From assembly GCA_021413445.1 (NCBI GenBank), contig JAIOQI010000048.1, positions 1 through 62,465 of the forward strand: a stretch of 62,465 bases of DNA. The letters are read 5' to 3'. The notes beneath the pieces were generated by a model. The model had not been told where the DNA came from and searched no databases. It saw nothing but the letters and a program-made list of their open reading frames with translations. How positions within the stretch are numbered: position 1 is the first letter of the stretch; each line of letters begins with the position of its first letter. The DNA comes from Alphaproteobacteria bacterium (GTDB lineage Bacteria; Pseudomonadota; Alphaproteobacteria; Micavibrionales; UBA2020). The position numbers were made by a program, and so were the translations under genes. Shown here one piece after another: positions 1-62,465 of the stretch.

Positions 1-211
1 ATGGAGGCACTGGCGGGCGGTCCGGCGGGTCTTCCATCAGCAGCATGGGTTTCGGCGCGCCCAGCAAACGGTAATAACGACGGAAAGACGCATCCGCCTG
101 CATCGGCTGCATCGTGACGTTCTTCCAGCCCAGAGATTTCAGGAAAGCTTCGCGCTTGTGGCGGCGCAGGTCGGTGATTTCTTCCGGTGTCAGTTGTTTT
201 TGTGGCTGCAT
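1..211 (-). CDS. amgK: AmgK-like aminoglycoside phosphotransferase-family sugar kinase (N-terminal part)
   Basis: Only the first 70 codons are inside the window; the gene runs off the left edge. The start (ATG read from 211) gives a protein beginning MQPQKQLTPEEITDLRR. It contains DASFRRYYRL followed by PMLLMEDPPD, the hallmark N-lobe of the AmgK family, which in Proteobacteria phosphorylates MurNAc/GlcNAc in cell-wall recycling; related members are annotated only as phosphotransferases. It lies 150 bp downstream of the glutamate-cysteine ligase gene in the same direction. The catalytic loop is outside the window, so the assignment rests on the N-terminal motif alone. Confidence 0.72.
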   Translation of the reverse strand, partial: MQPQKQLTPEEITDLRRHKREAFLKSLGWKNVTMQPMQADASFRRYYRLLGAPKPMLLMEDPPDRPPVPP

Positions 212-361
212 ATTTCCTGGCTATTCCGCGTTTCGTTTCATCAAAAGCGCCACACCGTATCACCTTTTACTCATTATGGATAGCAAAAACTGGGTGATTA
301 CCTTGCTATTATTTTTCATAAAACAATATTTTAAGAGGAAACTCTCAGATATGCGCGAATT

Positions 362-1582
362 TTAAAGAGACGGAGGACGCTGGCCTGCGCCAAAGCCGGG
401 CGACGGGCGTGGCGGGCGGGGCGGCGTAATCCTGAGATCCGCGCCTTCCTCCCGAGTCAGGCCGACATAAGCCGCCAGCTTTTTCATGGTCTCCGCGGTA
501 ACCTGCGATCCGGCTTCCGCAAATTTCTGCAACAGCGCCGCCCGCGCTTCCGCATCATAAGCATATTTCCGGTAGATAGCGGAAATGCGCATCAGTTCGT
601 CGGTGCTGTTCAGGCTGTCGGGCGCGCGGGTTTCCAGCACGCCGTGGCGGCGCAGGTTCGGCCCCATCAATTGAAGGCTGAGAGAATTGTCGAGGATTTC
701 TGCCGTCAGCTTGCCCGACGCCAGCAGCTCACCCACCCTCGGGGCGTGGCCGAAAACATCCAGCGTGCTTTTGAAGCCCTCAGGCGAAGTATCCGGCACG
801 AACGGCACTTTCAGGGTCAGCAGCCTATCGACGATGTGATGCACGATGCCTTCATTCGATGTTTCTGTCAGCGCTTCCAAAATCGGCTTGGTCTGCTCGG
901 GGAATAAAGTGGTATAGGTCGCGCGGAACCTGTCGCGGCGTGTTGATTCTTCCGCATGGACGACGGCAAGGTCGATCAGCGCCAGCGCCCGATAGACTTC
1001 ATGGAACTGGTCGCCCAGCGGGTCGAGGTTCACCTGCAAGCCGCAGCACGATTTCATCGTCTTTATCAGGTCTTCCGCCTTCGCCCCGTGCTCATGGCGG
1101 CAATAGCGGTAATAGGCATGGAAGCGCGAGCGCGGCATATCCCCCGCCTGCAGGAACGACGGCATGTGGCCGGTGCCGGTCACCTTCAGGCCGAAGAACG
1201 CCGCCGATGCGTCCAGCGTGTCGCGCAGAGTCCTGTTCACATGATCCAGCTGCGCCAGATCGTTGCAGGGAACCGTCGCAATCTCCACCTGCCCGCCCGG
1301 CTCCAGGCAAATATCGCCAAGATCGGGAATAGCGAGGCCGACGATGCGCCCCTTCTCCATAGCCTTTTTAACGCCCGTAAATTGTTCCGCCAGATGCTCC
1401 AGCAGCATTTCGACCTGATCGAATGTGATCGGCAGGCCCTCGGGGCCGGTCACGAACAATTCCAGCTCCGTGCCGATTTTGGCAACAGTGCCTTTTTGGA
1501 TCTTGGAGAGCAAATGCTCTTCGATTTCCTGGGCGGAGCGGAAAATATGCTGGGGATCGGCTGAACGATATACACGTGACAT
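362..1582 (-). CDS. gshA: Glutamate--cysteine ligase, GCS2 family
   Basis: Predicted to join glutamate and cysteine with ATP, the first step of glutathione synthesis, in the cytosol. The 406-residue protein carries the GCS2 signatures IGTELELF (about residue 41), EPGGQVEIAT (about 92) and CCGLQVNLDP (about 180), plus a basic ATP-grasp-like region ending LMGPNLRRHG and LETRAPDS. It resembles plant-type/EgtA-type ligases, not E. coli GshA. The reading frame extends 26 codons upstream to a TTG, but the ATG at 1582 has an AGGGAG ribosome site 10 bases before it and starts at the conserved region, so I chose it. The C-terminus is a proline-rich tail. An EgtA-like (ergothioneine) role is the main alternative. 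Confidence 0.85.
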   Translation of the reverse strand: MSRVYRSADPQHIFRSAQEIEEHLLSKIQKGTVAKIGTELELFVTGPEGLPITFDQVEMLLEHLAEQFTGVKKAMEKGRIVGLAIPDLGDICLEPGGQVEIATVPCNDLAQLDHVNRTLRDTLDASAAFFGLKVTGTGHMPSFLQAGDMPRSRFHAYYRYCRHEHGAKAEDLIKTMKSCCGLQVNLDPLGDQFHEVYRALALIDLAVVHAEESTRRDRFRATYTTLFPEQTKPILEALTETSNEGIVHHIVDRLLTLKVPFVPDTSPEGFKSTLDVFGHAPRVGELLASGKLTAEILDNSLSLQLMGPNLRRHGVLETRAPDSLNSTDELMRISAIYRKYAYDAEARAALLQKFAEAGSQVTAETMKKLAAYVGLTREEGADLRITPPRPPRPSPGFGAGQRPPSL

Positions 1583-1847
1583 TGTAGAATGACTCCCTGG
1601 GATTTTAACGATACTGATGGCGGATTTTGTGGCGGTTTCTAAAACCGGAAAAGATTGCAATAAAGGCTAGTAGCGCCACCAAAGGGGCGCCATCAAGGCC
1701 GTAATCAGGCAAGTCACGACAACACTATTCTGAATAATCATTTGCATGGCGGGTACATTATCAACGATTCTGGCAAAAGGCAAGGGTTTTTTGATTCTAC
1801 TGCGAAACTATTAGTGCTACCTATATCCCCCTGAGAAAGAGGGCAAT

Positions 1848-4800
1848 ATGTCGCAGATAAGCCCCAAGCTGCAGCCATCAGAACGGTACACCCTTTTTGG
1901 CGTACCGGAGGGGTACGATTCTGTCTTTTTGGGGCGGCTGGCGAAAGAATCTTCCGCGCCCGTCATCCACATCGCCTCGGACGACCTGCGATTTGAACAA
2001 ATCTACGAGACCCTCAGGTTCTTTGCGCCGGAGGTCGAGATTTTGCGCTTTCCGGCCTGGGACTGCCTGCCCTACGACCGCATCTCCCCGACATCGGAAG
2101 TGGTGGGCGAGCGCCTGAAGACGCTGTCCTGCCTGCTGCATCGCAGCACTCATAAGCCGCTGGTGATACTGACGACCGTCTCCGCAACCCTACAGCGGCT
2201 GCCGCCGCGGGAACTGCTCAAAAATTCCGCCTTCAGCGCCAGGGTCGGCGAGAAGCTCGACCTGCCGAAACTGCAGAATTTCCTGACCGCCAACGGCTAT
2301 CACCGCACTGAGACCGTGCGCGAGGCCGGGGAATATGCCGTGCGCGGCGGGCTCATCGACATTTTTCCGGCCGGTTCCCCCGAGCCGCTGCGCGTGGACT
2401 GCTTCGGCGACGACATCGAGCACATCCGCTCTTTCGACGCCCTCAGCCAGCGCACCATCGAGGACAAAAAGGAACTGAACCTCTATGCCGTGTCGGAAGT
2501 CTTGCTGACGCCGGAAGCCATCGAGAGCTTCCGCAACAAATACCGCGAGCTGTTCGGCGCGGTGCGCAAAGAAGACGCGCTCTATGAATCCGTCAGCGAA
2601 GGCCGCAAGTATGCGGGCATGGAACACTGGCTGCCGCTCTATTACGAACGGCTGGAGACGTTGTTCGACTATGTGCCGGAAGCGACGGTCACGCTGGACC
2701 ATCAGGCCGCGCAGGCCGGCGACATGCATATGCAGCAGGTCATGGACCTCTATCAGGCGCGCATCACGATGCTGCAGGCCGAACAGAAAGAAAAAGACAA
2801 GCCCGCGCAATACCGCCCCGTGCCTGTCGATCAGCTTTATCTGCCGCAGGCTGAATGGCTGAAAACCATCGGCGGTTATCCCGCGATAGACTTCTCCCCC
2901 TTCCCTCCTCCCCCAACCGGAAAAGACGGCGGCGGCAGGAAGGGCCGCGATTTCGGCGACATCCGGGCGCAGGCCGGCGCCGATTTATACGAGGCCATCC
3001 GCGAACATATCGAAGCCCTCAACAAATCCGGCAAAAAAGTCCTGCTCGCCGCCTATAGCGCCGGAGCGCGGGACCGGCTGAAACATCTTTTGGCGGAACA
3101 GGGGCTGCACGTCTCTAAAAAATACGACCTCGTCATCCTCGGCCTTGAACACGGCTTCGAAACCGCCGACCTCGCCGTCCTGACCGAACAGGACCTGCTC
3201 GGCGACCGCCTTTCGCGCACGACGAAAAAGAAAAAGAAAAGCGACGCTTTCCTTTTCGAGATCAGCCAGCTGCGCGAGGGCGACTTTGTCGTGCATGAAG
3301 ACAACGGCGTCGGGCAGTTCGAGAAACTGGAGACCGTGGTCGTCGATGGCGTGCCGCATGACTGCCTGAAACTGCTCTATGCCGGGGGCGACAGGCTATT
3401 TGTGCCGGTGGAGAACCTCGATGTGCTGTCGCGCTACGGCTCGGCAGAAGCGGGCGCGGTGCTCGACAAGCTCGGCGGCGCCGCATGGCAGGCGCGCAAG
3501 GCGCGGGTCAAGCGCGACCTGCTGGCGCTGGCCAACGAGCTGCTGAAGATCGCCGCCGCGCGCATCCTGCGCCACACCGACCCCATCCACCTGCAGGAAG
3601 TGACTTACGAGAAATTCTGCTCCGGCTTCCCCTACCCGGAAACCGAAGACCAGCAAAAGGCCATTGAAGACGTGCTGGAAGACCTGGAAAAAGACCAGGC
3701 CATGGACCGGCTGGTCTGCGGCGACGTCGGCTTCGGCAAAACAGAAGTGGCCCTGCGCGCCGCCGCTGCCGCCGCGCTGACCGGGCATCAGGTGGCGCTG
3801 ATCGCGCCGACGACGCTGCTGGCGCGGCAGCATTACCAGACTTTCACCAAGCGCTTTCACGGCTTCCCCATCAAGATCGGCCTGCTGTCGCGCTTTGTTT
3901 CGGCGAAAGAGGCCGAGCAGAACCGCGCATTGCTGGAAAAGGGCGAACTGGACATCATCATCGGCACCCATTCGCTGCTGTCCGAAAAGATCAATTTCAG
4001 CAACCTCGCGCTGCTGATCGTCGATGAGGAGCAGAAATTCGGCGTCAAGCAGAAGGAGCGCCTGAAGCAGATCAAGGAAAACGTGCACGTCCTGACCCTC
4101 ACCGCCACGCCCATTCCGCGCACCCTGCAAATGGCGCTGGCCGGGGTGCGGGAGCTGAGCCTGATCACCACCGCGCCGATCGACCGCCTCGCCGTCAAGA
4201 CCTTCGTCCTGCCTTACGACCCCGTGGTGATCCGCGACGGGCTGATGCGCGAGCATTACCGCGGCGGGCAGTCTTTCTATGTCTGCCCGCGCATTTCCGA
4301 CATGAAGGAGCTGGAGGAAGACCTCCACAAGCTGGTGCCGGAACTGAAGATCGTCGCCGCCCACGGACAAATGGGCGCAGATGAAATTGAAGAAAAAATG
4401 TCGGCGTTTTATGAGGGCGCTTTCGACGTGCTGCTCTCCACCAATATCGTCGAATCCGGCCTCGACATCCCGAATGCGAATACCATGGTCATCCACCGCG
4501 CGGAAATGTTCGGGCTGGCGCAGCTTTACCAGCTGCGCGGGCGCATCGGCCGCGCCAAGCAGCGCGCCTATGCCTACCTGACCTTCGAGCCGGTCAAGAA
4601 ACTCACCAAGGCGGCGGAACAGCGGCTGCATGCGATCGAGCAGCTGGACACTCTCGGCGCCGGATTCCAGCTGGCCAGCCACGACCTCGACATTCGCGGC
4701 GCGGGCAACCTGCTGGGCGAGGAGCAATCCGGCCATATCCGCGAAATCGGCGTCGAGCTATATCAGCAGATGCTGGAGGAAGCCGTCGCCACGGTCCGTG

Positions 4801-5279
4801 AAAGCGGCAGGCAGCAGCCGGTGGCCGAGCACTGGTCGCCGCATATCAACCTCGGCATGCCGGTCCTGATACCGGACGCCTATATCCCCGACCTGAATTT
4901 GCGCCTGTCCATCTACCGCCGCATCGCCGAACTGGAGGACAAGGCGGAGATCGAAAGTTTCGCGGCAGAGCTCATCGACCGCTTCGGGCCCCTGCCCGAC
5001 GATGTCGAGAACCTGCTGAAACTGGTCGAGATCAAGCAGCTCTGCCGCGCGGCGGGGGTCGATAAAATCGAGGCCGGGCCGAAGGGCGCGCTGCTGTCCT
5101 TCCACCCCACCGCGAAGATCAACATCGCCAAGCTGGTACAATACATAAGTAAGCACCCCGGCACCGTCAAACTCCGCCCCGAGGACCAGAAACTCGTCTT
5201 TATCAAGGCCTGGGAAGACCTCGGCCAGCGCCTGCGCGGGGCGCACAGGATTTTGAAGGAATTGGCGGAACTATTCTAA
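1848..5279 (+). CDS. mfd: Transcription-repair coupling factor Mfd
   Basis: An ATP-dependent DNA translocase that removes stalled RNA polymerase and recruits UvrA to lesions. The 1143-residue length is normal. In order: UvrB-like N-terminal module with RGGLIDIFP, the RNA-polymerase-interacting region beginning GDFVVHEDNGVGQF, a RecG-like helicase core with Walker A GDVGFGKTEVAL (about residue 625) and DEEQKFGVKQKE (about 725), motif TLTATPIPRTLQMAL, the QLRGRIGR motif VI, and the C-terminal TRCF autoinhibitory domain. Between the UvrB-like part and the RID lies a proline/glycine insert (about residues 348-365, SPFPPPPTGKDGGGRKGRD) encoded by a C-run/G-run stretch near 2890-2945. The start ATG follows a GAGAAAGAGGG ribosome site. 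Confidence 0.97.
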   Translation: MSQISPKLQPSERYTLFGVPEGYDSVFLGRLAKESSAPVIHIASDDLRFEQIYETLRFFAPEVEILRFPAWDCLPYDRISPTSEVVGERLKTLSCLLHRSTHKPLVILTTVSATLQRLPPRELLKNSAFSARVGEKLDLPKLQNFLTANGYHRTETVREAGEYAVRGGLIDIFPAGSPEPLRVDCFGDDIEHIRSFDALSQRTIEDKKELNLYAVSEVLLTPEAIESFRNKYRELFGAVRKEDALYESVSEGRKYAGMEHWLPLYYERLETLFDYVPEATVTLDHQAAQAGDMHMQQVMDLYQARITMLQAEQKEKDKPAQYRPVPVDQLYLPQAEWLKTIGGYPAIDFSPFPPPPTGKDGGGRKGRDFGDIRAQAGADLYEAIREHIEALNKSGKKVLLAAYSAGARDRLKHLLAEQGLHVSKKYDLVILGLEHGFETADLAVLTEQDLLGDRLSRTTKKKKKSDAFLFEISQLREGDFVVHEDNGVGQFEKLETVVVDGVPHDCLKLLYAGGDRLFVPVENLDVLSRYGSAEAGAVLDKLGGAAWQARKARVKRDLLALANELLKIAAARILRHTDPIHLQEVTYEKFCSGFPYPETEDQQKAIEDVLEDLEKDQAMDRLVCGDVGFGKTEVALRAAAAAALTGHQVALIAPTTLLARQHYQTFTKRFHGFPIKIGLLSRFVSAKEAEQNRALLEKGELDIIIGTHSLLSEKINFSNLALLIVDEEQKFGVKQKERLKQIKENVHVLTLTATPIPRTLQMALAGVRELSLITTAPIDRLAVKTFVLPYDPVVIRDGLMREHYRGGQSFYVCPRISDMKELEEDLHKLVPELKIVAAHGQMGADEIEEKMSAFYEGAFDVLLSTNIVESGLDIPNANTMVIHRAEMFGLAQLYQLRGRIGRAKQRAYAYLTFEPVKKLTKAAEQRLHAIEQLDTLGAGFQLASHDLDIRGAGNLLGEEQSGHIREIGVELYQQMLEEAVATVRESGRQQPVAEHWSPHINLGMPVLIPDAYIPDLNLRLSIYRRIAELEDKAEIESFAAELIDRFGPLPDDVENLLKLVEIKQLCRAAGVDKIEAGPKGALLSFHPTAKINIAKLVQYISKHPGTVKLRPEDQKLVFIKAWEDLGQRLRGAHRILKELAELF

Positions 5280-5342
5280 AGGGTTTGCAGAAAACCACCC
5301 CCTGTGCCATTCTTATGCTTTAAACACATAAGGGAGGATCAC

Positions 5343-5738
5343 ATGAGTCACGAATACGCAATATCACGGGTCAAGGACGCGCTGGAAAAATCCGGCGGCA
5401 ACCACCTGAAGGCGCAGCGGCTGATTTTATCCTGGCTGGAAAAAGACCACACCCTGCTGTTCGGCCTGGTCACCCCGCATATCCAAAGCATCATCACCCA
5501 CGCCATCGCGCACGTCACGAAGCCGCCGAAAAAAATCAGCTTCAAAGACCAGAAAGCGGGCGAGTTCGGAAACTCCCTGCTGGAAAGCCTAAGCGGCAAA
5601 AGCGGCGATACCGGCACTTTCGGCGAAGCGGCGCCGCGCGGCATCTCCAAGCCGGGCAAAGCCTCCAAGACGCATATCGACGCCATCAACGCCCTCGTCA
5701 GCGCCTCGAAGAACAAAAGCAAGAAAAGCAAAAAATAG
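5343..5738 (+). CDS. Small basic protein of unknown function
   Basis: I do not recognise this 131-residue protein. The N-terminal half is a predicted helical region (MSHEYAISRVKDALEKSGGN, then a Trp-Leu-Glu-Lys segment), followed by a Ser/Gly/Lys-rich linker and a strongly basic KNKSKKSKK tail that might contact nucleic acid. The ATG at 5343 has an excellent AGGGAGG ribosome site; the upstream in-frame start at 5304 has none. It lies between mfd and polA on the same strand, so co-transcription is likely. No membrane segment or signal peptide. Confidence 0.72.
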   Translation: MSHEYAISRVKDALEKSGGNHLKAQRLILSWLEKDHTLLFGLVTPHIQSIITHAIAHVTKPPKKISFKDQKAGEFGNSLLESLSGKSGDTGTFGEAAPRGISKPGKASKTHIDAINALVSASKNKSKKSKK

Positions 5739-5777
5739 CCTGTGATCAGCACTTATGCCCTGAGAAAAGCGGCGCCG

Positions 5778-6170
5778 ATGGATGAGAACGACCGTAAGCA
5801 CGAATTATTCCTGATCGACGGCTCGGGATTCATCTTCCGCGCCTTCCACGCCCTGCCGCCGCTGACCCGCCCCGACGGCACGCCGGTCAATGCCGTGCTG
5901 GGCTTCACCAACATGCTGGTCAAGCTCATCACCGACATGCACGTGCCGAACATCGCCGTGATTTTCGACGCCAAGCGCAAGAACTTCCGCAACGACATCT
6001 ATCCCGCCTACAAGGCCAACCGCCTTGAGACGCCGCCGGAGCTGATCCCGCAATTCCCGCTGATCCGCGAGGCGACGGCGGCCTTCTCGATCCCTTCCAT
6101 CGAGCTGGAGGGCTTCGAGGCCGACGACCTGATCGCGACCTACGCCAAGCTCGCCCATGCCAAGGGCTAA
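5778..6170 (+). pseudogene. polA: DNA polymerase I, 5' nuclease N-terminal fragment (polA, cut by in-frame TAA)
   Basis: First 130 codons of DNA polymerase I, starting MDENDRKHELFLIDGSGFIF and continuing through PGTPVNAVLGF-like, FDAKRKNFRND and YPAYKANR motifs of the FEN-type 5'-3' exonuclease, up to GFEADDLIATYAKLAHAKG. The frame is then closed by TAA at 6168-6170, but the family sequence resumes in the same frame after it, so this is a nonsense lesion and not a frameshift. The full gene would be 5778-8576 (932 residues, normal for Pol I). A GTG at 5742 in the same frame is an alternative start. Alone, this fragment lacks several conserved metal-binding aspartates and is unlikely to be an active nuclease. 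Confidence 0.85.
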
Positions 6171-6254
6171 CCCTTCACGGTCGTCTACTCCTACAAGGAC
6201 CTGATGCATCTCATCAAGCCCGTCGTGCGCATGTTCGACCCGCTGAAATAAAAA
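6168..6254 (+). other. polA lesion: two in-frame TAA codons and clustered substitutions
   Basis: Reading on in the polA frame gives stop, PFTVVYSYKDLMHLIKP, VVRMFDPLK, stop, KYIGEAEAMEKFGV. TAA codons stand at 6168-6170 and 6249-6251. Against the usual family motif VSSDKDLMQL, TAC stands for Ser at 6186, TAC for the metal-binding Asp at 6192, and CAT for Gln at 6207. Both TAA codons are one G-to-T step from GAA. All these inferred changes are G-to-T or C-to-A transversions within about 85 bases, while flanking sequence keeps the family sequence. This pattern fits local sequencing or assembly damage, or a recent mutation cluster. Confidence 0.8.
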
Positions 6255-6275
6255 TATATCGGCGAGGCGGAAGCG

Positions 6276-8576
6276 ATGGAAAAATTCGGCGTCACGCCTG
6301 ACAAGGTCGTGGATATTCAGCCTCTCGCCGGCGACACCTCCGACAACGTGCCGGGCGTGCCGGGCATCGGCGTCAAGACCGCCGCTCTGCTGATTAACGA
6401 ATACGGCGACCTCGAAACGCTGCTGAGCCGCGCCTCCGAGATCAAGCAGGACAAACGCCGCGAGGCGCTCATCAACAACGCCGAACTGGCGCGCATCTCC
6501 AAGCGGCTGGTGTCGCTGGATGCCGACGTCAAGGTGCCGGTCGGGATCGACGATCTCAAAATCAGGAAACCCGACACTGCAAAGCTGTTCCACTTCCTGC
6601 GCGAGCAGGGCTTCAAAAGCGTGCTGGCGCGGATGGAGAAGCAGTTCGGCCCTGCGGCAGCGAATGATTCCGCCCCACTCCCTTCTTCCGCCGAAAGCGC
6701 GCCGCAACGGGGTGATGCCGGCGGCTACGAACTCATTCAGGACGAAAAATCCCTGCAACGCTGGATCGACGCCGCCGCCGAAGCGGGCTTCATCGCCGTC
6801 GATACTGAAACCACCTCCCTCACCCCCGCCAAGGCGAAGCTGGTCGGCATTTCGCTATCCACCGCCACGGGCAACGGCTGCTACATCCCGCTCCAGCACC
6901 GCAACCCGGAAGGCTACAGCGAAAGCTTCGACTTCTCGCTGAAGGAAAAAGCGCCGCCCGCCGAGCTGAAGCAAATCCCCATCGAAAAGGCGCTGAAACT
7001 TCTCAAGCCGATGCTGGAAGACCCTGCGGTGCTGAAAATCGGGCACAATATTAAATATGATATGCAGCTCTTTTTCCCTTACGGCATCACCATCTCGCCG
7101 ATCGACGACACGATGCTGCTGTCTTACAGCCTCGACGGCACCTCGCACGGCAACGGCCTCGACGATCTGGCGCAGAATTTTCTCAAGCACAACACGATCA
7201 AATATGAGGAAGTCTGCGGCAGCGGCAAGTCGCAGGTGACGTTTGATCTGGTGCCGCTCGACAAGGCTTTGCACTATGCCGCCGAAGACGCGGACATCAC
7301 GCTCCGCCTGCACAGGCTTTTCAAGCCGCGGCTGGCGCAGGAGCATATGGTTTCGGTCTATGAAACGCTGGAGCGCCCGTTGGCGCCGATCATCGCCGAG
7401 ATGGAAACGGCGGGCATCAAGATCGACCTCAAGGTCCTGAACGGCCTCAGCGCCGATTTCGCGAAACTGATCGCCGCGCTGGAAATCAAGATCCATGAAC
7501 TCGCCGGGCATAGCTTCAATGTCGGCTCCCCGAAACAGCTGGGCGACGTGCTGTTCGGCGCGATGAACCTGCCGGGCGGCAGGAAGACCAAGACCGGCGC
7601 CTGGTCCACCGGCGCGGATGTGCTGCAGGAGCTTTCCGATCAGGGCCATGAGATCGTCGATAAGGTCCTCGACTGGCGCGAGCTCTCCAAGCTGAAAAGC
7701 ACCTATGCCGACGCGCTGCCGGAAGCGGTCAACCCCAGGACCGGGCGGCTGCACACCTCTTTCTCGATGGCGGGAACCAACACCGGCCGCCTCTCCTCCT
7801 CCGACCCCAACCTGCAGAATATCCCGATCAAGACGGACAACGGCAAGAAAATCCGCGCCGCCTTCGTGCCGGAGAAGGGCTACACCCTGCTGTCCGTGGA
7901 CTATTCACAGGTCGAGCTGCGCCTCGCCGCCGAGCTGGGCGACATCAAGGCGCTGAAACAGGCTTTCCACGACGGCGTTGATATTCACGCCGCCACGGCC
8001 AGCCAGGTCTTCGGCGTGCCGCTGGAGCAGATGACGCCCGACATCCGCCGCCAGGCCAAGGCCATCAACTTCGGCATCATCTACGGCATCAGCGGCTTCG
8101 GCCTCGCCAAGCAACTCGGCATCCCGCAGGGAGAAGCCGCCAATTACATCAAGCAATACCTCGCCCGCTTCCCCGAGCTCAAGCAGTTCATGGACGCCGC
8201 GAAGGAATATGCGCGGAAGAACGGCTATGTGAAGACCTTCTACGGCCGCAAATGCTACATCAACGGCATCAACGACAAGAACGGCGCCGTCCGCAGCTTC
8301 GCCGAGCGCCAGGCCATCAACGCGCCCCTGCAGGGCACCGCCGCCGACATCATGAAACGCGCCATGATCGCCATGAAACCCGCCCTCCTCGACGCCAAGC
8401 TCGGCGCGCGCATGTTGTTGCAGGTGCATGACGAGCTGCTGTTCGAAGTGCCGCTGGCGGAGAAGAAAGAGACCGAAGCCCTCGTCAAAAAGGTGATGGA
8501 ATCGGCAGGAATGGGCATCGGCGTCCCGCTGCACGTCGAAGCCGGCTGGGGTGACAACTGGGCGGATGCGCATTGA
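6276..8576 (+). CDS. polA: DNA polymerase I, C-terminal part (end of 5' nuclease, 3'-5' exonuclease, polymerase)
   Basis: A 766-residue open frame in phase with the upstream fragment. It starts inside the 5' nuclease (MEKFGVTPDKVVDIQPLAGD, GDTSDNVPGVPGIG helix-hairpin-helix), then has a complete DEDDy 3'-5' exonuclease (VDTETTSLTP, IGHNIKYDMQ, YAAEDADITL) and a complete family A polymerase: motif A DYSQVELRLAAE, motif B RRQAKAINFGIIYG, motif C QVHDELLFEV. If the stops upstream are real, re-initiation near 6276 could yield a Klenow-like enzyme lacking 5' nuclease activity, though no ribosome site is evident there. If they are artefacts, this is simply the rest of polA. Confidence 0.93.
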   Translation: MEKFGVTPDKVVDIQPLAGDTSDNVPGVPGIGVKTAALLINEYGDLETLLSRASEIKQDKRREALINNAELARISKRLVSLDADVKVPVGIDDLKIRKPDTAKLFHFLREQGFKSVLARMEKQFGPAAANDSAPLPSSAESAPQRGDAGGYELIQDEKSLQRWIDAAAEAGFIAVDTETTSLTPAKAKLVGISLSTATGNGCYIPLQHRNPEGYSESFDFSLKEKAPPAELKQIPIEKALKLLKPMLEDPAVLKIGHNIKYDMQLFFPYGITISPIDDTMLLSYSLDGTSHGNGLDDLAQNFLKHNTIKYEEVCGSGKSQVTFDLVPLDKALHYAAEDADITLRLHRLFKPRLAQEHMVSVYETLERPLAPIIAEMETAGIKIDLKVLNGLSADFAKLIAALEIKIHELAGHSFNVGSPKQLGDVLFGAMNLPGGRKTKTGAWSTGADVLQELSDQGHEIVDKVLDWRELSKLKSTYADALPEAVNPRTGRLHTSFSMAGTNTGRLSSSDPNLQNIPIKTDNGKKIRAAFVPEKGYTLLSVDYSQVELRLAAELGDIKALKQAFHDGVDIHAATASQVFGVPLEQMTPDIRRQAKAINFGIIYGISGFGLAKQLGIPQGEAANYIKQYLARFPELKQFMDAAKEYARKNGYVKTFYGRKCYINGINDKNGAVRSFAERQAINAPLQGTAADIMKRAMIAMKPALLDAKLGARMLLQVHDELLFEVPLAEKKETEALVKKVMESAGMGIGVPLHVEAGWGDNWADAH

Positions 8577-8609
8577 GGGAATAATTAATAGGATTTTTAG
8601 AGATAGCTT

Positions 8610-9080
8610 ATGAAACTTACTCGCGAACAAGAAAAAGAGACCAGAGAACGTAATATCTTTCGCGAATTCGTCTATAAGTCGGAATTACCAATTGATCCCG
8701 GCAGCATAGAAAGCCAGAAGTGTCCCCAACCAGATATTCTTTGCTCCCATCATCAAGATGGCTTTATAGCATTTGAGCTCTTTGAATTTTGCAGCGAAGA
8801 TATAGCAATCGCTGTTACAAAGTTAAAGAAAGACAAAAAAGACCACGTTATTATCCGTACAGCTTCTCCCTCAAAGAAATTAAAAGAAAAGCTTAAAAAA
8901 GAATATCAAACAAACTACCCAATCGAACTTCTCTGTTATACGAATGGGAGAACTTGCGAACCTGATGATGTCTTACTTGAAAATATGCGTCCCATAATAG
9001 ACATGAATAACGGACAGTTTCGGCGCATTTGGCTTTTTGGGAATAAGTGCCATATAGCATGGCAAGCCATTCAAAAATAA
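8610..9080 (+). CDS. AT-rich orphan protein, possibly PD-(D/E)XK nuclease-like
   Basis: The 156-residue protein is clearly lower in GC than its neighbours and uses many A/T-ending codons, suggesting recent acquisition. The pattern PQPDILC, then GFIAFELFEF, with an early Glu (REFVYKSE) resembles the spacing of a PD-(D/E)XK fold (E...PD...ExE), and a Lys-rich helix follows (SKKLKEKLKKEY). This is a weak similarity seen by eye, not a family assignment. No signal or membrane segment. It stands alone between polA and a repeat-bearing intergenic region; the ribosome site is poor. Confidence 0.6.
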   Translation: MKLTREQEKETRERNIFREFVYKSELPIDPGSIESQKCPQPDILCSHHQDGFIAFELFEFCSEDIAIAVTKLKKDKKDHVIIRTASPSKKLKEKLKKEYQTNYPIELLCYTNGRTCEPDDVLLENMRPIIDMNNGQFRRIWLFGNKCHIAWQAIQK

Positions 9081-9133
9081 TTAAAAGAGCCCCAACATGA
9101 CCCATCTCACCCTCCAAAACAAAAAAATCCCTC

Positions 9134-9231
9134 CATTGTCATTCCGAGCGAAGCGAGGAATCTTCTCGGGTTGCCAGAGAAAAGATCCCTCGTCCCCCGG
9201 AACAAGTCCGGGGTCTGTCGGGATGACAATG
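9134..9231. repeat. Imperfect inverted repeat with GAGCGAAGCGAGGAATC core
   Basis: Outer arms CATTGTCATTCC and GGGATGACAATG are complementary with one mismatch; an inner pair (GAGGAATCTT against AAGATCCCTC) extends the fold. The core is of the widespread TCATTCCGAGCGAAGCGAGG intergenic palindrome type and is related to the hairpin at 49623-49699. It lies in the 241-bp gap between the AT-rich orphan and the cupin gene. Confidence 0.75.
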
Positions 9232-9275
9232 TGGGGAAATAATTTTTTGAAATAACTAACGCACCCTCACCCCTA

Positions 9276-9298
9276 CCCTCTCCCGCAAGGGGAGAGGG
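9276..9298. repeat. REP-like hairpin CCCTCTCCC-GCAA-GGGGAGAGGG
   Basis: A short GC-rich stem-loop preceded by CCCTCACCCCTA, the layout of a common proteobacterial REP-type element. It sits 24 bases before the cupin start. The palindrome inside glnD (40583-40632) has the same CCCTCACCCC lead when read on the minus strand. Confidence 0.7.
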
Positions 9299-9321
9299 CG
9301 TTAAAGTAAAGGAGATCCCAC

Positions 9322-9717
9322 ATGAAAGGCTTCATCGCCAACATCGAAAAACTCACCGAAGAAAACACCAACTTCCGCCGCGTGCTTTATACCGGCCATA
9401 ACCTGCAGCTGGTATTGATGACCCTGCCGCCCGGCTGCGACATCGGCGCGGAGGTGCATGAGGACCGCGACCAGTTCTTCCGCATTGAAAAGGGCGCGGG
9501 CGAAGTGTGGATCGACGGCAAATGCAACAAGGTGAAGGCCGACGACGCCGTCATCGTGCCGCAGGGCGCGGAGCACAATGTGGTCAATACCGGCAAGGAG
9601 CCCCTGCACCTCTACACCATCTACGGCCCGCCGGAGCATATCGACGGCACCCTCCGCCACACCAAGGAAGAAGCCGAGAGCAACCACGAACACTTTGACG
9701 GCAAAACCACGGAATAG
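9322..9717 (+). CDS. Cupin-domain protein
   Basis: A 131-residue single-domain cupin. Cupin motif 1 is seen as GCDIGAEVHEDRDQFFRIEKG (first His/Glu metal ligands) and motif 2 as PQGAEHNVVNTGKEPLHLY. Such small cupins bind a divalent metal and serve as isomerases, dioxygenases or sugar-binding proteins; the substrate cannot be read from sequence. The ATG follows AAAGGAGATCCCAC, a strong ribosome site. The His/Glu-rich C-terminus (AESNHEHFDGK) might add metal affinity. Confidence 0.85.
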   Translation: MKGFIANIEKLTEENTNFRRVLYTGHNLQLVLMTLPPGCDIGAEVHEDRDQFFRIEKGAGEVWIDGKCNKVKADDAVIVPQGAEHNVVNTGKEPLHLYTIYGPPEHIDGTLRHTKEEAESNHEHFDGKTTE

Positions 9718-9755
9718 GACAAGGCGGCCTGAGTTTAGTCATAATACAAAAAAGT

Positions 9756-9786
9756 TTGATTGCCCGCCTTAAAGCCTGTATATAAT
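9756..9786 (+). promoter_or_regulatory. Sigma-70-type promoter for gpt
   Basis: TTGATT at 9756-9761 and a perfect TATAAT at 9781-9786, with a 19-base spacer. Transcription would start near 9793. This excludes the in-frame ATG at 9785 as the gpt start and supports the ATG at 9815. Confidence 0.5.
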
Positions 9787-9814
9787 GCGGGTAGCTTTCA
9801 AAGAAGGGCCCGCC

Positions 9815-10312
9815 ATGTCCGATTCATCACCCAAGCGCTTCATCGTTTCCTGGGACCAGTTCCACCGCGATTCCAAGGCCCTCGCCTGGCGTCTGCTGGA
9901 AAAACATGAAGCGTGGAAAGGCATCATCGCCATCACCCGCGGCGGCCTGATTCCCTCGGGGATTATCGCGCGCGAGCTGGAAATCAAGCTGATCGAGACC
10001 ATCGGCATCTCCAGCTATGACGATAAAACCCAGCGTCAGGTCAAGGTCCTCAAGGGCATCAATGAAAAAATCGTCGGCACCGGCGAAGGCTGGCTGGTCA
10101 TCGACGACCTCGTCGATAGCGGCACTACCGCCAAGGTCATCCGCGAGATGCTGCCCAAGGCCCATCTGGCCACCGTCTATGCCAAACCGGCCGGCGAGCC
10201 GCTGGTCGATACCTATGTCACCTGGGTCAGCCAGGATACCTGGATCTATTTCCCCTGGGAGATCGATATCCAGCCCATCGACCCGATTGCCTCCGCCCGC
10301 AAACAGGGCTAG
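9815..10312 (+). CDS. gpt: Xanthine phosphoribosyltransferase
   Basis: Converts xanthine or guanine plus PRPP to the nucleotide in purine salvage. The 165-residue protein has the PRTase signature WLVIDDLVDSGTTAKVIRE (PRPP loop), ITRGGLIPSGIIAREL, and the Gpt-type C-terminal segment WVSQDTWIYFPWEIDIQP. The start at 9815 was chosen for its AAGAAGGG ribosome site and because the upstream ATG overlaps a promoter -10 box. It appears monocistronic. Confidence 0.92.
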   Translation: MSDSSPKRFIVSWDQFHRDSKALAWRLLEKHEAWKGIIAITRGGLIPSGIIARELEIKLIETIGISSYDDKTQRQVKVLKGINEKIVGTGEGWLVIDDLVDSGTTAKVIREMLPKAHLATVYAKPAGEPLVDTYVTWVSQDTWIYFPWEIDIQPIDPIASARKQG

Positions 10313-10355
10313 AATAACCCCAGCGTAAAATAAAAAAAGAGAGTACCCCGCCACC

Positions 10356-10862
10356 ATGGAAACAAATAAAATTATCGCCGCCTTCCTTGTCGCCGGCATC
10401 ATCGCGATGCTGGCCGGCTTCATCGCCCACAAGACCATCCAGCCGGAAACGCTGGCGGAAAACGCCTACAAGATCGAAGCCATCGCCCCCGCCGCCGCCG
10501 GCGCGGCGCCTGCCGTCGCAGCCGCCGCCGAGCCGATCAAGGACCTGCTGGCGAAAGCAGATGCCGCCCAGGGCGAAAAAGTCTCCAAAGTGTGCAGCTC
10601 CTGCCATACCTTCGGCAAGGGCGAACCGAACCGCGTCGGCCCCAACCTGGCCGGCATCGTGGGCAAGGCCCGCGGCAGCGCCGCCGGCTTCGCCTATTCC
10701 GATGCCATGAAAGCCAAAGGCGGCTCATGGGATGCGGACAGCCTCAACGAATTCCTGTGGAGCCCGAAGGCTTTCGTGCCCGGCACCAAGATGGGCTTCG
10801 CCGGCCTGAAAAAACCGGAAGACCGCGCCGCCCTCATCAAATGGCTGCAATCGCAGAAGTAG
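10356..10862 (+). CDS. Membrane-anchored c-type cytochrome (cytochrome c552/CycM-like)
   Basis: A 168-residue protein with an uncleaved N-terminal anchor (residues 7-24, IIAAFLVAGIIAMLAGFI), an Ala/Pro-rich linker and one class I cytochrome c domain. The haem site is CSSCH at 80-84 and the likely distal ligand is Met146 in VPGTKMGF. Such proteins shuttle electrons from the bc1 complex to the terminal oxidase at the periplasmic face of the inner membrane. The length and anchor match alphaproteobacterial CycM-type proteins. Confidence 0.9.
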   Translation: METNKIIAAFLVAGIIAMLAGFIAHKTIQPETLAENAYKIEAIAPAAAGAAPAVAAAAEPIKDLLAKADAAQGEKVSKVCSSCHTFGKGEPNRVGPNLAGIVGKARGSAAGFAYSDAMKAKGGSWDADSLNEFLWSPKAFVPGTKMGFAGLKKPEDRAALIKWLQSQK

Positions 10863-10912
10863 AATTCTTTATTTCTGATGCCTGTTGCGATGGGATGCAG
10901 GATAATCCGGTA

Positions 10913-11476
10913 TCAGCCGTTCTCCAGCTCGGTATCCCAGTAGAGATAGTCATTCCAGCTTTCGTGCAAAAAGTTGGGCGGATATGCCCGCCCGTTTACC
11001 TGCAGTTCAAGATTGGTCGGCTGGAAAGGCCGCCGGAGCGGGAACATCCTGCATTCCTCCGGCAGGTAGTTGCCCTTGAGCAGGTTGCACTCCTGGCAGG
11101 CGGTGAGGATATTCTCCCAGCGGCTGGTGCCGCCGCGCGATTTCGGGATCACGTGGTCGAAGGTCAGCTCGGGCGTCTTGTGCCTCTCGCCGCAATACTG
11201 GCAGGTCCATTTGTCGCGCAGGAACACATTGAACCGCGTGAAAGCCGGCCTGGACTGCGGCTTCACGTACTCCTTGAGCGCGATCACGCTCGGCACTTTC
11301 ATTTGAAAACTGGGGGAATGGATGATCCGGTCGTATTCGGAAACGATGCTGACGCGATCCAGAAAAACGGCCTTGACCGCTTCCTGCCAAGACCACAATG
11401 AGAGGGGAAAATAGCTTAAAGGCCGATAGTCCGCGTTGAGAACCAAGGTTGGACAACTGTCTAGGTGAGCATACAC
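10913..11476 (-). CDS. HNH endonuclease-family protein
   Basis: A 187-residue protein of a type common as a single chromosomal gene in alphaproteobacteria. The N-terminal part (TLVLNADYRPLSYFPLSLWS) precedes an HNH domain with two zinc CxxC pairs (CQYC, CQEC) and the core TFDHVIPKSRGG...WENILTAC. It presumably nicks or cleaves DNA; the housekeeping role is unknown. The start is GTG, with AAGGAAAGGGG upstream. Overlapping antisense frames were discarded. Confidence 0.87.
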   Translation of the reverse strand: MYAHLDSCPTLVLNADYRPLSYFPLSLWSWQEAVKAVFLDRVSIVSEYDRIIHSPSFQMKVPSVIALKEYVKPQSRPAFTRFNVFLRDKWTCQYCGERHKTPELTFDHVIPKSRGGTSRWENILTACQECNLLKGNYLPEECRMFPLRRPFQPTNLELQVNGRAYPPNFLHESWNDYLYWDTELENG

Positions 11477-11568
11477 GAGGAAATACCCCTTTCCTTACAA
11501 TCCGCCTCACATTCCAATTGTAGCACAGAATCAAGTTTTTGCCGCAAAAATGCTGAAAAACAGAAGTG

Positions 11569-11598
11569 TTGACCTCCCCCCGGGCAAATAGCTAATCT
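11569..11598 (+). promoter_or_regulatory. Candidate promoter for the CDF transporter gene
   Basis: TTGACC at 11569-11574 and TAATCT at 11593-11598, spacer 18, about 35 bases before the start codon. No clear metal-regulator operator is seen. Confidence 0.4.
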
Positions 11599-11633
11599 CT
11601 TGTTATATTTGTAAAATACCGGGGATAAAATTC

Positions 11634-12560
11634 ATGGCCCATCTGCATGCCCACGACCATAATTGCCACGGCCATGCCTCCCCCGACTTCGGGCGGGCTT
11701 TTTTGACCGGGATTCTGCTGAATGCCGCCTTTATTGCGGTTGAAATCGTCTGGGGCCTGAAGGCGAACTCGCTTGCCCTGCTGGCTGATGCCGGGCACAA
11801 CGCCAGCGATGTCCTGGCTCTCGCCATCGCCTGGGCGGCCTCCTGCCTCGCAAAGCGCCAGCCCTCCGACCGCTTCACCTACGGCCTGCGCGGCTCGTCC
11901 ATCATCGCCTCCTTAAGCAATGCCGTCATGCTGCTGGTGGTCGTCGGCGGAATCGGCTGGGAATCCATTTTGCGGCTGGTGGCCAGGCCCGAAGCGGCGG
12001 AAGGAACGACGATCATGGCCGTGGCCGGCATCGGCGTGCTGGTCAACGGCATCACCGCCTTGCTTTTCATGTCCGGACGCAAGCACGACCTGAATATCCG
12101 CGGCGCTTACCTGCACATGCTGGGGGACGCGGGCATTTCGCTCGGCGTGGTGCTCTCCGGCGCCGTCATATTAAAAACCGGCTGGCTGTGGCTGGACCCG
12201 CTGGCGAGCCTGGTGATTTCAGCGCTGATTATTTTGGGGACATGGGGGCTGCTGAAAGAGTCATTGGGGCTCGCCCTGCAGGCGGTGCCGGCAGGCATCG
12301 ACCCGGCCGCTGTGAAAAACTACCTCAAAAATATCAGCGGCGTGAGCGAGGTGCACGACCTGCATGTCTGGGCGATGAGCACGACGGAGGTGGCCTCTTC
12401 CGTGCACCTGGTCATGGCGCAGGGCCACCCCGGCGACGATTTCATCCGGAACATCGCGCACCAGCTGGAACATGATTTCAAGATTAACCACACCACGATC
12501 CAGATCGAGCTCGGCGACACCGGCGGCGAATGCCCGCTGGCGCCGGATCATGTGGTATAG
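11634..12560 (+). CDS. Cation diffusion facilitator (CzcD/DmeF-like metal exporter)
   Basis: A proton-coupled exporter of divalent metal (Zn2+, Co2+ or similar) in the inner membrane. The 308-residue protein has a His-rich N-terminus (HLHAHDHNCHGH), six predicted membrane helices, and the CDF metal-site signatures ADAGHNASDVLAL (helix II) and HMLGDAGISLG (helix V). A cytosolic C-terminal domain follows, with HDLHVWAMSTTEVASSVHLV. The motifs are of the CzcD/ZitB subgroup; metal specificity cannot be read. tRNA-Gly follows on the opposite strand. Confidence 0.93.
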   Translation: MAHLHAHDHNCHGHASPDFGRAFLTGILLNAAFIAVEIVWGLKANSLALLADAGHNASDVLALAIAWAASCLAKRQPSDRFTYGLRGSSIIASLSNAVMLLVVVGGIGWESILRLVARPEAAEGTTIMAVAGIGVLVNGITALLFMSGRKHDLNIRGAYLHMLGDAGISLGVVLSGAVILKTGWLWLDPLASLVISALIILGTWGLLKESLGLALQAVPAGIDPAAVKNYLKNISGVSEVHDLHVWAMSTTEVASSVHLVMAQGHPGDDFIRNIAHQLEHDFKINHTTIQIELGDTGGECPLAPDHVV

Positions 12561-12566
12561 GGAAAA

Positions 12567-12641
<75 letters not shown>

Positions 12642-12736
12642 TTATTCCCGTAGTCATAGTACATTTTCATCGCTTTGAAAAGCACCTATGCTATATTTTA
12701 CAAACAAAAGTTGTTTCACTGAAGGGGAGTCGCCAG

Positions 12737-13753
12737 ATGAAACCGGCCTACAGGATTATCGCCCTTGCTGCCCTCGTCGTTCTGACCGCCTGCGGGGAAC
12801 CGTATGATATTGGCCGTATTTCGAGCCTCAACGGGCCGCAAGCGGTCGGGTCCCCGTTCAGCCGGTATATGGCGCAGGAATACCGCGACCTCTCCCGCTC
12901 CATACACACGGGCCTGTTCAGCAGGGCCTTTGGCAGCGTCGATGCCAGGAAGCGCTTCGTCCATAAGGGGCAGGCGGCGGCCGACGGCGTGATCGTCATG
13001 CCGGAAATGCCCGGCGACTGGAGCCTGAACGGGGCGGACTTCGCGGAGATCGCCCAGGCCCGCGCCGACCTTGTCGAGGCCCTGGACAACGGCGGGCGCG
13101 ATCTTGCCCCCGACAAAGCCGCCATCGCGCAGGCGCGGTTTGACTGCTGGGCGGCAGGACAGGAAAGAACCCGGAACAATGACTCATCCTGCAAACGGCA
13201 GTTCAAAAAGGTCCTCCGCGTCCTGCAGTCCTCCCTCAGCATCGTCCCCGCAACGTCCGCCGCCGCAACAGCCCGCGCAGGGTCTGCAACAGCCTCCGGA
13301 TCCGCCGCCGATGAATTCCCGCCCCCCATTACGACAGCAGCCTCCGGCTCTGCGGGATCAGGCCCGGGCTTTGATTCAGCCTCTGGCTCCATCGCCAAAG
13401 GAACGCTGGCTCCCGTCCAGCAGGCGATGTTCATCGTTTTCTTCGACTGGGATAAGACCTCTCTTTCCAGCCGCGCCAACGATATCCTGGACGCCATTGC
13501 CGAAGAGCTGAAAGCGCGCCAGGACATGAAGAAAATTTCCGTCATCGGCCACGCGGACACCTCCGGCGGCGAGAAATACAACAAAACCCTTTCCCTCAAG
13601 CGCGCCTATGCCGTGCGTGACGCGCTCATTGCCCGCGGCGCTCCCAGGGACAAAATCAGCGCGGAAGGCCGCGGCGAAGGCGACCTTCTTGTCAAGACCC
13701 CGGACAACGTGCGCGAGCCGGGAAACCGCCGCGCGCAAATCACGCTTGAATAA
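12737..13753 (+). CDS. OmpA-family lipoprotein
   Basis: A signal peptide ends in lipobox LTAC (lipidated Cys about residue 19), so the protein should be anchored to the outer membrane. After an unrecognised N-terminal region of about 150 residues (with two Cys) there is a low-complexity Ala/Ser/Gly/Pro linker. The C-terminal OmpA peptidoglycan-binding domain (about 225-338) has FIVFFDWDKTSLSS, VIGHADTSGGEKYNKTLSLKRA and the NRRAQI end. It probably links the outer membrane to the cell wall. The ribosome site GAAGGGGAG is strong. It is larger than Pal. Confidence 0.88.
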   Translation: MKPAYRIIALAALVVLTACGEPYDIGRISSLNGPQAVGSPFSRYMAQEYRDLSRSIHTGLFSRAFGSVDARKRFVHKGQAAADGVIVMPEMPGDWSLNGADFAEIAQARADLVEALDNGGRDLAPDKAAIAQARFDCWAAGQERTRNNDSSCKRQFKKVLRVLQSSLSIVPATSAAATARAGSATASGSAADEFPPPITTAASGSAGSGPGFDSASGSIAKGTLAPVQQAMFIVFFDWDKTSLSSRANDILDAIAEELKARQDMKKISVIGHADTSGGEKYNKTLSLKRAYAVRDALIARGAPRDKISAEGRGEGDLLVKTPDNVREPGNRRAQITLE

Positions 13754-13758
13754 AAATC

Positions 13759-14151
13759 ATGTATAGCTCCACGACGCAGAACGTGACCGTCTTTGTCGAG
13801 CCCACCTACCTGTCGGGGGAATCGGCGCCGGAGCAGAATGTTTACGTCTGGGCGTACAAGGTCCGCATCGAGAACAACGGCGCCGAGACGCTGCAGCTCA
13901 AGACCCGCTACTGGAAGATCACCGATTCCTACGGGCGGGTGCAGGAAGTGCACGGCCCCGGCGTGGTGGGCGAGCAGCCGGTTCTCAAGCCCGGCGAATC
14001 TTTTGAATATACGAGCGGAACGCCGCTCTCGACCCCGAACGGGATCATGACGGGAAGCTACGCCATGCAGATGACGGACGGCACCCTGATGGACATCGCC
14101 ATCCCTGCCTTTTCACTGCACACGCCGGAGATGGCGAAACGCCCGAACTAA
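13759..14151 (+). CDS. apaG: ApaG domain protein
   Basis: A 130-residue protein matching ApaG along its length: NVTVFVEPTYLSGES, then YVWAYKVRIENNGAETLQL, RYWKITDSYGRVQEV, GPGVVGEQPVLKPGESFEYTSG and GSYAMQM. ApaG has an Fn3-like beta sandwich; in enterobacteria it is linked to Co2+ resistance and Mg2+ efflux, but its biochemical role is uncertain. It begins 5 bases after the lipoprotein stop, so is probably translated from the same mRNA. It ends 16 bases from the convergent popZ stop. Confidence 0.93.
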   Translation: MYSSTTQNVTVFVEPTYLSGESAPEQNVYVWAYKVRIENNGAETLQLKTRYWKITDSYGRVQEVHGPGVVGEQPVLKPGESFEYTSGTPLSTPNGIMTGSYAMQMTDGTLMDIAIPAFSLHTPEMAKRPN

Positions 14152-14167
14152 GCCCGGGCCCTGAAGA

Positions 14168-14767
14168 TCAACGGTCCAGCGCGCGGCGGGAGAGTTTTTC
14201 CACTTCTTTTTGCACGAGCTTCTCGATGATGCCGGGCAAATTCTGATCCAGCCAGATTTTAAGCATCGGCTTCATCAGGTCCAAAGTCAGGTCTTCCAGG
14301 GTCACCTTGCCGCTGCGCGCCGGCTCGTCCTTTTCAATGACCAGGCTGCCCGCCAGAAGCTTCGAGAGCGCTTCAGTGGCAGCGTCCGCTGTTTGTGCTG
14401 ATATCAGGCCATTGGAATTGGCTGTCGTGGGCTTTTCTATTGTCATGGGCTTTTCCGTTGTCATGGGTTTATCCAGCGGTTCTATAGCAGCAGCAGAGGT
14501 GGGTGGTTTAATTTTTTCAATCAACTCGAGAACGTCCGTATCAGGCGCCGCCGCCGATCGTGCAGATGCCGGCTCAAAGGCAATGTCCATCGGGGAAGAA
14601 GATGGCGATGGCATAGCAGCAGCCGCCTGCTGCGCCGCAGGGGCCTGCTGAGGCTTGCCTGGAACATCTGGCTTGGCCCCGCCATCGCTATCATCGGAAA
14701 TGATCTGGCGGATAGATTCCAGAATTTCCTCGATAGACGGCTCTTGCTCTGTTTTTACTTCTGCCAT
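14168..14767 (-). CDS. popZ: DUF2497/PopZ-type pole-organising protein
   Basis: Matches the PopZ layout in 199 residues: a short N-terminal helix (PSIEEILESIRQIISDD) that in Caulobacter binds client proteins, a long acidic, Pro/Ala-rich disordered middle, and a conserved C-terminal helical oligomerisation region (TLEDLTLDLMKPMLKIWLDQ, then NLPGIIEKLVQKEVEKLSRR). PopZ forms polar condensates that anchor ParB-parS. The middle contains a local repeat (TEKPMTIEKPT). The order pcm-tolC-popZ is typical of alphaproteobacteria, where valS often follows; here apaG lies there instead. Confidence 0.87.
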   Translation of the reverse strand: MAEVKTEQEPSIEEILESIRQIISDDSDGGAKPDVPGKPQQAPAAQQAAAAMPSPSSSPMDIAFEPASARSAAAPDTDVLELIEKIKPPTSAAAIEPLDKPMTTEKPMTIEKPTTANSNGLISAQTADAATEALSKLLAGSLVIEKDEPARSGKVTLEDLTLDLMKPMLKIWLDQNLPGIIEKLVQKEVEKLSRRALDR

Positions 14768-14862
14768 GGCTGCGCGTTAACCTAACTCATCAAATACTAT
14801 GGTGCTTACTAAACACTGAATGCGTCATTTTTATGATATTATGCCCGAAAAAGCGAGTCAGT

Positions 14863-16305
14863 TTACTCATTTAACCTTTTTGGGCGTATCGAAATACCCT
14901 TGAGGGCGTCGAAGACAGGAGGAAATCCAGCTTTCGTTATATTCTGGAAATTTACGGCGGGGTCATACGTCGGCACGTCAAGATTGAGCCCTTCAGCCGT
15001 CAGGCTGCCCACCGACGCCAGAAGTCCGTAGCCGGCGATAGTCCGGTTGGTTTCCGCCCCGACATACGCCACCTGGGCGTCCAGATACTCCTGTTCTGCA
15101 TCAAGGAGATCCAGCGTCGTGCGGGAACCGAAGCCCGCCTCCACTTTCACGCCCTCCAGCGCCACCCTGGCGGCATCGATCTGCACCTGCCGTGATTTGC
15201 TTTCGGCCTCCGCCGCAACGAGGGTCTCCCATGATTCAATCACCGCCTGGCGCACGGAATTCTCCGTACTGCGCGTTTTCATGCGCAACTGGTTTTCCTC
15301 CTGACGGGACTGGCGGATCCTGGAGATGGTGCTGCCGCCCGCATAAAGCGGCAGAGTCGCCCGAATGCCGATAGACCGTGAATTTTCATCGTGCGAAGAA
15401 GATGTGAAAGGATCATAGGTTTTGCTGACAGCCCCGCTCAGATCGACCCGGGGCAGGATTTCGCCTTCCACCGCCCTGACGGTGTCCTTTGCCGCATCTT
15501 CGGTGTATTTCGCCGCGACGATAAACGGGTTGTTCTTCTCGGCAATCGCCAAGGCCTCTTCCTCCGTCGCCGGAAGCTTTACCGTCAGTGCCGGCGCCTG
15601 CAAATTCGCCGGGGGCAATCCGATGACCTGCTCAAAGGAAGCGTAACTCTTTTTAAGGGCTGCTTGCGCGGAAATCCGGCTCGCCGTCGCCTTGGCCAGA
15701 CGCGATTCAGCCTGGCTGACGTCCGTTTTTGTAATGTCGCCCAGCTTCAGGCGCTCCTGTGACGCCTTCAGGTGGTTGGTCAGTACGTTCTCGTTATTCA
15801 CGCTCAACTGGACGATTTTCTGGTCACGGATAAAACCCATGTAGGCCTTGACCCCCTCCAGCAGGACTTGCTGCTCTGTCACCCTGAGTTTGGCGCGTCC
15901 GGCCTTGATTTTGTTCGTCGATTGTCTCACACTCGCCGCGGTTGACCCGCCACTATAAAGCGATTGGGACGCCGCCAGCGACAGGGTTTTCGGATCGCTG
16001 TTCGATGTCGTGGCGTCCAGTTTCCTGTAGGTCGTCGTATAATCCGTCGTGGCGCTTAGGGAAGGCTTGAACCCGGCGATGGCCTGCTCATAAAGCTCGT
16101 CGATGCTTCTCAGCTCTGCACGGGAAGACTCCATATCCGGATTCTTCTGATAGGCCTCGGCCAGCGCGTCATAAAGGGTTAATCCCGCCGCTTGTTGCTG
16201 AGGGAGCTGCTGCTGAGGCTGCTCTGCAAAAGAAATGCCTTGCTGCGCCAGCAACAAGGGTAAAACAAAAACCGCAGACAGCCTGATTAAAAACCTGTCA
16301 TTCAC
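14863..16305 (-). CDS. tolC: TolC-family outer-membrane efflux protein
   Basis: A 480-residue protein with a signal peptide (cleavage near SFA-EQ) and two outer-membrane-efflux repeats (from LTLYDALAEAYQKNPDMESS and from LPATEEEALAIAEKNNPFIV), the duplicated alpha/beta barrel of TolC. It forms the outer-membrane exit duct for RND or ABC exporters and type I secretion. Its start overlaps the pcm stop by 4 bases (ATGA), so the two are translationally coupled. Confidence 0.92.
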   Translation of the reverse strand: MNDRFLIRLSAVFVLPLLLAQQGISFAEQPQQQLPQQQAAGLTLYDALAEAYQKNPDMESSRAELRSIDELYEQAIAGFKPSLSATTDYTTTYRKLDATTSNSDPKTLSLAASQSLYSGGSTAASVRQSTNKIKAGRAKLRVTEQQVLLEGVKAYMGFIRDQKIVQLSVNNENVLTNHLKASQERLKLGDITKTDVSQAESRLAKATASRISAQAALKKSYASFEQVIGLPPANLQAPALTVKLPATEEEALAIAEKNNPFIVAAKYTEDAAKDTVRAVEGEILPRVDLSGAVSKTYDPFTSSSHDENSRSIGIRATLPLYAGGSTISRIRQSRQEENQLRMKTRSTENSVRQAVIESWETLVAAEAESKSRQVQIDAARVALEGVKVEAGFGSRTTLDLLDAEQEYLDAQVAYVGAETNRTIAGYGLLASVGSLTAEGLNLDVPTYDPAVNFQNITKAGFPPVFDALKGISIRPKRLNE

Positions 16306-16967
16306 TGGAATACAAATCCTTTCTTTTCATCGAAGCCGGGGAGCACCGGCGTCGCCGCATCAAAAAGGTTCCGGGTTGAGAAATGGTCGCCGTGACGGGA
16401 GATCAGTATTGCGGAGCCGGCATGGCCATGACGGGAAATGACCGTCACCAGCCTCCCGCCGTCCGCCAATTGATGTTTTATTTTCTCAGGCACCCCGGCC
16501 ACGGCGCCATCGATCAGTATCACATCGTAAGGGGATTTCCGGGCATAGCCCTGATGTAAATCCCCCTGATGGACAAGGGCGGCATTGTCGATGCCCAGAC
16601 GATCCAGCAATTGGACCCCCTCCATCACCATGTCTTTGTCCTGCTCGATGCCGAAAACATTTTTAGCCATGCAGCCTAAAACAGCGGAGGAATAGCCGGT
16701 GCCGCAGCCTATAGCCAGGACAACATCCGTTTCCCGCACCGCTGCCGCCTGCAGCAGGCGCCCCAGGATCCTCGGCTCCGGCATATAGCGGCCGTTGCCC
16801 AGCGCAATATCGTCATCGACATAGGACAGCCCCTGAAGATGGGGCGGCAGGAATTTTTCACGCGGAACACGGCTCATCGCCCCCGTGAGCGTTTCATTCG
16901 TCACGCCGTGCGGCTGAAGCTGCCCTTCAACCATATTTTTTCTTGCTTTTTCAAAATGTTGGTGCAT
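16302..16967 (-). CDS. pcm: Protein-L-isoaspartate O-methyltransferase family protein
   Basis: A 221-residue SAM-dependent methyltransferase. It shows ARKNMVEGQLQPHGV at the N-terminus, the PIMT-type SRVPREKFLPPHL, and motif I VVLAIGCGTGYSSAVLG. The family repairs isoaspartyl residues; the alphaproteobacterial copy beside tolC is shorter and more diverged than E. coli Pcm, so true repair activity is not certain. First gene of the pcm-tolC-popZ series. Confidence 0.88.
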   Translation of the reverse strand: MHQHFEKARKNMVEGQLQPHGVTNETLTGAMSRVPREKFLPPHLQGLSYVDDDIALGNGRYMPEPRILGRLLQAAAVRETDVVLAIGCGTGYSSAVLGCMAKNVFGIEQDKDMVMEGVQLLDRLGIDNAALVHQGDLHQGYARKSPYDVILIDGAVAGVPEKIKHQLADGGRLVTVISRHGHAGSAILISRHGDHFSTRNLFDAATPVLPGFDEKKGFVFQ

Positions 16968-17129
16968 TTTTTTAATCTTTTAAGTTAAGTCGTTGACGGG
17001 CTTGGTAATACTATCTTACACTTTCTCTTTACCGGCGAAAGCAGTTTTTAGCGGGATTCCATAGTGTTATGAGGCTTGACCGGAACAATCAAAGGCAGGT
17101 ATAACCTGTGCGGCGATAAAATTCCAAAA

Positions 17130-17203
17130 GGCGCGGTGGCAGAATGGCGATGTAGAGGACTGCAAATCCTCGAATGCCGGTTCGATTCCGGCCCGTGCCT
17201 CCA
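17130..17203 (+). tRNA. tRNA-Cys (anticodon GCA)
   Basis: Acceptor GGCGCGG/CCGTGCC, anticodon stem GAGGA/TCCTC with loop CTGCAAA, T-arm GCCGGTTCGATTCCGGC, encoded CCA. It probably shares a transcript with tRNA-Asn 60 bases downstream. Confidence 0.96.
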
Positions 17204-17263
17204 AGATTTTTTATTTGCCGCTTGCCAAATCGCTTCAATTTGGTAAACAGAGAGCGAGATTAT

Positions 17264-17338
17264 TCCCTGGTAGCTCAGTGGTAGAGCAAGCGACTGTTAA
17301 TCGCTTGGTCGCAAGTTCGAATCTTGCCCAGGGAGCCA
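17264..17338 (+). tRNA. tRNA-Asn (anticodon GTT)
   Basis: Acceptor TCCCTGG/CCAGGGA, anticodon stem-loop GCGACTGTTAATCGC, T-arm GCAAGTTCGAATCTTGC, discriminator G and encoded CCA. Confidence 0.96.
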
Positions 17339-17413
17339 TTTTTCAAATGAATGCCCGTTCCATAGATTAAACGCTTGATCTCAGCCTCTGCTCCGCTGGC
17401 AGTGGAAGGTTCC

Positions 17414-17740
17414 CTAAGGGGCGGATGGTGGTGGCAGGTTTCCCGGCCCCGGGGTTCCATGTGGTTGGATCGGGACTGCTCTATGTGGGGGGTGGGGGGC
17501 CAGAGTAATCGCACCACTCTCACACCGGCAAGCGCCTGACATGGTCCCCTGCTGTTCTTCAGTTGCCTGATGCCATGTACATGTACCTGAACAAGCGGAT
17601 GAAGTACAAGTATTGCCAAGTGTCTGTGGCGGACATATGAGATAGATGGCAAATGCACCCGTCGGAAATGACAAAACCCCGGCCACAAGCAGACAACAGA
17701 TACCCATCCCCTTAATATTCTTCACAATTCCAGACTGCAT
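17414..17740 (-). CDS. Small exported cysteine-rich protein, unknown
   Basis: A 108-residue frame beginning MQSGIVKNIKGMGICCLLVA, with a plausible signal peptide ending near GAFA. A mature segment with five Cys in about 35 residues (ICPP, NTCTSSACSGTCTW, ACRC) follows, then a His/Pro-rich tail. The ATG at 17740 has GGAGGGG just upstream; a further ATG four codons earlier is possible. No family recognised. The Cys spacing suggests disulphides or metal binding in the periplasm. Real-gene status rests on the signal peptide and ribosome site only. Confidence 0.5.
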   Translation of the reverse strand: MQSGIVKNIKGMGICCLLVAGVLSFPTGAFAIYLICPPQTLGNTCTSSACSGTCTWHQATEEQQGTMSGACRCESGAITLAPHPPHRAVPIQPHGTPGPGNLPPPSAP

Positions 17741-17934
17741 AGTCCCCTCCATTGTTAAAATTAAACCTCAATCTATATGCTAGCATATATTATCTTAAAT
17801 ATTTATTAAGCTCTGCGCCCATGCCGCCAAAAACACCTGCTGCATCTCCCGGCTGGGCGTGATACAAAGTGTTCTATACTGTTGGACAAAGGGGAGCCAA
17901 TTTTCCCCTCCAATACCCAACCTTCAAGGGCAGC

Positions 17935-18126
17935 ATGGAAAAAGACCGCAAGCGCCGTTCCACCCTCGAACAGGAAGTGATTATTGTCACGACCCTGCTG
18001 TATCTTTTGATCTGCGGCGCCATTCTGGCTATCCATTATCTGCAGCCGGCGAGCCAGCCGACAATCACCTCATCCCCCTCCCCGTCGCAAAGCCATTTTA
18101 GCGGCGATAAAGCAAAACAGAAATAG
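17935..18126 (+). CDS. Small single-pass membrane protein
   Basis: A 63-residue protein: basic N-terminus (MEKDRKRRSTLEQE), one hydrophobic helix (about 18-37, VIIVTTLLYLLICGAILAIH) and a Ser/Pro-rich polar tail, probably periplasmic. AAGGGCAGC precedes the ATG, which supports this start over an in-frame ATG at 17869. It ends 21 bases before corA and may be co-transcribed with it. Confidence 0.6.
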   Translation: MEKDRKRRSTLEQEVIIVTTLLYLLICGAILAIHYLQPASQPTITSSPSPSQSHFSGDKAKQK

Positions 18127-18147
18127 TTCAGAGGGAAGGTCCCGCGC

Positions 18148-19074
18148 ATGGTCGTCAAAGGCAAAAATCAGGAAAAAAGAACGGTCGATGATCTCTGGAT
18201 CAGGATGGTCGGCATGACGCCCGAAAACAAACGGGCTTTACTGGATAACAAAGGGATAGACCTCTCCCTGGTGGAGGACATGCAGGATGACGAGACTTAT
18301 CTTTTCCTCCCGCTGCGCGTCATGGTGCGCAGCGCGGAAGGGATAGCGCAGCGCCGCTTCCTGATGATTATCATGGGCGAACAACAGCTGATTACCCTTC
18401 AGGACACGGAAGATTTCCCGCCCTTTCAGTCGGCCTTCAGGCATATACGCCGCCACCCTGAAATCCTGCGCAGTCCCAAATCGCTTTTATGCCTCATCCT
18501 GCATGTGCTGAATGAGCAGGCCAGCAAAGTGATTTCCGCCGTCGGCACGGCGCTGGAAGAAAGTTCGGACACGATCTCGGAAGTGACCCGTTCCCTCAAC
18601 ACCGGCAACAGCGCGATGGGCATCGTCGATATCAATGAGATGATGATCGACCTTAACAAAAAAGAAGAGCTGGTATCGCGCTGCCTGGAAAGCCAGCTTT
18701 CCCTGGCGCGCGCCGCCCGCTATCTTGACATGGAAGTGACGCCCACGGACGAACTGCAGCTGTTCGTCCGCTCCCTGCGGGACGACATCAACGGCGTCAA
18801 GGAACACGCCGCCTTTGAGCACGATTCCGTGCGCTATCTGCAGAATGCCATCCTGGCCTCCCTCAACGTGAAGCAGAACCAGATCGTCAAGGTCTTCACC
18901 ATTATCACCGCCGTTTTCCTGCCGCCGACGCTGATCGCCTCCATTTACGGCATGAACTTCGCCGTCATGCCCGAACTGGCCTGGAAACACGGCTTCCCGG
19001 TCTCCATTCTCCTGACGCTGGTGGCCGCCCTGCTGCCGCTGGTTTACATCAAGCGCAGGGGTTGGCTGCGGTAG
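18148..19074 (+). CDS. corA: CorA-family Mg2+/divalent cation channel (ZntB-like)
   Basis: A 308-residue protein with a large cytosolic funnel domain and two C-terminal membrane helices. The first (about 250-268) ends in the signature YGMNF, and a second helix with a basic C-terminus (KRRGWLR) follows. The GMN loop forms the selectivity filter of the pentameric channel. CorA imports Mg2+ and ZntB transports Zn2+; the sequence alone does not decide. The strong AGAGGGAAGG ribosome site supports the start. Confidence 0.9.
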   Translation: MVVKGKNQEKRTVDDLWIRMVGMTPENKRALLDNKGIDLSLVEDMQDDETYLFLPLRVMVRSAEGIAQRRFLMIIMGEQQLITLQDTEDFPPFQSAFRHIRRHPEILRSPKSLLCLILHVLNEQASKVISAVGTALEESSDTISEVTRSLNTGNSAMGIVDINEMMIDLNKKEELVSRCLESQLSLARAARYLDMEVTPTDELQLFVRSLRDDINGVKEHAAFEHDSVRYLQNAILASLNVKQNQIVKVFTIITAVFLPPTLIASIYGMNFAVMPELAWKHGFPVSILLTLVAALLPLVYIKRRGWLR

Positions 19075-19080
19075 ATCGGG

Positions 19081-19584
19081 ATGAGAGCGTGCGGTTTCCC
19101 CCCTATTGCCGGACGTAAGGCGCGGGTCCTGATTTTGGGCTCGATGCCGGGCGTACCGTCCCTGAGGGCGCAGGAATATTACGCGCACAAACCCAATATG
19201 TTCTGGAAGATCATGGGCGCGTTGTTTGACATGCCCGTCGGGACCTATGCGCAAAAAACCGCCCTGATCAAAAACAATCGGCTGGCCCTGTGGGATGTCC
19301 TGAAAGAGTGCGAGCGCAAAGGCAGCAGCGATGCCAAAATCCGCAATGCGGAAAGGAATGATTTCACCGCCTTGCTGAAAAAACATCCGGGCATCACCCA
19401 CATCGTCTTCAACGGCAAGAGAGCCGAGCTTGAATTCGTCCGCCATGTCCTGCCGCAATTAAAAAACGGAAAACGTTTTATCTTCAAACCACTCCCCTCC
19501 ACCAGCCCCCTGAATGCGCGGGCTTCGTTTGAGGCGAAGCTCAAGGCATGGCGGTATATTCCGGGGGTGCTGCAAAAAACCTGA
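19081..19584 (+). CDS. DNA-deoxyinosine glycosylase (UDG superfamily, HDG type)
   Basis: A 167-residue protein with the family 6 uracil-DNA-glycosylase-superfamily pattern: ARVLILGSMPGVPSLRAQEY, YYAHKPNMFWKIMG, NNRLALWDVLKECERKGSSD and the C-terminal PLPSTSPLNAR. HDG enzymes excise hypoxanthine formed by adenine deamination. The gene begins 6 bases after the corA stop, so it probably shares its transcript. Confidence 0.87.
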   Translation: MRACGFPPIAGRKARVLILGSMPGVPSLRAQEYYAHKPNMFWKIMGALFDMPVGTYAQKTALIKNNRLALWDVLKECERKGSSDAKIRNAERNDFTALLKKHPGITHIVFNGKRAELEFVRHVLPQLKNGKRFIFKPLPSTSPLNARASFEAKLKAWRYIPGVLQKT

Positions 19585-19683
19585 AGAAAATGAACGCTCT
19601 TGACATAACTGCGATTTATGGTATTGTTATGGGCAATATAATTTAACATCTTGAAATATAAGCCTATAACTAGAGTATGAAAC

Positions 19684-20262
19684 ATGACTGAACTAGTCAG
19701 TGCCGCCGCTAATGGAAACCTAATTCTTCTGAAATCCTTGCTGGATCAAGGCGGCAATATAGAAGAAAGGGATAACTCCGGAGACACGCCGCTGAATGAA
19801 GCGGCCAGAAGAGGTCATCTTGAGGTCGTGCACTTTTTGATTGGCAGGGGAGCCGACCTCTCTACCCAAAACAAGAGCGGCTCAACGCCGTTAATGGCTG
19901 CTGCACGTAACGGTTATAAAGAGGTCATCCAGTTATTGCAGGAAGCGGCAGAAAAGGCCAAGCAGCCCCGCAAGGAATGGGTCCTCATGGCCGAGGATGC
20001 CGTCGCCTATGTGCGCACCTACCCGAAGATGCTGAGAAAGATCACGGAGATTTTCAATTTCGAAAGCCGCGAGCGCCTGATGATCTCGGAGAACATGAGA
20101 ACCAGGGCCGAGTCCATCGCCTCGCCCACCGGCTTCGATGACCTGCCGCAGGCGCGGATCGAACAGGCCCTGGCGCAATTCACCCAACTCGGCGGCGTTG
20201 TGGATAAGGATTTTGTCCTGCGCGGAACCATCCATCTCAAGAAGAAGCCGGGGCTGGATTAA
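19684..20262 (+). CDS. Ankyrin-repeat protein with unique C-terminal region
   Basis: A 192-residue protein. Residues 1-85 form about three ankyrin repeats (GNLILLKSLLDQGGNIEERD, SGDTPLNEAARRGHLEVVHF, SGSTPLMAAARNGYKEVIQL). The remaining 105 residues are a helical region of unknown type. No signal peptide, so presumably a cytosolic protein-binding module. It is one of three ankyrin-bearing genes in the window. Confidence 0.85.
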   Translation: MTELVSAAANGNLILLKSLLDQGGNIEERDNSGDTPLNEAARRGHLEVVHFLIGRGADLSTQNKSGSTPLMAAARNGYKEVIQLLQEAAEKAKQPRKEWVLMAEDAVAYVRTYPKMLRKITEIFNFESRERLMISENMRTRAESIASPTGFDDLPQARIEQALAQFTQLGGVVDKDFVLRGTIHLKKKPGLD

Positions 20263-20266
20263 CGCC

Positions 20267-21634
20267 TCACCCCATCTTCGGCGGTTTTTGCGCCGGGGGC
20301 AGGTTCTTCTGCGCCAGAAACGGAAGAAGATCAGCAAACACTTTTTGTGCCGCAGCCTGGCCGGAATGCCAGGCGCCGACCATCGTTCCCGCGCTGGCTT
20401 TGGGATCGCTCCCGCCAATGAAGGCCTCCCCGCACAATACCACGCGGCCCTCGCTCGCCGGGTCCTGCCGGCGATGGCCGACCTTCAGCGCGCTATAAGA
20501 GCCCAGTGATAAGGGATTGACGCTCCAGTCGGTCACATACGGTTTTCCCGTCACATAGGGCTGATAATCCTTCAGCGCCGGCGCCAGCCGGAACATTTGC
20601 TCCACAAAGCGCAGGATTTCTGGCTCGGACATTTTTTCAATCCTGAGGGCATCCTTTCCGCCCGCCACCAAAGCGATCACCGGCTTTCCCGCGCCGTAAG
20701 CATGGCAGAACAGCGATGCCTGATTGTCGAGGATTTCAATATAGGTGTCGGGCTTGATGCCCCTTTCAGTAAAGAAAGCCTCCTTCACCGGCACGATGAT
20801 CTTGGCAAGGTGCGCGACGGTAATGTCGTCGATATATTTTTGCGTGTCTTCGGACAAAGGCGGGTCGAAGCGGACGGCGCCCTTTTGCAGGACGCCGGGC
20901 GGAAGCGTGACAATCGCGCGCGCGCCGGCATACTCCCGCCCCTGCGTATCGGTCATCCTGACGCCCGCGGCGGATTGCTCTATGGTGGAGATCGCGCGAC
21001 CGGTCAGGATCCGGACGTTATATTTTTTCAGTTCCTGCAGCATCAGGGTAATCAGCTGGGCGGTTCCCCCGGCCAGCTGCTTGGTGTGCTTTTCCTCGGT
21101 GCAGGGCTCGGCAAAAAACTCATCCGCCGAGACGTCGGCGGCGCCGTTGACGGCCATCCAGTTGCGCGCCAGAAATTCCGCGGCCTCTTTGGCTTCGTCC
21201 CGCCCCGCCATATCGGCAATCGCCGCCAGCGACAGGTCCTTTTCCGGGGATGTTGCCTTGAAACGCTGATAAGCCGCCTCCAGCGCGTCCAGGTTTTTCC
21301 TGAAGTAAGCGTCCCCGAGGACCTGGCCGTCTTTCACGCAGAAAGAATTATTTCCATCGTCGTTATGCGCCGCCAGCGTGCCGTACCTGCCGCAGGCCCA
21401 CCTGAACAACGGGTTTTCCGCGCCGCCATGAAACCAGTTGGCCCCCGGATTGAGGGTCACGCCCTGATGAAGGACGCTTCTGGCGCGCCCGCCCGCAACG
21501 CTGTCCGCTTCCACGATCAGTATAGAAAGGGTTCTGTTGGCGGAACGGGATTTCTGCGCCAGCTCGATGGCGGCCGTCAGCCCGGCAATGCCGCCGCCGA
21601 CGATGATAACGTCTGCTGAGGAAGGCGTATCCAT
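20267..21634 (-). CDS. Flavin monoamine oxidase-family FAD oxidoreductase
   Basis: A 455-residue protein with the FAD dinucleotide motif VIIVGGGIAGLTAAIELAQK and the second GG motif (SVAGGRARS), then GVTLNPGANWFHG. The C-terminal FAD-binding stretch is GRVVLCGEAFIGGSDPKASA and MVGAWHSGQAAA. The family oxidises amines, amino acids or polyamines to aldehydes and peroxide, or desaturates other substrates; the substrate is unknown. Its start overlaps the stop of the upstream gene (TAATG), so the two are coupled. Confidence 0.87.
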   Translation of the reverse strand: MDTPSSADVIIVGGGIAGLTAAIELAQKSRSANRTLSILIVEADSVAGGRARSVLHQGVTLNPGANWFHGGAENPLFRWACGRYGTLAAHNDDGNNSFCVKDGQVLGDAYFRKNLDALEAAYQRFKATSPEKDLSLAAIADMAGRDEAKEAAEFLARNWMAVNGAADVSADEFFAEPCTEEKHTKQLAGGTAQLITLMLQELKKYNVRILTGRAISTIEQSAAGVRMTDTQGREYAGARAIVTLPPGVLQKGAVRFDPPLSEDTQKYIDDITVAHLAKIIVPVKEAFFTERGIKPDTYIEILDNQASLFCHAYGAGKPVIALVAGGKDALRIEKMSEPEILRFVEQMFRLAPALKDYQPYVTGKPYVTDWSVNPLSLGSYSALKVGHRRQDPASEGRVVLCGEAFIGGSDPKASAGTMVGAWHSGQAAAQKVFADLLPFLAQKNLPPAQKPPKMG

Positions 21635-22149
21635 TATTTTATCTTCGTTGTGTATTTATTTATATAATGTTTTATTTTGGCGCTTGATTTGCTGTTAAAG
21701 ACCTTGCGCTGTTTCTTTTCACGCTCCAGCTGCTCCTTCGTGCGCGGATGCTTCGCCCGTTTATTATATTCCTCTTGGGCCGGAGCCCGCCTTTCTTCAG
21801 ATGGCGGGGGATTTTGGCGCGGCTCTTCGTAGGGCAGGCCGGATTGCAAAGCGATCTCCTTCGCCAGATTGACCTCTTCCAATACGGTAGGGCCGCCGGG
21901 GTTCGGCACGACTTTTCCGATCAGGACATAGCTGCCGGGATCGTCCGGGCGCACAAACGTATCCCCGGCCAGGCCGCCCGGCGTGCCGTCGCTCAACAGC
22001 GTGCCGTAATAGTTGACGGTGGCCATTCCATGTCCATACTTGTAAACAGACGCGTCATATTCACCTCCCCTGCGCGGGGAATGAAAACAAAAAATGCCGG
22101 ATAACTGAAACGTCTTGTCGCCGGGCTGCTTCTCGGTGAATTCGCTCAT
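21634..22149 (-). CDS. Unknown protein with basic coiled C-terminus
   Basis: A 171-residue protein. The N-terminal 100 residues look globular (GGEYDASVYKYGHGMATVNY, then FVRPDDPGSYVLIGKVVP). The C-terminal 60 are charged and probably disordered or helical (RTKEQLEREKKQRKVF), ending in a Lys-rich tail. The frame reaches back to 22287, but the ATG at 22149 with CTGGAG upstream is the better start. The stop overlaps the amine-oxidase start, implying one transcript. No family recognised. Confidence 0.65.
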   Translation of the reverse strand: MSEFTEKQPGDKTFQLSGIFCFHSPRRGGEYDASVYKYGHGMATVNYYGTLLSDGTPGGLAGDTFVRPDDPGSYVLIGKVVPNPGGPTVLEEVNLAKEIALQSGLPYEEPRQNPPPSEERRAPAQEEYNKRAKHPRTKEQLEREKKQRKVFNSKSSAKIKHYINKYTTKIK

Positions 22150-22310
22150 GTTTTCAACTCCAGTTTCAGCAAAAAATTGATTAACCCTATGGTAACATTG
22201 TTTGGTTAATTTTCTATTACTATTATGGTATATAGCGCTTCTATTGACACTGCAAGGGTTTATTTTTATGGTAGCTCCCTTACACATATGGCTTTCTTTG
22301 AAGGGTAAAA

Positions 22311-23744
22311 ATGAAAAAGAAAAACCTGATTGCGCTCGCCTGCTTTATGGCGCTGCCTCCCCTGTCGGCAATTTTCACAAAAAGCGCCGGGCGCGACGTT
22401 GCGCAGAGCAAAATCGCCTACGCATTTACTGAAAATGCGATAATCCGCTCTCCGATGATTTCGTCGGTAACTGCCTTCGCCAACGAGAATTACAGTTGGT
22501 GGCTGGACGATCAGGGCGTACCCAATCAAAATGCCCGCACCCTTCTTCTCTACCTGCAAAATTCAGCCTACGATGGGCTGAACCCCAAAGACTATAAAGC
22601 GGATGAGATCGCCGCCCTCGTGCAGAAAAGCAGCATCCCCGCTGCCGAGCAGGCTGCGTATGACCGGCTTTTATCACTGGCCATGATCGATTATGCGCAC
22701 GACATGACCGGGCCGCGCATCAGCCCCACCGTCATCGGCAGCCGGGCCGAATACTGGCGCAAGCCGATGACGAAGGGCGAATTGCTGCAAAAATACGCCG
22801 CGACCGGAAACATGGACCAGACCCTGGCAGACCTCGCGCCGAAAGATCCCCTCTATGGCGCGCTGCGGACCGAACTGCAACGCCTGCTGCAGCTCCCCGC
22901 CGCCGACGCCGCTGCCGCCAAGCAAAAGACGCAGGTGATCGCCAACCTGGAAAGGCTGCGCTGGGACCTGCCGCGCCCGGAACGCTATATCGAGGTCAAC
23001 ATCGCCGACCAGACACTGAACGCCGTCGATAGCGGCGTGGTCGTCCACCACATCAAGATGATCGTCGGCAAGACCACCCGCCAGACCGCGGAATTCACGA
23101 CGCCGATCACGGGCGTGAAGTTCAACCCGACCTGGCACGTCCCCGTTGACCTGATGATGCGGGACAAGATCCCTGTGATGCGGAAAAACCCCTATGCCTT
23201 CGAAGCCAAAAAAATCTACGTCTATTACGACGGCAAAAAGTCCGACCCCGGCATCATCAGGAACATGAGCGACCAGCAGATCCGCCAGCACATCACCATG
23301 AAGCAGATGCCCGGCGAGGGGAACGCGCTGGGCCATCTTGTCGCCCTCATGACGGACCCCTACATCCAGTTCCTGCACTACACCAACCAGCCCGAGCTTT
23401 TCGCCAAGGAGCCGCGCTATTTCAGCTCCGGCTGCATGCGCATGTCGGAACCGGACTCCATCGCCAGCTTTATCCTCTCAACCGATATGGAGCAGATCGC
23501 GGCCTACAAGAAAGGCTCCGACGACAACAACGTCAAGGCCAGCCAACCCCTGACCTTCTTCAGCGTCTATCACAGCATCACCCTGAATGCCGACGGCACG
23601 CTGCAATACCACAAGGACGCTTACGGACGGGACAAGAAGATTTTCGATGCGCTGAAGAAAAAGGGGGAACTCCCACCCCTCACCCTGCCGCCCAAGACCG
23701 CGCCGAAAACAGCCGCTTCCGGGCCGAATACGCCGGTGGTGTGA
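22311..23744 (+). CDS. L,D-transpeptidase (YcbB/LdtD-like, YkuD fold)
   Basis: A 477-residue exported enzyme predicted to make 3-3 cross-links in peptidoglycan. After a signal-anchor it has the YcbB-type scaffold (ENYSWWLDDQGVPNQNARTL and SAYDGLNPKDYKADEI). The YkuD catalytic domain starts about residue 220 (YIEVNIADQTLNAVDSG) and has HYTN followed by YFSSGCMRMSEP, with the nucleophile in SGCMR. The peptidoglycan-binding-1 domain usually inserted in E. coli YcbB is not obvious. Strong GAAGGG ribosome site. Confidence 0.92.
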   Translation: MKKKNLIALACFMALPPLSAIFTKSAGRDVAQSKIAYAFTENAIIRSPMISSVTAFANENYSWWLDDQGVPNQNARTLLLYLQNSAYDGLNPKDYKADEIAALVQKSSIPAAEQAAYDRLLSLAMIDYAHDMTGPRISPTVIGSRAEYWRKPMTKGELLQKYAATGNMDQTLADLAPKDPLYGALRTELQRLLQLPAADAAAAKQKTQVIANLERLRWDLPRPERYIEVNIADQTLNAVDSGVVVHHIKMIVGKTTRQTAEFTTPITGVKFNPTWHVPVDLMMRDKIPVMRKNPYAFEAKKIYVYYDGKKSDPGIIRNMSDQQIRQHITMKQMPGEGNALGHLVALMTDPYIQFLHYTNQPELFAKEPRYFSSGCMRMSEPDSIASFILSTDMEQIAAYKKGSDDNNVKASQPLTFFSVYHSITLNADGTLQYHKDAYGRDKKIFDALKKKGELPPLTLPPKTAPKTAASGPNTPVV

Positions 23745-23747
23745 ATT

Positions 23748-24818
23748 TTAGGAATTCGGCTTCAGCGCCGGAGTCTTCGGCACGATATGACGCTGGAGGG
23801 CATCCTGAAAAAGCCTGACGCGCAAGGCCGCCAGCGGCGACAATTGCGCCATTTCCGCGTTAAACTTCTGCGACAATGAATCAACCGCCTCCGTCTTGCC
23901 GCCGATCATAGCGCCGTACAAAGCGGCGTAATCATTGATAACCGGCTCTGCATCGGCGTTGGCCTGCCGCAGCTCCCGCTCGCCGGGTACGGCTTGCTTG
24001 TTAAATTTAAAATACAGGTAAAGCGCGTCATTGTGGTCTGCATCTTTGCCCATCACCAAATCATCGTAGAACATTCCCTGCACCAAGGCCGGATCATGGC
24101 GCGCCAGGGCCAGTTGCTGGAACGCGTAATAATCGGCGTCCGCCTCGCGCAACATGGGCGTCAGCTTGTCGTTTTCCGGGCTGGTATGGCGGATTTCATG
24201 GAGCAGCACCCGCTGCTCGAAATCCTTGCCTGTACTCGTCGGGACATAGGTATAAAGGCCCTCCGACACGGCCTCCATGTCCCTTCTTATTTCGCCGTTA
24301 CTTTTATCGATATAGGCCGCATTTGATTTCAGGAAGATGGCGCTCAGGTCTTTTGAAATCAACCGAACCAGAAAACCGGGATCCCCATCGGTCTCAAAGC
24401 CGCGGATATTCTCGCCAAAAAGGCTTTTCACCACCGAAATGAAATATGCCGGGCTGAGAACAGGCGGGTTGGAAAAAAGAAAATAGGTCTTTCCCGCGAA
24501 GTTGTCCGGCACGACGCGGATGTCTTTGACCGGCGTGATATTCTCGATGATCTTGGGGTCCAGCCCTTCCCTTTTCAAAACCTGCTCGGCGGTGGGAAAG
24601 AGGAAAACCGACAAAGGCTGCACAATATAGTAAGCGACGGTGAAGATCGCCACTTTCAGCGGATTCAGGTTAACGGAAAAAGACCACTTCCTGGTCTCTT
24701 TATCCCGGAACTTCAGGTCGATCGGCAGGATCAGCGCGGAAACAAAACACTTTGTGCCCTGCCACAACTTCCGCGCCAGGCCGCCCCAATAACTAGTTTT
24801 TTGTTCTTGTTCTGCCAT
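23748..24818 (-). CDS. Putative membrane-associated HExxH metallopeptidase-like protein
   Basis: I do not recognise the family. The 356-residue protein has a hydrophobic segment (about 51-75, LKVAIFTVAYYIVQPLSVFL) and, near residue 210, VLLHEIRHTSPENDKL, a canonical HExxH zinc site, followed by READADYYAFQQLALARH, where Glu or Asp could be the third ligand as in gluzincins. The remainder is helical. The ATG has GAGGAAAG upstream. It is convergent with the L,D-transpeptidase (stops 3 bases apart) and follows the 120-residue unknown gene on the same strand. Confidence 0.7.
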   Translation of the reverse strand: MAEQEQKTSYWGGLARKLWQGTKCFVSALILPIDLKFRDKETRKWSFSVNLNPLKVAIFTVAYYIVQPLSVFLFPTAEQVLKREGLDPKIIENITPVKDIRVVPDNFAGKTYFLFSNPPVLSPAYFISVVKSLFGENIRGFETDGDPGFLVRLISKDLSAIFLKSNAAYIDKSNGEIRRDMEAVSEGLYTYVPTSTGKDFEQRVLLHEIRHTSPENDKLTPMLREADADYYAFQQLALARHDPALVQGMFYDDLVMGKDADHNDALYLYFKFNKQAVPGERELRQANADAEPVINDYAALYGAMIGGKTEAVDSLSQKFNAEMAQLSPLAALRVRLFQDALQRHIVPKTPALKPNS

Positions 24819-24838
24819 GAATGACTTTCCTCAATGCC

Positions 24839-25201
24839 TCATAGGGAGGGATAGCCGCTCTTCAGGAAATGTTCTTTTTGCACTTCTTCGGAAGGATTCT
24901 GAACCGAGAAGATATTCTGGCCTGCAAAGTTTTTCTCCGGGGAAATAAAGAGGGCCATCTGCGCCCGTGCGCTGATGGCGTTCATGATGCCCTGCATTGT
25001 CGCAAACGGCACGTCTTCCCCGACCTTGAACTCCGCAATCGCCGCCTGGTTGAAACAACGGGTGACGGAAAGCTTGAAGCCCTCCTTCAAAGCGTAGCGC
25101 TTGAAAATGTCCCCCAGAATATCTGCCGGGAGCCTGTCTTCGGGCTCATTGGAAGAGATGCTGGTGAATATGTACGGCTCGTCTTTGAGAAGGTTTTTCA
25201 T
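24839..25201 (-). CDS. Unknown 120-residue protein
   Basis: A soluble-looking alpha/beta protein (MKNLLKDEPYIFTSISSNEP, then LSVTRCFNQAAIAEFKVGED) without signal or membrane segment. It is 20 bases upstream of the HExxH gene on the same strand, so they probably form a two-gene operon. No family recognised. Confidence 0.6.
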   Translation of the reverse strand: MKNLLKDEPYIFTSISSNEPEDRLPADILGDIFKRYALKEGFKLSVTRCFNQAAIAEFKVGEDVPFATMQGIMNAISARAQMALFISPEKNFAGQNIFSVQNPSEEVQKEHFLKSGYPSL

Positions 25202-25350
25202 GCTGATTTTCCCGTCTGATTCTTTATTAAAAGATTATACATAATGCAATAAAGTGGCAGTTCTGTCAAGCGATATTACAGCGATCGATAAGCCGCCGGT
25301 AATTAACAGCGCATCATATTCATCAGGGAGGGATAACTATTGATTTTAAA

Positions 25351-25426
<76 letters not shown>

Positions 25427-25482
25427 GCACGTAGATTGGTAGGGATTTATAAGCAATAAACCGGCTTATGTCCAGCGCTTTT

Positions 25483-26679
25483 TTAAGCGCTAACTACTTG
25501 GTTTTTTTTAAGCTTTTCAGCGAGGCTGGCGGTGCGGCGCTTGCGGGTCAGCTCGATGATTCCCAGCCGGGTGAAGCCGTGCACCTGCGCGTTGGCCGTA
25601 TCATGAGCAAACACCTCCTGCATCGTCTCCTGTAGCCGCGCGCGCTCGTTTTTCTGGTCCATGTTGATAAAATCGATCAAAATCGCGCCGCTCAGGTTGC
25701 GGAGACGGCATTGGCGGGCGATTTCCCTGGCGGCGGACTGGTTGGCGATGGTGATGCTGTCGGCGCTCCCCTGATTGACGTCGATCACGGTCATGGCGGA
25801 GGTCGGCTCGATGATGATCGTGCCGCCGGAATTCAGGCAGACCTGATCCTCCTGCAGCGCCTCAATCTCCGAAAAGACGTCATAGATGTCAAAAAGCTTC
25901 TGGCCGGGTTTTTCGGGCTTGAACAGGCGCAGCCGCTTGGAGGTGGCCAGCGCCGGCAAATGCCTCGCGCACCAGCTGGTCACGAGATCGAGAAGCTGCT
26001 TGTTGCCGACATGGATATGCTCGAAGCTGGAAACGCCATAGTCGGTCAGGGCGCGGAACATGGCGTTGGGGCCCGCCTTCACCCGCCCGGGCTTGTCCTG
26101 CATGGTCTCTTTGGCCGCCAGGATTTTCTGCCCGATCTCCTGCAGGTATTTCGCCTCATGTTCAATATCGGCGTCAGCGGCGTTTTCGGCGGCGCGCTGC
26201 ACGACCCAGCCGCCCCGGCCTTTCAGGCTGGAGACGACGGCGGGTATTTTTCCATCTTCGATCTTGCTGGAAACATCTCCCGGCTCCGCCGTGGGGATAT
26301 GGGTCAGGAACAATCCCGGCACATGCAGGCTCATGGTCAGGCGCGGGATCTTGTGGCTCTCATGCAGGGTATTTCTTTTGGCTTCGGACCTGACTTGCAC
26401 CAGGATCATCTGCCCACCCCTGAGCCGTTCGGCAACGCCCCCTTCGCCGGTGGCATGCTTGGCGGGCAGGTAGCCCGTCAGCCCCTCCCCCATATCGACA
26501 AAAGCGGCATCAAGCCTGGTATCCAGCTTGGTGACCTTGCCGAGGTAAATGGAGGCCCAGGCGGCGGGGGTCGGCGGATTGAGCAGATCGGCGTATAAAT
26601 CGACCAGCACGCTTTTACGCACGATCGCCACGTAAAGAAGTCCGTCCACTTCATCCGCCAGAAAGTCAAACCCGCTCAT
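25483..26679 (-). CDS. rng: Ribonuclease E/G family protein
   Basis: A short RNase E/G of about 398 residues that processes rRNA and degrades mRNA. The N-terminal S1 region (IYLGKVTKLDTRLDAAFVDM) precedes the catalytic DNase-I-like subdomain with the two metal-binding aspartates in TVIDVNQGS and AILIDFINM. The C-terminal zinc-link and degradosome scaffold of RNase E are absent, as in the small form encoded after infA-maf in alphaproteobacteria. The start at 26679 is preferred because GAAGGA lies 8 bases upstream; the ATG at 26688 abuts it. It overlaps the end of maf. yacG, often next in this operon, is missing. Confidence 0.9.
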   Translation of the reverse strand: MSGFDFLADEVDGLLYVAIVRKSVLVDLYADLLNPPTPAAWASIYLGKVTKLDTRLDAAFVDMGEGLTGYLPAKHATGEGGVAERLRGGQMILVQVRSEAKRNTLHESHKIPRLTMSLHVPGLFLTHIPTAEPGDVSSKIEDGKIPAVVSSLKGRGGWVVQRAAENAADADIEHEAKYLQEIGQKILAAKETMQDKPGRVKAGPNAMFRALTDYGVSSFEHIHVGNKQLLDLVTSWCARHLPALATSKRLRLFKPEKPGQKLFDIYDVFSEIEALQEDQVCLNSGGTIIIEPTSAMTVIDVNQGSADSITIANQSAAREIARQCRLRNLSGAILIDFINMDQKNERARLQETMQEVFAHDTANAQVHGFTRLGIIELTRKRRTASLAEKLKKNQVVSA

Positions 26680-27250
26680 ATCCCGCATCCTTCAGCATAA
26701 AGACCGTTTCATGCAGCGGCAGCCCGACGATATTGCTGTAAGAACCGCTGATGAAAGTAATCAGTGTGGCGGCCTTGCCCTGTATCGCGTAGCCCCCCGC
26801 CTTGCCCTGCCACTCCTGCGTGGCGAGGTAAGCGTCCATCTCGGGCGCGGACAGGCGCTTGAACTGCACGATCGAAGTCACCAGGCGGGTTTTGAGCTTG
26901 CCCTCCGGGGACATGATCGAGACCGCCGTCAACACCCGGTGCCGGCGTCCGGAAAGCAGCTTGAGACAAGAGCGCGCCTGCTCCGCCGTATCGGCTTTAG
27001 GAAGAATGCGCCGCCCGAGGGCGACAACCGTATCCGCCGCGACAACAATCGCGCCGCTATTCTCCGCCGCCGCCTTTTTTGCTTTAGCGGCGGCGATGCG
27101 CTTGGCGTAGGCGATGGGAATTTCGCGGGGCAAGGGCGTTTCATCGATGTCGGCGGGAGCGACTTTGTCCGGCACAATCCCGACCTGCTTCAGCAGCTCA
27201 AGCCGCCGTGGCGATGCCGAAGCCAGCAGAAGGGGGATTGTCGCGGACAC
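26666..27250 (-). CDS. maf: Maf-type nucleoside triphosphate pyrophosphatase
   Basis: A 194-residue house-cleaning enzyme that hydrolyses non-canonical or dTTP/UTP-type nucleotides to monophosphates. Signature ASASPRRLELLKQVG is at the N-terminus, VVAADTVVAL in the middle, then SGRRHRVLTAV and the C-terminal GGYAIQGKAA and SYSNIVGLPL. The start is GTG, directly abutting the infA stop (TAAGTG), so translation is coupled. Confidence 0.94.
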   Translation of the reverse strand: MSATIPLLLASASPRRLELLKQVGIVPDKVAPADIDETPLPREIPIAYAKRIAAAKAKKAAAENSGAIVVAADTVVALGRRILPKADTAEQARSCLKLLSGRRHRVLTAVSIMSPEGKLKTRLVTSIVQFKRLSAPEMDAYLATQEWQGKAGGYAIQGKAATLITFISGSYSNIVGLPLHETVFMLKDAGYERV

Positions 27251-27472
27251 TTATTTAAAACGGAAAATGATGCGGCCTTTGGTGAGATCGTAAGGCGTCA
27301 TTTCAACAGTCACCTTGTCGCCTTCGAGGACGCGTATCCTGTTCTTGCGCATTTTGCCGGAGCTATGCCCCAGGATGACGTGGCCGTTATCAAGCTTGAC
27401 GCGGAACATCGCATTCGGAAGGATTTCCTGGACGATTCCGTCGAAAGTCATTAAATCTTCTTTTTCAGACAT
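27251..27472 (-). CDS. infA: Translation initiation factor IF-1
   Basis: A single S1/OB-fold factor that blocks the ribosomal A site at initiation. The 73 residues cover the whole family: [40 protein letters not shown] and the C-terminal [18 protein letters not shown]. The frame extends 11 codons upstream but the start at 27472 matches the family length. First gene of infA-maf-rng. Confidence 0.97.
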
Positions 27473-27680
27473 ATTTCCCATTATTCCAGAATTGTTGAGG
27501 TACAATAAATAAACGACAGAGAGGGTTCTTGTCCAGTATTACTTTATTTTCAATGGGTTCATCGAAAAATGGGCATTGACCGGCGTTTTGAAGCCCGCCG
27601 CCCATCATCCTGATTGACTTGTAAGTTCGCTTTTGTTTACAGTCTGTAAAATAACAGCAGAATAACAGGCGGTATTTTTT

Positions 27681-28664
27681 ATGCCAAAACCAAAGAATAA
27701 CGACAAACTGCCCATCGTTTACAGCAAAAATTATGACATCGGCTTCAGGGGCATGGAAAAACTGCATCCTTTTGACCTGAGAAAATACAGCCATGTCTTT
27801 AACGAGCTTGTCCGGCGCGGCCTTATCAAGCCCGACCAGGTCGTCAAGCCCGAAAAAGCCAGCGAAAAAGACCTCGCCGCCGTTCACAGCGCGGAATATT
27901 TGAAAACCTGGCAGGACCGCAAGGCGCTGGCCGGCATATTCGAAGTTCCTGCCATGGGCAAGATGCCCGCCTTCGTCACCCGCCAGCTTGTCATTAACCC
28001 CATGCTGCACCAGACGGGCGGCAGCATCGCGGCGGCGGAACTGGCGCTCCAGCACGGCTGGGCGATCAACCTCGGCGGCGGCTTCCACCACGCTTCGGCG
28101 GAAAGAGGCCACGGCTTCTGCCTCGTCGCCGACATCACGATCGCCATCAAAAAACTGCGCGAGACCCATCCCGAGATCAAGAAAATCATGATCGTCGATC
28201 TGGACGCCCATCAGGGCGACGGGTATGAGCGCGATTTTTACAAAGATCCCGACGTTTTCATCCTCGACTTCTATAACAAATACACCTTCCCGATGGACAT
28301 CTCTGCACGGCAGAGAATCAACATCAATGAAGGCCTGAAGCCGGGCACAAAAGACCAGGAATATCTCGCCAAGCTGGCGGACGCCCTCAGACAAGCTCCG
28401 GCGGAATTCAAGCCGGACGTCATATTCTATGTGGCGGGCACGGACATCCTGGCCGGCGATCCCGTAGGCCAGCTGGCCGTCAGCGCCGCCGGCGTCGTCC
28501 AGCGCGATGAAATGGTCTTCGGCCATGCCCTGACGAACAAAATTCCAGTTGTGATGCTGTTCGGCGGCGGATACCTGCCGTCGAACGCCGGGATGATCGC
28601 CGATTCCATCGAAAACCTGGACAAGAAATTCGGCCTGCTCAAGAAGAATACACCGCAGCCCTAA
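27681..28664 (+). CDS. HDAC11-like (class IV) histone deacetylase-family hydrolase
   Basis: A 327-residue zinc deacylase of the arginase/deacetylase fold. The pattern INLGGGFHHASAERGHGFC, ADITIAIKKL, DLDAHQGDGYERDF and DFYNKYTFP is close to eukaryotic HDAC11, more so than to AcuC or HdaH types. Catalytic residues are all present: His136/His137, zinc ligands Asp175, His177 and Asp255 (AGTDILAGDP), and Tyr298 in FGGGY. Bacterial targets could be acetylated polyamines, lysines or, as for HDAC11, fatty-acylated lysines; this cannot be decided here. It stands alone, divergent from infA and convergent with murA (stops 1 base apart). Confidence 0.9.
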   Translation: MPKPKNNDKLPIVYSKNYDIGFRGMEKLHPFDLRKYSHVFNELVRRGLIKPDQVVKPEKASEKDLAAVHSAEYLKTWQDRKALAGIFEVPAMGKMPAFVTRQLVINPMLHQTGGSIAAAELALQHGWAINLGGGFHHASAERGHGFCLVADITIAIKKLRETHPEIKKIMIVDLDAHQGDGYERDFYKDPDVFILDFYNKYTFPMDISARQRININEGLKPGTKDQEYLAKLADALRQAPAEFKPDVIFYVAGTDILAGDPVGQLAVSAAGVVQRDEMVFGHALTNKIPVVMLFGGGYLPSNAGMIADSIENLDKKFGLLKKNTPQP

Positions 28665-28665
28665 C

Positions 28666-29940
28666 CTAAGCCGCCTCGTCCTTCAGACGCTCCAGCTTTG
28701 CGCCGACGGTGGAGAGCTTGCCGACGATGTTCTCGTAGCCGCGCTCCAGATGGTAGATGCGGTGGACGGTGGTGGCGCCTTCGGCGACCAGCCCCGCCAG
28801 CACGAGGGAAACGGAAGCCCGCAGGTCCGTCGCCATCACGTCGGCGCCCTTCAGCTTCGCAACCCCGCGCACCAGGGCGGAGGAGCCGTGGACAGTGATG
28901 TCCGCGCCCATGCGCACCAGTTCAGGCACGTGCATGAAGCGGTTCTCGAAGATCGTTTCCGTGACCATCCCCGCCCCTTCGGCAATCGTCAGCATCGACA
29001 TCATCTGCGCCTGCAGGTCGGTGGGGAAGCCGGGATAGGGCTCGGTCATGATGTCCACCCCGCGCAGGCGCGCGCTGGCCCTTTGCACGGTGATATTGCC
29101 GCCGTCGCCGGTGATATCGACGCCCGCCTTGTGCAGCGGGTCGAGAAGATAGTCGATGTGCTGCAGATTGCAGTGCTTCAATGTCAGCTTGCCGCCGGTC
29201 ATGGCGCCGGCGATCACGAAGGTGCCGGCCTCGATACGGTCGGCGATGACGGTGTGCTCCGTCCCGCGCAGGAAAGGTTTGCCGTGGATGGTGATGGTAT
29301 CCGTGCCCAGACCTTCAATTTCCGCGCCCATTTTAATCAGGCATTCGCCCAGATCTGTAATCTCCGGTTCGCGGGCGGCATTGGCCAAAGTGGTTGTGCC
29401 TTTGGCCAGCGTCGCCGCCATCATCACGTTTTCAGTCGCGCCCACCGACACCTTCGGGAAGTGGATATGCGCGCCCTTCAGCCCCTGCTTTGCCGTGGCA
29501 TGGATATAGCCCTCGATCAGCTCGATCTCCGCGCCGAGCTGCTTCAGCCCGTCGATATGCAGGTCCACCGGGCGGGTGCCGATCGCGCAGCCGCCGGGCA
29601 GCGATACCTTCGCCTCGCCATGCCGCGCCACCAGGGGGCCCAGCACCAAAATGCTCGCCCGCATCTTGCGCACCAGCTCATAGGGCGCCACGCAGCTGCT
29701 GATCGCCGGAGCGTGCAGCTTGATAGTCTTGCTTTTGGCGTCATAGGCGGAGGTCACGCCCAGCTGGCCCAGCACTTCGCACAGCGAGGCCACGTCGCGG
29801 AGATCCGGCACCTTGTGCAGGATCAGCGGCTGGTCGGTCAGGATCGCCGCCGTCATCAGCGGCAAAGCCGCGTTCTTGGCGCCGCTGATCTCGATTTCCC
29901 CGTTCAGCGGCGTGCCGCCCTGTATCCTGATTTTATCCAT
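28666..29940 (-). CDS. murA: UDP-N-acetylglucosamine 1-carboxyvinyltransferase
   Basis: First committed step of peptidoglycan synthesis: transfers enolpyruvate from PEP to UDP-GlcNAc. The 424 residues are full length for MurA, with [20 protein letters not shown] (PEP/UDP-GlcNAc binding Lys22-Asn23 pair), the loop [15 protein letters not shown] containing the catalytic Cys (the fosfomycin target, not an Asp variant), and [14 protein letters not shown]. Upstream on the same strand lie dcd and a small basic protein. Confidence 0.96.
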
Positions 29941-29945
29941 CTTAA

Positions 29946-30500
29946 TTACATCCTCGGCAGGGTGACGCCCTTTTGGCCCATGTATTTCCCGGCGCGGTCA
30001 GCATAGGAGATTTCGCACACGCTGTCGCCCTTAAAAAACAGGAACTGGGCGATGCCCTCGTTGGCATAGACCTTGGCGGGCAGCGGCGTGGTGTTGGAGA
30101 TTTCCAGCGTCACCTGCCCTTCCCATTCCGGCTCCAGCGGCGTGACGTTCACGATCAGGCCGCAGCGCGCATAGGTGCTTTTGCCGAGGCAGATCACCAG
30201 CACGTCGCGCGGCACCTTGAAAGTCTCTATGGTCCGGGCCAGGACAAAGCTGTTCGGGGGGATGATGCAGATATCCGTCTTGCGGGTCACGAAGCTGGAG
30301 GGGTTGAAATTCTTCGGATCGACGATCGCATTATCGACGTTGGTGAAAATCATGAACTCGTCCGACAGGCGGCAGTCATAGCCGTAGGAAGATACCCCGT
30401 AGGAAATGACGCCCTCGCGTTTCTGGCGCTCCTCGAAAGGCGTAATCATGCCGTTCTCGAGGGACTGCTCGCGTATCCAGCTGTCGGGCATAATGGCCAT
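29946..30500 (-). CDS. dcd: dCTP deaminase
   Basis: Deaminates dCTP to dUTP, the main route to dTTP in many bacteria. The 184-residue protein shows [39 protein letters not shown] and [20 protein letters not shown] with the catalytic Glu. The start has AGAGG 7 bases upstream. It lies 5 bases before murA and is probably co-transcribed. Confidence 0.96.
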
Positions 30501-30504
30501 ACTT

Positions 30505-30636
30505 TTACCTCTTCTTGTCCGATGAAGCAGCTCCGTCGCGGGCGCGGGTCTGCTGTTTGCGCTTCAGCAAATTCTGGCGCAAAGCGTCCGCGCGCTTTTG
30601 CAGGGCTGTCTTGGGCTTTGAGTTGTTCATGCCCAT
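30505..30636 (-). CDS. Very small basic protein
   Basis: A 43-residue peptide ([20 protein letters not shown], then [12 protein letters not shown]) of a type seen as small Arg/Lys-rich open frames in alphaproteobacteria near murA. It ends 5 bases before dcd. The frame extends upstream to 30762, but that part does not look like protein. Start could also be the Met at 30630. A nucleic-acid-binding role is a guess. Confidence 0.5.
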
Positions 30637-30792
30637 AAAACTAGAGTGATATTGACGTGGGGTCAAGACCCGGAAAATTGGCGTTTTTATTAGGTATTTA
30701 CGCGGAGCAGCTCCGCGCGGCCCTGAACCCGGTGCTCGGCAGAAACCCTTGCCGCAGAGCACCTGAGCCGGAATTTTATCTGGCTTGCGATG

Positions 30793-31680
30793 CTATGAGT
30801 GGCCAGGACCGTTACCATTACCACCGGCATTGGAGTGATCAGGAGGGCCATTACCGTTGCCATTGCCGCCAGCATTGGAGTGATCAGGAGGGCCATTACC
30901 ACCGGCATCGGCCACAGTTTGGGCGGCGGCATCGGCCGCGGCTTGAGCGGCAGCATCGGCCGCGGCTTGGGCGGCAGCATCGGCCTGTGCATTATCCGGA
31001 GCCGGAGGAGCCGGATCTTCCACAGAGGGAGCTGCATCGACCGTATCATCTATGAAAGAAACAGGCTCAGCCGAAACGCTGCCGTCATCGGGCCATAAGA
31101 CATTCAAGCCGGGCAATGAGGTGGGTATGTCATCTTCGGCGGAAGGCACCTCCAGCGACGGAAAAATAACGGACACATCGTTTGCCGGCTCATTCATTTC
31201 AGGCAAATCCCCGAAATCGCCGGTGCCGGGCACAATCAGTTTGCCGATACCGGGAATTTCAACGGCGATTGGGGAATATGGCGCTAAAGCCAGCTGTACA
31301 AGGTGCTGCGACCCGCCTTTACCCGTCTCGTACCATACATTCCCGCTGAGCTTAAGGTCATTGCCCGTGACGATGATATGCCTGACTTCCTGGGACTTGA
31401 TATTGGCTTTACCGTATTTTTCGATGGGGACAACTTTATCGAAATCTTTAATGAGTTTGTCGGCTCTGATATTTTCGCGGAAAAAATATATCCCGCCCTT
31501 GGCATTATCGACGGCTGAAAAAGCCCCCGCTTTGTTGCCAGATGAAATAATCGTGCTCAAAAGACCGGCGCCCGCCGCTGCATTATCCCCCAAAGCCCCG
31601 GCGTAAGCTGCCATTGCATGGCCGCTCATAAGACTTGTCGCAAGGGTGAAGGAGATAACTAGAGCCTTCTTGTGTTTCAT
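30793..31680 (-). CDS. Exported protein with Ala/Asp and Gly-Asn-Pro repeats
   Basis: A 295-residue protein. MKHKKALVISFTLATSLMSG plus HAMAA forms a signal peptide. The mature N-terminal domain (about 26-130) is not recognised; then comes an acidic Pro-rich stretch, an Ala-Asp-Gln repeat (ADAAAQAAADAAAQ) and two copies of GNGPPDHSNAGGNGNG. The tail has no sorting signal that I recognise. GGAGAG before the ATG at 31680 sets the start. It might be a surface or matrix protein. It is transcribed away from the exported peptides at 32003. Confidence 0.75.
   Translation of the reverse strand: MKHKKALVISFTLATSLMSGHAMAAYAGALGDNAAAGAGLLSTIISSGNKAGAFSAVDNAKGGIYFFRENIRADKLIKDFDKVVPIEKYGKANIKSQEVRHIIVTGNDLKLSGNVWYETGKGGSQHLVQLALAPYSPIAVEIPGIGKLIVPGTGDFGDLPEMNEPANDVSVIFPSLEVPSAEDDIPTSLPGLNVLWPDDGSVSAEPVSFIDDTVDAAPSVEDPAPPAPDNAQADAAAQAAADAAAQAAADAAAQTVADAGGNGPPDHSNAGGNGNGNGPPDHSNAGGNGNGPGHS
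30827..30900 (-). repeat. Two 29-bp direct repeats coding GPPDHSNAGG
   Basis: An identical 29-base unit (GCATTGGAGTGATCAGGAGG and nine more bases on the plus strand) occurs at 30827-30855 and 30872-30900, start-to-start distance 45 bases (15 codons), so copy-number change keeps the frame. Confidence 0.85.
30901..30990 (-). repeat. 24-bp tandem repeat coding the Ala/Asp/Gln segment
   Basis: Nearly identical 24-base units begin at 30925 and 30949, with a diverged copy at 30901 and a partial copy at 30973. Each codes for eight residues (ADAAAQAA type), so slippage would change protein length in frame. Confidence 0.85.
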
Positions 31681-32002
31681 GGGAATTCTCTCCATTACAA
31701 GTTGCCACAAGATGAGACTATCAAGTATTGATTAACAAACACTTTAAGTTCATGCCAATAAGCATCTGAATTTATTGATTCTTTATTTCTGTAAAATTAA
31801 AAAATCAATAAATTTCAAATGGCTATACAAAATGGCCCCCTTTTAAGACGATAATTACAAAGGTGCCCCAAAAACTCTCCTGCAACTAAATCCAGAATCG
31901 GTCATTACTCCCGTTTCACACTTTATTAACTATTTTATGTTAACTTTATCTATATGTAGGAGATTTTTGAGAAATTAAACCCAACAGCAAAGGATGAGTA
32001 GT
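31681..32002. other. AT-rich divergent intergenic region
   Basis: 322 bases between two divergent exported-protein genes. It is much richer in A and T than the genes around it, with poly-A/T tracts and repeated TTAACT/TTAACA words. It presumably holds both promoters, but I cannot assign -35 and -10 boxes with confidence. No tRNA, frame or hairpin stands out. Confidence 0.5.
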
Positions 32003-32299
32003 ATGAAAAAGATGATTTTAGCCGCGGCAGCCTTCGCGACCATGATCGGCTCCGCTTCAACTGGCGCGATGGCGGCAAGCGAGCAAAGTAAAGACCCTAT
32101 GATGATTCTTGGAAAAAAGAATACGGAAGCAACGGCAGCGACGGCCATAACGTCTGAACCAGCCCCCCCTCCTGTTTCCACAGCGACCATGGCAACGGCG
32201 CCAGAGCAGGTAAATCTGGTTACTCTACAATCGCAAGATAGTTATGGTAACATTTGTAGTATGAGTATTGATTATGAATCAAAGGGGGAATTTATATGA
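32003..32299 (+). CDS. Small exported protein (first of a tandem pair)
   Basis: 98 residues beginning MKKMILAAAAFATMIGSAST with cleavage near AMA-A, then a short Thr/Ala/Pro-rich mature part. No family recognised. Its leader is clearly homologous to that of the next gene at both DNA and protein level. The start may be the ATG at 31994. Its stop overlaps the next start (ATGA). Confidence 0.6.
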   Translation: MKKMILAAAAFATMIGSASTGAMAASEQSKDPMMILGKKNTEATAATAITSEPAPPPVSTATMATAPEQVNLVTLQSQDSYGNICSMSIDYESKGEFI

Positions 32300-32586
32300 A
32301 GACCATAGTTTTAACCGCAGCAGCCATCGCAACGATGCTCAGCCTCGCATCGACGGAAGCAATGGCCTTAAGAGTCATGAGCCCAGAGGTAGTAGATGTA
32401 GATAAGAACCAAGGCCTGACAATTATCGGCGGCAAAGCGCCGGTCAGGTTGGCGCCGATACAATCGGAGCTACAGCAGCTATACGCTACCGATGTTCCAG
32501 CAGCAGACACTGTTCGCACCGAAATCGCGCCAACTACTAACATTTTCGCTGATATGAGGCAGTTTCTCCTCGAGCTCATACGCTAA
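32296..32586 (+). CDS. Small exported protein (second of a tandem pair)
   Basis: 96 residues: signal peptide MKTIVLTAAAIATMLSLAST ending near AMA-L, then a mature part with VVDVDKNQGLTIIGGKAPVR and a C-terminal amphipathic helix. The mature part differs from that of the first gene while the leaders match, as after an old duplication with divergence. Translation is coupled through the 4-base overlap. Confidence 0.6.
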   Translation: MKTIVLTAAAIATMLSLASTEAMALRVMSPEVVDVDKNQGLTIIGGKAPVRLAPIQSELQQLYATDVPAADTVRTEIAPTTNIFADMRQFLLELIR

Positions 32587-32717
32587 CCTAATGAGTGAAT
32601 TAGGGAAAAATGATTGCTCGCTACCTACTTTTCTGTTGAATTGTGGAGGTGAGGACGCCACACTGGATTCGTTATCAGTGTAACCATTCGCTTCGGCAAC
32701 CCCTTCGGAAAGAAATC

Positions 32718-33545
32718 ATGACAAAACTCAGGCAACAAAAAGGTTTCACGCTCGTCGAACTGGCGATCGTGCTCGTCATTATCGGCCTTCTGATCGGCGG
32801 CATCCTGAAAGGGCAGGAACTGATGACCAACGCCCGCGCCACCGCCACCGTCGTGCAGTTCAAGGCGGTTGAAGCGGCCATGAACACGTTTCTCGACAGC
32901 CGGGGCGCCCTGCCCGGAGATTTTGACGGCAACAACCAAATCCCGGGCTGCGGCAACACCCCCGGCAGCGGTCCCTGCTCCATTCCGGACGCCACCGCTC
33001 ATAACGGAATCATCGGAGATCCCAACTGGCCTTTGACGCAGGGTCAGTACAGCGGCGCTCTCGCGGGCGGCCTTGAGAAATATGAACCCGGCCTTTTCTG
33101 GTTCTACCTCGCCGCAACGGGCCTGCTTTCGGGTATCGACGGCACTTCCCTCCCCGCCGACCCCGCTGGTCCTTTCTTTGGTAAAGACCTGCCGGAGACC
33201 AAGTTCGGCGGCGGCATGCTGGTCGGGAACGGTGACGGCGCACCGACAAGATACGGCAGCCGCGCGGCAGCGCCCGGAGGCAACGTCACCATCACCGGAA
33301 CGCTTCTTTCCCTGGTTGTGGATCCGGTAGCCCTCAATGACATCGGAACGCCGGGTGCAATGCTGCTGAAACCGACAGTCGCCGCCCAGATCGACCGCAA
33401 GGCCGATGACGGCCTTCCCGGCGGCGGCGCCGTCCAGGCATTTGGCAATGCCGGCTGCGTCGATAATACGAATATGGTGCAAAGCCTGTACAACGAGGGC
33501 AACACGTCCAGGGATTGCGGCCTGTACGTCGGCATCGGGAACTAA
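32718..33545 (+). CDS. Type IV pilin-like prepilin
   Basis: A 275-residue protein with a class III signal: basic leader MTKLRQQKG, then FTLVELAIVLVIIGLLIGG, cut by prepilin peptidase between Gly and Phe, with Glu5 of the mature protein present. The long C-terminal globular domain is Gly/Asn/Pro-rich with Cys pairs (CGNTPGSGPC, GCVDNTNMV), not a standard major pilin. No pilus assembly genes are adjacent. The start at 32718 has GGAAAG upstream; the frame upstream to 32643 is not pilin-like. Confidence 0.85.
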   Translation: MTKLRQQKGFTLVELAIVLVIIGLLIGGILKGQELMTNARATATVVQFKAVEAAMNTFLDSRGALPGDFDGNNQIPGCGNTPGSGPCSIPDATAHNGIIGDPNWPLTQGQYSGALAGGLEKYEPGLFWFYLAATGLLSGIDGTSLPADPAGPFFGKDLPETKFGGGMLVGNGDGAPTRYGSRAAAPGGNVTITGTLLSLVVDPVALNDIGTPGAMLLKPTVAAQIDRKADDGLPGGGAVQAFGNAGCVDNTNMVQSLYNEGNTSRDCGLYVGIGN

Positions 33546-33575
33546 AGCTGAAGGATCATAAGCGCTTGAAATAAA

Positions 33576-33650
33576 TGGTGATCCCGGTGGGATTTGAACC
33601 CACGACCCTCTGATTAAAAGTCAGATGCTCTACCGCTGAGCTACGGAATC
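33576..33650 (-). tRNA. tRNA-Lys (anticodon TTT)
   Basis: Acceptor GATTCCG/CGGGATC (with one G-T pair), anticodon stem TCTGA/TCAGA with loop CTTTTAA, T-loop GGTTCAAATCC, discriminator A, encoded CCA. Confidence 0.95.
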
Positions 33651-33783
33651 ACAGTGAAGTGACTGAGACAGTAGGAGATTTCCTCAGTCGCGGTCAATAG
33701 ATAGATGAAAAAGGCTATTTTGTAAATTGTTTTCTGAAGCTTTTACTGTTGTTTTACGACAAAGAAAGCTTTAAAAACAACCC

Positions 33784-36471
33784 ATGCAACCTCAAACTGC
33801 CCAATCCGCGCCGGAGGGGAATTCCACCCCGATGATGGCGCAGTATCACAGCGTCAAAGCGCAGTATCCCGACTGCCTGCTGTTCTACCGCATGGGCGAT
33901 TTTTACGAGTTGTTTTTCGATGACGCGCTCAAGGCTGCCGCCGCGCTCGACATCACCCTCACCAAGCGCGGCCAGCACAAGGGCGAGGAAATCCCCATGT
34001 GCGGCGTGCCGTGGCATGCCCACGAAAACTACCTCGCCCGCCTGATCCGCCAGGGCTACAAGGTCGCCATCTGCGAACAGGTCGAAACGCCGGACGAAGC
34101 GAAGAAACGCGGCGGCTATAAGGCGCTGGTGCAGCGCGATGTGATCCGCGTCGTCACCCAGGGCACCCTCACCGAAGACACTTTGCTGGAAAAAAACAGC
34201 AACAACTACCTGACCGCCATTGCCGATGTCGGCGGCGCGATGGGTATCGCCTGGCTGGATTTATCGACCGGCGATTTCACCTTGCAGCCGCTGTTCGCCA
34301 AGGATCTCGGCGCGGCGCTGGAGCGCATCAGCCCCGGCGAGATCCTCCTCTCCGAAAAACTCGCACAGACCCCTGCCCTGTTCGACGTTTTTGCCGATTA
34401 TAAAAGCAAGCTGACGCTCCAGCCGCACAGCCGTTTCGACAGCGAAAACGCGAAGCGGCGCCTGGAAAAGATTTTCGGGGTCGGCACGCTGGAAAGCTTC
34501 GGCGCCTTCAGCCGCGCGGAGATCACCGCCGCCGGCGCGCTGATCGACTATGTCGAGCTGACGCAGAAAGGCAAATTCCCGCGCCTCTCCCCGCCCCGCC
34601 AGCTGCTGCTCGGCGCGGTGATGGAGATCGACGCCGCCACCCGCCGCAACCTCGAGCTGACCCAGACCCTGAACGGCCAGCGGCAGGGCAGCCTACTGCA
34701 CACGCTGGATATGACCGTCACCGGCGCGGGGGCGCGCCTGCTCTCCCGGCATCTGGCCATGCCGCTGACCCATCCCGACGACATCCACCGCCGCCTCGAC
34801 ATGGTCGAGTTTTTTGCCGAGCGCAATACCGTCCGCGCCGATACCCGCAAATTTTTGCAGCACTGCGCCGACATCGAACGGGCGCTGGCGCGGCTCAGCC
34901 TCGATCGCGGGGGGCCGCGGGATTTAGCCTCCATCCGCGACACGCTGGCGCAAACCATCCAGCTGCACCGGCTCATCAGCCAGCGAAAAGAGCCGACACT
35001 GGACACTGAACTGCCCGAAGGCATCAAGGCGGCGCTCGCCACCCTTGCGCTGTGGGGCGGCCATCATCCCCTAATCGACCAGCTGGAGCGCGCCCTGTCG
35101 CCCGAGCTGCCTGCCCTGGCGCGGGACGGCGGTTTCATCAACAAAGGCTATTCCCACAAGCTGGACGAGTTCAAATCCCTGCGCGAGGAAGGCCACCGCC
35201 ATATCGCGCAGTTGCAGGCCAAATATGTGCAGAAGACCGGCGTCGCCACGCTCAAGATCAAGCACAACAACATCATCGGCTACCATATCGACGTCAGCAC
35301 CAACAACGCCGACAAGCTTTTTGCCAATGCCGCCGATTTCATCCACCGCCAGACCCTCGCCACATCAGCGCGCTTCACCACCACCGAACTTTCCGAGCTG
35401 GAGCGGCGAATCTCCGAAGCCGCCGGAAAATCCCTGGCGCTGGAGCTGGAGCTGTTTGCCGGGCTGGTCAGGGAAGTGCTGGCGCAGGGCGAACTGATCG
35501 CCAAAACGGCGACGGCGCTGGCGGGGCTTGACGTCGCGGCGGCGCTGGCCGAACTCGCCATTGCCCGCCGCTACACGCGCCCGCAGGTCGATCACAGCAC
35601 GTCTTTCGACATCAGGGGCGGACGGCACCCGGTGGTCGAACAGGCGCTCAAAAAGCAAGGCAACGCCGATTTCATCGCCAACGACTGCACGCTGGCCGAT
35701 GACACACGCCTCTGGCTGCTCACCGGCCCCAATATGGCGGGGAAATCCACCTTCCTGCGCCAGAATGCGCTGATCGCCCTGATGGCGCAGATGGGCTCTT
35801 TTGTTCCCGCCACCCACGCCCATATCGGCACCGTCGATCGCCTGTTCAGCAGCGTCGGCGCGGCGGACGACCTGGCGCGCGGGCGCTCGACCTTCATGGT
35901 GGAAATGGTGGAAACGGCGACCATCCTCAATCAGGCGACGGCGCGCTCGCTGGTCATCCTCGACGAGATCGGCCGCGGCACCGCCACTTATGACGGCCTG
36001 TCGATCGCCTGGGCCTGCCTTGAATACCTGCATGAAGTGAACAAATGCCGCGCCCTGTTCGCGACCCATTATCACGAGCTGACCGACCTCACCCGGAGCC
36101 TGCCGCAGCTCGCCTGCTACACGATGCGGGTCAAGGAATGGAAAGACAGCATCATCTTCCTGCATGAAGTGGCGCACGGCACCGCCGACAGGTCTTACGG
36201 CATCCACGTGGCGAAGCTGGCCGGGCTGCCCCCCGCCGTCATCCGCCGCGCCGAGGAAGTGCTAAAAACCATCGAAGGCCAGCCCACCGGCAAAGCCGCC
36301 AAATCCATGGCCGCCGACCTGCCGCTGTTCAGCGCCGCGCCTGTTGCGCAGGTGGCGAAAATATCGGCAGCCGAAGAAGCTTTAAAGCACCTCAACCCCG
36401 ACACGCTCTCGCCCAAAGAGGCGCTGGAAAGTCTGTATCAGCTCAAAATCCTGCAGAACAAGGATTCATAA
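33784..36471 (+). CDS. mutS: DNA mismatch repair protein MutS
   Basis: Recognises mismatches and starts methyl-independent or MutL-dependent repair. 895 residues, normal length. Mismatch-reading Phe-x-Glu is at 40-42 ([10 protein letters not shown]). The connector, lever and clamp regions follow; the ATPase has Walker [17 protein letters not shown] (about 650), [13 protein letters not shown], Walker [18 protein letters not shown] and [11 protein letters not shown]. The C-terminus ends in a short oligomerisation helix. glnD lies downstream, a common alphaproteobacterial neighbourhood, here separated by two genes. Confidence 0.97.
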
Positions 36472-36566
36472 TCTTGCCGCGCTTCCTCTTGATCTCAAAT
36501 AAACAAACCATGTACCATTAGTGACTGTTGATTTTAAAACGCTATCCAATCCAAGGAATGTAAAAA

Positions 36567-37022
36567 ATGAAAAAAGCAATTTACTTTTTTAGCATATTCA
36601 CCATTTGCCTGGCCTGTTTGTTTTCTTATGCGTCATTCGCCGATAAAGGGTCTCCCCATGGAAAAAAAGGTATCGCAGCCTCCCCTAAACACGAAAATAG
36701 CAGCCTGTTAAGAGCTGAAGACCGGGAAATCATCAATACCTTTCTCGCTGAACGTAAGCAGAGCGGACTGCGTCATTGCCCGCCGGGACTAGCTAAAAAG
36801 AACAATGGCTGCCTGCCGCCGGGCATAGCCAAAAAATACTCTATCGGCAACCGCCTGCCGGATGATGCCGAAGTCCTCCCCCTGCCCGAAGAACTCCTCA
36901 GACGCCTGCTGCCGCCCACGGGCTATTATTACGGTCAGGTTGACGGGGATGTCGTACTGATCTCAGAAGCGACTAAAAACGTCATCGACGCGGTCACGCT
37001 GCTTTCTTCGATAGGAAAGTAA
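36567..37022 (+). CDS. Periplasmic RcnB-like protein
   Basis: 151 residues with a signal peptide (MKKAIYFFSIFTICLACLFS, cleavage near SFA-D). The middle has two related motifs, CPPGLAKKNNGC and LPPGIAKK, then the ending GYYYGQVDGDVVLISEATKN, the pattern of small RcnB-type periplasmic proteins. RcnB modulates Ni/Co efflux in E. coli; most members are uncharacterised. The two Cys may form a disulphide. Confidence 0.7.
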   Translation: MKKAIYFFSIFTICLACLFSYASFADKGSPHGKKGIAASPKHENSSLLRAEDREIINTFLAERKQSGLRHCPPGLAKKNNGCLPPGIAKKYSIGNRLPDDAEVLPLPEELLRRLLPPTGYYYGQVDGDVVLISEATKNVIDAVTLLSSIGK

Positions 37023-37029
37023 TCTTCGC

Positions 37030-38607
37030 CTAGAGCTTCGGCCCGCCGGGCCCGGGCTTTCTATGGGCTTCAGGAGGCTTTCCCGCGTGCGGGTCGTTGT
37101 TATTGGCGGGAGGCGGCGGGGCGTAGGCTTCGTATTCTTTTTCAAGCGCGGTGTAATAGAGCTTCAGGGAGTGGATCTGGCTGTCGGTGACGTCCTTCCA
37201 CTTCTTGCCCGTCGCCCGTTCCTGCTCGATCAGTTCCAGTTCCTTGCGCGCCTTGGCGACTGTCATGTAGCGGACCTTGGTATCGGCGTTCAGCACCCGG
37301 CCGGCGATATGCTTTTTCATCGCTTCCTGCTTTTCCGCGCTGAGTTCTTCCGGCGCGTGTTCATAGACGATGCGGCCCGCGAACTTGACGAAGCGGGACA
37401 GCGAAGGGTCCGCCGCCAGGTCGTCCTTGAAGCGGACATAAAAATTCTCAATCACGGCGGCGGCGTCATGCCAGTTCGCGGCGCTGCGGAAGTCCTCCGA
37501 CCATTGTTCTATCTTCGCCTTGAGCGGTTCTGCGACTTTCTGGTCAACCGTCAGTTCCGGCAGCTGCGGCGGCACCGGCGCAACCTGCGCCTGCTTGGCC
37601 AAAAGGGCGGCCTTGGCGACATTGTCGAGGAACGCGCTGTTCGATTGCAGCGCCTGCGCGCGGGCGGCATAGAGCTTTTCGTTATACGCAGCCGGAATTA
37701 CCTCCGCAGAAAGGTCCATCGGCATCAATACCGGCTGGTTTTCCTTGCGTACCAGCAGCAGGGGCTTTTGCTTGTCACTCGACAGGAAAACGTCTTTCAG
37801 CTGCTCCACGGTCATGTTCAGGTAAGGCGCGGGATCGATGCTCAGGTCATAGAGAGCCTGCGTGGTGCTGCCCTCCCTCTCCGTCAACGAGGTCGCGACG
37901 GAGGCTTTCTTGCCGTTGGCATAGGTGAAGACCGGGTGGTTTTTCAGGAACTCATTCACGCCGTCCACCGTCGTCAGCTTCATCAGCTGTTCCCAGATCT
38001 GCGGAGCGGCTTTTTTGAGCAGCTTGGCGACGCCGATGGTCGCCTTGATGTCGTTCATGGCGTCGTGCGCCTCGTCATCCGACAGCTGCACGCCGTTCTG
38101 CTGGGAAACGTTTTTCAGCGACATGCTCGGCGAGCCGTAGTCATTCATGATCTTCAGCTTCAGGACGCCCGGCATATACATCGCCGCCGCCTTGACCCCG
38201 ATCATGACGTCGGCGCGGCCGTTCGTCTGGTCGTTGGCGTCATTTTTGCTGGAGGTCATCTTGCTCTCCAGCAGGTTGTGATAGAAATTCTGCGCCAAAA
38301 GCGGCTCGTCATAGCCGATGCTGTTATAACCGACGAAAGTGACCGGCCAGTGCTGGCTCCTGATCCATTCATCGATCTCAAGCATCATCTCGTAATGGGA
38401 ATGTTTGTTGTTCTTCAGGTCGTCCGGCGCAAAGCCTGTCGTCAGCAGCGCCCCCGGCGAAGGTATCACCCAAGGCGAGGTGCGGCATTCGATCTTCTTG
38501 CTGGAAAGGATATTCAGGTCGTCATCCGTAAACACCAACGCAATCTGCAATATCTGGCTAAAATCGAGATCAAGACCAGTTGTTTCCGTATCGTAAAATA
38601 CAAACAT
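37030..38607 (-). CDS. sbcB: Exodeoxyribonuclease I-like DEDDh exonuclease
   Basis: 525 residues. The N-terminal domain is a DnaQ-fold 3'-5' exonuclease: FVFYDTETTGLDLDFSQILQ, FVGYNSIGYDEPLLAQNFYH, and HDAMNDIKATIGVAK with the catalytic His and last Asp. SPGALLTTGFAPDDL and the second half (DLSIDPAPYLNMTVEQL) match the SH3-like and helical extension of ExoI. ExoI degrades single-stranded DNA 3'-5' in mismatch repair and recombination, which fits mutS nearby. The C-terminal 25 residues are Pro/Gly-rich and disordered. Confidence 0.83.
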   Translation of the reverse strand: MFVFYDTETTGLDLDFSQILQIALVFTDDDLNILSSKKIECRTSPWVIPSPGALLTTGFAPDDLKNNKHSHYEMMLEIDEWIRSQHWPVTFVGYNSIGYDEPLLAQNFYHNLLESKMTSSKNDANDQTNGRADVMIGVKAAAMYMPGVLKLKIMNDYGSPSMSLKNVSQQNGVQLSDDEAHDAMNDIKATIGVAKLLKKAAPQIWEQLMKLTTVDGVNEFLKNHPVFTYANGKKASVATSLTEREGSTTQALYDLSIDPAPYLNMTVEQLKDVFLSSDKQKPLLLVRKENQPVLMPMDLSAEVIPAAYNEKLYAARAQALQSNSAFLDNVAKAALLAKQAQVAPVPPQLPELTVDQKVAEPLKAKIEQWSEDFRSAANWHDAAAVIENFYVRFKDDLAADPSLSRFVKFAGRIVYEHAPEELSAEKQEAMKKHIAGRVLNADTKVRYMTVAKARKELELIEQERATGKKWKDVTDSQIHSLKLYYTALEKEYEAYAPPPPANNNDPHAGKPPEAHRKPGPGGPKL

Positions 38608-38716
38608 TCAGGTGCGCCCTTTTGCAAACAGGTGTCTTTATTTGTGTATTTATCTCATAGCATCTTTTAAAATGTAATGCACGACAAAATGAGCTTTAGG
38701 GAAATATAATTACCAA

Positions 38717-41227
38717 ATGAAGCAACTATCTAACAAAAATAGTGATTTTTTATTTAAATTCAGAGAAATAAATAAGTTATTTCAGGTGAAATTTGAACTC
38801 CTGAAAGCGCGCTTCCTGAAGTCCGGAAACCGTTACGATTCAGGATTAAAAATACAGTCTGACTATACTGATTTAATTGATGAAACAGTTTCAGTTTTGG
38901 CGGAGTTTTGTTTCAGGGAAGCGAAAGCAAGCCCGATTCCGGCGATTGTGGCCTTGGGCGGGTATGGCCGGAAAGAACTGGCGCCCTACTCGGACATCGA
39001 CATCGTTTTTGTCCAGGAACCGCCTTTTAGCCGCCAAACGAAGAAATTTATAGAATCGCTTAGCGCCCGGTTCTGGAATTTAGGCATCAAGCTCAGCGCC
39101 TCCGCCCGCACCCTGCAGGAATGCGAAAAAGACATGTCAGAGGATGTCCTGTTCCTGACCAGCCTGCTGGAAAAACGATGGATCTGGGGAAGCAAGCCAG
39201 CCTACCAGCAACTGGAGAAAAGCTTTCAACGGCATATCGCAGCCTCGCCACCGGGGTTTTTTGTTTCAGCCAAGCTCGCCGAGCGCGACGCCCGCCACCA
39301 GAAAATGGGCGACAGCCGCTATCAGCTGGAACCTAACGTCAAGGAGGGCAAAGGCGCCCTGCGTGATATTCACACCCTGCTGTGGATCGCCAATTTTCTT
39401 TACGGCATCCGCAGGCCGGAAGACATGGTCCGGCACGACATTCTCACCAAGGCCGAAACCGCGACGCTCAAGAAAGCGCTGGATTTTTTCTGGACGGTGC
39501 GCTGCCACCTGCATTTCCTGGCGGGGCGGGCGGACGACCGCCTGTCCTTCGACAGCCAGCCGCGCATCGCCGAACTGATGGGCTATAAAGACGCCGAACC
39601 GAACGTCCGCGCCGAAAAATTCATGAAGGATTATTTTCTCCTCGCCAAGGAAGTCGGGCACCTGACGCGCATCCTCTGCGCGAAAGTGGAGACGCAGTCC
39701 CTCAGCGGCGGCGCCACCGCCGGCGCAAAAAAGATGGTCTTGCAGGACAGCATTGAAAAATTCCCCGTCAAAGGCAACCGCCTGACGGTCGAAAACGCCA
39801 ATTATTTCAAAAAATTCCCGCCAGAGATCGTCCGCATTTTCAAGGTCAGCCAGGCCACGGGGCTTGACATCCATTCCGACGCGCTGCGCCACATCCGCAA
39901 CGCCATCGGCAAGCTGGCCCCTGAATTGCAGCGCAGCGCGGAGGCGCAGCGCCTGTTCCTGGACATCCTGCTGCATGCGAAAAAAGCGGAACAGACGCTC
40001 CGCCGCATGAACGAAGCAGATGTGCTGGGCGCGCTGATCCCCGCTTTCAACAACATCGTGGCGCACATGCAATACGACATGTACCATGTCTTCACGGCCG
40101 ATGAGCATACCATCCGCGCCGTCGGCATGCTGCACAAGCTGGAGAAGGGCGAGCTGGCCGAAGCCGCCCCCCTCGCCTCCGCCCTGTTCCCGAAAATACA
40201 CTCCCGCCGCGCCCTTTATGCCGCGATGTTCCTGCACGACATCGCCAAAGGCACCGACGGAAAACACTCCGAAACCGGCGCGCAACTCGCGAGGGAACTA
40301 TGTCCGCGCTTCGGGCTCACGCCGGAAGAAACAGAGACAGTGTCCTGGCTGGTGCACGAACATCTCGCCATGTCCATGACTGCGACGAAGCGCGACCTGA
40401 ACGACCCGAAAACGATCCAGGATTTTGCCGCCGCCGTGCAGTCACCGGAGCGGCTGAAACTGCTGACGATCCTGACGACAGCCGACATCATGGCCGTCGG
40501 CCCCGAGCGCTGGAACAACTGGAAGGCGGGCTTGCTGGCGGAGCTGTATCATAAGGCGGAGGCGGTGATGTCCGGCACAGAACTCCCTCCACAGGCCCTT
40601 CCCCCAAAGGGGGAAAACTGGGGTGAGGGAAAGACTGTCATCAAAATCACCTTGCAGCCCAAACTCGACTACACGGAAGCCATCATCTCCACCCCTGACA
40701 GAAAAGGCCTCTTCGCGACCTTGTCCGGCGCCATGGCGGCCAGCGGCGCCTCCATCGTCGATGCGCGTATTTTCACGCTCAAGAATGGCATGGCCATGGA
40801 TGTGTTCCAGATCCAGGACCTGAAAGGTCATGTCTATGAGAATACCGCCTTCCTCAACAAGACGATCCACGCGGCGCTGAACGGCAAAATAGACCTGGCG
40901 GCGGAAATCCGCGAACGGCAAAAAAGCGCCCCCCGGAAAGACAGTCTTTTTAAAGTCGCCTCGCGGGTCATCATCGACAACGACGCCAGCGCCAGCAACA
41001 CCGTCATAGAGATCAACGGCAAGGACCGTCCGGGTTTCCTTTATGACATCACCTCCGCCCTGTCCCGGGAAGGGCTGCAGATTTCCGCCGCCAAAATCAG
41101 CACTTTCGGCAGCCGCACGGTGGATGTATTCTATGTCCGCGACAGCTTCGGGCTGAAAATCCTCCATCCCGACAAACTGCAGACCATCGAAAACAACCTG
41201 AAGCAGGTGCTTGAAATGGGCCTATAG
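38717..41227 (+). CDS. glnD: [Protein-PII] uridylyltransferase / uridylyl-removing enzyme
   Basis: The nitrogen sensor that uridylylates PII when glutamine is low. 836 residues, slightly short. Nucleotidyltransferase motif GGYGRKELAPYSDIDIVF (81-98), an HD uridylyl-removing domain (FLHDIAKGTDGKHSE, about 505), and two C-terminal ACT domains (about 655-730, PDRKGLFATLSGAMAASGAS; and about 763-836, KDRPGFLYDITSALSREG). Residues 622-639 (LPPQALPPKGENWGEGK) between the HD and ACT parts are encoded by a palindromic repeat. The N-terminal region is Lys/Asn-rich and AT-rich compared with the rest. Confidence 0.95.
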   Translation: MKQLSNKNSDFLFKFREINKLFQVKFELLKARFLKSGNRYDSGLKIQSDYTDLIDETVSVLAEFCFREAKASPIPAIVALGGYGRKELAPYSDIDIVFVQEPPFSRQTKKFIESLSARFWNLGIKLSASARTLQECEKDMSEDVLFLTSLLEKRWIWGSKPAYQQLEKSFQRHIAASPPGFFVSAKLAERDARHQKMGDSRYQLEPNVKEGKGALRDIHTLLWIANFLYGIRRPEDMVRHDILTKAETATLKKALDFFWTVRCHLHFLAGRADDRLSFDSQPRIAELMGYKDAEPNVRAEKFMKDYFLLAKEVGHLTRILCAKVETQSLSGGATAGAKKMVLQDSIEKFPVKGNRLTVENANYFKKFPPEIVRIFKVSQATGLDIHSDALRHIRNAIGKLAPELQRSAEAQRLFLDILLHAKKAEQTLRRMNEADVLGALIPAFNNIVAHMQYDMYHVFTADEHTIRAVGMLHKLEKGELAEAAPLASALFPKIHSRRALYAAMFLHDIAKGTDGKHSETGAQLARELCPRFGLTPEETETVSWLVHEHLAMSMTATKRDLNDPKTIQDFAAAVQSPERLKLLTILTTADIMAVGPERWNNWKAGLLAELYHKAEAVMSGTELPPQALPPKGENWGEGKTVIKITLQPKLDYTEAIISTPDRKGLFATLSGAMAASGASIVDARIFTLKNGMAMDVFQIQDLKGHVYENTAFLNKTIHAALNGKIDLAAEIRERQKSAPRKDSLFKVASRVIIDNDASASNTVIEINGKDRPGFLYDITSALSREGLQISAAKISTFGSRTVDVFYVRDSFGLKILHPDKLQTIENNLKQVLEMGL
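40583..40632. repeat. REP-like palindrome inside glnD, in frame
   Basis: The hairpin TTCCCCC-AAA-GGGGGAA (40599-40615) is flanked by CTCCCTCCACAGGC and CTGGGGTGAGGG. On the minus strand this reads CCCTCACCCCAG followed by the hairpin, the layout of the intergenic element at 9264-9298. It adds about 17 residues to an interdomain linker without breaking the frame. Confidence 0.7.
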
Positions 41228-41264
41228 GCTCTGCTATTCTTGACATATAACAGATAGGGAAAAA

Positions 41265-42683
41265 ATGCTCAAAACAGTAAAAAATACCCCGCAGGCGCCC
41301 TGGTCACCGGAAAGCTGGACGACCAAACCGGCCAAGCAACTGCCAGAATACGATCATCCTGAAGAATTAAAGGCCGTCGTGGAAACGCTCAAAAATTATC
41401 CCCCGCTGGTCTTCGCCGGGGAGGCGCGCCGCCTGAAGAAAGCCCTCGCCAAAGTCGCCGCCGGGGAGGCCTTTTTGCTGCAGGCCGGGGACTGCGCGGA
41501 AAGCTTTGCCGAATTCCATCCCAAGAACATCCGCGACACCTTCCGCGTCATCCTGCAAATGGCGATCGTGATGACCTTCGCCTCCGGCATGCCGATCGTG
41601 AAGGTCGGGCGCATCGCCGGGCAATTCGCCAAGCCCCGCAGCGATAACAACGAAACCCGCAACGGCGTCACCCTGCCCAGCTATAAGGGCGACATCATCA
41701 ACGGCATGGAATTTACGCCGGAATCACGGCACCCCGACCCCAAGCGGATCATCCAGGCCTATAACCAGTCGGCGGCCACGCTCAACCTCGTGCGCGCCTT
41801 CGCCCACGGGGGCTACGCGGCCCTGCACCGCGTCAACAAGTGGACGCTGGACTTCGTGAAAGGCCACCCGCTGTCGGACCGCTATCAGGACCTCGCGCAC
41901 CGCCTCGACCAGGCGCTGGCTTTCATGGCCGCGGCCGGCATCACCGCCGAAAACTCGCCGCAGATCCAGGAAGTGGATTTCTTCACCTCGCATGAGGCCC
42001 TGCTGCTCCCCTACGAACAGGCCCTCACCCGCATCGACAGCACGACCGACGACTGGTACGACGTCTCGGCGCATTTCCTGTGGATCGGCGACCGCACCCG
42101 CCAGCCGGACGGCGCGCATGTGGAATTCCTGCGCGGCGTCAAGAACCCGATCGGCATCAAGTGCGGCCCCAGCCTGTCGATCGACGACCTGATGAAGCTG
42201 CTGGATATCCTCAACCCGGACAACGAAGCCGGGCGCATCACCCTCATCAGCCGCATGGGCCACGAGAAAATCGCCGACAACCTGCCGAAATTCATCCGCG
42301 CCATCAAGGACTCCGGCAACATCGTGACCTGGTCATGCGACCCGATGCACGGCAACACCAAGGTATCCTCCTCCGGCTACAAGACGCGGGCGTTCGAGAA
42401 TATCCTCGCCGAAGTGAAGAGCTTCTTCGCGATCCACCACGCGGAAGGCACGCACCCCGGCGGTGTGCACCTGGAACTGACCGGGCAGGACGTGACTGAA
42501 TGCGTCGGCGGCGCCTACAAGATCACCGAGGACAACCTGTCCCAGCGCTACCACACCCACTGCGACCCGCGCCTGAACGCCAGCCAGGGCCTGGAGCTGG
42601 CCTTCCTGATCGCGGACGAACTGCACACCAACTACAAGCGCCGCCGCGACCTGGCCAGCGACAAAATCTCAACGGAGAGCTGA
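41265..42683 (+). CDS. aroG: Class II 3-deoxy-7-phosphoheptulonate (DAHP) synthase
   Basis: First step of the shikimate pathway: condenses PEP with erythrose 4-phosphate. 472 residues, plant/class II type, with WRKxPA-like start ([19 protein letters not shown]), [51 protein letters not shown] and [18 protein letters not shown]. The Cys, His, Glu and Asp metal ligands of the class are present. Nonhomologous to E. coli AroG despite the shared symbol. It ends 5 bases before nadE, whose ribosome site overlaps its last codons. Confidence 0.95.
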
Positions 42684-42688
42684 CCGCC

Positions 42689-44347
42689 ATGTCCAAGCAC
42701 TTCACCATCACCCTCGCTCAGTTGAACCCGACGGTCGGCGATATTTCCGGCAATATCCAGAAAATCAAGGATATTTACGCCAAGCATAAAACTCAGGCCG
42801 ACCTGATCGCCTATACCGAGATGGTGGTCACCGGCTATCCGACCGAAGACCTGGTGCTGAAACCCTTCTTCATCGACCGCGTCATGGCAGGGGTGGAGCA
42901 GCTGGCGAAAGAAATCGACGGCAGCGGCGCCGGGCTGCTTATCAGCACGCCATGGCGCGACAACGGCAAGATCTATAACGCCGCCCTGCTGCTGCATGAC
43001 GGCAAGATCGTCGCCAAGCGCTTCAAGCATAACCTGCCGAACTACGGCGTCTTTGACGAGGTGCGCATTTTCACGGCCGGCGACCTGCCGCTGCCAGTCG
43101 AATTCAAGGGCGCGCGCCTCGGCGTCATGACCTGCGAGGATATGTGGTACCCGGATGTCGCCGCACACCTGAAGAAAAACGGCGCGGAAATCCTGGTCGT
43201 GCCCAACGGCAGCCCGTTTGAAGTCGAAAAAACCCATGTGCGCCTGCAAATCGCGCAAAAACGCGTGAGCGAAAACGGCCTGCCCCTGCTCTATATCAAC
43301 CAGGTGGGCGGGCAGGACGAACTGGTGTTTGACGGCGCTTCCTTCGTGCTTGACCACAAAGGCAAGGTATTGACCCAACTGCCGGGCCATCAGGAATACG
43401 TGACGACGACGATCTGGGAAAAAGGAACCTGGGTCTGCAAATCCTGCGAGGCCTCCCATGCCCTCTACACGGGCTCGGAAGCGATTTACCAGACGCTGGT
43501 GCTCGGCCTGCGCGACTACGTGAACAAGAACGGCTTCCCCGGCGTGCTGTTCGGGATGTCGGGCGGGATCGACAGCGCGCTTTCGGCGGCGATTGCCGTG
43601 GACGCCTTGGGCGCCGACCGCGTGCGCTGCTTCATGATGCCCTCGCCCTATACATCAAAAGAAAGCGTCGATGACGCGAAGGAATGCAGCGGTTTGCTGG
43701 GTATCAAGCACGGCTCCGTCTCCATCAGGCCGGCGATGGAAGCCTTCGACTCCATGCTCAAGGAAGCCGCCAACCAGAACATCGGCATCACCGCCGAGAA
43801 CATCCAGGCCCGCTCGCGCGGCATGCTGCTGATGGCGCTCTCGAACTCGACCGGCTACATGGTCCTTTCCACCGGCAACAAATCCGAAATGTCGGTCGGC
43901 TATGCCACCCTCTACGGCGACATGTGCGGCGGCTATAACGTCCTGAAAGACGTTTACAAGATGACCGTGTTCGAGCTGTGCAAATGGCGCAACCAGTGCC
44001 ACCCGCAGGGAGCCCTTGGCCCCGCCGGACGCGTCATCCCCGAGCGCATCATCACCAAGCCGCCCTCCGCCGAGCTCAAGCCCGGCCAGAAGGACGAGGA
44101 CAGCCTGCCGCCCTATCATATACTGGATGACGTCCTCTACTGCCTGATCGAGAAGGAAATGGGCCTGGAGGAGATCGTCGCCCGTGGCCATACGCCCGAC
44201 ACCGTCAACCGCGTGTGGAAGATGCTCGACCGCGCCGAATACAAGCGCCGCCAGGCCTGCCCCGGCGTCAAGATCAGCCACAAAGCCTTCGGCCGCGACC
44301 GGCGCTACCCGATCGTGAACAAGTTTACTGATTTGGTGACGAAGTAG
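42689..44347 (+). CDS. nadE: Glutamine-dependent NAD+ synthetase
   Basis: Last step of NAD synthesis. The 552 residues contain an N-terminal nitrilase-type glutaminase (Glu44 in AYTEMVVTGYPTEDL, Lys in KRFKHNLPNYGVFDE, Cys about 148 in GVMTCEDMWYPD) and a C-terminal synthetase with the P-loop FGMSGGIDSALSAA (about 290) and STGNKSEMSVGYATLYGD. The start at 42689 follows ACGGAGAG; a longer upstream frame overlaps aroG and is spurious. Confidence 0.95.
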   Translation: MSKHFTITLAQLNPTVGDISGNIQKIKDIYAKHKTQADLIAYTEMVVTGYPTEDLVLKPFFIDRVMAGVEQLAKEIDGSGAGLLISTPWRDNGKIYNAALLLHDGKIVAKRFKHNLPNYGVFDEVRIFTAGDLPLPVEFKGARLGVMTCEDMWYPDVAAHLKKNGAEILVVPNGSPFEVEKTHVRLQIAQKRVSENGLPLLYINQVGGQDELVFDGASFVLDHKGKVLTQLPGHQEYVTTTIWEKGTWVCKSCEASHALYTGSEAIYQTLVLGLRDYVNKNGFPGVLFGMSGGIDSALSAAIAVDALGADRVRCFMMPSPYTSKESVDDAKECSGLLGIKHGSVSIRPAMEAFDSMLKEAANQNIGITAENIQARSRGMLLMALSNSTGYMVLSTGNKSEMSVGYATLYGDMCGGYNVLKDVYKMTVFELCKWRNQCHPQGALGPAGRVIPERIITKPPSAELKPGQKDEDSLPPYHILDDVLYCLIEKEMGLEEIVARGHTPDTVNRVWKMLDRAEYKRRQACPGVKISHKAFGRDRRYPIVNKFTDLVTK

Positions 44348-44355
44348 AAGCTTTT

Positions 44356-44850
44356 CTACCTGTGAAACTTGGTTTCGACTTTTTTGGCTATGCCGAGAAA
44401 AACCTCGGATGATTCCTTGATTTCGCCGGTGTCCAGCTTGGCTCTGTGGTCCGTGCATTCTTTTGCCGCTTCAATATAAGCATCCACGACCTTCTCGTCG
44501 TCGTAAAACAAGGCCATGGCTTTGGCGGCAGGCAGGACCTCGAAGTAAAGCTCAGCGCCCAGCGCCTGTATCCCCTCGCCGATCATTTCAAGGGCGATGT
44601 CTTCGTCAGCTTCCCGGAGAACCTTCTGCTCTATTGCCGCAACGGCGCTGCCCGGCACATAGGTCGCCGGAGGGGTCAGATCGACCTCCTCCCCCGCTTC
44701 CTCCAATTGCTTCAATTTTCTCAACATCTCCGACCGCGAAGGCTTGGGATCATGTTCCGGGTCCAGGCCGTGCTCTCTCAGCCTGGCCCTGAACTCGGTA
44801 TTGCTGATGATTTTTCCCGTCAGGGAATTGAACTCATTTTTAAGCGACAT
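44356..44850 (-). CDS. Unknown helical acidic protein
   Basis: 164 residues, no signal or membrane segment, largely helical (FRARLREHGLDPEHDPKPSR, then IALEMIGEGIQALGAELYFE). Strong AAGGAG ribosome site. It lies 28 bases downstream of the 299-residue unknown gene on the same strand, so probably one operon. Not recognised. Confidence 0.62.
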   Translation of the reverse strand: MSLKNEFNSLTGKIISNTEFRARLREHGLDPEHDPKPSRSEMLRKLKQLEEAGEEVDLTPPATYVPGSAVAAIEQKVLREADEDIALEMIGEGIQALGAELYFEVLPAAKAMALFYDDEKVVDAYIEAAKECTDHRAKLDTGEIKESSEVFLGIAKKVETKFHR

Positions 44851-44878
44851 GCATCAAACTCCTTGCAGTTAAATCCCT

Positions 44879-45778
44879 TCACGGCTTTTTTAAAAAGTTG
44901 AAAAACTTTTTCATGATCCCCGGCGGGGGTTCGCGGGCGGCGAGGACCATGCGGGTTGCGTATGCCTCCGCCGCTTTCTTTGCGGCATAGATTTTGTCAT
45001 TGTTGCCGTGGTCGCAGCGTTCGTAATAAACCTCGTCTTCCACAGGCGCATTCCAGCCCGGGACCAGCTTGCCTTCCTTCACGCCCTTCTGGCAGAGCGC
45101 CCAGAACTCGCCGACCTTTTTCGGGTCCGACCAGGCGTCAGAGAGCCCTTTGCGCATCGGCGCGTAAAAATTTTCCACGGCTGCCGCAGCTTCATCGTGC
45201 AGGGCCTTGAGCGCCTCGCGGACGGGAGCCACGCTCTCGCTCAGCTTCGCGACCGCCAGGCGGTCGATGACGACATGAATGCCCCGCGGGAAATTGACGG
45301 TCTTGACCGGAATAAGGCCGATGTTGGAAAACTTGTAGTCCCAGAAATGCAGACCCTGCTCTTTCAGGCTGTCGCGGAGCGCCTCGTTGTACTGCGCACC
45401 CTGCGACTGGTAGCCGCCGGGGCAGATCTCGATGACCGACTTGCCCGCCTTGAAAGAGGCCAGCGGCTTCAGCACCCAGGCGTTATCGTCAACCCTCACC
45501 CCTTCATACTCGCCGCCGGCGAAGGTGGTCGGGGTTTCTATGCGGATCACCAGGCCGTAATTGTTCAGAAAAACCAGCGCGCCGTCGGTGCTGCTGAGAA
45601 ACTCGGCCTTATTCTGCGGCGCCGGCAGCTCCATCCTTTTGAAAAATTCCGCCACCATGACCGCCGTCGGCACATCGAAACGGTTTTTCAAATCGGCAAA
45701 AAACTCCGTTTCCGGCAGCTGACGCGCGGCTTTATCGTTAAAGGCAGATGCCAAATCATTTTTGTCCGAAATACTCAT
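44879..45778 (-). CDS. Unknown 299-residue soluble protein
   Basis: No family recognised. The N-terminal part (FFADLKNRFDVPTAVMVAEF) leads to a possible alpha/beta domain (ALVFLNNYGLVIRIETPTTF and WVLKPLASFKAGKSVIEICP). The middle HFWDYKFSNIGLIPVKT resembles a kinase-like or aminoglycoside-phosphotransferase-like DxxxxN loop only superficially. The C-terminus is basic. First of two co-directional unknown genes. Confidence 0.62.
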   Translation of the reverse strand: MSISDKNDLASAFNDKAARQLPETEFFADLKNRFDVPTAVMVAEFFKRMELPAPQNKAEFLSSTDGALVFLNNYGLVIRIETPTTFAGGEYEGVRVDDNAWVLKPLASFKAGKSVIEICPGGYQSQGAQYNEALRDSLKEQGLHFWDYKFSNIGLIPVKTVNFPRGIHVVIDRLAVAKLSESVAPVREALKALHDEAAAAVENFYAPMRKGLSDAWSDPKKVGEFWALCQKGVKEGKLVPGWNAPVEDEVYYERCDHGNNDKIYAAKKAAEAYATRMVLAAREPPPGIMKKFFNFLKKP

Positions 45779-46007
45779 ATATGCCTTATTTCCTAATACT
45801 TTATCTCTCGCCTACATTGTACTCGGCATAAATTAATTATGTACTAATAATTCTGTAAACTATCAATGCTTTTGATCTCCCTTGGGTTTTCCAACCAATC
45901 AGAAGGGGATTAACATTTTGAGATTTAATGGTTTTTTAAAAAATTGCTGTCGCCGTTCGTCAAAATCAGCCATAGACCCTTCGACCGCGACGACGCCGGC
46001 GCTACGC

Positions 46008-46604
46008 TCACAAATGAGAGTTTTTCAGCCCCAGCTTGACTGCGTTTTCCTGGCTCTTGAACACGTCCACGATTTCCTTCTTGTCTGCTTCGCTAAAGGC
46101 ATATTTCAATGAAAATTTCTGCAAAACATCATCGAAACTTTTTTGATTGACGCTGCATAATGCCCTAATGACTTGATCTTTCGCTGCTATCTTGGCGCAA
46201 ATGCCCTGATGCAGGCTGTCAACGCTCTCTTTCGCTGCTTCTGCGTTTCCTGTAAACGATTTTTCGTTGGCTTTGTAAAAAGAGAATGCACCTGCCGCGG
46301 CGACTCCTATGGCGCCAAGGATCAAGGCACCTGCCGACCATACAAAAATAGCAAACCCTATCGTTACCAATAGCAGTCCTGCGATACCCCTCAAATCATG
46401 AGATCGTTCATTCGAATCATCAAGTTTTTTCGCATCATTGATATAGGCATTCATCATCGGGCTCGTTTTCAGGTCGGCTTTGATCTTGATCTCTTCAAGC
46501 TCGGCAAGGGTTTTATCTTTAAACCCGTCTTGGGTTGCATAGTCAGCAAAGAGTTGCTTGGCTTCTTGAATAAATGCTTCGTTAGCTGTATCTGGTTTTT
46601 TCAT
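46008..46604 (-). CDS. Membrane protein with two central helices, unknown
   Basis: 198 residues, AT-rich gene. A charged helical N-terminal region (ADYATQDGFKDKTLAELEEI) precedes two adjacent hydrophobic helices (about 72-106, with LLLVTIGFAIFVWSAGALIL and GAIGVAAAGAFSFYK). A charged C-terminal region with KSFDDVLQKFSLKYAFSEAD follows, so both ends probably face the cytosol. Good GGAGAAAA ribosome site. The layout (helical arm, two membrane helices, helical arm) is like that of the paralog pair at 48.9-50.3 kb, but similarity is not evident. Confidence 0.6.
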   Translation of the reverse strand: MKKPDTANEAFIQEAKQLFADYATQDGFKDKTLAELEEIKIKADLKTSPMMNAYINDAKKLDDSNERSHDLRGIAGLLLVTIGFAIFVWSAGALILGAIGVAAAGAFSFYKANEKSFTGNAEAAKESVDSLHQGICAKIAAKDQVIRALCSVNQKSFDDVLQKFSLKYAFSEADKKEIVDVFKSQENAVKLGLKNSHL

Positions 46605-46785
46605 TTTATTTTCTCCAAAAGGTTGAACTGACAGGGAGTATAATCACATAAATACTATATGTCAAATAAAATATTCCATAATCATAAAAAACGATTAAGT
46701 TATTGTTTTCTATATGTTTAATCTTTAAGGTTTATCTCTAAACTGTGTAATATCCACAAATCAACTGAAGAAGCAGGATCACGCA

Positions 46786-48123
46786 ATGACCGTCGCCGTC
46801 CGTTTTGCCCCCAGCCCCACCGGTATCCTGCACGTCGGCAGCGCGCGCACGGCTTTGATCGTCTGGCTGTTTGCGCGCAAGCACAACGGCACCTTCATGC
46901 TGCGCATCGACGACACCGACCTGGAGCGCTCCAAGGAAGAGAACGTCGATGACATCATCTCCGGCCTGACCTGGCTGGGCCTTACCTGGGACCGCTTCGC
47001 CCGCCAGCGCGATCGCTCTGCCGACTATGAGCGCTCGATCCAGAAACTGAAGGACAACGGCCGGCTTTATCCCTGCTATGAGAGCGAGGAGGAACTGGCG
47101 CTGAAACGCAAGACCCTGCTGTCGCAGAAGCTGCCGCCGATTTACGACCGCGCCTCGCTGAGCCTGACCGACGAGCAAAAGAAGAAATTCGAGGCCGAAG
47201 GCAAGAAGCCGCACTGGCGCTTCAAGCTCGACCATACGCCGATCGTCTGGAACGACATGGTGCGCGGCGAAGTCAGGTTCCACGGCAAGGACATGTCCGA
47301 CCCCGTGCTGGTGCGCGAAGACGGGCGCCCGCTGTATCATATCTGCTCGGTGATCGACGACATCGACTTCGGCATCACCCATATCGTGCGCGGCGAGGAC
47401 CATGTCTCCAACTCCGCCTCCCATATCCAGATGTTCGAGGCGCTCGGCGCAAAGCCGCCTGCGCTCGCCCACGTCACGCTGCTCGGCGACATGGAGGGCG
47501 GCAAGCTCTCCAAGCGCAAGGGCTCGCTCGGCATCAAGTCGCTGCAGGAAGAAGTCGGCGTCGAGCGCATGGCGCTGATCAGCCTGATCGCCCGCATCGG
47601 CACCTCGGACCCCATTGAGCCGCTGTTCACCATGGACGAAGTCATCCAGAACTTCGACTTCGCCAAGTTCTCGCGCAACCTGCCGAAATTCGACGAGGAA
47701 GAGCTTTACCGCCTCAACGCGAAAATCCTGCACAAGACAGAGCTGAAAGACGTGAAAGAGCGGCTGGCTGCACTGGGGCTGAACGATATTGACGAGGAGT
47801 TCTGGCATGCCGTGCGCCCGAACCTCGAGATCCTCTCCGACATCAAGGACTGGTGGCATGTGGCCCACGGCCCGGTCAAGCCGATCATCGAGGACGCCGA
47901 TTTCGCCAAAGTCGCGGCGGAACTCCTGCCCGCCGACCCGTGGGACAACACCACCTGGGACAAATGGGTGAACGCCATCAAGGCCAAAACCGACCGCAAG
48001 GGCAAAAACCTGTTCATGCCGCTGCGCTGCGCCATCACCGGCCAGGAACACGGGCCCGAGCTGAAGGAGCTGCTGCCGCTCATCGGTCGCCAGCGCGTGC
48101 TGGAGCGGCTGAAGGCGGCCTGA
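46786..48123 (+). CDS. gltX: Glutamate--tRNA ligase
   Basis: Class I aminoacyl-tRNA synthetase charging tRNA-Glu (and possibly tRNA-Gln when Gat amidotransferase is used). 445 residues, with the HIGH-type motif FAPSPTGILHVGSARTAL (about 7-24), MLRIDDTDLERSKEE, YHICSVIDDIDFGITHIVRG and the KMSKS-type motif KLSKRKGSLGIKSL (about 240). Alphaproteobacteria often carry two gltX genes; this may be either. It ends 4 bases before trmJ, so they are co-transcribed. Confidence 0.95.
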   Translation: MTVAVRFAPSPTGILHVGSARTALIVWLFARKHNGTFMLRIDDTDLERSKEENVDDIISGLTWLGLTWDRFARQRDRSADYERSIQKLKDNGRLYPCYESEEELALKRKTLLSQKLPPIYDRASLSLTDEQKKKFEAEGKKPHWRFKLDHTPIVWNDMVRGEVRFHGKDMSDPVLVREDGRPLYHICSVIDDIDFGITHIVRGEDHVSNSASHIQMFEALGAKPPALAHVTLLGDMEGGKLSKRKGSLGIKSLQEEVGVERMALISLIARIGTSDPIEPLFTMDEVIQNFDFAKFSRNLPKFDEEELYRLNAKILHKTELKDVKERLAALGLNDIDEEFWHAVRPNLEILSDIKDWWHVAHGPVKPIIEDADFAKVAAELLPADPWDNTTWDKWVNAIKAKTDRKGKNLFMPLRCAITGQEHGPELKELLPLIGRQRVLERLKAA

Positions 48124-48127
48124 TCGC

Positions 48128-48919
48128 ATGGCCGGAACGGATACAACCCTCAGCCCTTTCCCCAAAGACATCGCCCTCGCCCCGGTCATCATCCTGGTGA
48201 GTCCGCAGCTGGGGGAGAATATCGGCATGTGCGCGCGCGCCATGCTCAACTGCGCGGTGACGGAACTGCGCATCGTCAATCCCCGCGACGGCTGGCCGAA
48301 TCCCGGCGCCACCTCTTCCGCTGCCGGCGCCACAGCCGTTCTGGATCAGGCGAATCTCTACACCTCCACCAAAGACGCGGTGGCCGACCTGGAATTCGTG
48401 CTGGCGACCACCGCCCGCCCGCGCGAAATGGTCAAGGATATTTATTCAACCGACGCCGCCGCCAAGGAAATCCGCCAGCGCAATGCGGGAGGAATACAAA
48501 AATGCGGCATCATGTTCGGCCCCGAGCGTGCCGGACTGGAAAATGATGATGTCGTCTTCGCCAACGCAATCCTGAACATCCCGCTCAATCCCGGATTCTC
48601 GTCACTCAACCTGGCGCAGGCGGTTTTGCTGGTGTGCTTTTCCTGGCTATCGGCGGAAAACCCCTTCTCCGCGCAGGAAATCGCCACGGAAATGGGCGAC
48701 ACCGCGCCGGCTAAAAAAGAAGATGTCGAATTCCTGCTGGCTCAGCTCGAGGATGAACTGACCCAGGGCGGCTTCTTCCGCAGCCCCTTGCAGAAGCCCA
48801 CCATCCTCCGCAATATCCGCAATTTCTTCTTCCGGTCGGCGCCCACGCAGCAGGACGTCCGCACGCTGCACGGCATCGTCTCCTGCCTGACCGGCAAGCG
48901 GCGCAGGGGGCAAGGTTAA
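48128..48919 (+). CDS. trmJ: tRNA (Cm32/Um32) 2'-O-methyltransferase, TrmJ type
   Basis: A SPOUT-fold methyltransferase acting on tRNA position 32. The 263 residues show motif 1 ILVSPQLGENIGMCARAMLN, motif 2 CGIMFGPERAGLENDD and motif 3 LNIPLNPGFSSLNLAQAVLL, typical of the TrmJ/TrmH subfamily, followed by a helical C-terminal extension typical of TrmJ. It follows gltX closely. Confidence 0.92.
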   Translation: MAGTDTTLSPFPKDIALAPVIILVSPQLGENIGMCARAMLNCAVTELRIVNPRDGWPNPGATSSAAGATAVLDQANLYTSTKDAVADLEFVLATTARPREMVKDIYSTDAAAKEIRQRNAGGIQKCGIMFGPERAGLENDDVVFANAILNIPLNPGFSSLNLAQAVLLVCFSWLSAENPFSAQEIATEMGDTAPAKKEDVEFLLAQLEDELTQGGFFRSPLQKPTILRNIRNFFFRSAPTQQDVRTLHGIVSCLTGKRRRGQG

Positions 48920-48936
48920 GAATATTTGCTGAAAGA

Positions 48937-49539
48937 TTAGGCCTTGGGCCCGTCGTTGTTCTGTTCCGGCTTGGGCATCACGTCGCTGCCCGACATTTTT
49001 TTGGCGGCGGCATCGCCAAAGCGGCTCTTTACGCCAGGGAATTTATCAAAGATCAGGTCCCGCTTGGTGGATTTGGCGATGGCGTCCAGGTGTTCGTCCA
49101 GCACCTTATCCGCCAGCACTGAAGCGAGCTTTTCCAACATTTTCAGATTGTCCAGATAAAAAGTATTTTCTTCCTCAAGACGTTTTTTTGCCTTTTCAAC
49201 TGATCGACGCCCCATCTTATGCGCGATATAGATTTCCGGTATCGCCAGTACCGGCATCAGCCATGCTATTCCGGTAACAAATCCAATGCCAATAATAATC
49301 GGCGTCTGGATACCCACGCCGGTGAAATACCTCGGGGTATATTTTCCATCCGCGCGATCTTGAATATCCGTTTGTTTTTCTTCAATGACGGCCTGAATAT
49401 CCGCTTTCAGTTCTTCCAGCCTGAAGAGCTTTTCAGCAGCGCCCTCGATGCGCTTTGCCTCTTCCACCAGCTTATCGAATTTTTCCAGTTGCTGTTCTGC
49501 CGCTGCCTGCTCTTGCGCCTTCTTTTTCTTGCCGAACAT
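48937..49539 (-). CDS. Coiled-coil membrane protein (paralog A)
   Basis: 200 residues beginning MFGKKKKAQEQAAAEQQLEK. A long charged helix with FRLEELKADIQAVIEEKQTD, a hydrophobic pair (about 90-128, TPIIIGIGFVTGIAWLMPVL), a second charged helix and the tail KSRFGDAAAKKMSGSDVMP. It is a clear paralog of the next gene. The frame extends to 49668 through a repeat hairpin, but the start at 49539 matches the paralog. Function unknown; topology suggests two membrane helices with cytosolic coiled coils. Confidence 0.7.
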   Translation of the reverse strand: MFGKKKKAQEQAAAEQQLEKFDKLVEEAKRIEGAAEKLFRLEELKADIQAVIEEKQTDIQDRADGKYTPRYFTGVGIQTPIIIGIGFVTGIAWLMPVLAIPEIYIAHKMGRRSVEKAKKRLEEENTFYLDNLKMLEKLASVLADKVLDEHLDAIAKSTKRDLIFDKFPGVKSRFGDAAAKKMSGSDVMPKPEQNNDGPKA

Positions 49540-49622
49540 CTCTGGATTTCCTTTTCTGAGTATTGTCGCGAAGCTGTTAACATAATTAGCAATCGGAATT
49601 AAGTCAAATAAAAAATCCATCT

Positions 49623-49699
49623 TTGTCATTCTGAGCGCAGCGAAGAATCTTATCACCTTGAAAAACAAAGGGGATTCTTCGCTGCGCTCAGAATGACAA
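49623..49699. repeat. Perfect 27-bp inverted repeat hairpin
   Basis: Arms 49623-49649 and 49673-49699 are exact reverse complements (TTGTCATTCTGAGCGCAGCG with AAGAATC), separated by 23 bases. It is the same family as the weaker copy at 9134-9231 and lies exactly between the two paralogs. It may act as a bidirectional terminator or mRNA-stabilising hairpin, but lacks a T tract. Confidence 0.9.
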
Positions 49700-49719
49700 T
49701 TGATATTTTTCAGCAGACG

Positions 49720-50334
49720 TTAGGGATTGAATCCCGGCTCGTCATCGTCCTGTTCCGGTTTGGGCTTCGCTGAGCTGCCAGACATTTTCTTGGCGGCGGC
49801 GATGCCGAAGCGGCTCTTCACATCAGGAAACTTGTCAAAAATTTCATCACGCTTTGCGGATTTGGCGATGGCTTCCAGATGCTCGTCCAGCACCTTGTCC
49901 GCCAGCGCCGCAACGTGCCCTTCCAGGCCTTCCAGCTCCTTCAGGAAATCGGCGTTTTCCTGCTCGAGGCGCTTTTTTTCCTTTTTAGAAGATTGATTGC
50001 TTATCAGAAAAGTGCCCAGGGCCACCGGCATCGACACCAGTACCAGCGGCGTCATTCCGGTCGCGAAGGCAATGGCCCAGAAAGCCGGCACCTGAACGGC
50101 ACTGCTCGTCAGGAAAAACCGGTTGCCTTTTTTCTCGGCGCTATCACCAATGTCCGCCTCTTTTCCTTCAATAACATTCCGGATAGCCTCTTTCAGCTCT
50201 TCCAGCCTGAAGAGCCTTTCGCCAACATCCGCGATGGAGTTAATTTCGTCGGCCAGGGTGTTCAGTTGCTTCAACTGCTGCTGCCGTTCCGCCGCCGCCC
50301 GCTCCTGCGCTTTCTTTTTTTTCTTGCCGAACAT
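49720..50334 (-). CDS. Coiled-coil membrane protein (paralog B)
   Basis: 204 residues beginning MFGKKKKKAQERAAAERQQQ. Same layout as paralog A: FRLEELKEAIRNVIEGKEAD, a hydrophobic pair (VPAFWAIAFATGMTPLVLVS and beyond), then VAALADKVLDEHLEAIAKSA and the tail KSRFGIAAAKKMSGSSAKP. The strongest identity is in the LADKVLDEHL...KMSGS block, so that block is probably functional. No known family. rpsD lies upstream on the same strand but is separated by a terminator. Confidence 0.7.
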   Translation of the reverse strand: MFGKKKKKAQERAAAERQQQLKQLNTLADEINSIADVGERLFRLEELKEAIRNVIEGKEADIGDSAEKKGNRFFLTSSAVQVPAFWAIAFATGMTPLVLVSMPVALGTFLISNQSSKKEKKRLEQENADFLKELEGLEGHVAALADKVLDEHLEAIAKSAKRDEIFDKFPDVKSRFGIAAAKKMSGSSAKPKPEQDDDEPGFNP

Positions 50335-50379
50335 GTGCAGTCTCTCCTTCTGAATACTTCCCGGTTTTCGCGGGGCAAT

Positions 50380-50409
50380 AAAAAAGCCGTTTTTTCAAAC
50401 GGCTTTTTT
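50380..50409 (-). terminator. Intrinsic terminator after rpsD
   Basis: A 13-bp perfect stem (AAAAAAGCCGTTT with AAACGGCTTTTTT, loop of four) starting 20 bases beyond the rpsD stop. The A/T ends make it work in both directions, but only rpsD points into it. Confidence 0.88.
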
Positions 50410-50428
50410 ATTCATTCAACAGGTTCTA

Positions 50429-51043
50429 TTAACGTGAATAGAACTCGATAATCAGGTTGGGTTCCATTTGTACCGGATAGGGAACTTCCTCGAATTTCGG
50501 CGCGCGGACGAACTTGCCGGTGCCGGCCTTGTGGTCGATTTCGAGGTAACCGGGAACTTCCCGGTCGGTCGAAGTGGTGCCCTGAATGTAGAGGGGCAGC
50601 TGCTGCGACTTTTCCTTGATTTCGATGACGTCGCCGTCTTTCACCGAGAAAGACGCGATGGTGACGCGCTTGCCGTTGACCTTGACGTGGCCATGGCTGA
50701 CGAACTGGCGTGCGGCGAAAATGGTCGGAACGAATTTCATGCGATAGATGGCAGCATCCAAACGGCGCTCCAGCAGTTCGATCAGGTTGTGGCCTGAATC
50801 ACCGCGGCGGCGGATCGCTTCCTCGTAATAACGATAGAAACGGCTCTCGCCGATGTTGGCGTAATAGCCGCGCAGCTTTTGCTTGGCCATCAGCTGGGTG
50901 CCGTAATCGGTGGGTTTTTTGCGGTTCTGGCCGTGCTGGCCGGGGCCGTATTCGCGTTTGTTAAAGGGCGACTTGGCGCGGCCCCAGAGGTTGACGCCGA
51001 GACGGCGGTCAATTTTATGCTTGGCTTCTGGACGTTTAGACAT
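50429..51043 (-). CDS. rpsD: 30S ribosomal protein S4
   Basis: Primary 16S rRNA-binding protein that nucleates 30S assembly. The 204 residues show the family start [40 protein letters not shown], then the S4 RNA-binding domain ([34 protein letters not shown]). It is alone here, as is usual in alphaproteobacteria, with its own promoter and terminator. GAGGAA precedes the ATG. Confidence 0.97.
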
Positions 51044-51146
51044 TGATATTCCTCGTTTTTTTTAATTGTCCCGGTAGTTCAGACCACACTGGAATGACGG
51101 GGATATGAGTATGGTTAACTCCACCCACTTTCCCGGGAATGTGGGA

Positions 51147-51174
51147 ACTATACGGTTTTTTGGGGCCTTGTCAA
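51147..51174 (-). promoter_or_regulatory. rpsD promoter
   Basis: Read on the minus strand: TTGACA (51174-51169), a 16-base spacer and TATAGT (51152-51147). This is a near-consensus sigma-70 promoter about 100 bases before the rpsD start, leaving room for a leader RNA. Confidence 0.72.
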
Positions 51175-51216
51175 ATGTATTTTCAGAGAGCGGCAGGTGC
51201 CGAAAAAGCCCCTCGA

Positions 51217-51483
51217 TCAGGTCTTTTTGGGGCTCAGGAAGGCAATCACCTTCGAAACGTCAAAGCCACCGCTCGCACAGCAGCCCTTATGCGGGGAAGT
51301 CTGGCCGGGGTGGCTCTTGCTCCAGAAATATTCATGGACACTGAAAAAAGCAATCTGCACAAAAGGCTCCAGCAGGGAAATAGCCAGGGCCACATGAAGG
51401 TCGCGCGTGACGACAAGGGCCACAAAAAAGGCGACCGTGACATGCATCAGGCCATAAGTCATTGTTTTAGCTACGATACGCAT
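51217..51483 (-). CDS. DUF2061-type small membrane protein
   Basis: 88 residues with two predicted helices (KTMTYGLMHVTVAFFVALVV and VALAISLLEPFVQIAFFSVH) ending HEYFWSKSHP, the pattern of DUF2061 proteins. The tail holds a Cys pair (HKGCCASGG). The start is the ATG at 51483; the TTG one codon earlier is less likely. It is the last of four co-directional genes that begin with the cupredoxin, so it may serve metal uptake, though DUF2061 members have no known function. Confidence 0.7.
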   Translation of the reverse strand: MRIVAKTMTYGLMHVTVAFFVALVVTRDLHVALAISLLEPFVQIAFFSVHEYFWSKSHPGQTSPHKGCCASGGFDVSKVIAFLSPKKT

Positions 51484-51498
51484 CAAAATATCCTTAAA

Positions 51499-51702
51499 TT
51501 ACTTCACGCCGTCGATCATGCCCTTTGGCACTTCGATCGCGAATTCGTCAGCGCCGATACGGCCGGCGAGCTGCGCTTCCGCCGATACAGAAAGCTTCTT
51601 GCCGATGATGACGTAAGAGTTGTTTTCGGTCTCAAACACAGCCGGGCAGCAGGAGGCTGAATGGCAGACAAATTCAGATGGGGTGACTTCCTTGAGCTTC
51701 AT
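51499..51702 (-). CDS. Small Cys-containing protein
   Basis: 67 residues: MKLKEVTPSEFVCHSASCCP, then AVFETENNSYVIIGKKL and a hydrophilic end. The CHSASCC cluster could bind a metal or act in redox; such short proteins occur in several proteobacteria, annotated only as hypothetical. No signal peptide, so cytosolic. 65 bases after the FTR1 gene and 15 bases before the DUF2061 gene on the same strand. Confidence 0.68.
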   Translation of the reverse strand: MKLKEVTPSEFVCHSASCCPAVFETENNSYVIIGKKLSVSAEAQLAGRIGADEFAIEVPKGMIDGVK

Positions 51703-51767
51703 GATGCTTTGACCTTTCCATTAAAGTAGTTTTCAGAATTTAGCATATCAACGGCAAATGACAAGCC

Positions 51768-53312
51768 TTAATTCAGGGGCGTCTCGTATTCGAGCAAAAG
51801 CCTGCCCGCCCCGTCAGCCGCCGCATCGCTGATGCCCGCCAGATAGGCCGCCTCGTACTTGATATTGCGGTTAATAGCGCCGTAAACGGCAGGGCCTATG
51901 TAGTGTTCCTGCTCATTAAAGCCCGGATTTTCATTGGCTTTGCCGAAGCCGCTTTGAATCTCGAAACCCGGCTCAAAATGCATGTCATGCCTGTAGCGGC
52001 TGCTCCAATTGACGCTCCTGTCCGGGCCGCCGCCGGCATTGGGGCCGATTTCCTGCTCAATCCCGATATTGGCGCGGTGCAGGAACCTGCCCCATTCCTT
52101 TTCCAGCAGCAGCTTGGCCTCGATCGCATCCGGGGCATGGGAGGCAAACCCATGCACATAAGAAACGAGCGCCCCGGCATCCAGCCAGTATTCGCCCTGC
52201 TCGGAGAACTGGACGACATTCTCCCAGAGCATGTTGCTCATGACAAAACTCTCGTCCGGCTCTTTTTCAAACTCGCCGGTCAGTTCCGTCTTCCACCGGC
52301 TGTTGACGCCGTAAGCAACTTCCACTTCATGGGACTGAATGTTGTTTTTATCATGCTGCCCGTCAAAAGTCCGGCTGCCCGAGTATTCCAGCTCCAGCTC
52401 CCCCTCGTGAACGATGGGGGAATAAATCTTGTCCGCAGCCCGCGCCGGCCCCGGACTAACCAGCAGGCAGCCCAGCAGCACAGCGCCCGTCATCACCGCC
52501 CGCGCCGGTTTCCGGTCAGATTCCATCCAGGCAATGATGCCGAACAAGCCCGTCAGGGTCGCCACATAGAATATCCCCTGTATCAGGGTGGGATGGGCGC
52601 TGTAGCCGATCAGCCCGTGCAATACCTTGCCGGCAATGCCGGCATCGGAGATCAGCCACGAACTGTCCCACATCGGCAGGGAATAGCCTTCAAAATAACC
52701 GGCGGCGGACAAAAACACCGCGCCCTGCGCCGACAGCCCCGCGACCAGCAGGATCAGCAGGATATTGGTGACCTTGAACATGTACTGGGTGGACATTTTC
52801 AGGAGCCCGAAGTAAATCATGGCCCCCACCGTCACGCCGGACAGCGCCCCGGCCAGACTTCCGGCGGCAATCGAAAGAACGCCCTGCCCGGACAGGATCA
52901 TGCCGTAAATGAACAGGACAATCTCGGAGGCCTCGCGCAGCACGGCCAGCCCGATCACCAGAGAAAGCGAATACAACGGCATGGTCCCCTGCGCCACATC
53001 ATGCCCGACTTTTTTGATATGCGACGTCATGCTGCGGAAATGCTTGCGCATCCACAAGACCGTCCAGCCAATGACGAGGCTGGCGGCAAACAGGATAAAG
53101 GCATTCAGCAGTTCCTGCCCCAGCCCGGAGGCCAGACTGGAAATAGTTTCGGTGAAAAAAGCCACCAGGCCCGCCCCGGCGATGCCGCCCGCAAATCCGC
53201 CCGCAATCCACAGCATCCTTCCGCTCAAGCCGCGCGTGGCCGCCAGGATAATGCCTATAATCATCGCCATTTCCAGCGCTTCCCTAAACACGACGATCGC
53301 GGTAGATAACAT
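51768..53312 (-). CDS. FTR1 iron permease fused to a beta-rich, barrel-like C-terminal domain
   Basis: 514 residues. Residues 1-262 are an FTR1/EfeU permease with seven predicted helices and the two RExxE iron motifs, REALE (10-14) and REASE (126-130). A hydrophobic stretch follows (273-288, MTGAVLLGCLLVSPGP) ending ARA-AD, which looks like a signal peptide with a cleavage site. Residues 293-514 alternate polar and aromatic residues like an outer-membrane barrel (ELELEYSGSRTFDGQHDKNN, VEVAYGVNSRWKTELTGEFE, ending LLLEYETPLN). The frame is continuous. It lies 24 bases after the cupredoxin. Cleavage by signal peptidase would release the second half. Confidence 0.87.
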   Translation of the reverse strand: MLSTAIVVFREALEMAMIIGIILAATRGLSGRMLWIAGGFAGGIAGAGLVAFFTETISSLASGLGQELLNAFILFAASLVIGWTVLWMRKHFRSMTSHIKKVGHDVAQGTMPLYSLSLVIGLAVLREASEIVLFIYGMILSGQGVLSIAAGSLAGALSGVTVGAMIYFGLLKMSTQYMFKVTNILLILLVAGLSAQGAVFLSAAGYFEGYSLPMWDSSWLISDAGIAGKVLHGLIGYSAHPTLIQGIFYVATLTGLFGIIAWMESDRKPARAVMTGAVLLGCLLVSPGPARAADKIYSPIVHEGELELEYSGSRTFDGQHDKNNIQSHEVEVAYGVNSRWKTELTGEFEKEPDESFVMSNMLWENVVQFSEQGEYWLDAGALVSYVHGFASHAPDAIEAKLLLEKEWGRFLHRANIGIEQEIGPNAGGGPDRSVNWSSRYRHDMHFEPGFEIQSGFGKANENPGFNEQEHYIGPAVYGAINRNIKYEAAYLAGISDAAADGAGRLLLEYETPLN

Positions 53313-53336
53313 TTCTTAACTCCTGCCTCGATGAGG

Positions 53337-53681
53337 TTACTTGACCTTGATAACGCCCTTGATCTTGGGATGAAAATCATCGAAGTAAGGATAGGTTCCC
53401 GGTTTCAGGGGGCCGATGAAAACAACGACCTGCCCGTTCGGCGCCACGATCTTTTCACGATTGAGCTCATAGCTCTCGAACTCGATCGGCGATGAATCAA
53501 GGTTTTTCACGACGAGTTTCACCTTCTGCCCCGCCGGGATTACCAGCTCCGCCGGAGAGAATTGATGATCCTTCATCGTGATGACGTTGGCCTCATCACC
53601 GGCATATGAAGAAGGCGCTGCGAGAAAAAAACCCGCGCACAACAAACCCGTCCATAAAAGATATTTTTTTGAGAGTTTCAT
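53337..53681 (-). CDS. Periplasmic cupredoxin-domain protein (FtrB/EfeO-like)
   Basis: 114 residues with a signal peptide (cleaved near SYA-G). A single cupredoxin fold shows MKDHQFSPAELVIPAGQKVK, VVKNLDSSPIEFESYELNRE and PGTYPYFDDFHPKIKG. The type-1 copper Cys is missing, as in EfeO/FtrB cupredoxin domains, so blue-copper electron transfer is unlikely; iron or copper oxidation-coupled delivery to the permease is inferred. It is the first gene of the FTR1 cluster. Confidence 0.87.
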   Translation of the reverse strand: MKLSKKYLLWTGLLCAGFFLAAPSSYAGDEANVITMKDHQFSPAELVIPAGQKVKLVVKNLDSSPIEFESYELNREKIVAPNGQVVVFIGPLKPGTYPYFDDFHPKIKGVIKVK

Positions 53682-53708
53682 CTACGGCGCCTTCCTGTAG
53701 AGAAAAAA

Positions 53709-53785
53709 TGGTCGGAGTGCAGGGATTCGAACCCTGGGCCTCTAGCTCCCGAAGCTAGCACTCTACCAGGCTGAGCTACACTCCG
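53709..53785 (-). tRNA. tRNA-Pro (anticodon CGG)
   Basis: Acceptor CGGAGTG/CACTCCG, anticodon stem CTAGC/GCTAG with loop TTCGGGA, T-arm CAGGGTTCGAATCCCTG, discriminator A and encoded CCA. Confidence 0.95.
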
Positions 53786-53887
53786 ATCGGTCGGAAACAA
53801 GGCGACCTTTTTATAACCTTTGGGGCATCCTGTCAATTAGGGAAATTTTAAGATAGGTATATCCGGCACTTAAAGGGGTGCACACCC

Positions 53888-54916
53888 TCAATAATCCCGC
53901 TCCACCGCGAAAACGATCAGGTCGGTCAGGTGCTGGCGCAGGGGATGGGCCGGCAGGGATTCCAGGGCCTTGATGCCCAGACCGGCATATTTCCGGGCTT
54001 CGGCCAGGGCGCTCTCCAGCGCGTTGTGCTTTTTGAGGATAGCGAAGGCTTCCTGCAAGTCGCCGTCTTTTTGCTGCAGCTCCGCCAGGCAGCGGCTCCA
54101 GAATTCCTTCTCGGCGCCATTGGCTTTGGCCAGGGCATGGATGACGGGAAGGGTCATTTTCCCTTCCTTGAAGTCGTCGCCGACAGACTTGCCGAGGCGC
54201 TTTTCGGAGGCGGCATAGTCCAGCACATCGTCCGAGATCTGGAAGGCGATGCCGAGATACATGCCGTAGTCGCGCATGGCTTTACATTCCGCAGGGGTTC
54301 TTTCGGCAACCACAGCGCCGACTTCGCAGGCCGCCGCGAACAGTTCAGCGGTTTTGGCGCGGATCACCCTGAAATACTGGTCTTCGGTCGTCTCGATATT
54401 ATTGGCGATGGACAGCTGCAACACCTCGCCCTCGGCAATCACGGCCGAAGCGGTGGAAAGGATGCGCAGCACGTCCAGCGAGCCGTCCTCGACCATCAGC
54501 TGGAAGGAACGGCTGAACAGGAAATCCCCGACCAGCACGGCGGCTTCGTTGCCGAACAGCGCGTTGGCGGAAGACTTGCCGCGCCTTTGATCGCTGTCGT
54601 CCACCACATCGTCGTGCAGCAGCGTGGCGGTGTGGATGAACTCGACGCAGGCGGAAAGCTTGTGCTGGCGCTTGCCCTGATAACCGAAGAGCGCCGCCGA
54701 GGCGAGCGTCAGCAGCGGGCGGATGCGCTTGCCCCCCGCCGCGATCAGGTGTCCGGCCAGTTGCGGGATCAAAGGCACTTCAGACTGCATCCGTTGCAGG
54801 ATCAGCGCGTTGACGTCCGCAAGATCGTCCTTGAGGATGACCGACAGCTTGTCCAAGGGGTTTTCAAGGACGGAGGGCTGCGTTTTGCTGGAGGCGGATG
54901 ATTTCATGTTCTTCAA
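53888..54916 (-). CDS. ispB: All-trans polyprenyl diphosphate synthase
   Basis: Makes the C40-C50 side chain for ubiquinone. 342 residues with the first Asp-rich motif LLHDDVVDDSDQRRG and the second QISDDVLDY, plus GKRIRPLLTLASAALFG. The chain length cannot be read reliably. The start overlaps the pyrophosphatase stop by four bases (ATGA), so they form an operon. The divergent trmN6-like gene beyond is a typical alphaproteobacterial neighbour. Confidence 0.93.
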   Translation of the reverse strand: MKNMKSSASSKTQPSVLENPLDKLSVILKDDLADVNALILQRMQSEVPLIPQLAGHLIAAGGKRIRPLLTLASAALFGYQGKRQHKLSACVEFIHTATLLHDDVVDDSDQRRGKSSANALFGNEAAVLVGDFLFSRSFQLMVEDGSLDVLRILSTASAVIAEGEVLQLSIANNIETTEDQYFRVIRAKTAELFAAACEVGAVVAERTPAECKAMRDYGMYLGIAFQISDDVLDYAASEKRLGKSVGDDFKEGKMTLPVIHALAKANGAEKEFWSRCLAELQQKDGDLQEAFAILKKHNALESALAEARKYAGLGIKALESLPAHPLRQHLTDLIVFAVERDY

Positions 54917-55773
54917 GGCGCGGGCGGCTTGTTTTCTTTTGGTTTGTCGGCCTCGGGCGGCGGCGGAAGCGCCCCGGCGGCCTTCAGCATTGCCGCGATG
55001 TCCTTGAAACCGACCATCTCGGCGATCATCAGCGCGGTATTGCCGCGCACGTTCTTTTCATCGACCTTCGCGCCTTTGTCGATCAGGAATTTCACCACGT
55101 CCGCATGGCCGCGCAGCGCCGCCACGGTCAGGGCCGTCCGGCCCGCGTCGTCCATGGCGTTGATGTCAAGGCCGCCGTCCAGCAGCGCCTGCATCGCCTT
55201 GATGTCGCCCTTTTGCGCGGCATCCGTCAGCGGCCTGGTCTCGGCGGCCTTCGCCCTTTTAATGGAGGCAAAGATATATTCATGGGCCGCATCGACGTCT
55301 TTCCATCCCGACACTTTCGAGTTGCGCCCCTGATGGCCTTCGAGATCTTTATAATGCGCGAAGAAATGCTCGATCTTCTGCCTTTCCGCTTCGGGAATGT
55401 CGCTCAGTTTCTGGATATGCTTGAAAGCCGAGGTCAGGCGGTCGGCGGGAACGGCGATGATTTTGACATCATGCCCCTTCTCGTCATCCATGATGAGGAC
55501 GCCCACCGGGCGCACGGCCATGACCGTGCCGATCTGGATCGGGTCGCACAACACAAGCACATCCAGCGGATCGCCGTCTTCCGACAGCGTCTGGGGGATG
55601 CAGCCGTAATTGACGGGATAGTTCATGGAGGAATCGCGCAGGCGGTCCACGATCAGGGCGCCGCTGTGACGGTCGAATTCATACTTGATGCTGCCGCCGC
55701 CCTTGGCGATCTCGATCAGGGCGTTGATATCCGTGGGAACCGTGCGTCCAGTCGGTAATGCCTTGTAATTCAT
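54913..55773 (-). CDS. ppa: Inorganic pyrophosphatase with C-terminal ankyrin repeats
   Basis: 286 residues. Residues 1-175 are a complete family I pyrophosphatase: SIKYEFDRHSGALIVDR, NYPVNYGCIPQT, EDGDPLDVLV (Asp66, Asp68, Asp71) and DDEKGHDVKIIAVP (Asp97, Asp102, Lys104). About 180-268 hold three ankyrin repeats (LTDAAQKGDIKAMQALLDGG, AGRTALTVAALRGHADVVKF, GNTALMIAEMVGFKDIAAML), then a Pro-rich tail. The junction is one continuous frame. The start at 55773 has AAAGGGA upstream; the ATG at 55782 directly abuts it. First gene of an operon with ispB, whose reaction releases pyrophosphate. Confidence 0.93.
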   Translation of the reverse strand: MNYKALPTGRTVPTDINALIEIAKGGGSIKYEFDRHSGALIVDRLRDSSMNYPVNYGCIPQTLSEDGDPLDVLVLCDPIQIGTVMAVRPVGVLIMDDEKGHDVKIIAVPADRLTSAFKHIQKLSDIPEAERQKIEHFFAHYKDLEGHQGRNSKVSGWKDVDAAHEYIFASIKRAKAAETRPLTDAAQKGDIKAMQALLDGGLDINAMDDAGRTALTVAALRGHADVVKFLIDKGAKVDEKNVRGNTALMIAEMVGFKDIAAMLKAAGALPPPPEADKPKENKPPAP

Positions 55774-55851
55774 CAGCGCCATCCCTTTTATATCTTAAAA
55801 ATATAAGGTACATTTAAACCATCCTATATGGTATGTAAAGCAGGCAGTTTT

Positions 55852-56619
55852 ATGAACAAACACGACAACCTTGAAATCATCGAAACCACCCTGCTGCGCG
55901 GGCGGGTCAAGCTGCTCCAGCCGAAGGTCGGGTTTCATGCCTCGATCGATACGGTATTCCTGGCCGCTGCCGTGGCCGTCAAAGACCGCTTTAAAGTGCT
56001 GGATGTCGGCTGCGGCGTCGGTTCGGCCGGTTTATGCGTTATCTCAAGAAACAAAAATATCTCCATGACAGGAATAGATATTCAGCGCGAGCTGGCCGAT
56101 ATCGCCAGCCAGAACGCGGCGCTGAACGGTGTCAGTGACCAGTGCCGCTTTTTTCAGGGCGATATCCAGAGCGAGAAGATCATTCCGGATAATGAGTTCA
56201 ATGCCGTCATCATGAACCCCCCTTATCTGGAGGGCGGGACGCATACCCCCTCCCCGGAAAAGATCAAGGCCACCTCCCACGGCGAGGGCATCTCCAGCGC
56301 TACCCTGGAAGACTGGGTGAAATACGCCCACCGCAAGCTGAAACAGGGCGGCTCGCTCACCCTGATCCACCGCGCCGACCGTCTGGACGACGTGATTGCC
56401 GTTTTGGTGAAAAAACGCTGGTTCGGCAGCCTGATCGTCTATCCGCTCTGGTCGCACGCCGGGGAAGACGCCAAACGCGTCATCATCAGTGCCCGCAAGG
56501 AACGCTATGCGCCGCTGGTGCTGAAGCCGGGCATGGTGATCCACCAGCCCGACGGCCAATACACCGCCGAAGCCGACATGATCCTCAGCGAAGCGGCAGG
56601 GATTGTTTTACGGGAGTAA
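55852..56619 (+). CDS. trmN6: tRNA1(Val) A37 N6-methyltransferase-like protein
   Basis: 255 residues. Begins with FHASIDTVFLAAAVAV, the TrmN6/YfiC pattern preceding motif I VLDVGCGVGSAGLCV, then the N6-adenine catalytic motif IMNPPYLEGG, with HRADRLDDVIAVLV and PLWSHAGEDAKRVIISARKE downstream. It probably methylates an adenine in tRNA or another nucleic acid. The ATG at 55828 is possible but lacks family similarity. Divergent from ppa-ispB. Confidence 0.87.
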   Translation: MNKHDNLEIIETTLLRGRVKLLQPKVGFHASIDTVFLAAAVAVKDRFKVLDVGCGVGSAGLCVISRNKNISMTGIDIQRELADIASQNAALNGVSDQCRFFQGDIQSEKIIPDNEFNAVIMNPPYLEGGTHTPSPEKIKATSHGEGISSATLEDWVKYAHRKLKQGGSLTLIHRADRLDDVIAVLVKKRWFGSLIVYPLWSHAGEDAKRVIISARKERYAPLVLKPGMVIHQPDGQYTAEADMILSEAAGIVLRE

Positions 56620-56622
56620 AGA

Positions 56623-57816
56623 TCAATCCAAAAACCGAAACGTCAGCCCCTTCAGGTAGCTCGTCTCCGGCAGCAGCGGGTGGACGGGGTGGTCGGGGGC
56701 GGCGCCGGAGGTTTTGACGAGCTGGAAGGCGCGGCCCGACTTGCTCATCCCCTCGGTCACGGCATCAGACAATTCATTCACGCCGGCGTGGGAGGAACAG
56801 GAGGCGAAGTAGAGAAAGCCGTTCTTGGCCACCAGCGGTTCCGCCAGTTTGGCCAGCTTCATGTAGCCCTTCAGCCCGACGGCCATATCCTTGCGTGATT
56901 TGATGAAGGCCGGAGGATCCACCACCACAACATTGTATTTCTTGCCGGTCTTGGCCAGCTTCTCCATCACGTCGAAAGCCTTGCCTTCAATCATCTGGCA
57001 TTTCTTTTCAACACCATTCAGGGCTGCGTTCTTTTTGACCATCTCCAGCGCCGGGGCGGAGCTATCGACAAAAGTGACGTTGGCAGCGCCCGTCTGCGCG
57101 GCAGTGATGCCAAACCCGCCGGTATGGCAGAACACATCCAGCATGGTGCCGCCCTTGGCCAAGTCCGCCACCCAGGCGCGGTTTTCGCGCTGGTCGAAGA
57201 ACCAGCCGGTCTTCTGGCCTTCCACGACATCGACATGGAATTGCGTTTCATTCTCAACGATGGTGACGCCGCCCGCCGGCATGCTGCCGGAGGCCACGCG
57301 GACGGACTGCTCAAGCCCTTCCATCTCCCGCGCCGCCGTGTCGTTTTTCAAGACGATAGCCTGCGGCTTGACGAGCGTCTTCAGTGCCGCCTCGATATGC
57401 GGCCAGAGAGATTCCATCCCCGCCGTGTTCACCTGACAGGCCACCACATCGCCGTAGCGGTCGATAATCAAACCCGGCAGACCGTCGCTTTCGGCATGGA
57501 CCAGGCGGTAAAACGGCTGGCTATACAATTTCTCCCGCAGGCGCAGGGCGTTCTCGATCTGGTGAAAGACAAAATCTTTCCCGACAGCCTGATCCGGCTT
57601 CCAGCTCAGCACCCTGCCCACCAGTTGCGGCTTGGGGTTGAAAAACCCGCGCGCGACAAAATCTCCCTTATCGCGCACAAAATTAACCATCTGGCCGGGC
57701 GTGAGCGCAACGGCATCCTTGCCGCTGATGACTTCGGAACGGAACACCCACGGATAGCCGAGTTTCAGGCGGCGGACGGAGCGTTCATCAATGCGGAGAG
57801 CGGGTAAATTTGTCAT
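56623..57816 (-). CDS. rlmI: RlmI-type rRNA (cytosine-5) methyltransferase
   Basis: 397 residues: an N-terminal PUA domain (SVRRLKLGYPWVFRSEVISG), an EEHEE-like middle, and a Rossmann methyltransferase with GWFFDQRENRAWVADLA, MLDVFCHTGGFGITAAQ, NVVVVDPPAFIKSRKD and the Cys in LYFASCSSHAG. RlmI modifies C1962 of 23S rRNA in E. coli; the exact site here is inferred. Good AAGAAGAAAA ribosome site. Confidence 0.9.
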   Translation of the reverse strand: MTNLPALRIDERSVRRLKLGYPWVFRSEVISGKDAVALTPGQMVNFVRDKGDFVARGFFNPKPQLVGRVLSWKPDQAVGKDFVFHQIENALRLREKLYSQPFYRLVHAESDGLPGLIIDRYGDVVACQVNTAGMESLWPHIEAALKTLVKPQAIVLKNDTAAREMEGLEQSVRVASGSMPAGGVTIVENETQFHVDVVEGQKTGWFFDQRENRAWVADLAKGGTMLDVFCHTGGFGITAAQTGAANVTFVDSSAPALEMVKKNAALNGVEKKCQMIEGKAFDVMEKLAKTGKKYNVVVVDPPAFIKSRKDMAVGLKGYMKLAKLAEPLVAKNGFLYFASCSSHAGVNELSDAVTEGMSKSGRAFQLVKTSGAAPDHPVHPLLPETSYLKGLTFRFLD

Positions 57817-57887
57817 TTTTTCTTCTTCTGTTTGTAGCCGTGTGGGGCTAACATATACGAACAGCCCCGTTTATCAAGAGGTTTGCC

Positions 57888-58226
57888 ATGTTCTTTCCCA
57901 TCCTGAAGATAGCTATTTCCGCCTGCGTGATCTCCTTTGCCTCCTGGCTTTCCGGCAAAAAGCCGGAACTGGCGGGATTCATCATCGCCCTGCCGCTCGG
58001 CACCATGCTGGTATTGCTGTTTTCCTATGGCGAGTATCACGACCCGGCCGCCAGCATCCGCTTCGCCAAGAGCATCCTCGCGGCGGTGCCGATGTCGCTG
58101 CTGTTTTTCGTGCCGTTCCTGATCGCCGACCGGCTGCCTTTCGGCTTCTGGGGGATCTATGCGGCGGGGTTTGCCCTGCTGGTGATCGGCTATTTCGCCC
58201 ACACCTTCATCATGAAGCAGTTCTGA
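57888..58226 (+). CDS. Small four-helix membrane protein (DUF3147-like)
   Basis: 112 residues, almost wholly hydrophobic with about four helices (ILKIAISACVISFASWLSGK, LAGFIIALPLGTMLVLLFSY, AVPMSLLFFVPFLIADRLPF, GFALLVIGYFAHTFIMKQF). It resembles the DUF3147-like group of unknown function. Its stop overlaps the next start (TGATG), giving coupled translation with the O-methyltransferase. Confidence 0.7.
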   Translation: MFFPILKIAISACVISFASWLSGKKPELAGFIIALPLGTMLVLLFSYGEYHDPAASIRFAKSILAAVPMSLLFFVPFLIADRLPFGFWGIYAAGFALLVIGYFAHTFIMKQF

Positions 58227-58864
58227 TGCAATACCAGGACCGCCTCGATTATATCCGGCACCTGTTCGCGCCCGAGACGCCGCAGCTGAAAGCCGTGCGC
58301 GAAAGCACCACCGACAAGAACGACCAGATCAGCATCCATCCCGAGGAAGGCAAGCTGCTGCAACTGCTGATAAAGCTGGCCGGCGTCAGGACCGTGGTCG
58401 AGATCGGCACGCTCTCCGGCTATTCGGCGCTGTGGATGGCGGAGGCCCTGCCCGCTGATGGCCATGTCTATACTTGTGAGAAGGACGCAACCCGCGCCGC
58501 GCGCGCCGCGACGAACCTGAAACACCATCCTAAAATCACCCTGATGACCGGCGACGCCCTGGAGAGCCTCCGCTCCCTGGAATCGAAATCCCCCTTTGAC
58601 ATGATTTTTATCGACGCGGACAAGCTGCATTACCTGCATTATCTCGACTGGGCGGAGAAACATATCCGCAAGGGCGGGCTGATCGTCGGGGACAATACGC
58701 TGCTCTTTGACGCCGTGTGGCGCGAGGCGCTGCCCGATCGCGTCCGCCAGACGGCGCTGCAGGCGATGCGCGCATTCAACCAACGGCTGGCCGATCCGCA
58801 GAAATACACCGGCATCCTGCTGCCGACGGCGGAAGGCATGACAATCGCGCTGAAGAATTTCTGA
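58226..58864 (+). CDS. Class I O-methyltransferase (family 3, CCoAOMT-like)
   Basis: 212 residues: MQYQDRLDYIRHLFAPETPQ, SIHPEEGKLLQLLIKLAGVR, motif I VVEIGTLSGYSALWMAEALP, and the metal-binding FIDADKLHYLHYLDW and IVGDNTLLFDAVW. Mg2+-dependent O-methyltransferase; the acceptor (catechol, peptide or RNA hydroxyl) is unknown. The start overlaps the upstream stop. It ends 1 base from the convergent unknown gene. Confidence 0.88.
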   Translation: MQYQDRLDYIRHLFAPETPQLKAVRESTTDKNDQISIHPEEGKLLQLLIKLAGVRTVVEIGTLSGYSALWMAEALPADGHVYTCEKDATRAARAATNLKHHPKITLMTGDALESLRSLESKSPFDMIFIDADKLHYLHYLDWAEKHIRKGGLIVGDNTLLFDAVWREALPDRVRQTALQAMRAFNQRLADPQKYTGILLPTAEGMTIALKNF

Positions 58865-59482
58865 TTATGCCCCCGCCAACTCCGGCATGCTGGTGGCAAC
58901 CGCCTTGCGCAGCACCGCCGCCAGGGCGCCGACATCCCCCCGGCTGCCCACCCATACCCGGACCGGCGTCATCCCCACGCGCTCGTACTCGGCCTGCAGG
59001 ATCGTCTCCAGAATATCGCCCTTGCCGGTTTTGATGTCGAGCAGCTTCAGCTTGAAGCGGCTCTTGTTGATGACGGCGGCAACAATGGCGTCTTTCAGGC
59101 CCAGAGCGATGGATTCCGCGTCCTGGGCCGAAGTTCCCGGAAGCTGATAAGCATCCCCGTCTGCCTTGCCCGGCTGCACGATTTCCAGGATCCCCGCGCG
59201 CAGCATGCGACATTCCGGCACCCCGGAGATATTGACGACCGGCGGCGCCGCGGGTTTGGCCACGGCGGGCGCCGCGGATTTTTCGGCGGCCTGAAGGTCA
59301 ATCGTCTTGCCGGCGCCCTGCCCCAGCTTGTCAAGATTGTCGGCGGCATAGCGCAGGGCATTGTCCAAACTCGCCCCCTCCGCCTTGAACAGGTCCTGCA
59401 CCCCGTACAGCCCCATCAGGGAGTCAGAAACCTGGTCCGAGCCCAGCAGCTTTAAAAACTTCTCAAGAAGATTTTTGTCCAT
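58865..59482 (-). CDS. Unknown protein, third gene of an operon
   Basis: 205 residues. An N-terminal helical segment (FLKLLGSDQVSDSLMGLYGV, then LFKAEGASLDNALRYAADNL), an Ala/Pro linker, then an alpha/beta domain (SRFKLKLLDIKTGKGDILET, VGMTPVRVWVGSRGDVG). The LLGSD segment faintly recalls a small helical module of phage-related proteins. GAGGAAA ribosome site. It follows two other unknown genes by 15 bases. Confidence 0.65.
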   Translation of the reverse strand: MDKNLLEKFLKLLGSDQVSDSLMGLYGVQDLFKAEGASLDNALRYAADNLDKLGQGAGKTIDLQAAEKSAAPAVAKPAAPPVVNISGVPECRMLRAGILEIVQPGKADGDAYQLPGTSAQDAESIALGLKDAIVAAVINKSRFKLKLLDIKTGKGDILETILQAEYERVGMTPVRVWVGSRGDVGALAAVLRKAVATSMPELAGA

Positions 59483-59497
59483 AAAAATTTCCTCACC

Positions 59498-60349
59498 CTA
59501 CATATCAGACAATAAATCCGGCTTCTGCGGCCGGTACTGAACGCCATAAATTTCTTCATACGCAAAAATTTCCTTGTTCAGGGCGGCCTGCCGGGCAATC
59601 GCCGGCTTGATCCTGGCGGCTTCCGGCGCATCCTTCCTGATCTCGCCCCTGCGGATTTTTTCCTGGAGCTGACCGATGATAAAACGCAGGTTCAATGTCT
59701 CAAGATACGCCGCCGCAGCCTCCATGGAGTGCACGATGCGGTCCTGCCGCCCTCCCCCCGTGCCCGTGAAGCTGAAAATAATGTTTTTGTGGCCTCCGCG
59801 GTGCATGATCCCGCAGCGCATGGAGCTTACATTATCCGTGAAAGTGGCCGCTACATTGGAAGAATGGTTGATGCTCGTTGCACGGCCGATCTGCTTCAGG
59901 GCGCTTTCCGTCACTTCCATTGCGGCATCATAATTGTCAATGGTCAGCAGCGCGCATTTTTCAACGACATCGATAAACGGCGATTTGATCGTCTTGAAAA
60001 CCGGCTTGCCATCCAGATAGATGGCCGCCCAGATATCGCGGTTATGTTCTTTCTCGTAGGCAGACAGCGCGGCATCCCACAGCTTGCCCCAGTTAAAAGC
60101 CCTGCCCCGCGTGGAAAACGGGCCATTCTGGCCGTAGTTGGCCAATATTTTTCCGGTCAGCCGCAGTGTCGAATGCATGTTCTGCGCCCGAATGACGATA
60201 TTTTCGACAGCGTCCGGCTTTCCCAGACGTAAAAAAATCCTGTTGCTGCGGATGACAACCGGCTCTTTTACAGCATCGGCATCCCCATCATAGACACCTT
60301 CCATGAAGATGATCTTTTCCCGGACCAGCGATGCGTTAAATTCTTCCAT
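59498..60349 (-). CDS. Unknown protein, middle gene of an operon
   Basis: 283 residues, no signal or membrane helices. The N-terminal half is beta-rich (KIIFMEGVYDGDADAVKEPV, then NRIFLRLGKPDAVENIVIRA), the centre has SSMRCGIMHRGGHKNIIFSF and FTGTGGGRQDRIVHSME, and the C-terminus is helical. The Gly-rich TGTGGGR loop might bind a ligand, but I cannot name a family. TTGAGG ribosome site. Confidence 0.65.
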   Translation of the reverse strand: MEEFNASLVREKIIFMEGVYDGDADAVKEPVVIRSNRIFLRLGKPDAVENIVIRAQNMHSTLRLTGKILANYGQNGPFSTRGRAFNWGKLWDAALSAYEKEHNRDIWAAIYLDGKPVFKTIKSPFIDVVEKCALLTIDNYDAAMEVTESALKQIGRATSINHSSNVAATFTDNVSSMRCGIMHRGGHKNIIFSFTGTGGGRQDRIVHSMEAAAAYLETLNLRFIIGQLQEKIRRGEIRKDAPEAARIKPAIARQAALNKEIFAYEEIYGVQYRPQKPDLLSDM

Positions 60350-60355
60350 GATACC

Positions 60356-61000
60356 TCAAGATGCCATGAGCATGGGCTCTGTGCCGCTTCTGAGCACAGC
60401 CCCCGTGGCCGCTTTCCTGGTTGTCTGTTTCAGGGAGTCATACACTGACTCTTTCTGATCGATCCGGATTGCCCTGACGCCTTCATTCTCCAGCCTGTCC
60501 AGCATGTCGATGATTTCATACATGCAGGCCAGGTCTGCCTGCGCGTCGAAAGAAAGGCGGTGATTCTGATTGGCCGATACCAGATTAAACTTTTTGCCCA
60601 TGCGTCCTGCCGCCTCCAGTGCGCATTTGCGGCGACCCTCCGGATAATCATCCAGCTTGCGGCCGCGATAACCTTCTGCGACCTGGTCTCGCAAAATCGA
60701 GATACCGTCAAGGGCGCTGGAGATGGTTTCATAATTGAAAATGGCGCTGACCGGAAAATGGGCCGGCAGAAGCCCGGATGTGCTCACTCCCATAATCATG
60801 CTCATAATCAGGCTGCCCGTCAGCCCCATATCGCCGAGCGGGTCGGCTTTGGCGGCGCGAATGAAGGCCGCGCCAACCCCTTTGCTCTCCAATGAATGCT
60901 GCACGCCTGAGAGACGGCTCAGGGCCTGACCGCGCAGGGCATCCAGCGAAGCTGTGGCCGCCTGATAATCATGCCCCGCATGGCTTAACTTCGATTCCAT
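60356..61000 (-). CDS. Unknown protein, first gene of an operon
   Basis: 214 residues, mostly helical. MESKLSHAGHDYQAATASLD opens; a hydrophobic segment follows at about 61-82 (GLTGSLIMSMIMGVSTSGLL), and RRKCALEAAGRMGKKFNLVS and DLACMYEIIDMLDRLENEGV lie downstream. The ATG at 61000 has GGGGG upstream; the TTG at 61012 is less likely. It is divergent from ubiG and heads a three-gene series (gaps of 6 and 15 bases). Confidence 0.65.
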   Translation of the reverse strand: MESKLSHAGHDYQAATASLDALRGQALSRLSGVQHSLESKGVGAAFIRAAKADPLGDMGLTGSLIMSMIMGVSTSGLLPAHFPVSAIFNYETISSALDGISILRDQVAEGYRGRKLDDYPEGRRKCALEAAGRMGKKFNLVSANQNHRLSFDAQADLACMYEIIDMLDRLENEGVRAIRIDQKESVYDSLKQTTRKAATGAVLRSGTEPMLMAS

Positions 61001-61130
61001 ATTGACCCCCAATATTTCCCCTAAGCACTTTCCTCAACTCAAAGGGTATGCTTCACCTATGAAAAAGAAGTTAATAAGGAAATTTATAATCCTAACGCTT
61101 CCTTAATAAGGAATTGATTTACGTATAAAG

Positions 61131-61943
61131 ATGTTTAAAATCAGGGTGCTAGAAGGAGCGCTGTTATTGAAAAAAACTGCAAAAATGACCGGGAAAATGA
61201 ATGCGCGCAGCACGCTTGATGCTGCGGAAGTGCAGCAATTCAACGCCCTGGCATCGCAGTGGTGGGACGAGTCGGGACCGCTCAAGCCGCTGCACCAGCT
61301 CAACCCGGCGCGTATGGGCTATATCAAGGCGCAGATCTGCACCCACTTCGGGCGCGACGCGGAAAAATTCACCTCCCTCGCCGGCCTCCGCATTGCCGAC
61401 ATCGGCTGCGGCGGCGGCTTGGTGACGGAACCGCTCTGCCGCCTCGGCGCCGATGTCACTGGCGTCGATGCAGGGGAAGAAAACATCAAAATCGCGCGCC
61501 AGCATGCCGCGCAACAGGGGCTGGAAATCGACTACAAGGCAACAACCGTTGAAAAACTGGCCGCGCAGGCCGGAGGAAAATTCGATGTCGTGACCGCGCT
61601 GGAGATCATCGAGCATGTCGCCGACCCCGAGCTATTCCTCTCCTCCTGCTGCAAGCTGCTCAGGAAAAACGGGCTGCTGATCCTCTCCACGCTTAACCGC
61701 ACGCCGAAGTCGTTTGCGCTGGGCATCGTCGCGGCGGAATACATCCTGCGCTGGCTGCCCGCCGGGACGCATGACTGGAAAAAATTCATGAAACCCTCGG
61801 AAATCGCCCACCCGCTCAAGCAGCAAGGGCTGGAGGTCACGGACATCAGCGGGCTGGTCTATAACCCGCTCAAACGCCAATTCAGCATCAGCAAGACGGA
61901 TATTGCCGTGAATTACTTCCTGACATCGGCCAGAAAGCACTGA
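61131..61943 (+). CDS. ubiG: Ubiquinone biosynthesis O-methyltransferase
   Basis: Carries out both O-methylations of ubiquinone synthesis. Family signatures: EVQQFNALASQWWDESGPLK, LHQLNPARMGYI, motif I IADIGCGGGLVTEPLCRLGA, DVVTALEIIEHVADPELFL and the C-terminal GTHDWKKFMKPSEI. The start is uncertain: ATG at 61131 has no ribosome site, TTG at 61167 has AGAAGGAG ten bases upstream, and ATGs at 61185 and 61197 are closer to the conserved region. It works in the same pathway as IspB. Confidence 0.93.
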   Translation: MFKIRVLEGALLLKKTAKMTGKMNARSTLDAAEVQQFNALASQWWDESGPLKPLHQLNPARMGYIKAQICTHFGRDAEKFTSLAGLRIADIGCGGGLVTEPLCRLGADVTGVDAGEENIKIARQHAAQQGLEIDYKATTVEKLAAQAGGKFDVVTALEIIEHVADPELFLSSCCKLLRKNGLLILSTLNRTPKSFALGIVAAEYILRWLPAGTHDWKKFMKPSEIAHPLKQQGLEVTDISGLVYNPLKRQFSISKTDIAVNYFLTSARKH

Positions 61944-62043
61944 TATTTCAGGGAAAAATCACGCTATAGGGCCGCTTGGAATTTATTTGACATAGTTATG
62001 GTTATTCCGTAATATGGCTCAGATTTTAGGAGGAGCCGGCCCC

Positions 62044-62465
62044 ATGGCGGATACACGCCTGATCAATGCCATCCACGCGCGCGACGCAGCAGCCATCGAT
62101 AGGCTGCTCGAGCAAGCCGTCGATCTGGAAGTAAAGGACAGCGATGGCAAAACAGCGCTGATTCTGGCCGCCTACAACCGCCTTGAAACCACCGTGCAAG
62201 ACCTGGTCGACAATGACGCCGACCTGAATGCACAGGACAAGAACGGCTACACCGCGCTGATGCATGCGACAAGTCTCGGCTTCACGGAGATTGCGCGCCT
62301 GCTGATTGACGCCGGCGCCAAGGTCAATCTCAGGAACAACTACGGCTCGTCCACCCTGGATTATGCCGAAAGCAGCGGGCAGGAGAGCATCCTCAAGCTG
62401 CTGGTCAAGAACGATGCCGAGCTTGAGCGCAAGGGCTCCGACGGCGAAACCCTCCTGATCCGCTC
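62044..62465 (+). CDS. Ankyrin-repeat protein (N-terminal part)
   Basis: Runs off the right edge; 140 codons are visible. It opens MADTRLINAIHARDAAAIDR with a strong AGGAGG ribosome site, and has about four ankyrin repeats: LEVKDSDGKTALILAAYNRL, NAQDKNGYTALMHATSLGFT, EIARLLIDAGAKVNLRNNYG and a further LDYAESSGQESILKLLVKND. No signal peptide. Its first residues suggest an all-ankyrin cytosolic protein; what follows outside the window is unknown. Confidence 0.88.
   Translation, partial: MADTRLINAIHARDAAAIDRLLEQAVDLEVKDSDGKTALILAAYNRLETTVQDLVDNDADLNAQDKNGYTALMHATSLGFTEIARLLIDAGAKVNLRNNYGSSTLDYAESSGQESILKLLVKNDAELERKGSDGETLLIR

Follow-up and report, generated by a model that had tools for sequence, protein, structure and literature searches.

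In the window, by which we mean the whole 62,465-nucleotide stretch of DNA analysed here, a single gene joins an FTR1-type permease to a predicted 12-stranded outer-membrane (OM) β-barrel through an internal segment with the features of a signal peptide. We consider it likely that this gene encodes a cleavable polyprotein, whose first half would reside in the inner membrane while its second half would be cut free and reach the OM, where it would probably serve the entry of iron. The parts are known and stand in a new combination: the fusion is real, recurrent and unannotated, and most likely supplies a permease and a pore from one chain. The open-access literature yielded no mention of an FTR1-barrel fusion, an earlier description elsewhere being possible, and nothing relevant on FTR1 in Micavibrio or on internal signal peptides.

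The fused gene and its two halves

The window belongs to a draft genome of 87 contigs that is 87% complete. Reading of its open reading frames (ORFs) placed the fusion gene at positions 51,768-53,312 of the minus strand, where it encodes 514 aa without an internal stop. The initial annotation had described a permease and a β-rich half within one ORF, and this description is borne out by the uninterrupted frame, by the Pfam match to FTR1 and by 29 other fused proteins. The fusion gene is preceded on the same strand, at a distance of 24 bases, by a gene for a Cupredoxin_1 protein (53,337-53,681, minus strand; 114 aa; PF13473, E=4.4e-30), which carries its own N-terminal signal peptide and is the first gene of a two-gene unit. 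A cupredoxin gene lies directly 5' of the fusion in 29/30 fused loci, and at the remaining one the fusion starts close to a contig end. As to the surroundings, a tRNA-Pro (CGG) gene (53,709-53,785, minus strand) is located immediately 5' of the cupredoxin gene and in its orientation, and a small ORF of 67 aa with a CHSASCC stretch (51,499-51,702, minus strand) directly 3' of the fusion gene. Elsewhere in the window, two adjacent genes (48,937-50,334, minus strand) are tandem paralogues with 53% identity across 197 residues.

The permease domain covers residues 1-264 (52,521-53,312, minus strand). Its residues 1-261 match Pfam FTR1 with E=1.5e-34 and 120 bits, against a curated cut-off of 25.3. 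Both RExxE motifs reported initially are indeed present, as REALE (residues 10-14; 53,271-53,285, minus strand) and REASE (residues 126-130; 52,923-52,937, minus strand), and their R, E and E residues are invariant in 30/30 fusions. Based on profile and motifs, we assign this half to the FTR1 family, from which iron transport is assumed. The protein scores below the cut-off of the NCBIfam EfeU equivalog (116.6 bits, cut-off 255) and of NCBIfam TIGR00145. The FTR1/EfeU family has a known seven-helix layout, and seven transmembrane helices are predicted here too, in a model of low confidence: AlphaFold2 run on the full-length chain with six sequences gave a poor result (mean pLDDT 53.9), in which the permease half is unusable. 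Loop charges, read by the positive-inside rule, indicate an N-out/C-in orientation of the FTR1 half, and the loop ahead of the internal signal segment bears a mean net charge of +2.4 across the fusions.

For the C-terminal half, AlphaFold2 run on an alignment of 78 sequences returned a closed 12-stranded barrel (mean pLDDT 97.2, pTM 0.90). When compared with the PDB by Foldseek, the 12-stranded barrels of FapF ranked first (TM-score up to 0.77, E about 1e-7), OmpF/OmpC-type porins came after them, and nearly all of the structures among the matches listed were outer-membrane barrels. Furthermore, hydrophobic and polar positions alternate along the strands, and E309, D378, N415 and E451 are among the conserved polar residues located on the polar side. 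The proposed resemblance to an OM protein is thereby upheld by model, structural matches and hydropathy, and we take the second half to be a membrane barrel, of confidently predicted fold, presumably destined for the OM. The other option raised initially, namely that this half stays periplasmic, is opposed by the barrel model and the hydropathy pattern, on which we reject a soluble periplasmic domain. The extent of the β-rich region needed a small correction: the region itself was confirmed, with its 12 strands, and the mature barrel starts nearer residue 293, so that the predicted domain comprises 222 residues (293-514; 51,771-52,436, minus strand).

By sequence, the window barrel has no match in Pfam or NCBIfam and no significant match in a search of PDB sequences. 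A few distant barrel relatives weakly match Phenol_MetA_deg (PF13557) and OMP_b-brl (PF13505), two families to which the window barrel itself shows no match, and with FapF it shares the 12-stranded fold at only about 10% identity. The CxxCH motif is absent from this half, which is therefore not a cytochrome-porin. The last residue is Phe in 60/78 members of the barrel family and aromatic in 66/78; the window barrel ends in TPLN, with Asn last and without the usual terminal aromatic. This family, which lacks a Pfam model above cut-off, can now be annotated.

Between the two halves, residues 265-292 (52,437-52,520, minus strand) comprise a basic n-region, a hydrophobic h-region and the tripeptide ARA, and they align with the signal peptide found at the N-terminus of barrels that stand alone. 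The signal peptide call is based on these motif features, which occur in 30/30 fusions, and on homology. Cleavage by signal peptidase I is predicted after A292 at A290-R291-A292 (52,437-52,445, minus strand). The signal-peptide-like stretch ending in ARA before AD, which the initial annotation had pointed out, was recovered as DRKPARAVMTGAVLLGCLLVSPGPARA followed by ADK, directly before residue 293. In full, the junction reads DRKPARAVMTGAVLLGCLLVSPGPARA followed by ADKIYSP, and it falls in the same alignment column as the ends of the stand-alone signal peptides, one example of which is MRAVLRLCFFTVFCLTMLSAPAFA followed by LDEIYSP. In all 30 fusions, a basic and a hydrophobic stretch lead into AxA (28/30) or S/T-x-A (2/30). 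Conservation is lowest in the n/h stretch (mean commonest-residue fraction 0.34), while the fraction reaches 0.93 at A290 and 1.0 at A292. By its n-region, h-region and A-x-A signature, the internal segment is thus a predicted substrate of signal peptidase I, an enzyme that the same genome encodes together with an Omp85-family protein.

Recurrence and gene order

After removal of duplicates, 30 distinct proteins, including that of the window, combine FTR1, signal segment and barrel in one ORF. A search of related genomes recovered full-length fusions in other members of the window's genus, family and order, an order that the named records place near Micavibrio; further fusions occur in four more alphaproteobacterial families and in one family of the same phylum outside Alphaproteobacteria. 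The coupling of permease and barrel in one gene, expected at first to be uncommon, is instead recurrent, though unannotated.

All 30 fusions have the order FTR1-then-barrel and none the reverse. Topology would call for this order: the barrel needs a signal peptide ahead of it and must have its last strand free at the C-terminus, and the C-terminus of FTR1 is cytoplasmic. Where the genes are separate, the order varies: cupredoxin-barrel-FTR1 was found at 13 loci, cupredoxin-FTR1-barrel at 2 and FTR1-cupredoxin-barrel at 2. Genomes with the two halves as adjacent genes, a search proposed at the outset, thus do exist, among them Alteromonas, Pseudoalteromonas and the window's own genus, some genomes of which carry cupredoxin, barrel and FTR1 as three genes. 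On plasmid pBGP9 of Alteromonas macleodii and in Pseudoalteromonas shioyasakiensis, the three genes overlap in the order cupredoxin, FTR1, barrel, and the barrel is annotated as a hypothetical protein. At both loci (L171 and L172), genes for a response regulator and a sensor kinase stand in one row with this trio, and this context suggests that the trio may be under two-component regulation in both species. In Hydrogenophaga sp. PBL-H3 (L170:3931-4680, L138:1414-2163), the barrel gene beside FTR1 is interrupted, and the annotation shows it as two hypothetical proteins. Altogether, 85 distinct barrels were collected, of which 30 are fused to FTR1, 25 lie beside cupredoxin and/or FTR1, and 30 stand alone, away from FTR1, the lone form being present in many genomes.

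Fate of the chain and role of the barrel

We propose that the permease would insert into the inner membrane so that its C-terminus faces the cytoplasm, as loop charges and the family layout suggest. The hydrophobic segment that follows, which bears the signature of a signal peptide, may then act as one and start export of the remaining chain. Signal peptidase I would cleave after A292, and the C-terminal domain would cross the periplasm with chaperones before BAM folds it into the OM as a 12-stranded barrel. Judging from operon and fusion partners, the barrel would probably admit iron or a small iron complex to the periplasm, where the co-encoded cupredoxin may handle or oxidise it for the FTR1 permease. 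The fusion would link the synthesis of the permease and of its OM partner to a single translation event.

That the metal is iron is assumed from FTR1 and cupredoxin, and the contexts in Hydrogenophaga (dmeF) and in the two marine species (two-component system) make it uncertain. Accepting cleavage and OM insertion as proposed, the barrel might not be an iron import pore and might rather act in export or tolerance of another metal, in structure, in sensing or in general diffusion. We consider this unlikely, although several observations point that way: a residue-level iron site was not identified, a response regulator and a sensor kinase precede the trio in both A. macleodii and P. shioyasakiensis, the Hydrogenophaga gene pair is close to the Co/Ni efflux gene dmeF, 30/85 barrels occur away from FTR1, and a consensus search of the window found no Fur box. 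On the other hand, 30/85 barrels are fused to FTR1 and 25 others neighbour cupredoxin and/or FTR1, no fusion departs from the R, E and E of either RExxE iron motif, and the net charge of the window barrel (-19) suits a path for cations.

The proposal that the chain is cut into a permease and an exported partner, one of the two options considered initially, gains from the conserved AxA site, the short linker and the stand-alone barrels. Only about 12 residues separate the cut site from the first strand, and the width of the periplasm is well above 10 nm; therefore, without cleavage, one chain could not occupy the two membranes at once. The internal segment might otherwise be an eighth transmembrane helix that stays uncleaved and tethers the C-terminal half to the permease in the periplasm. 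The topology would permit this, but a lipid-facing barrel is what model and hydropathy predict for the C-terminal half, the linker is too short to reach the OM, AxA or S/T-x-A is kept in every fusion, and stand-alone barrels exist, all of which makes an uncleaved helix improbable. Since the separate cupredoxin-FTR1-barrel trios of Alteromonas and Pseudoalteromonas indicate that each half can be produced as a chain of its own, and given the signal peptidase signature and the short linker, the best reading is in our opinion a polyprotein that signal peptidase I cleaves.

Alternatively, translation could also begin internally, just ahead of the signal peptide, and one gene would then yield two proteins. 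Some members do have in-frame start codons there, and the window protein has M263 and M274, but a Shine-Dalgarno-like sequence with a start before the h-region is found in only 4/30 fusions, the ATG is missing there in 11/30, and the full-length chain would still bear the barrel. As such starts are not conserved among the 30 fusions, we reject this as a general explanation and hold it to be very improbable in any case. Finally, an assembly, frameshift or missed-stop artefact (the initial annotation had named the region near 52,440), which a draft genome might raise, has a practically negligible probability and is refuted by 30 divergent, distinct fusions with a conserved junction, the other 29 showing the same single ORF on independent contigs and in independent genomes.

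Known systems, evolution and other cargo

The nearest mechanistic precedent known to us is FbcH, the cytochrome b/c1 precursor of Bradyrhizobium japonicum, in which an inner-membrane protein and a signal-peptide-bearing partner are reportedly made as one chain and split internally by signal peptidase. Both products of FbcH are said to remain in one inner-membrane complex, whereas the second product of the window gene is predicted to go to the OM.

Compared with FTR1/EfeU (OFeT, PF03239), the window permease is alike in its profile match, its two RExxE motifs, its seven-helix layout and its partner cupredoxin gene, and it differs by the added internal signal peptide and C-terminal OM barrel. 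In the available portions of published descriptions, the FTR1-type permeases of EfeUOB and of FtrABCD / P19-cFtr1 work with a cupredoxin or comparable partner in the periplasm, and the parts described for EfeUOB/M and FtrABCD are an inner-membrane permease and periplasmic partners (PMC9174327, PMC11966278). The window unit resembles them, as far as those portions go, in its FTR1-type permease and cupredoxin partner, and it instead co-encodes a barrel with the permease. It belongs to neither system. The M75 imelysin of EfeO/EfeM (PF09375) and the DyP peroxidase EfeB (PF04261) were not found in the genome, at its 87% completeness, and the EfeU equivalog score lies below cut-off, which excludes EfeUOB. 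FtrABCD was rejected since the conserved unit consists only of the cupredoxin and the FTR1-barrel fusion, not of FtrA, FtrB, FtrC and FtrD, and the neighbours vary among relatives.

The same portions of the EfeUOB and FtrABCD descriptions assign no OM component to FTR1-type uptake, for which the barrel is a concrete candidate. Its fusion to, or co-encoding with, the permease in several proteobacterial groups points to a dedicated OM partner. If our reading is true, the fusion would be a clear natural case of a single chain that supplies both membranes of a Gram-negative cell, recurrently and always in the sole order that topology permits. The recurrent fusions also make internal signal peptide processing directly testable.

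A single origin of the fusion was rejected, as a tree holding 12 fused FTR1 domains together is incompatible with the data (p-AU 2e-68). In the FTR1 tree (86 proteins), the fused label must change a minimum of 10 times, with 5 changes forced by well supported branches, and in the barrel tree 15 changes, 8 of them forced; with no known root, gains are indistinguishable from later splits or exchanges in these counts. The trees accordingly indicate that fusion or splitting took place repeatedly or that halves were exchanged. In the FTR1 tree, the fused protein L063 is sister to a protein from L074, a separate-gene cupredoxin-FTR1-barrel locus, and although both branches are long, the pair looks like the before-and-after of a fusion.

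A broader proposal, that a dedicated, TonB-independent OM channel of FTR1 uptake has been repeatedly fused to its permease and that the FTR1 C-terminus is a general launch point for secreted cargo, is in our judgement evenly poised. Two FTR1 proteins of 376 aa (L065:1216-2343, minus strand; L066:1501-2628, plus strand) continue after an internal signal-peptide-like segment into a small Cys-containing domain, presumably soluble and secreted, rather than into the barrel, and L061 of the same genus has the barrel. A stand-alone relative of this small domain (L169:1432-1731) carries its own signal peptide.
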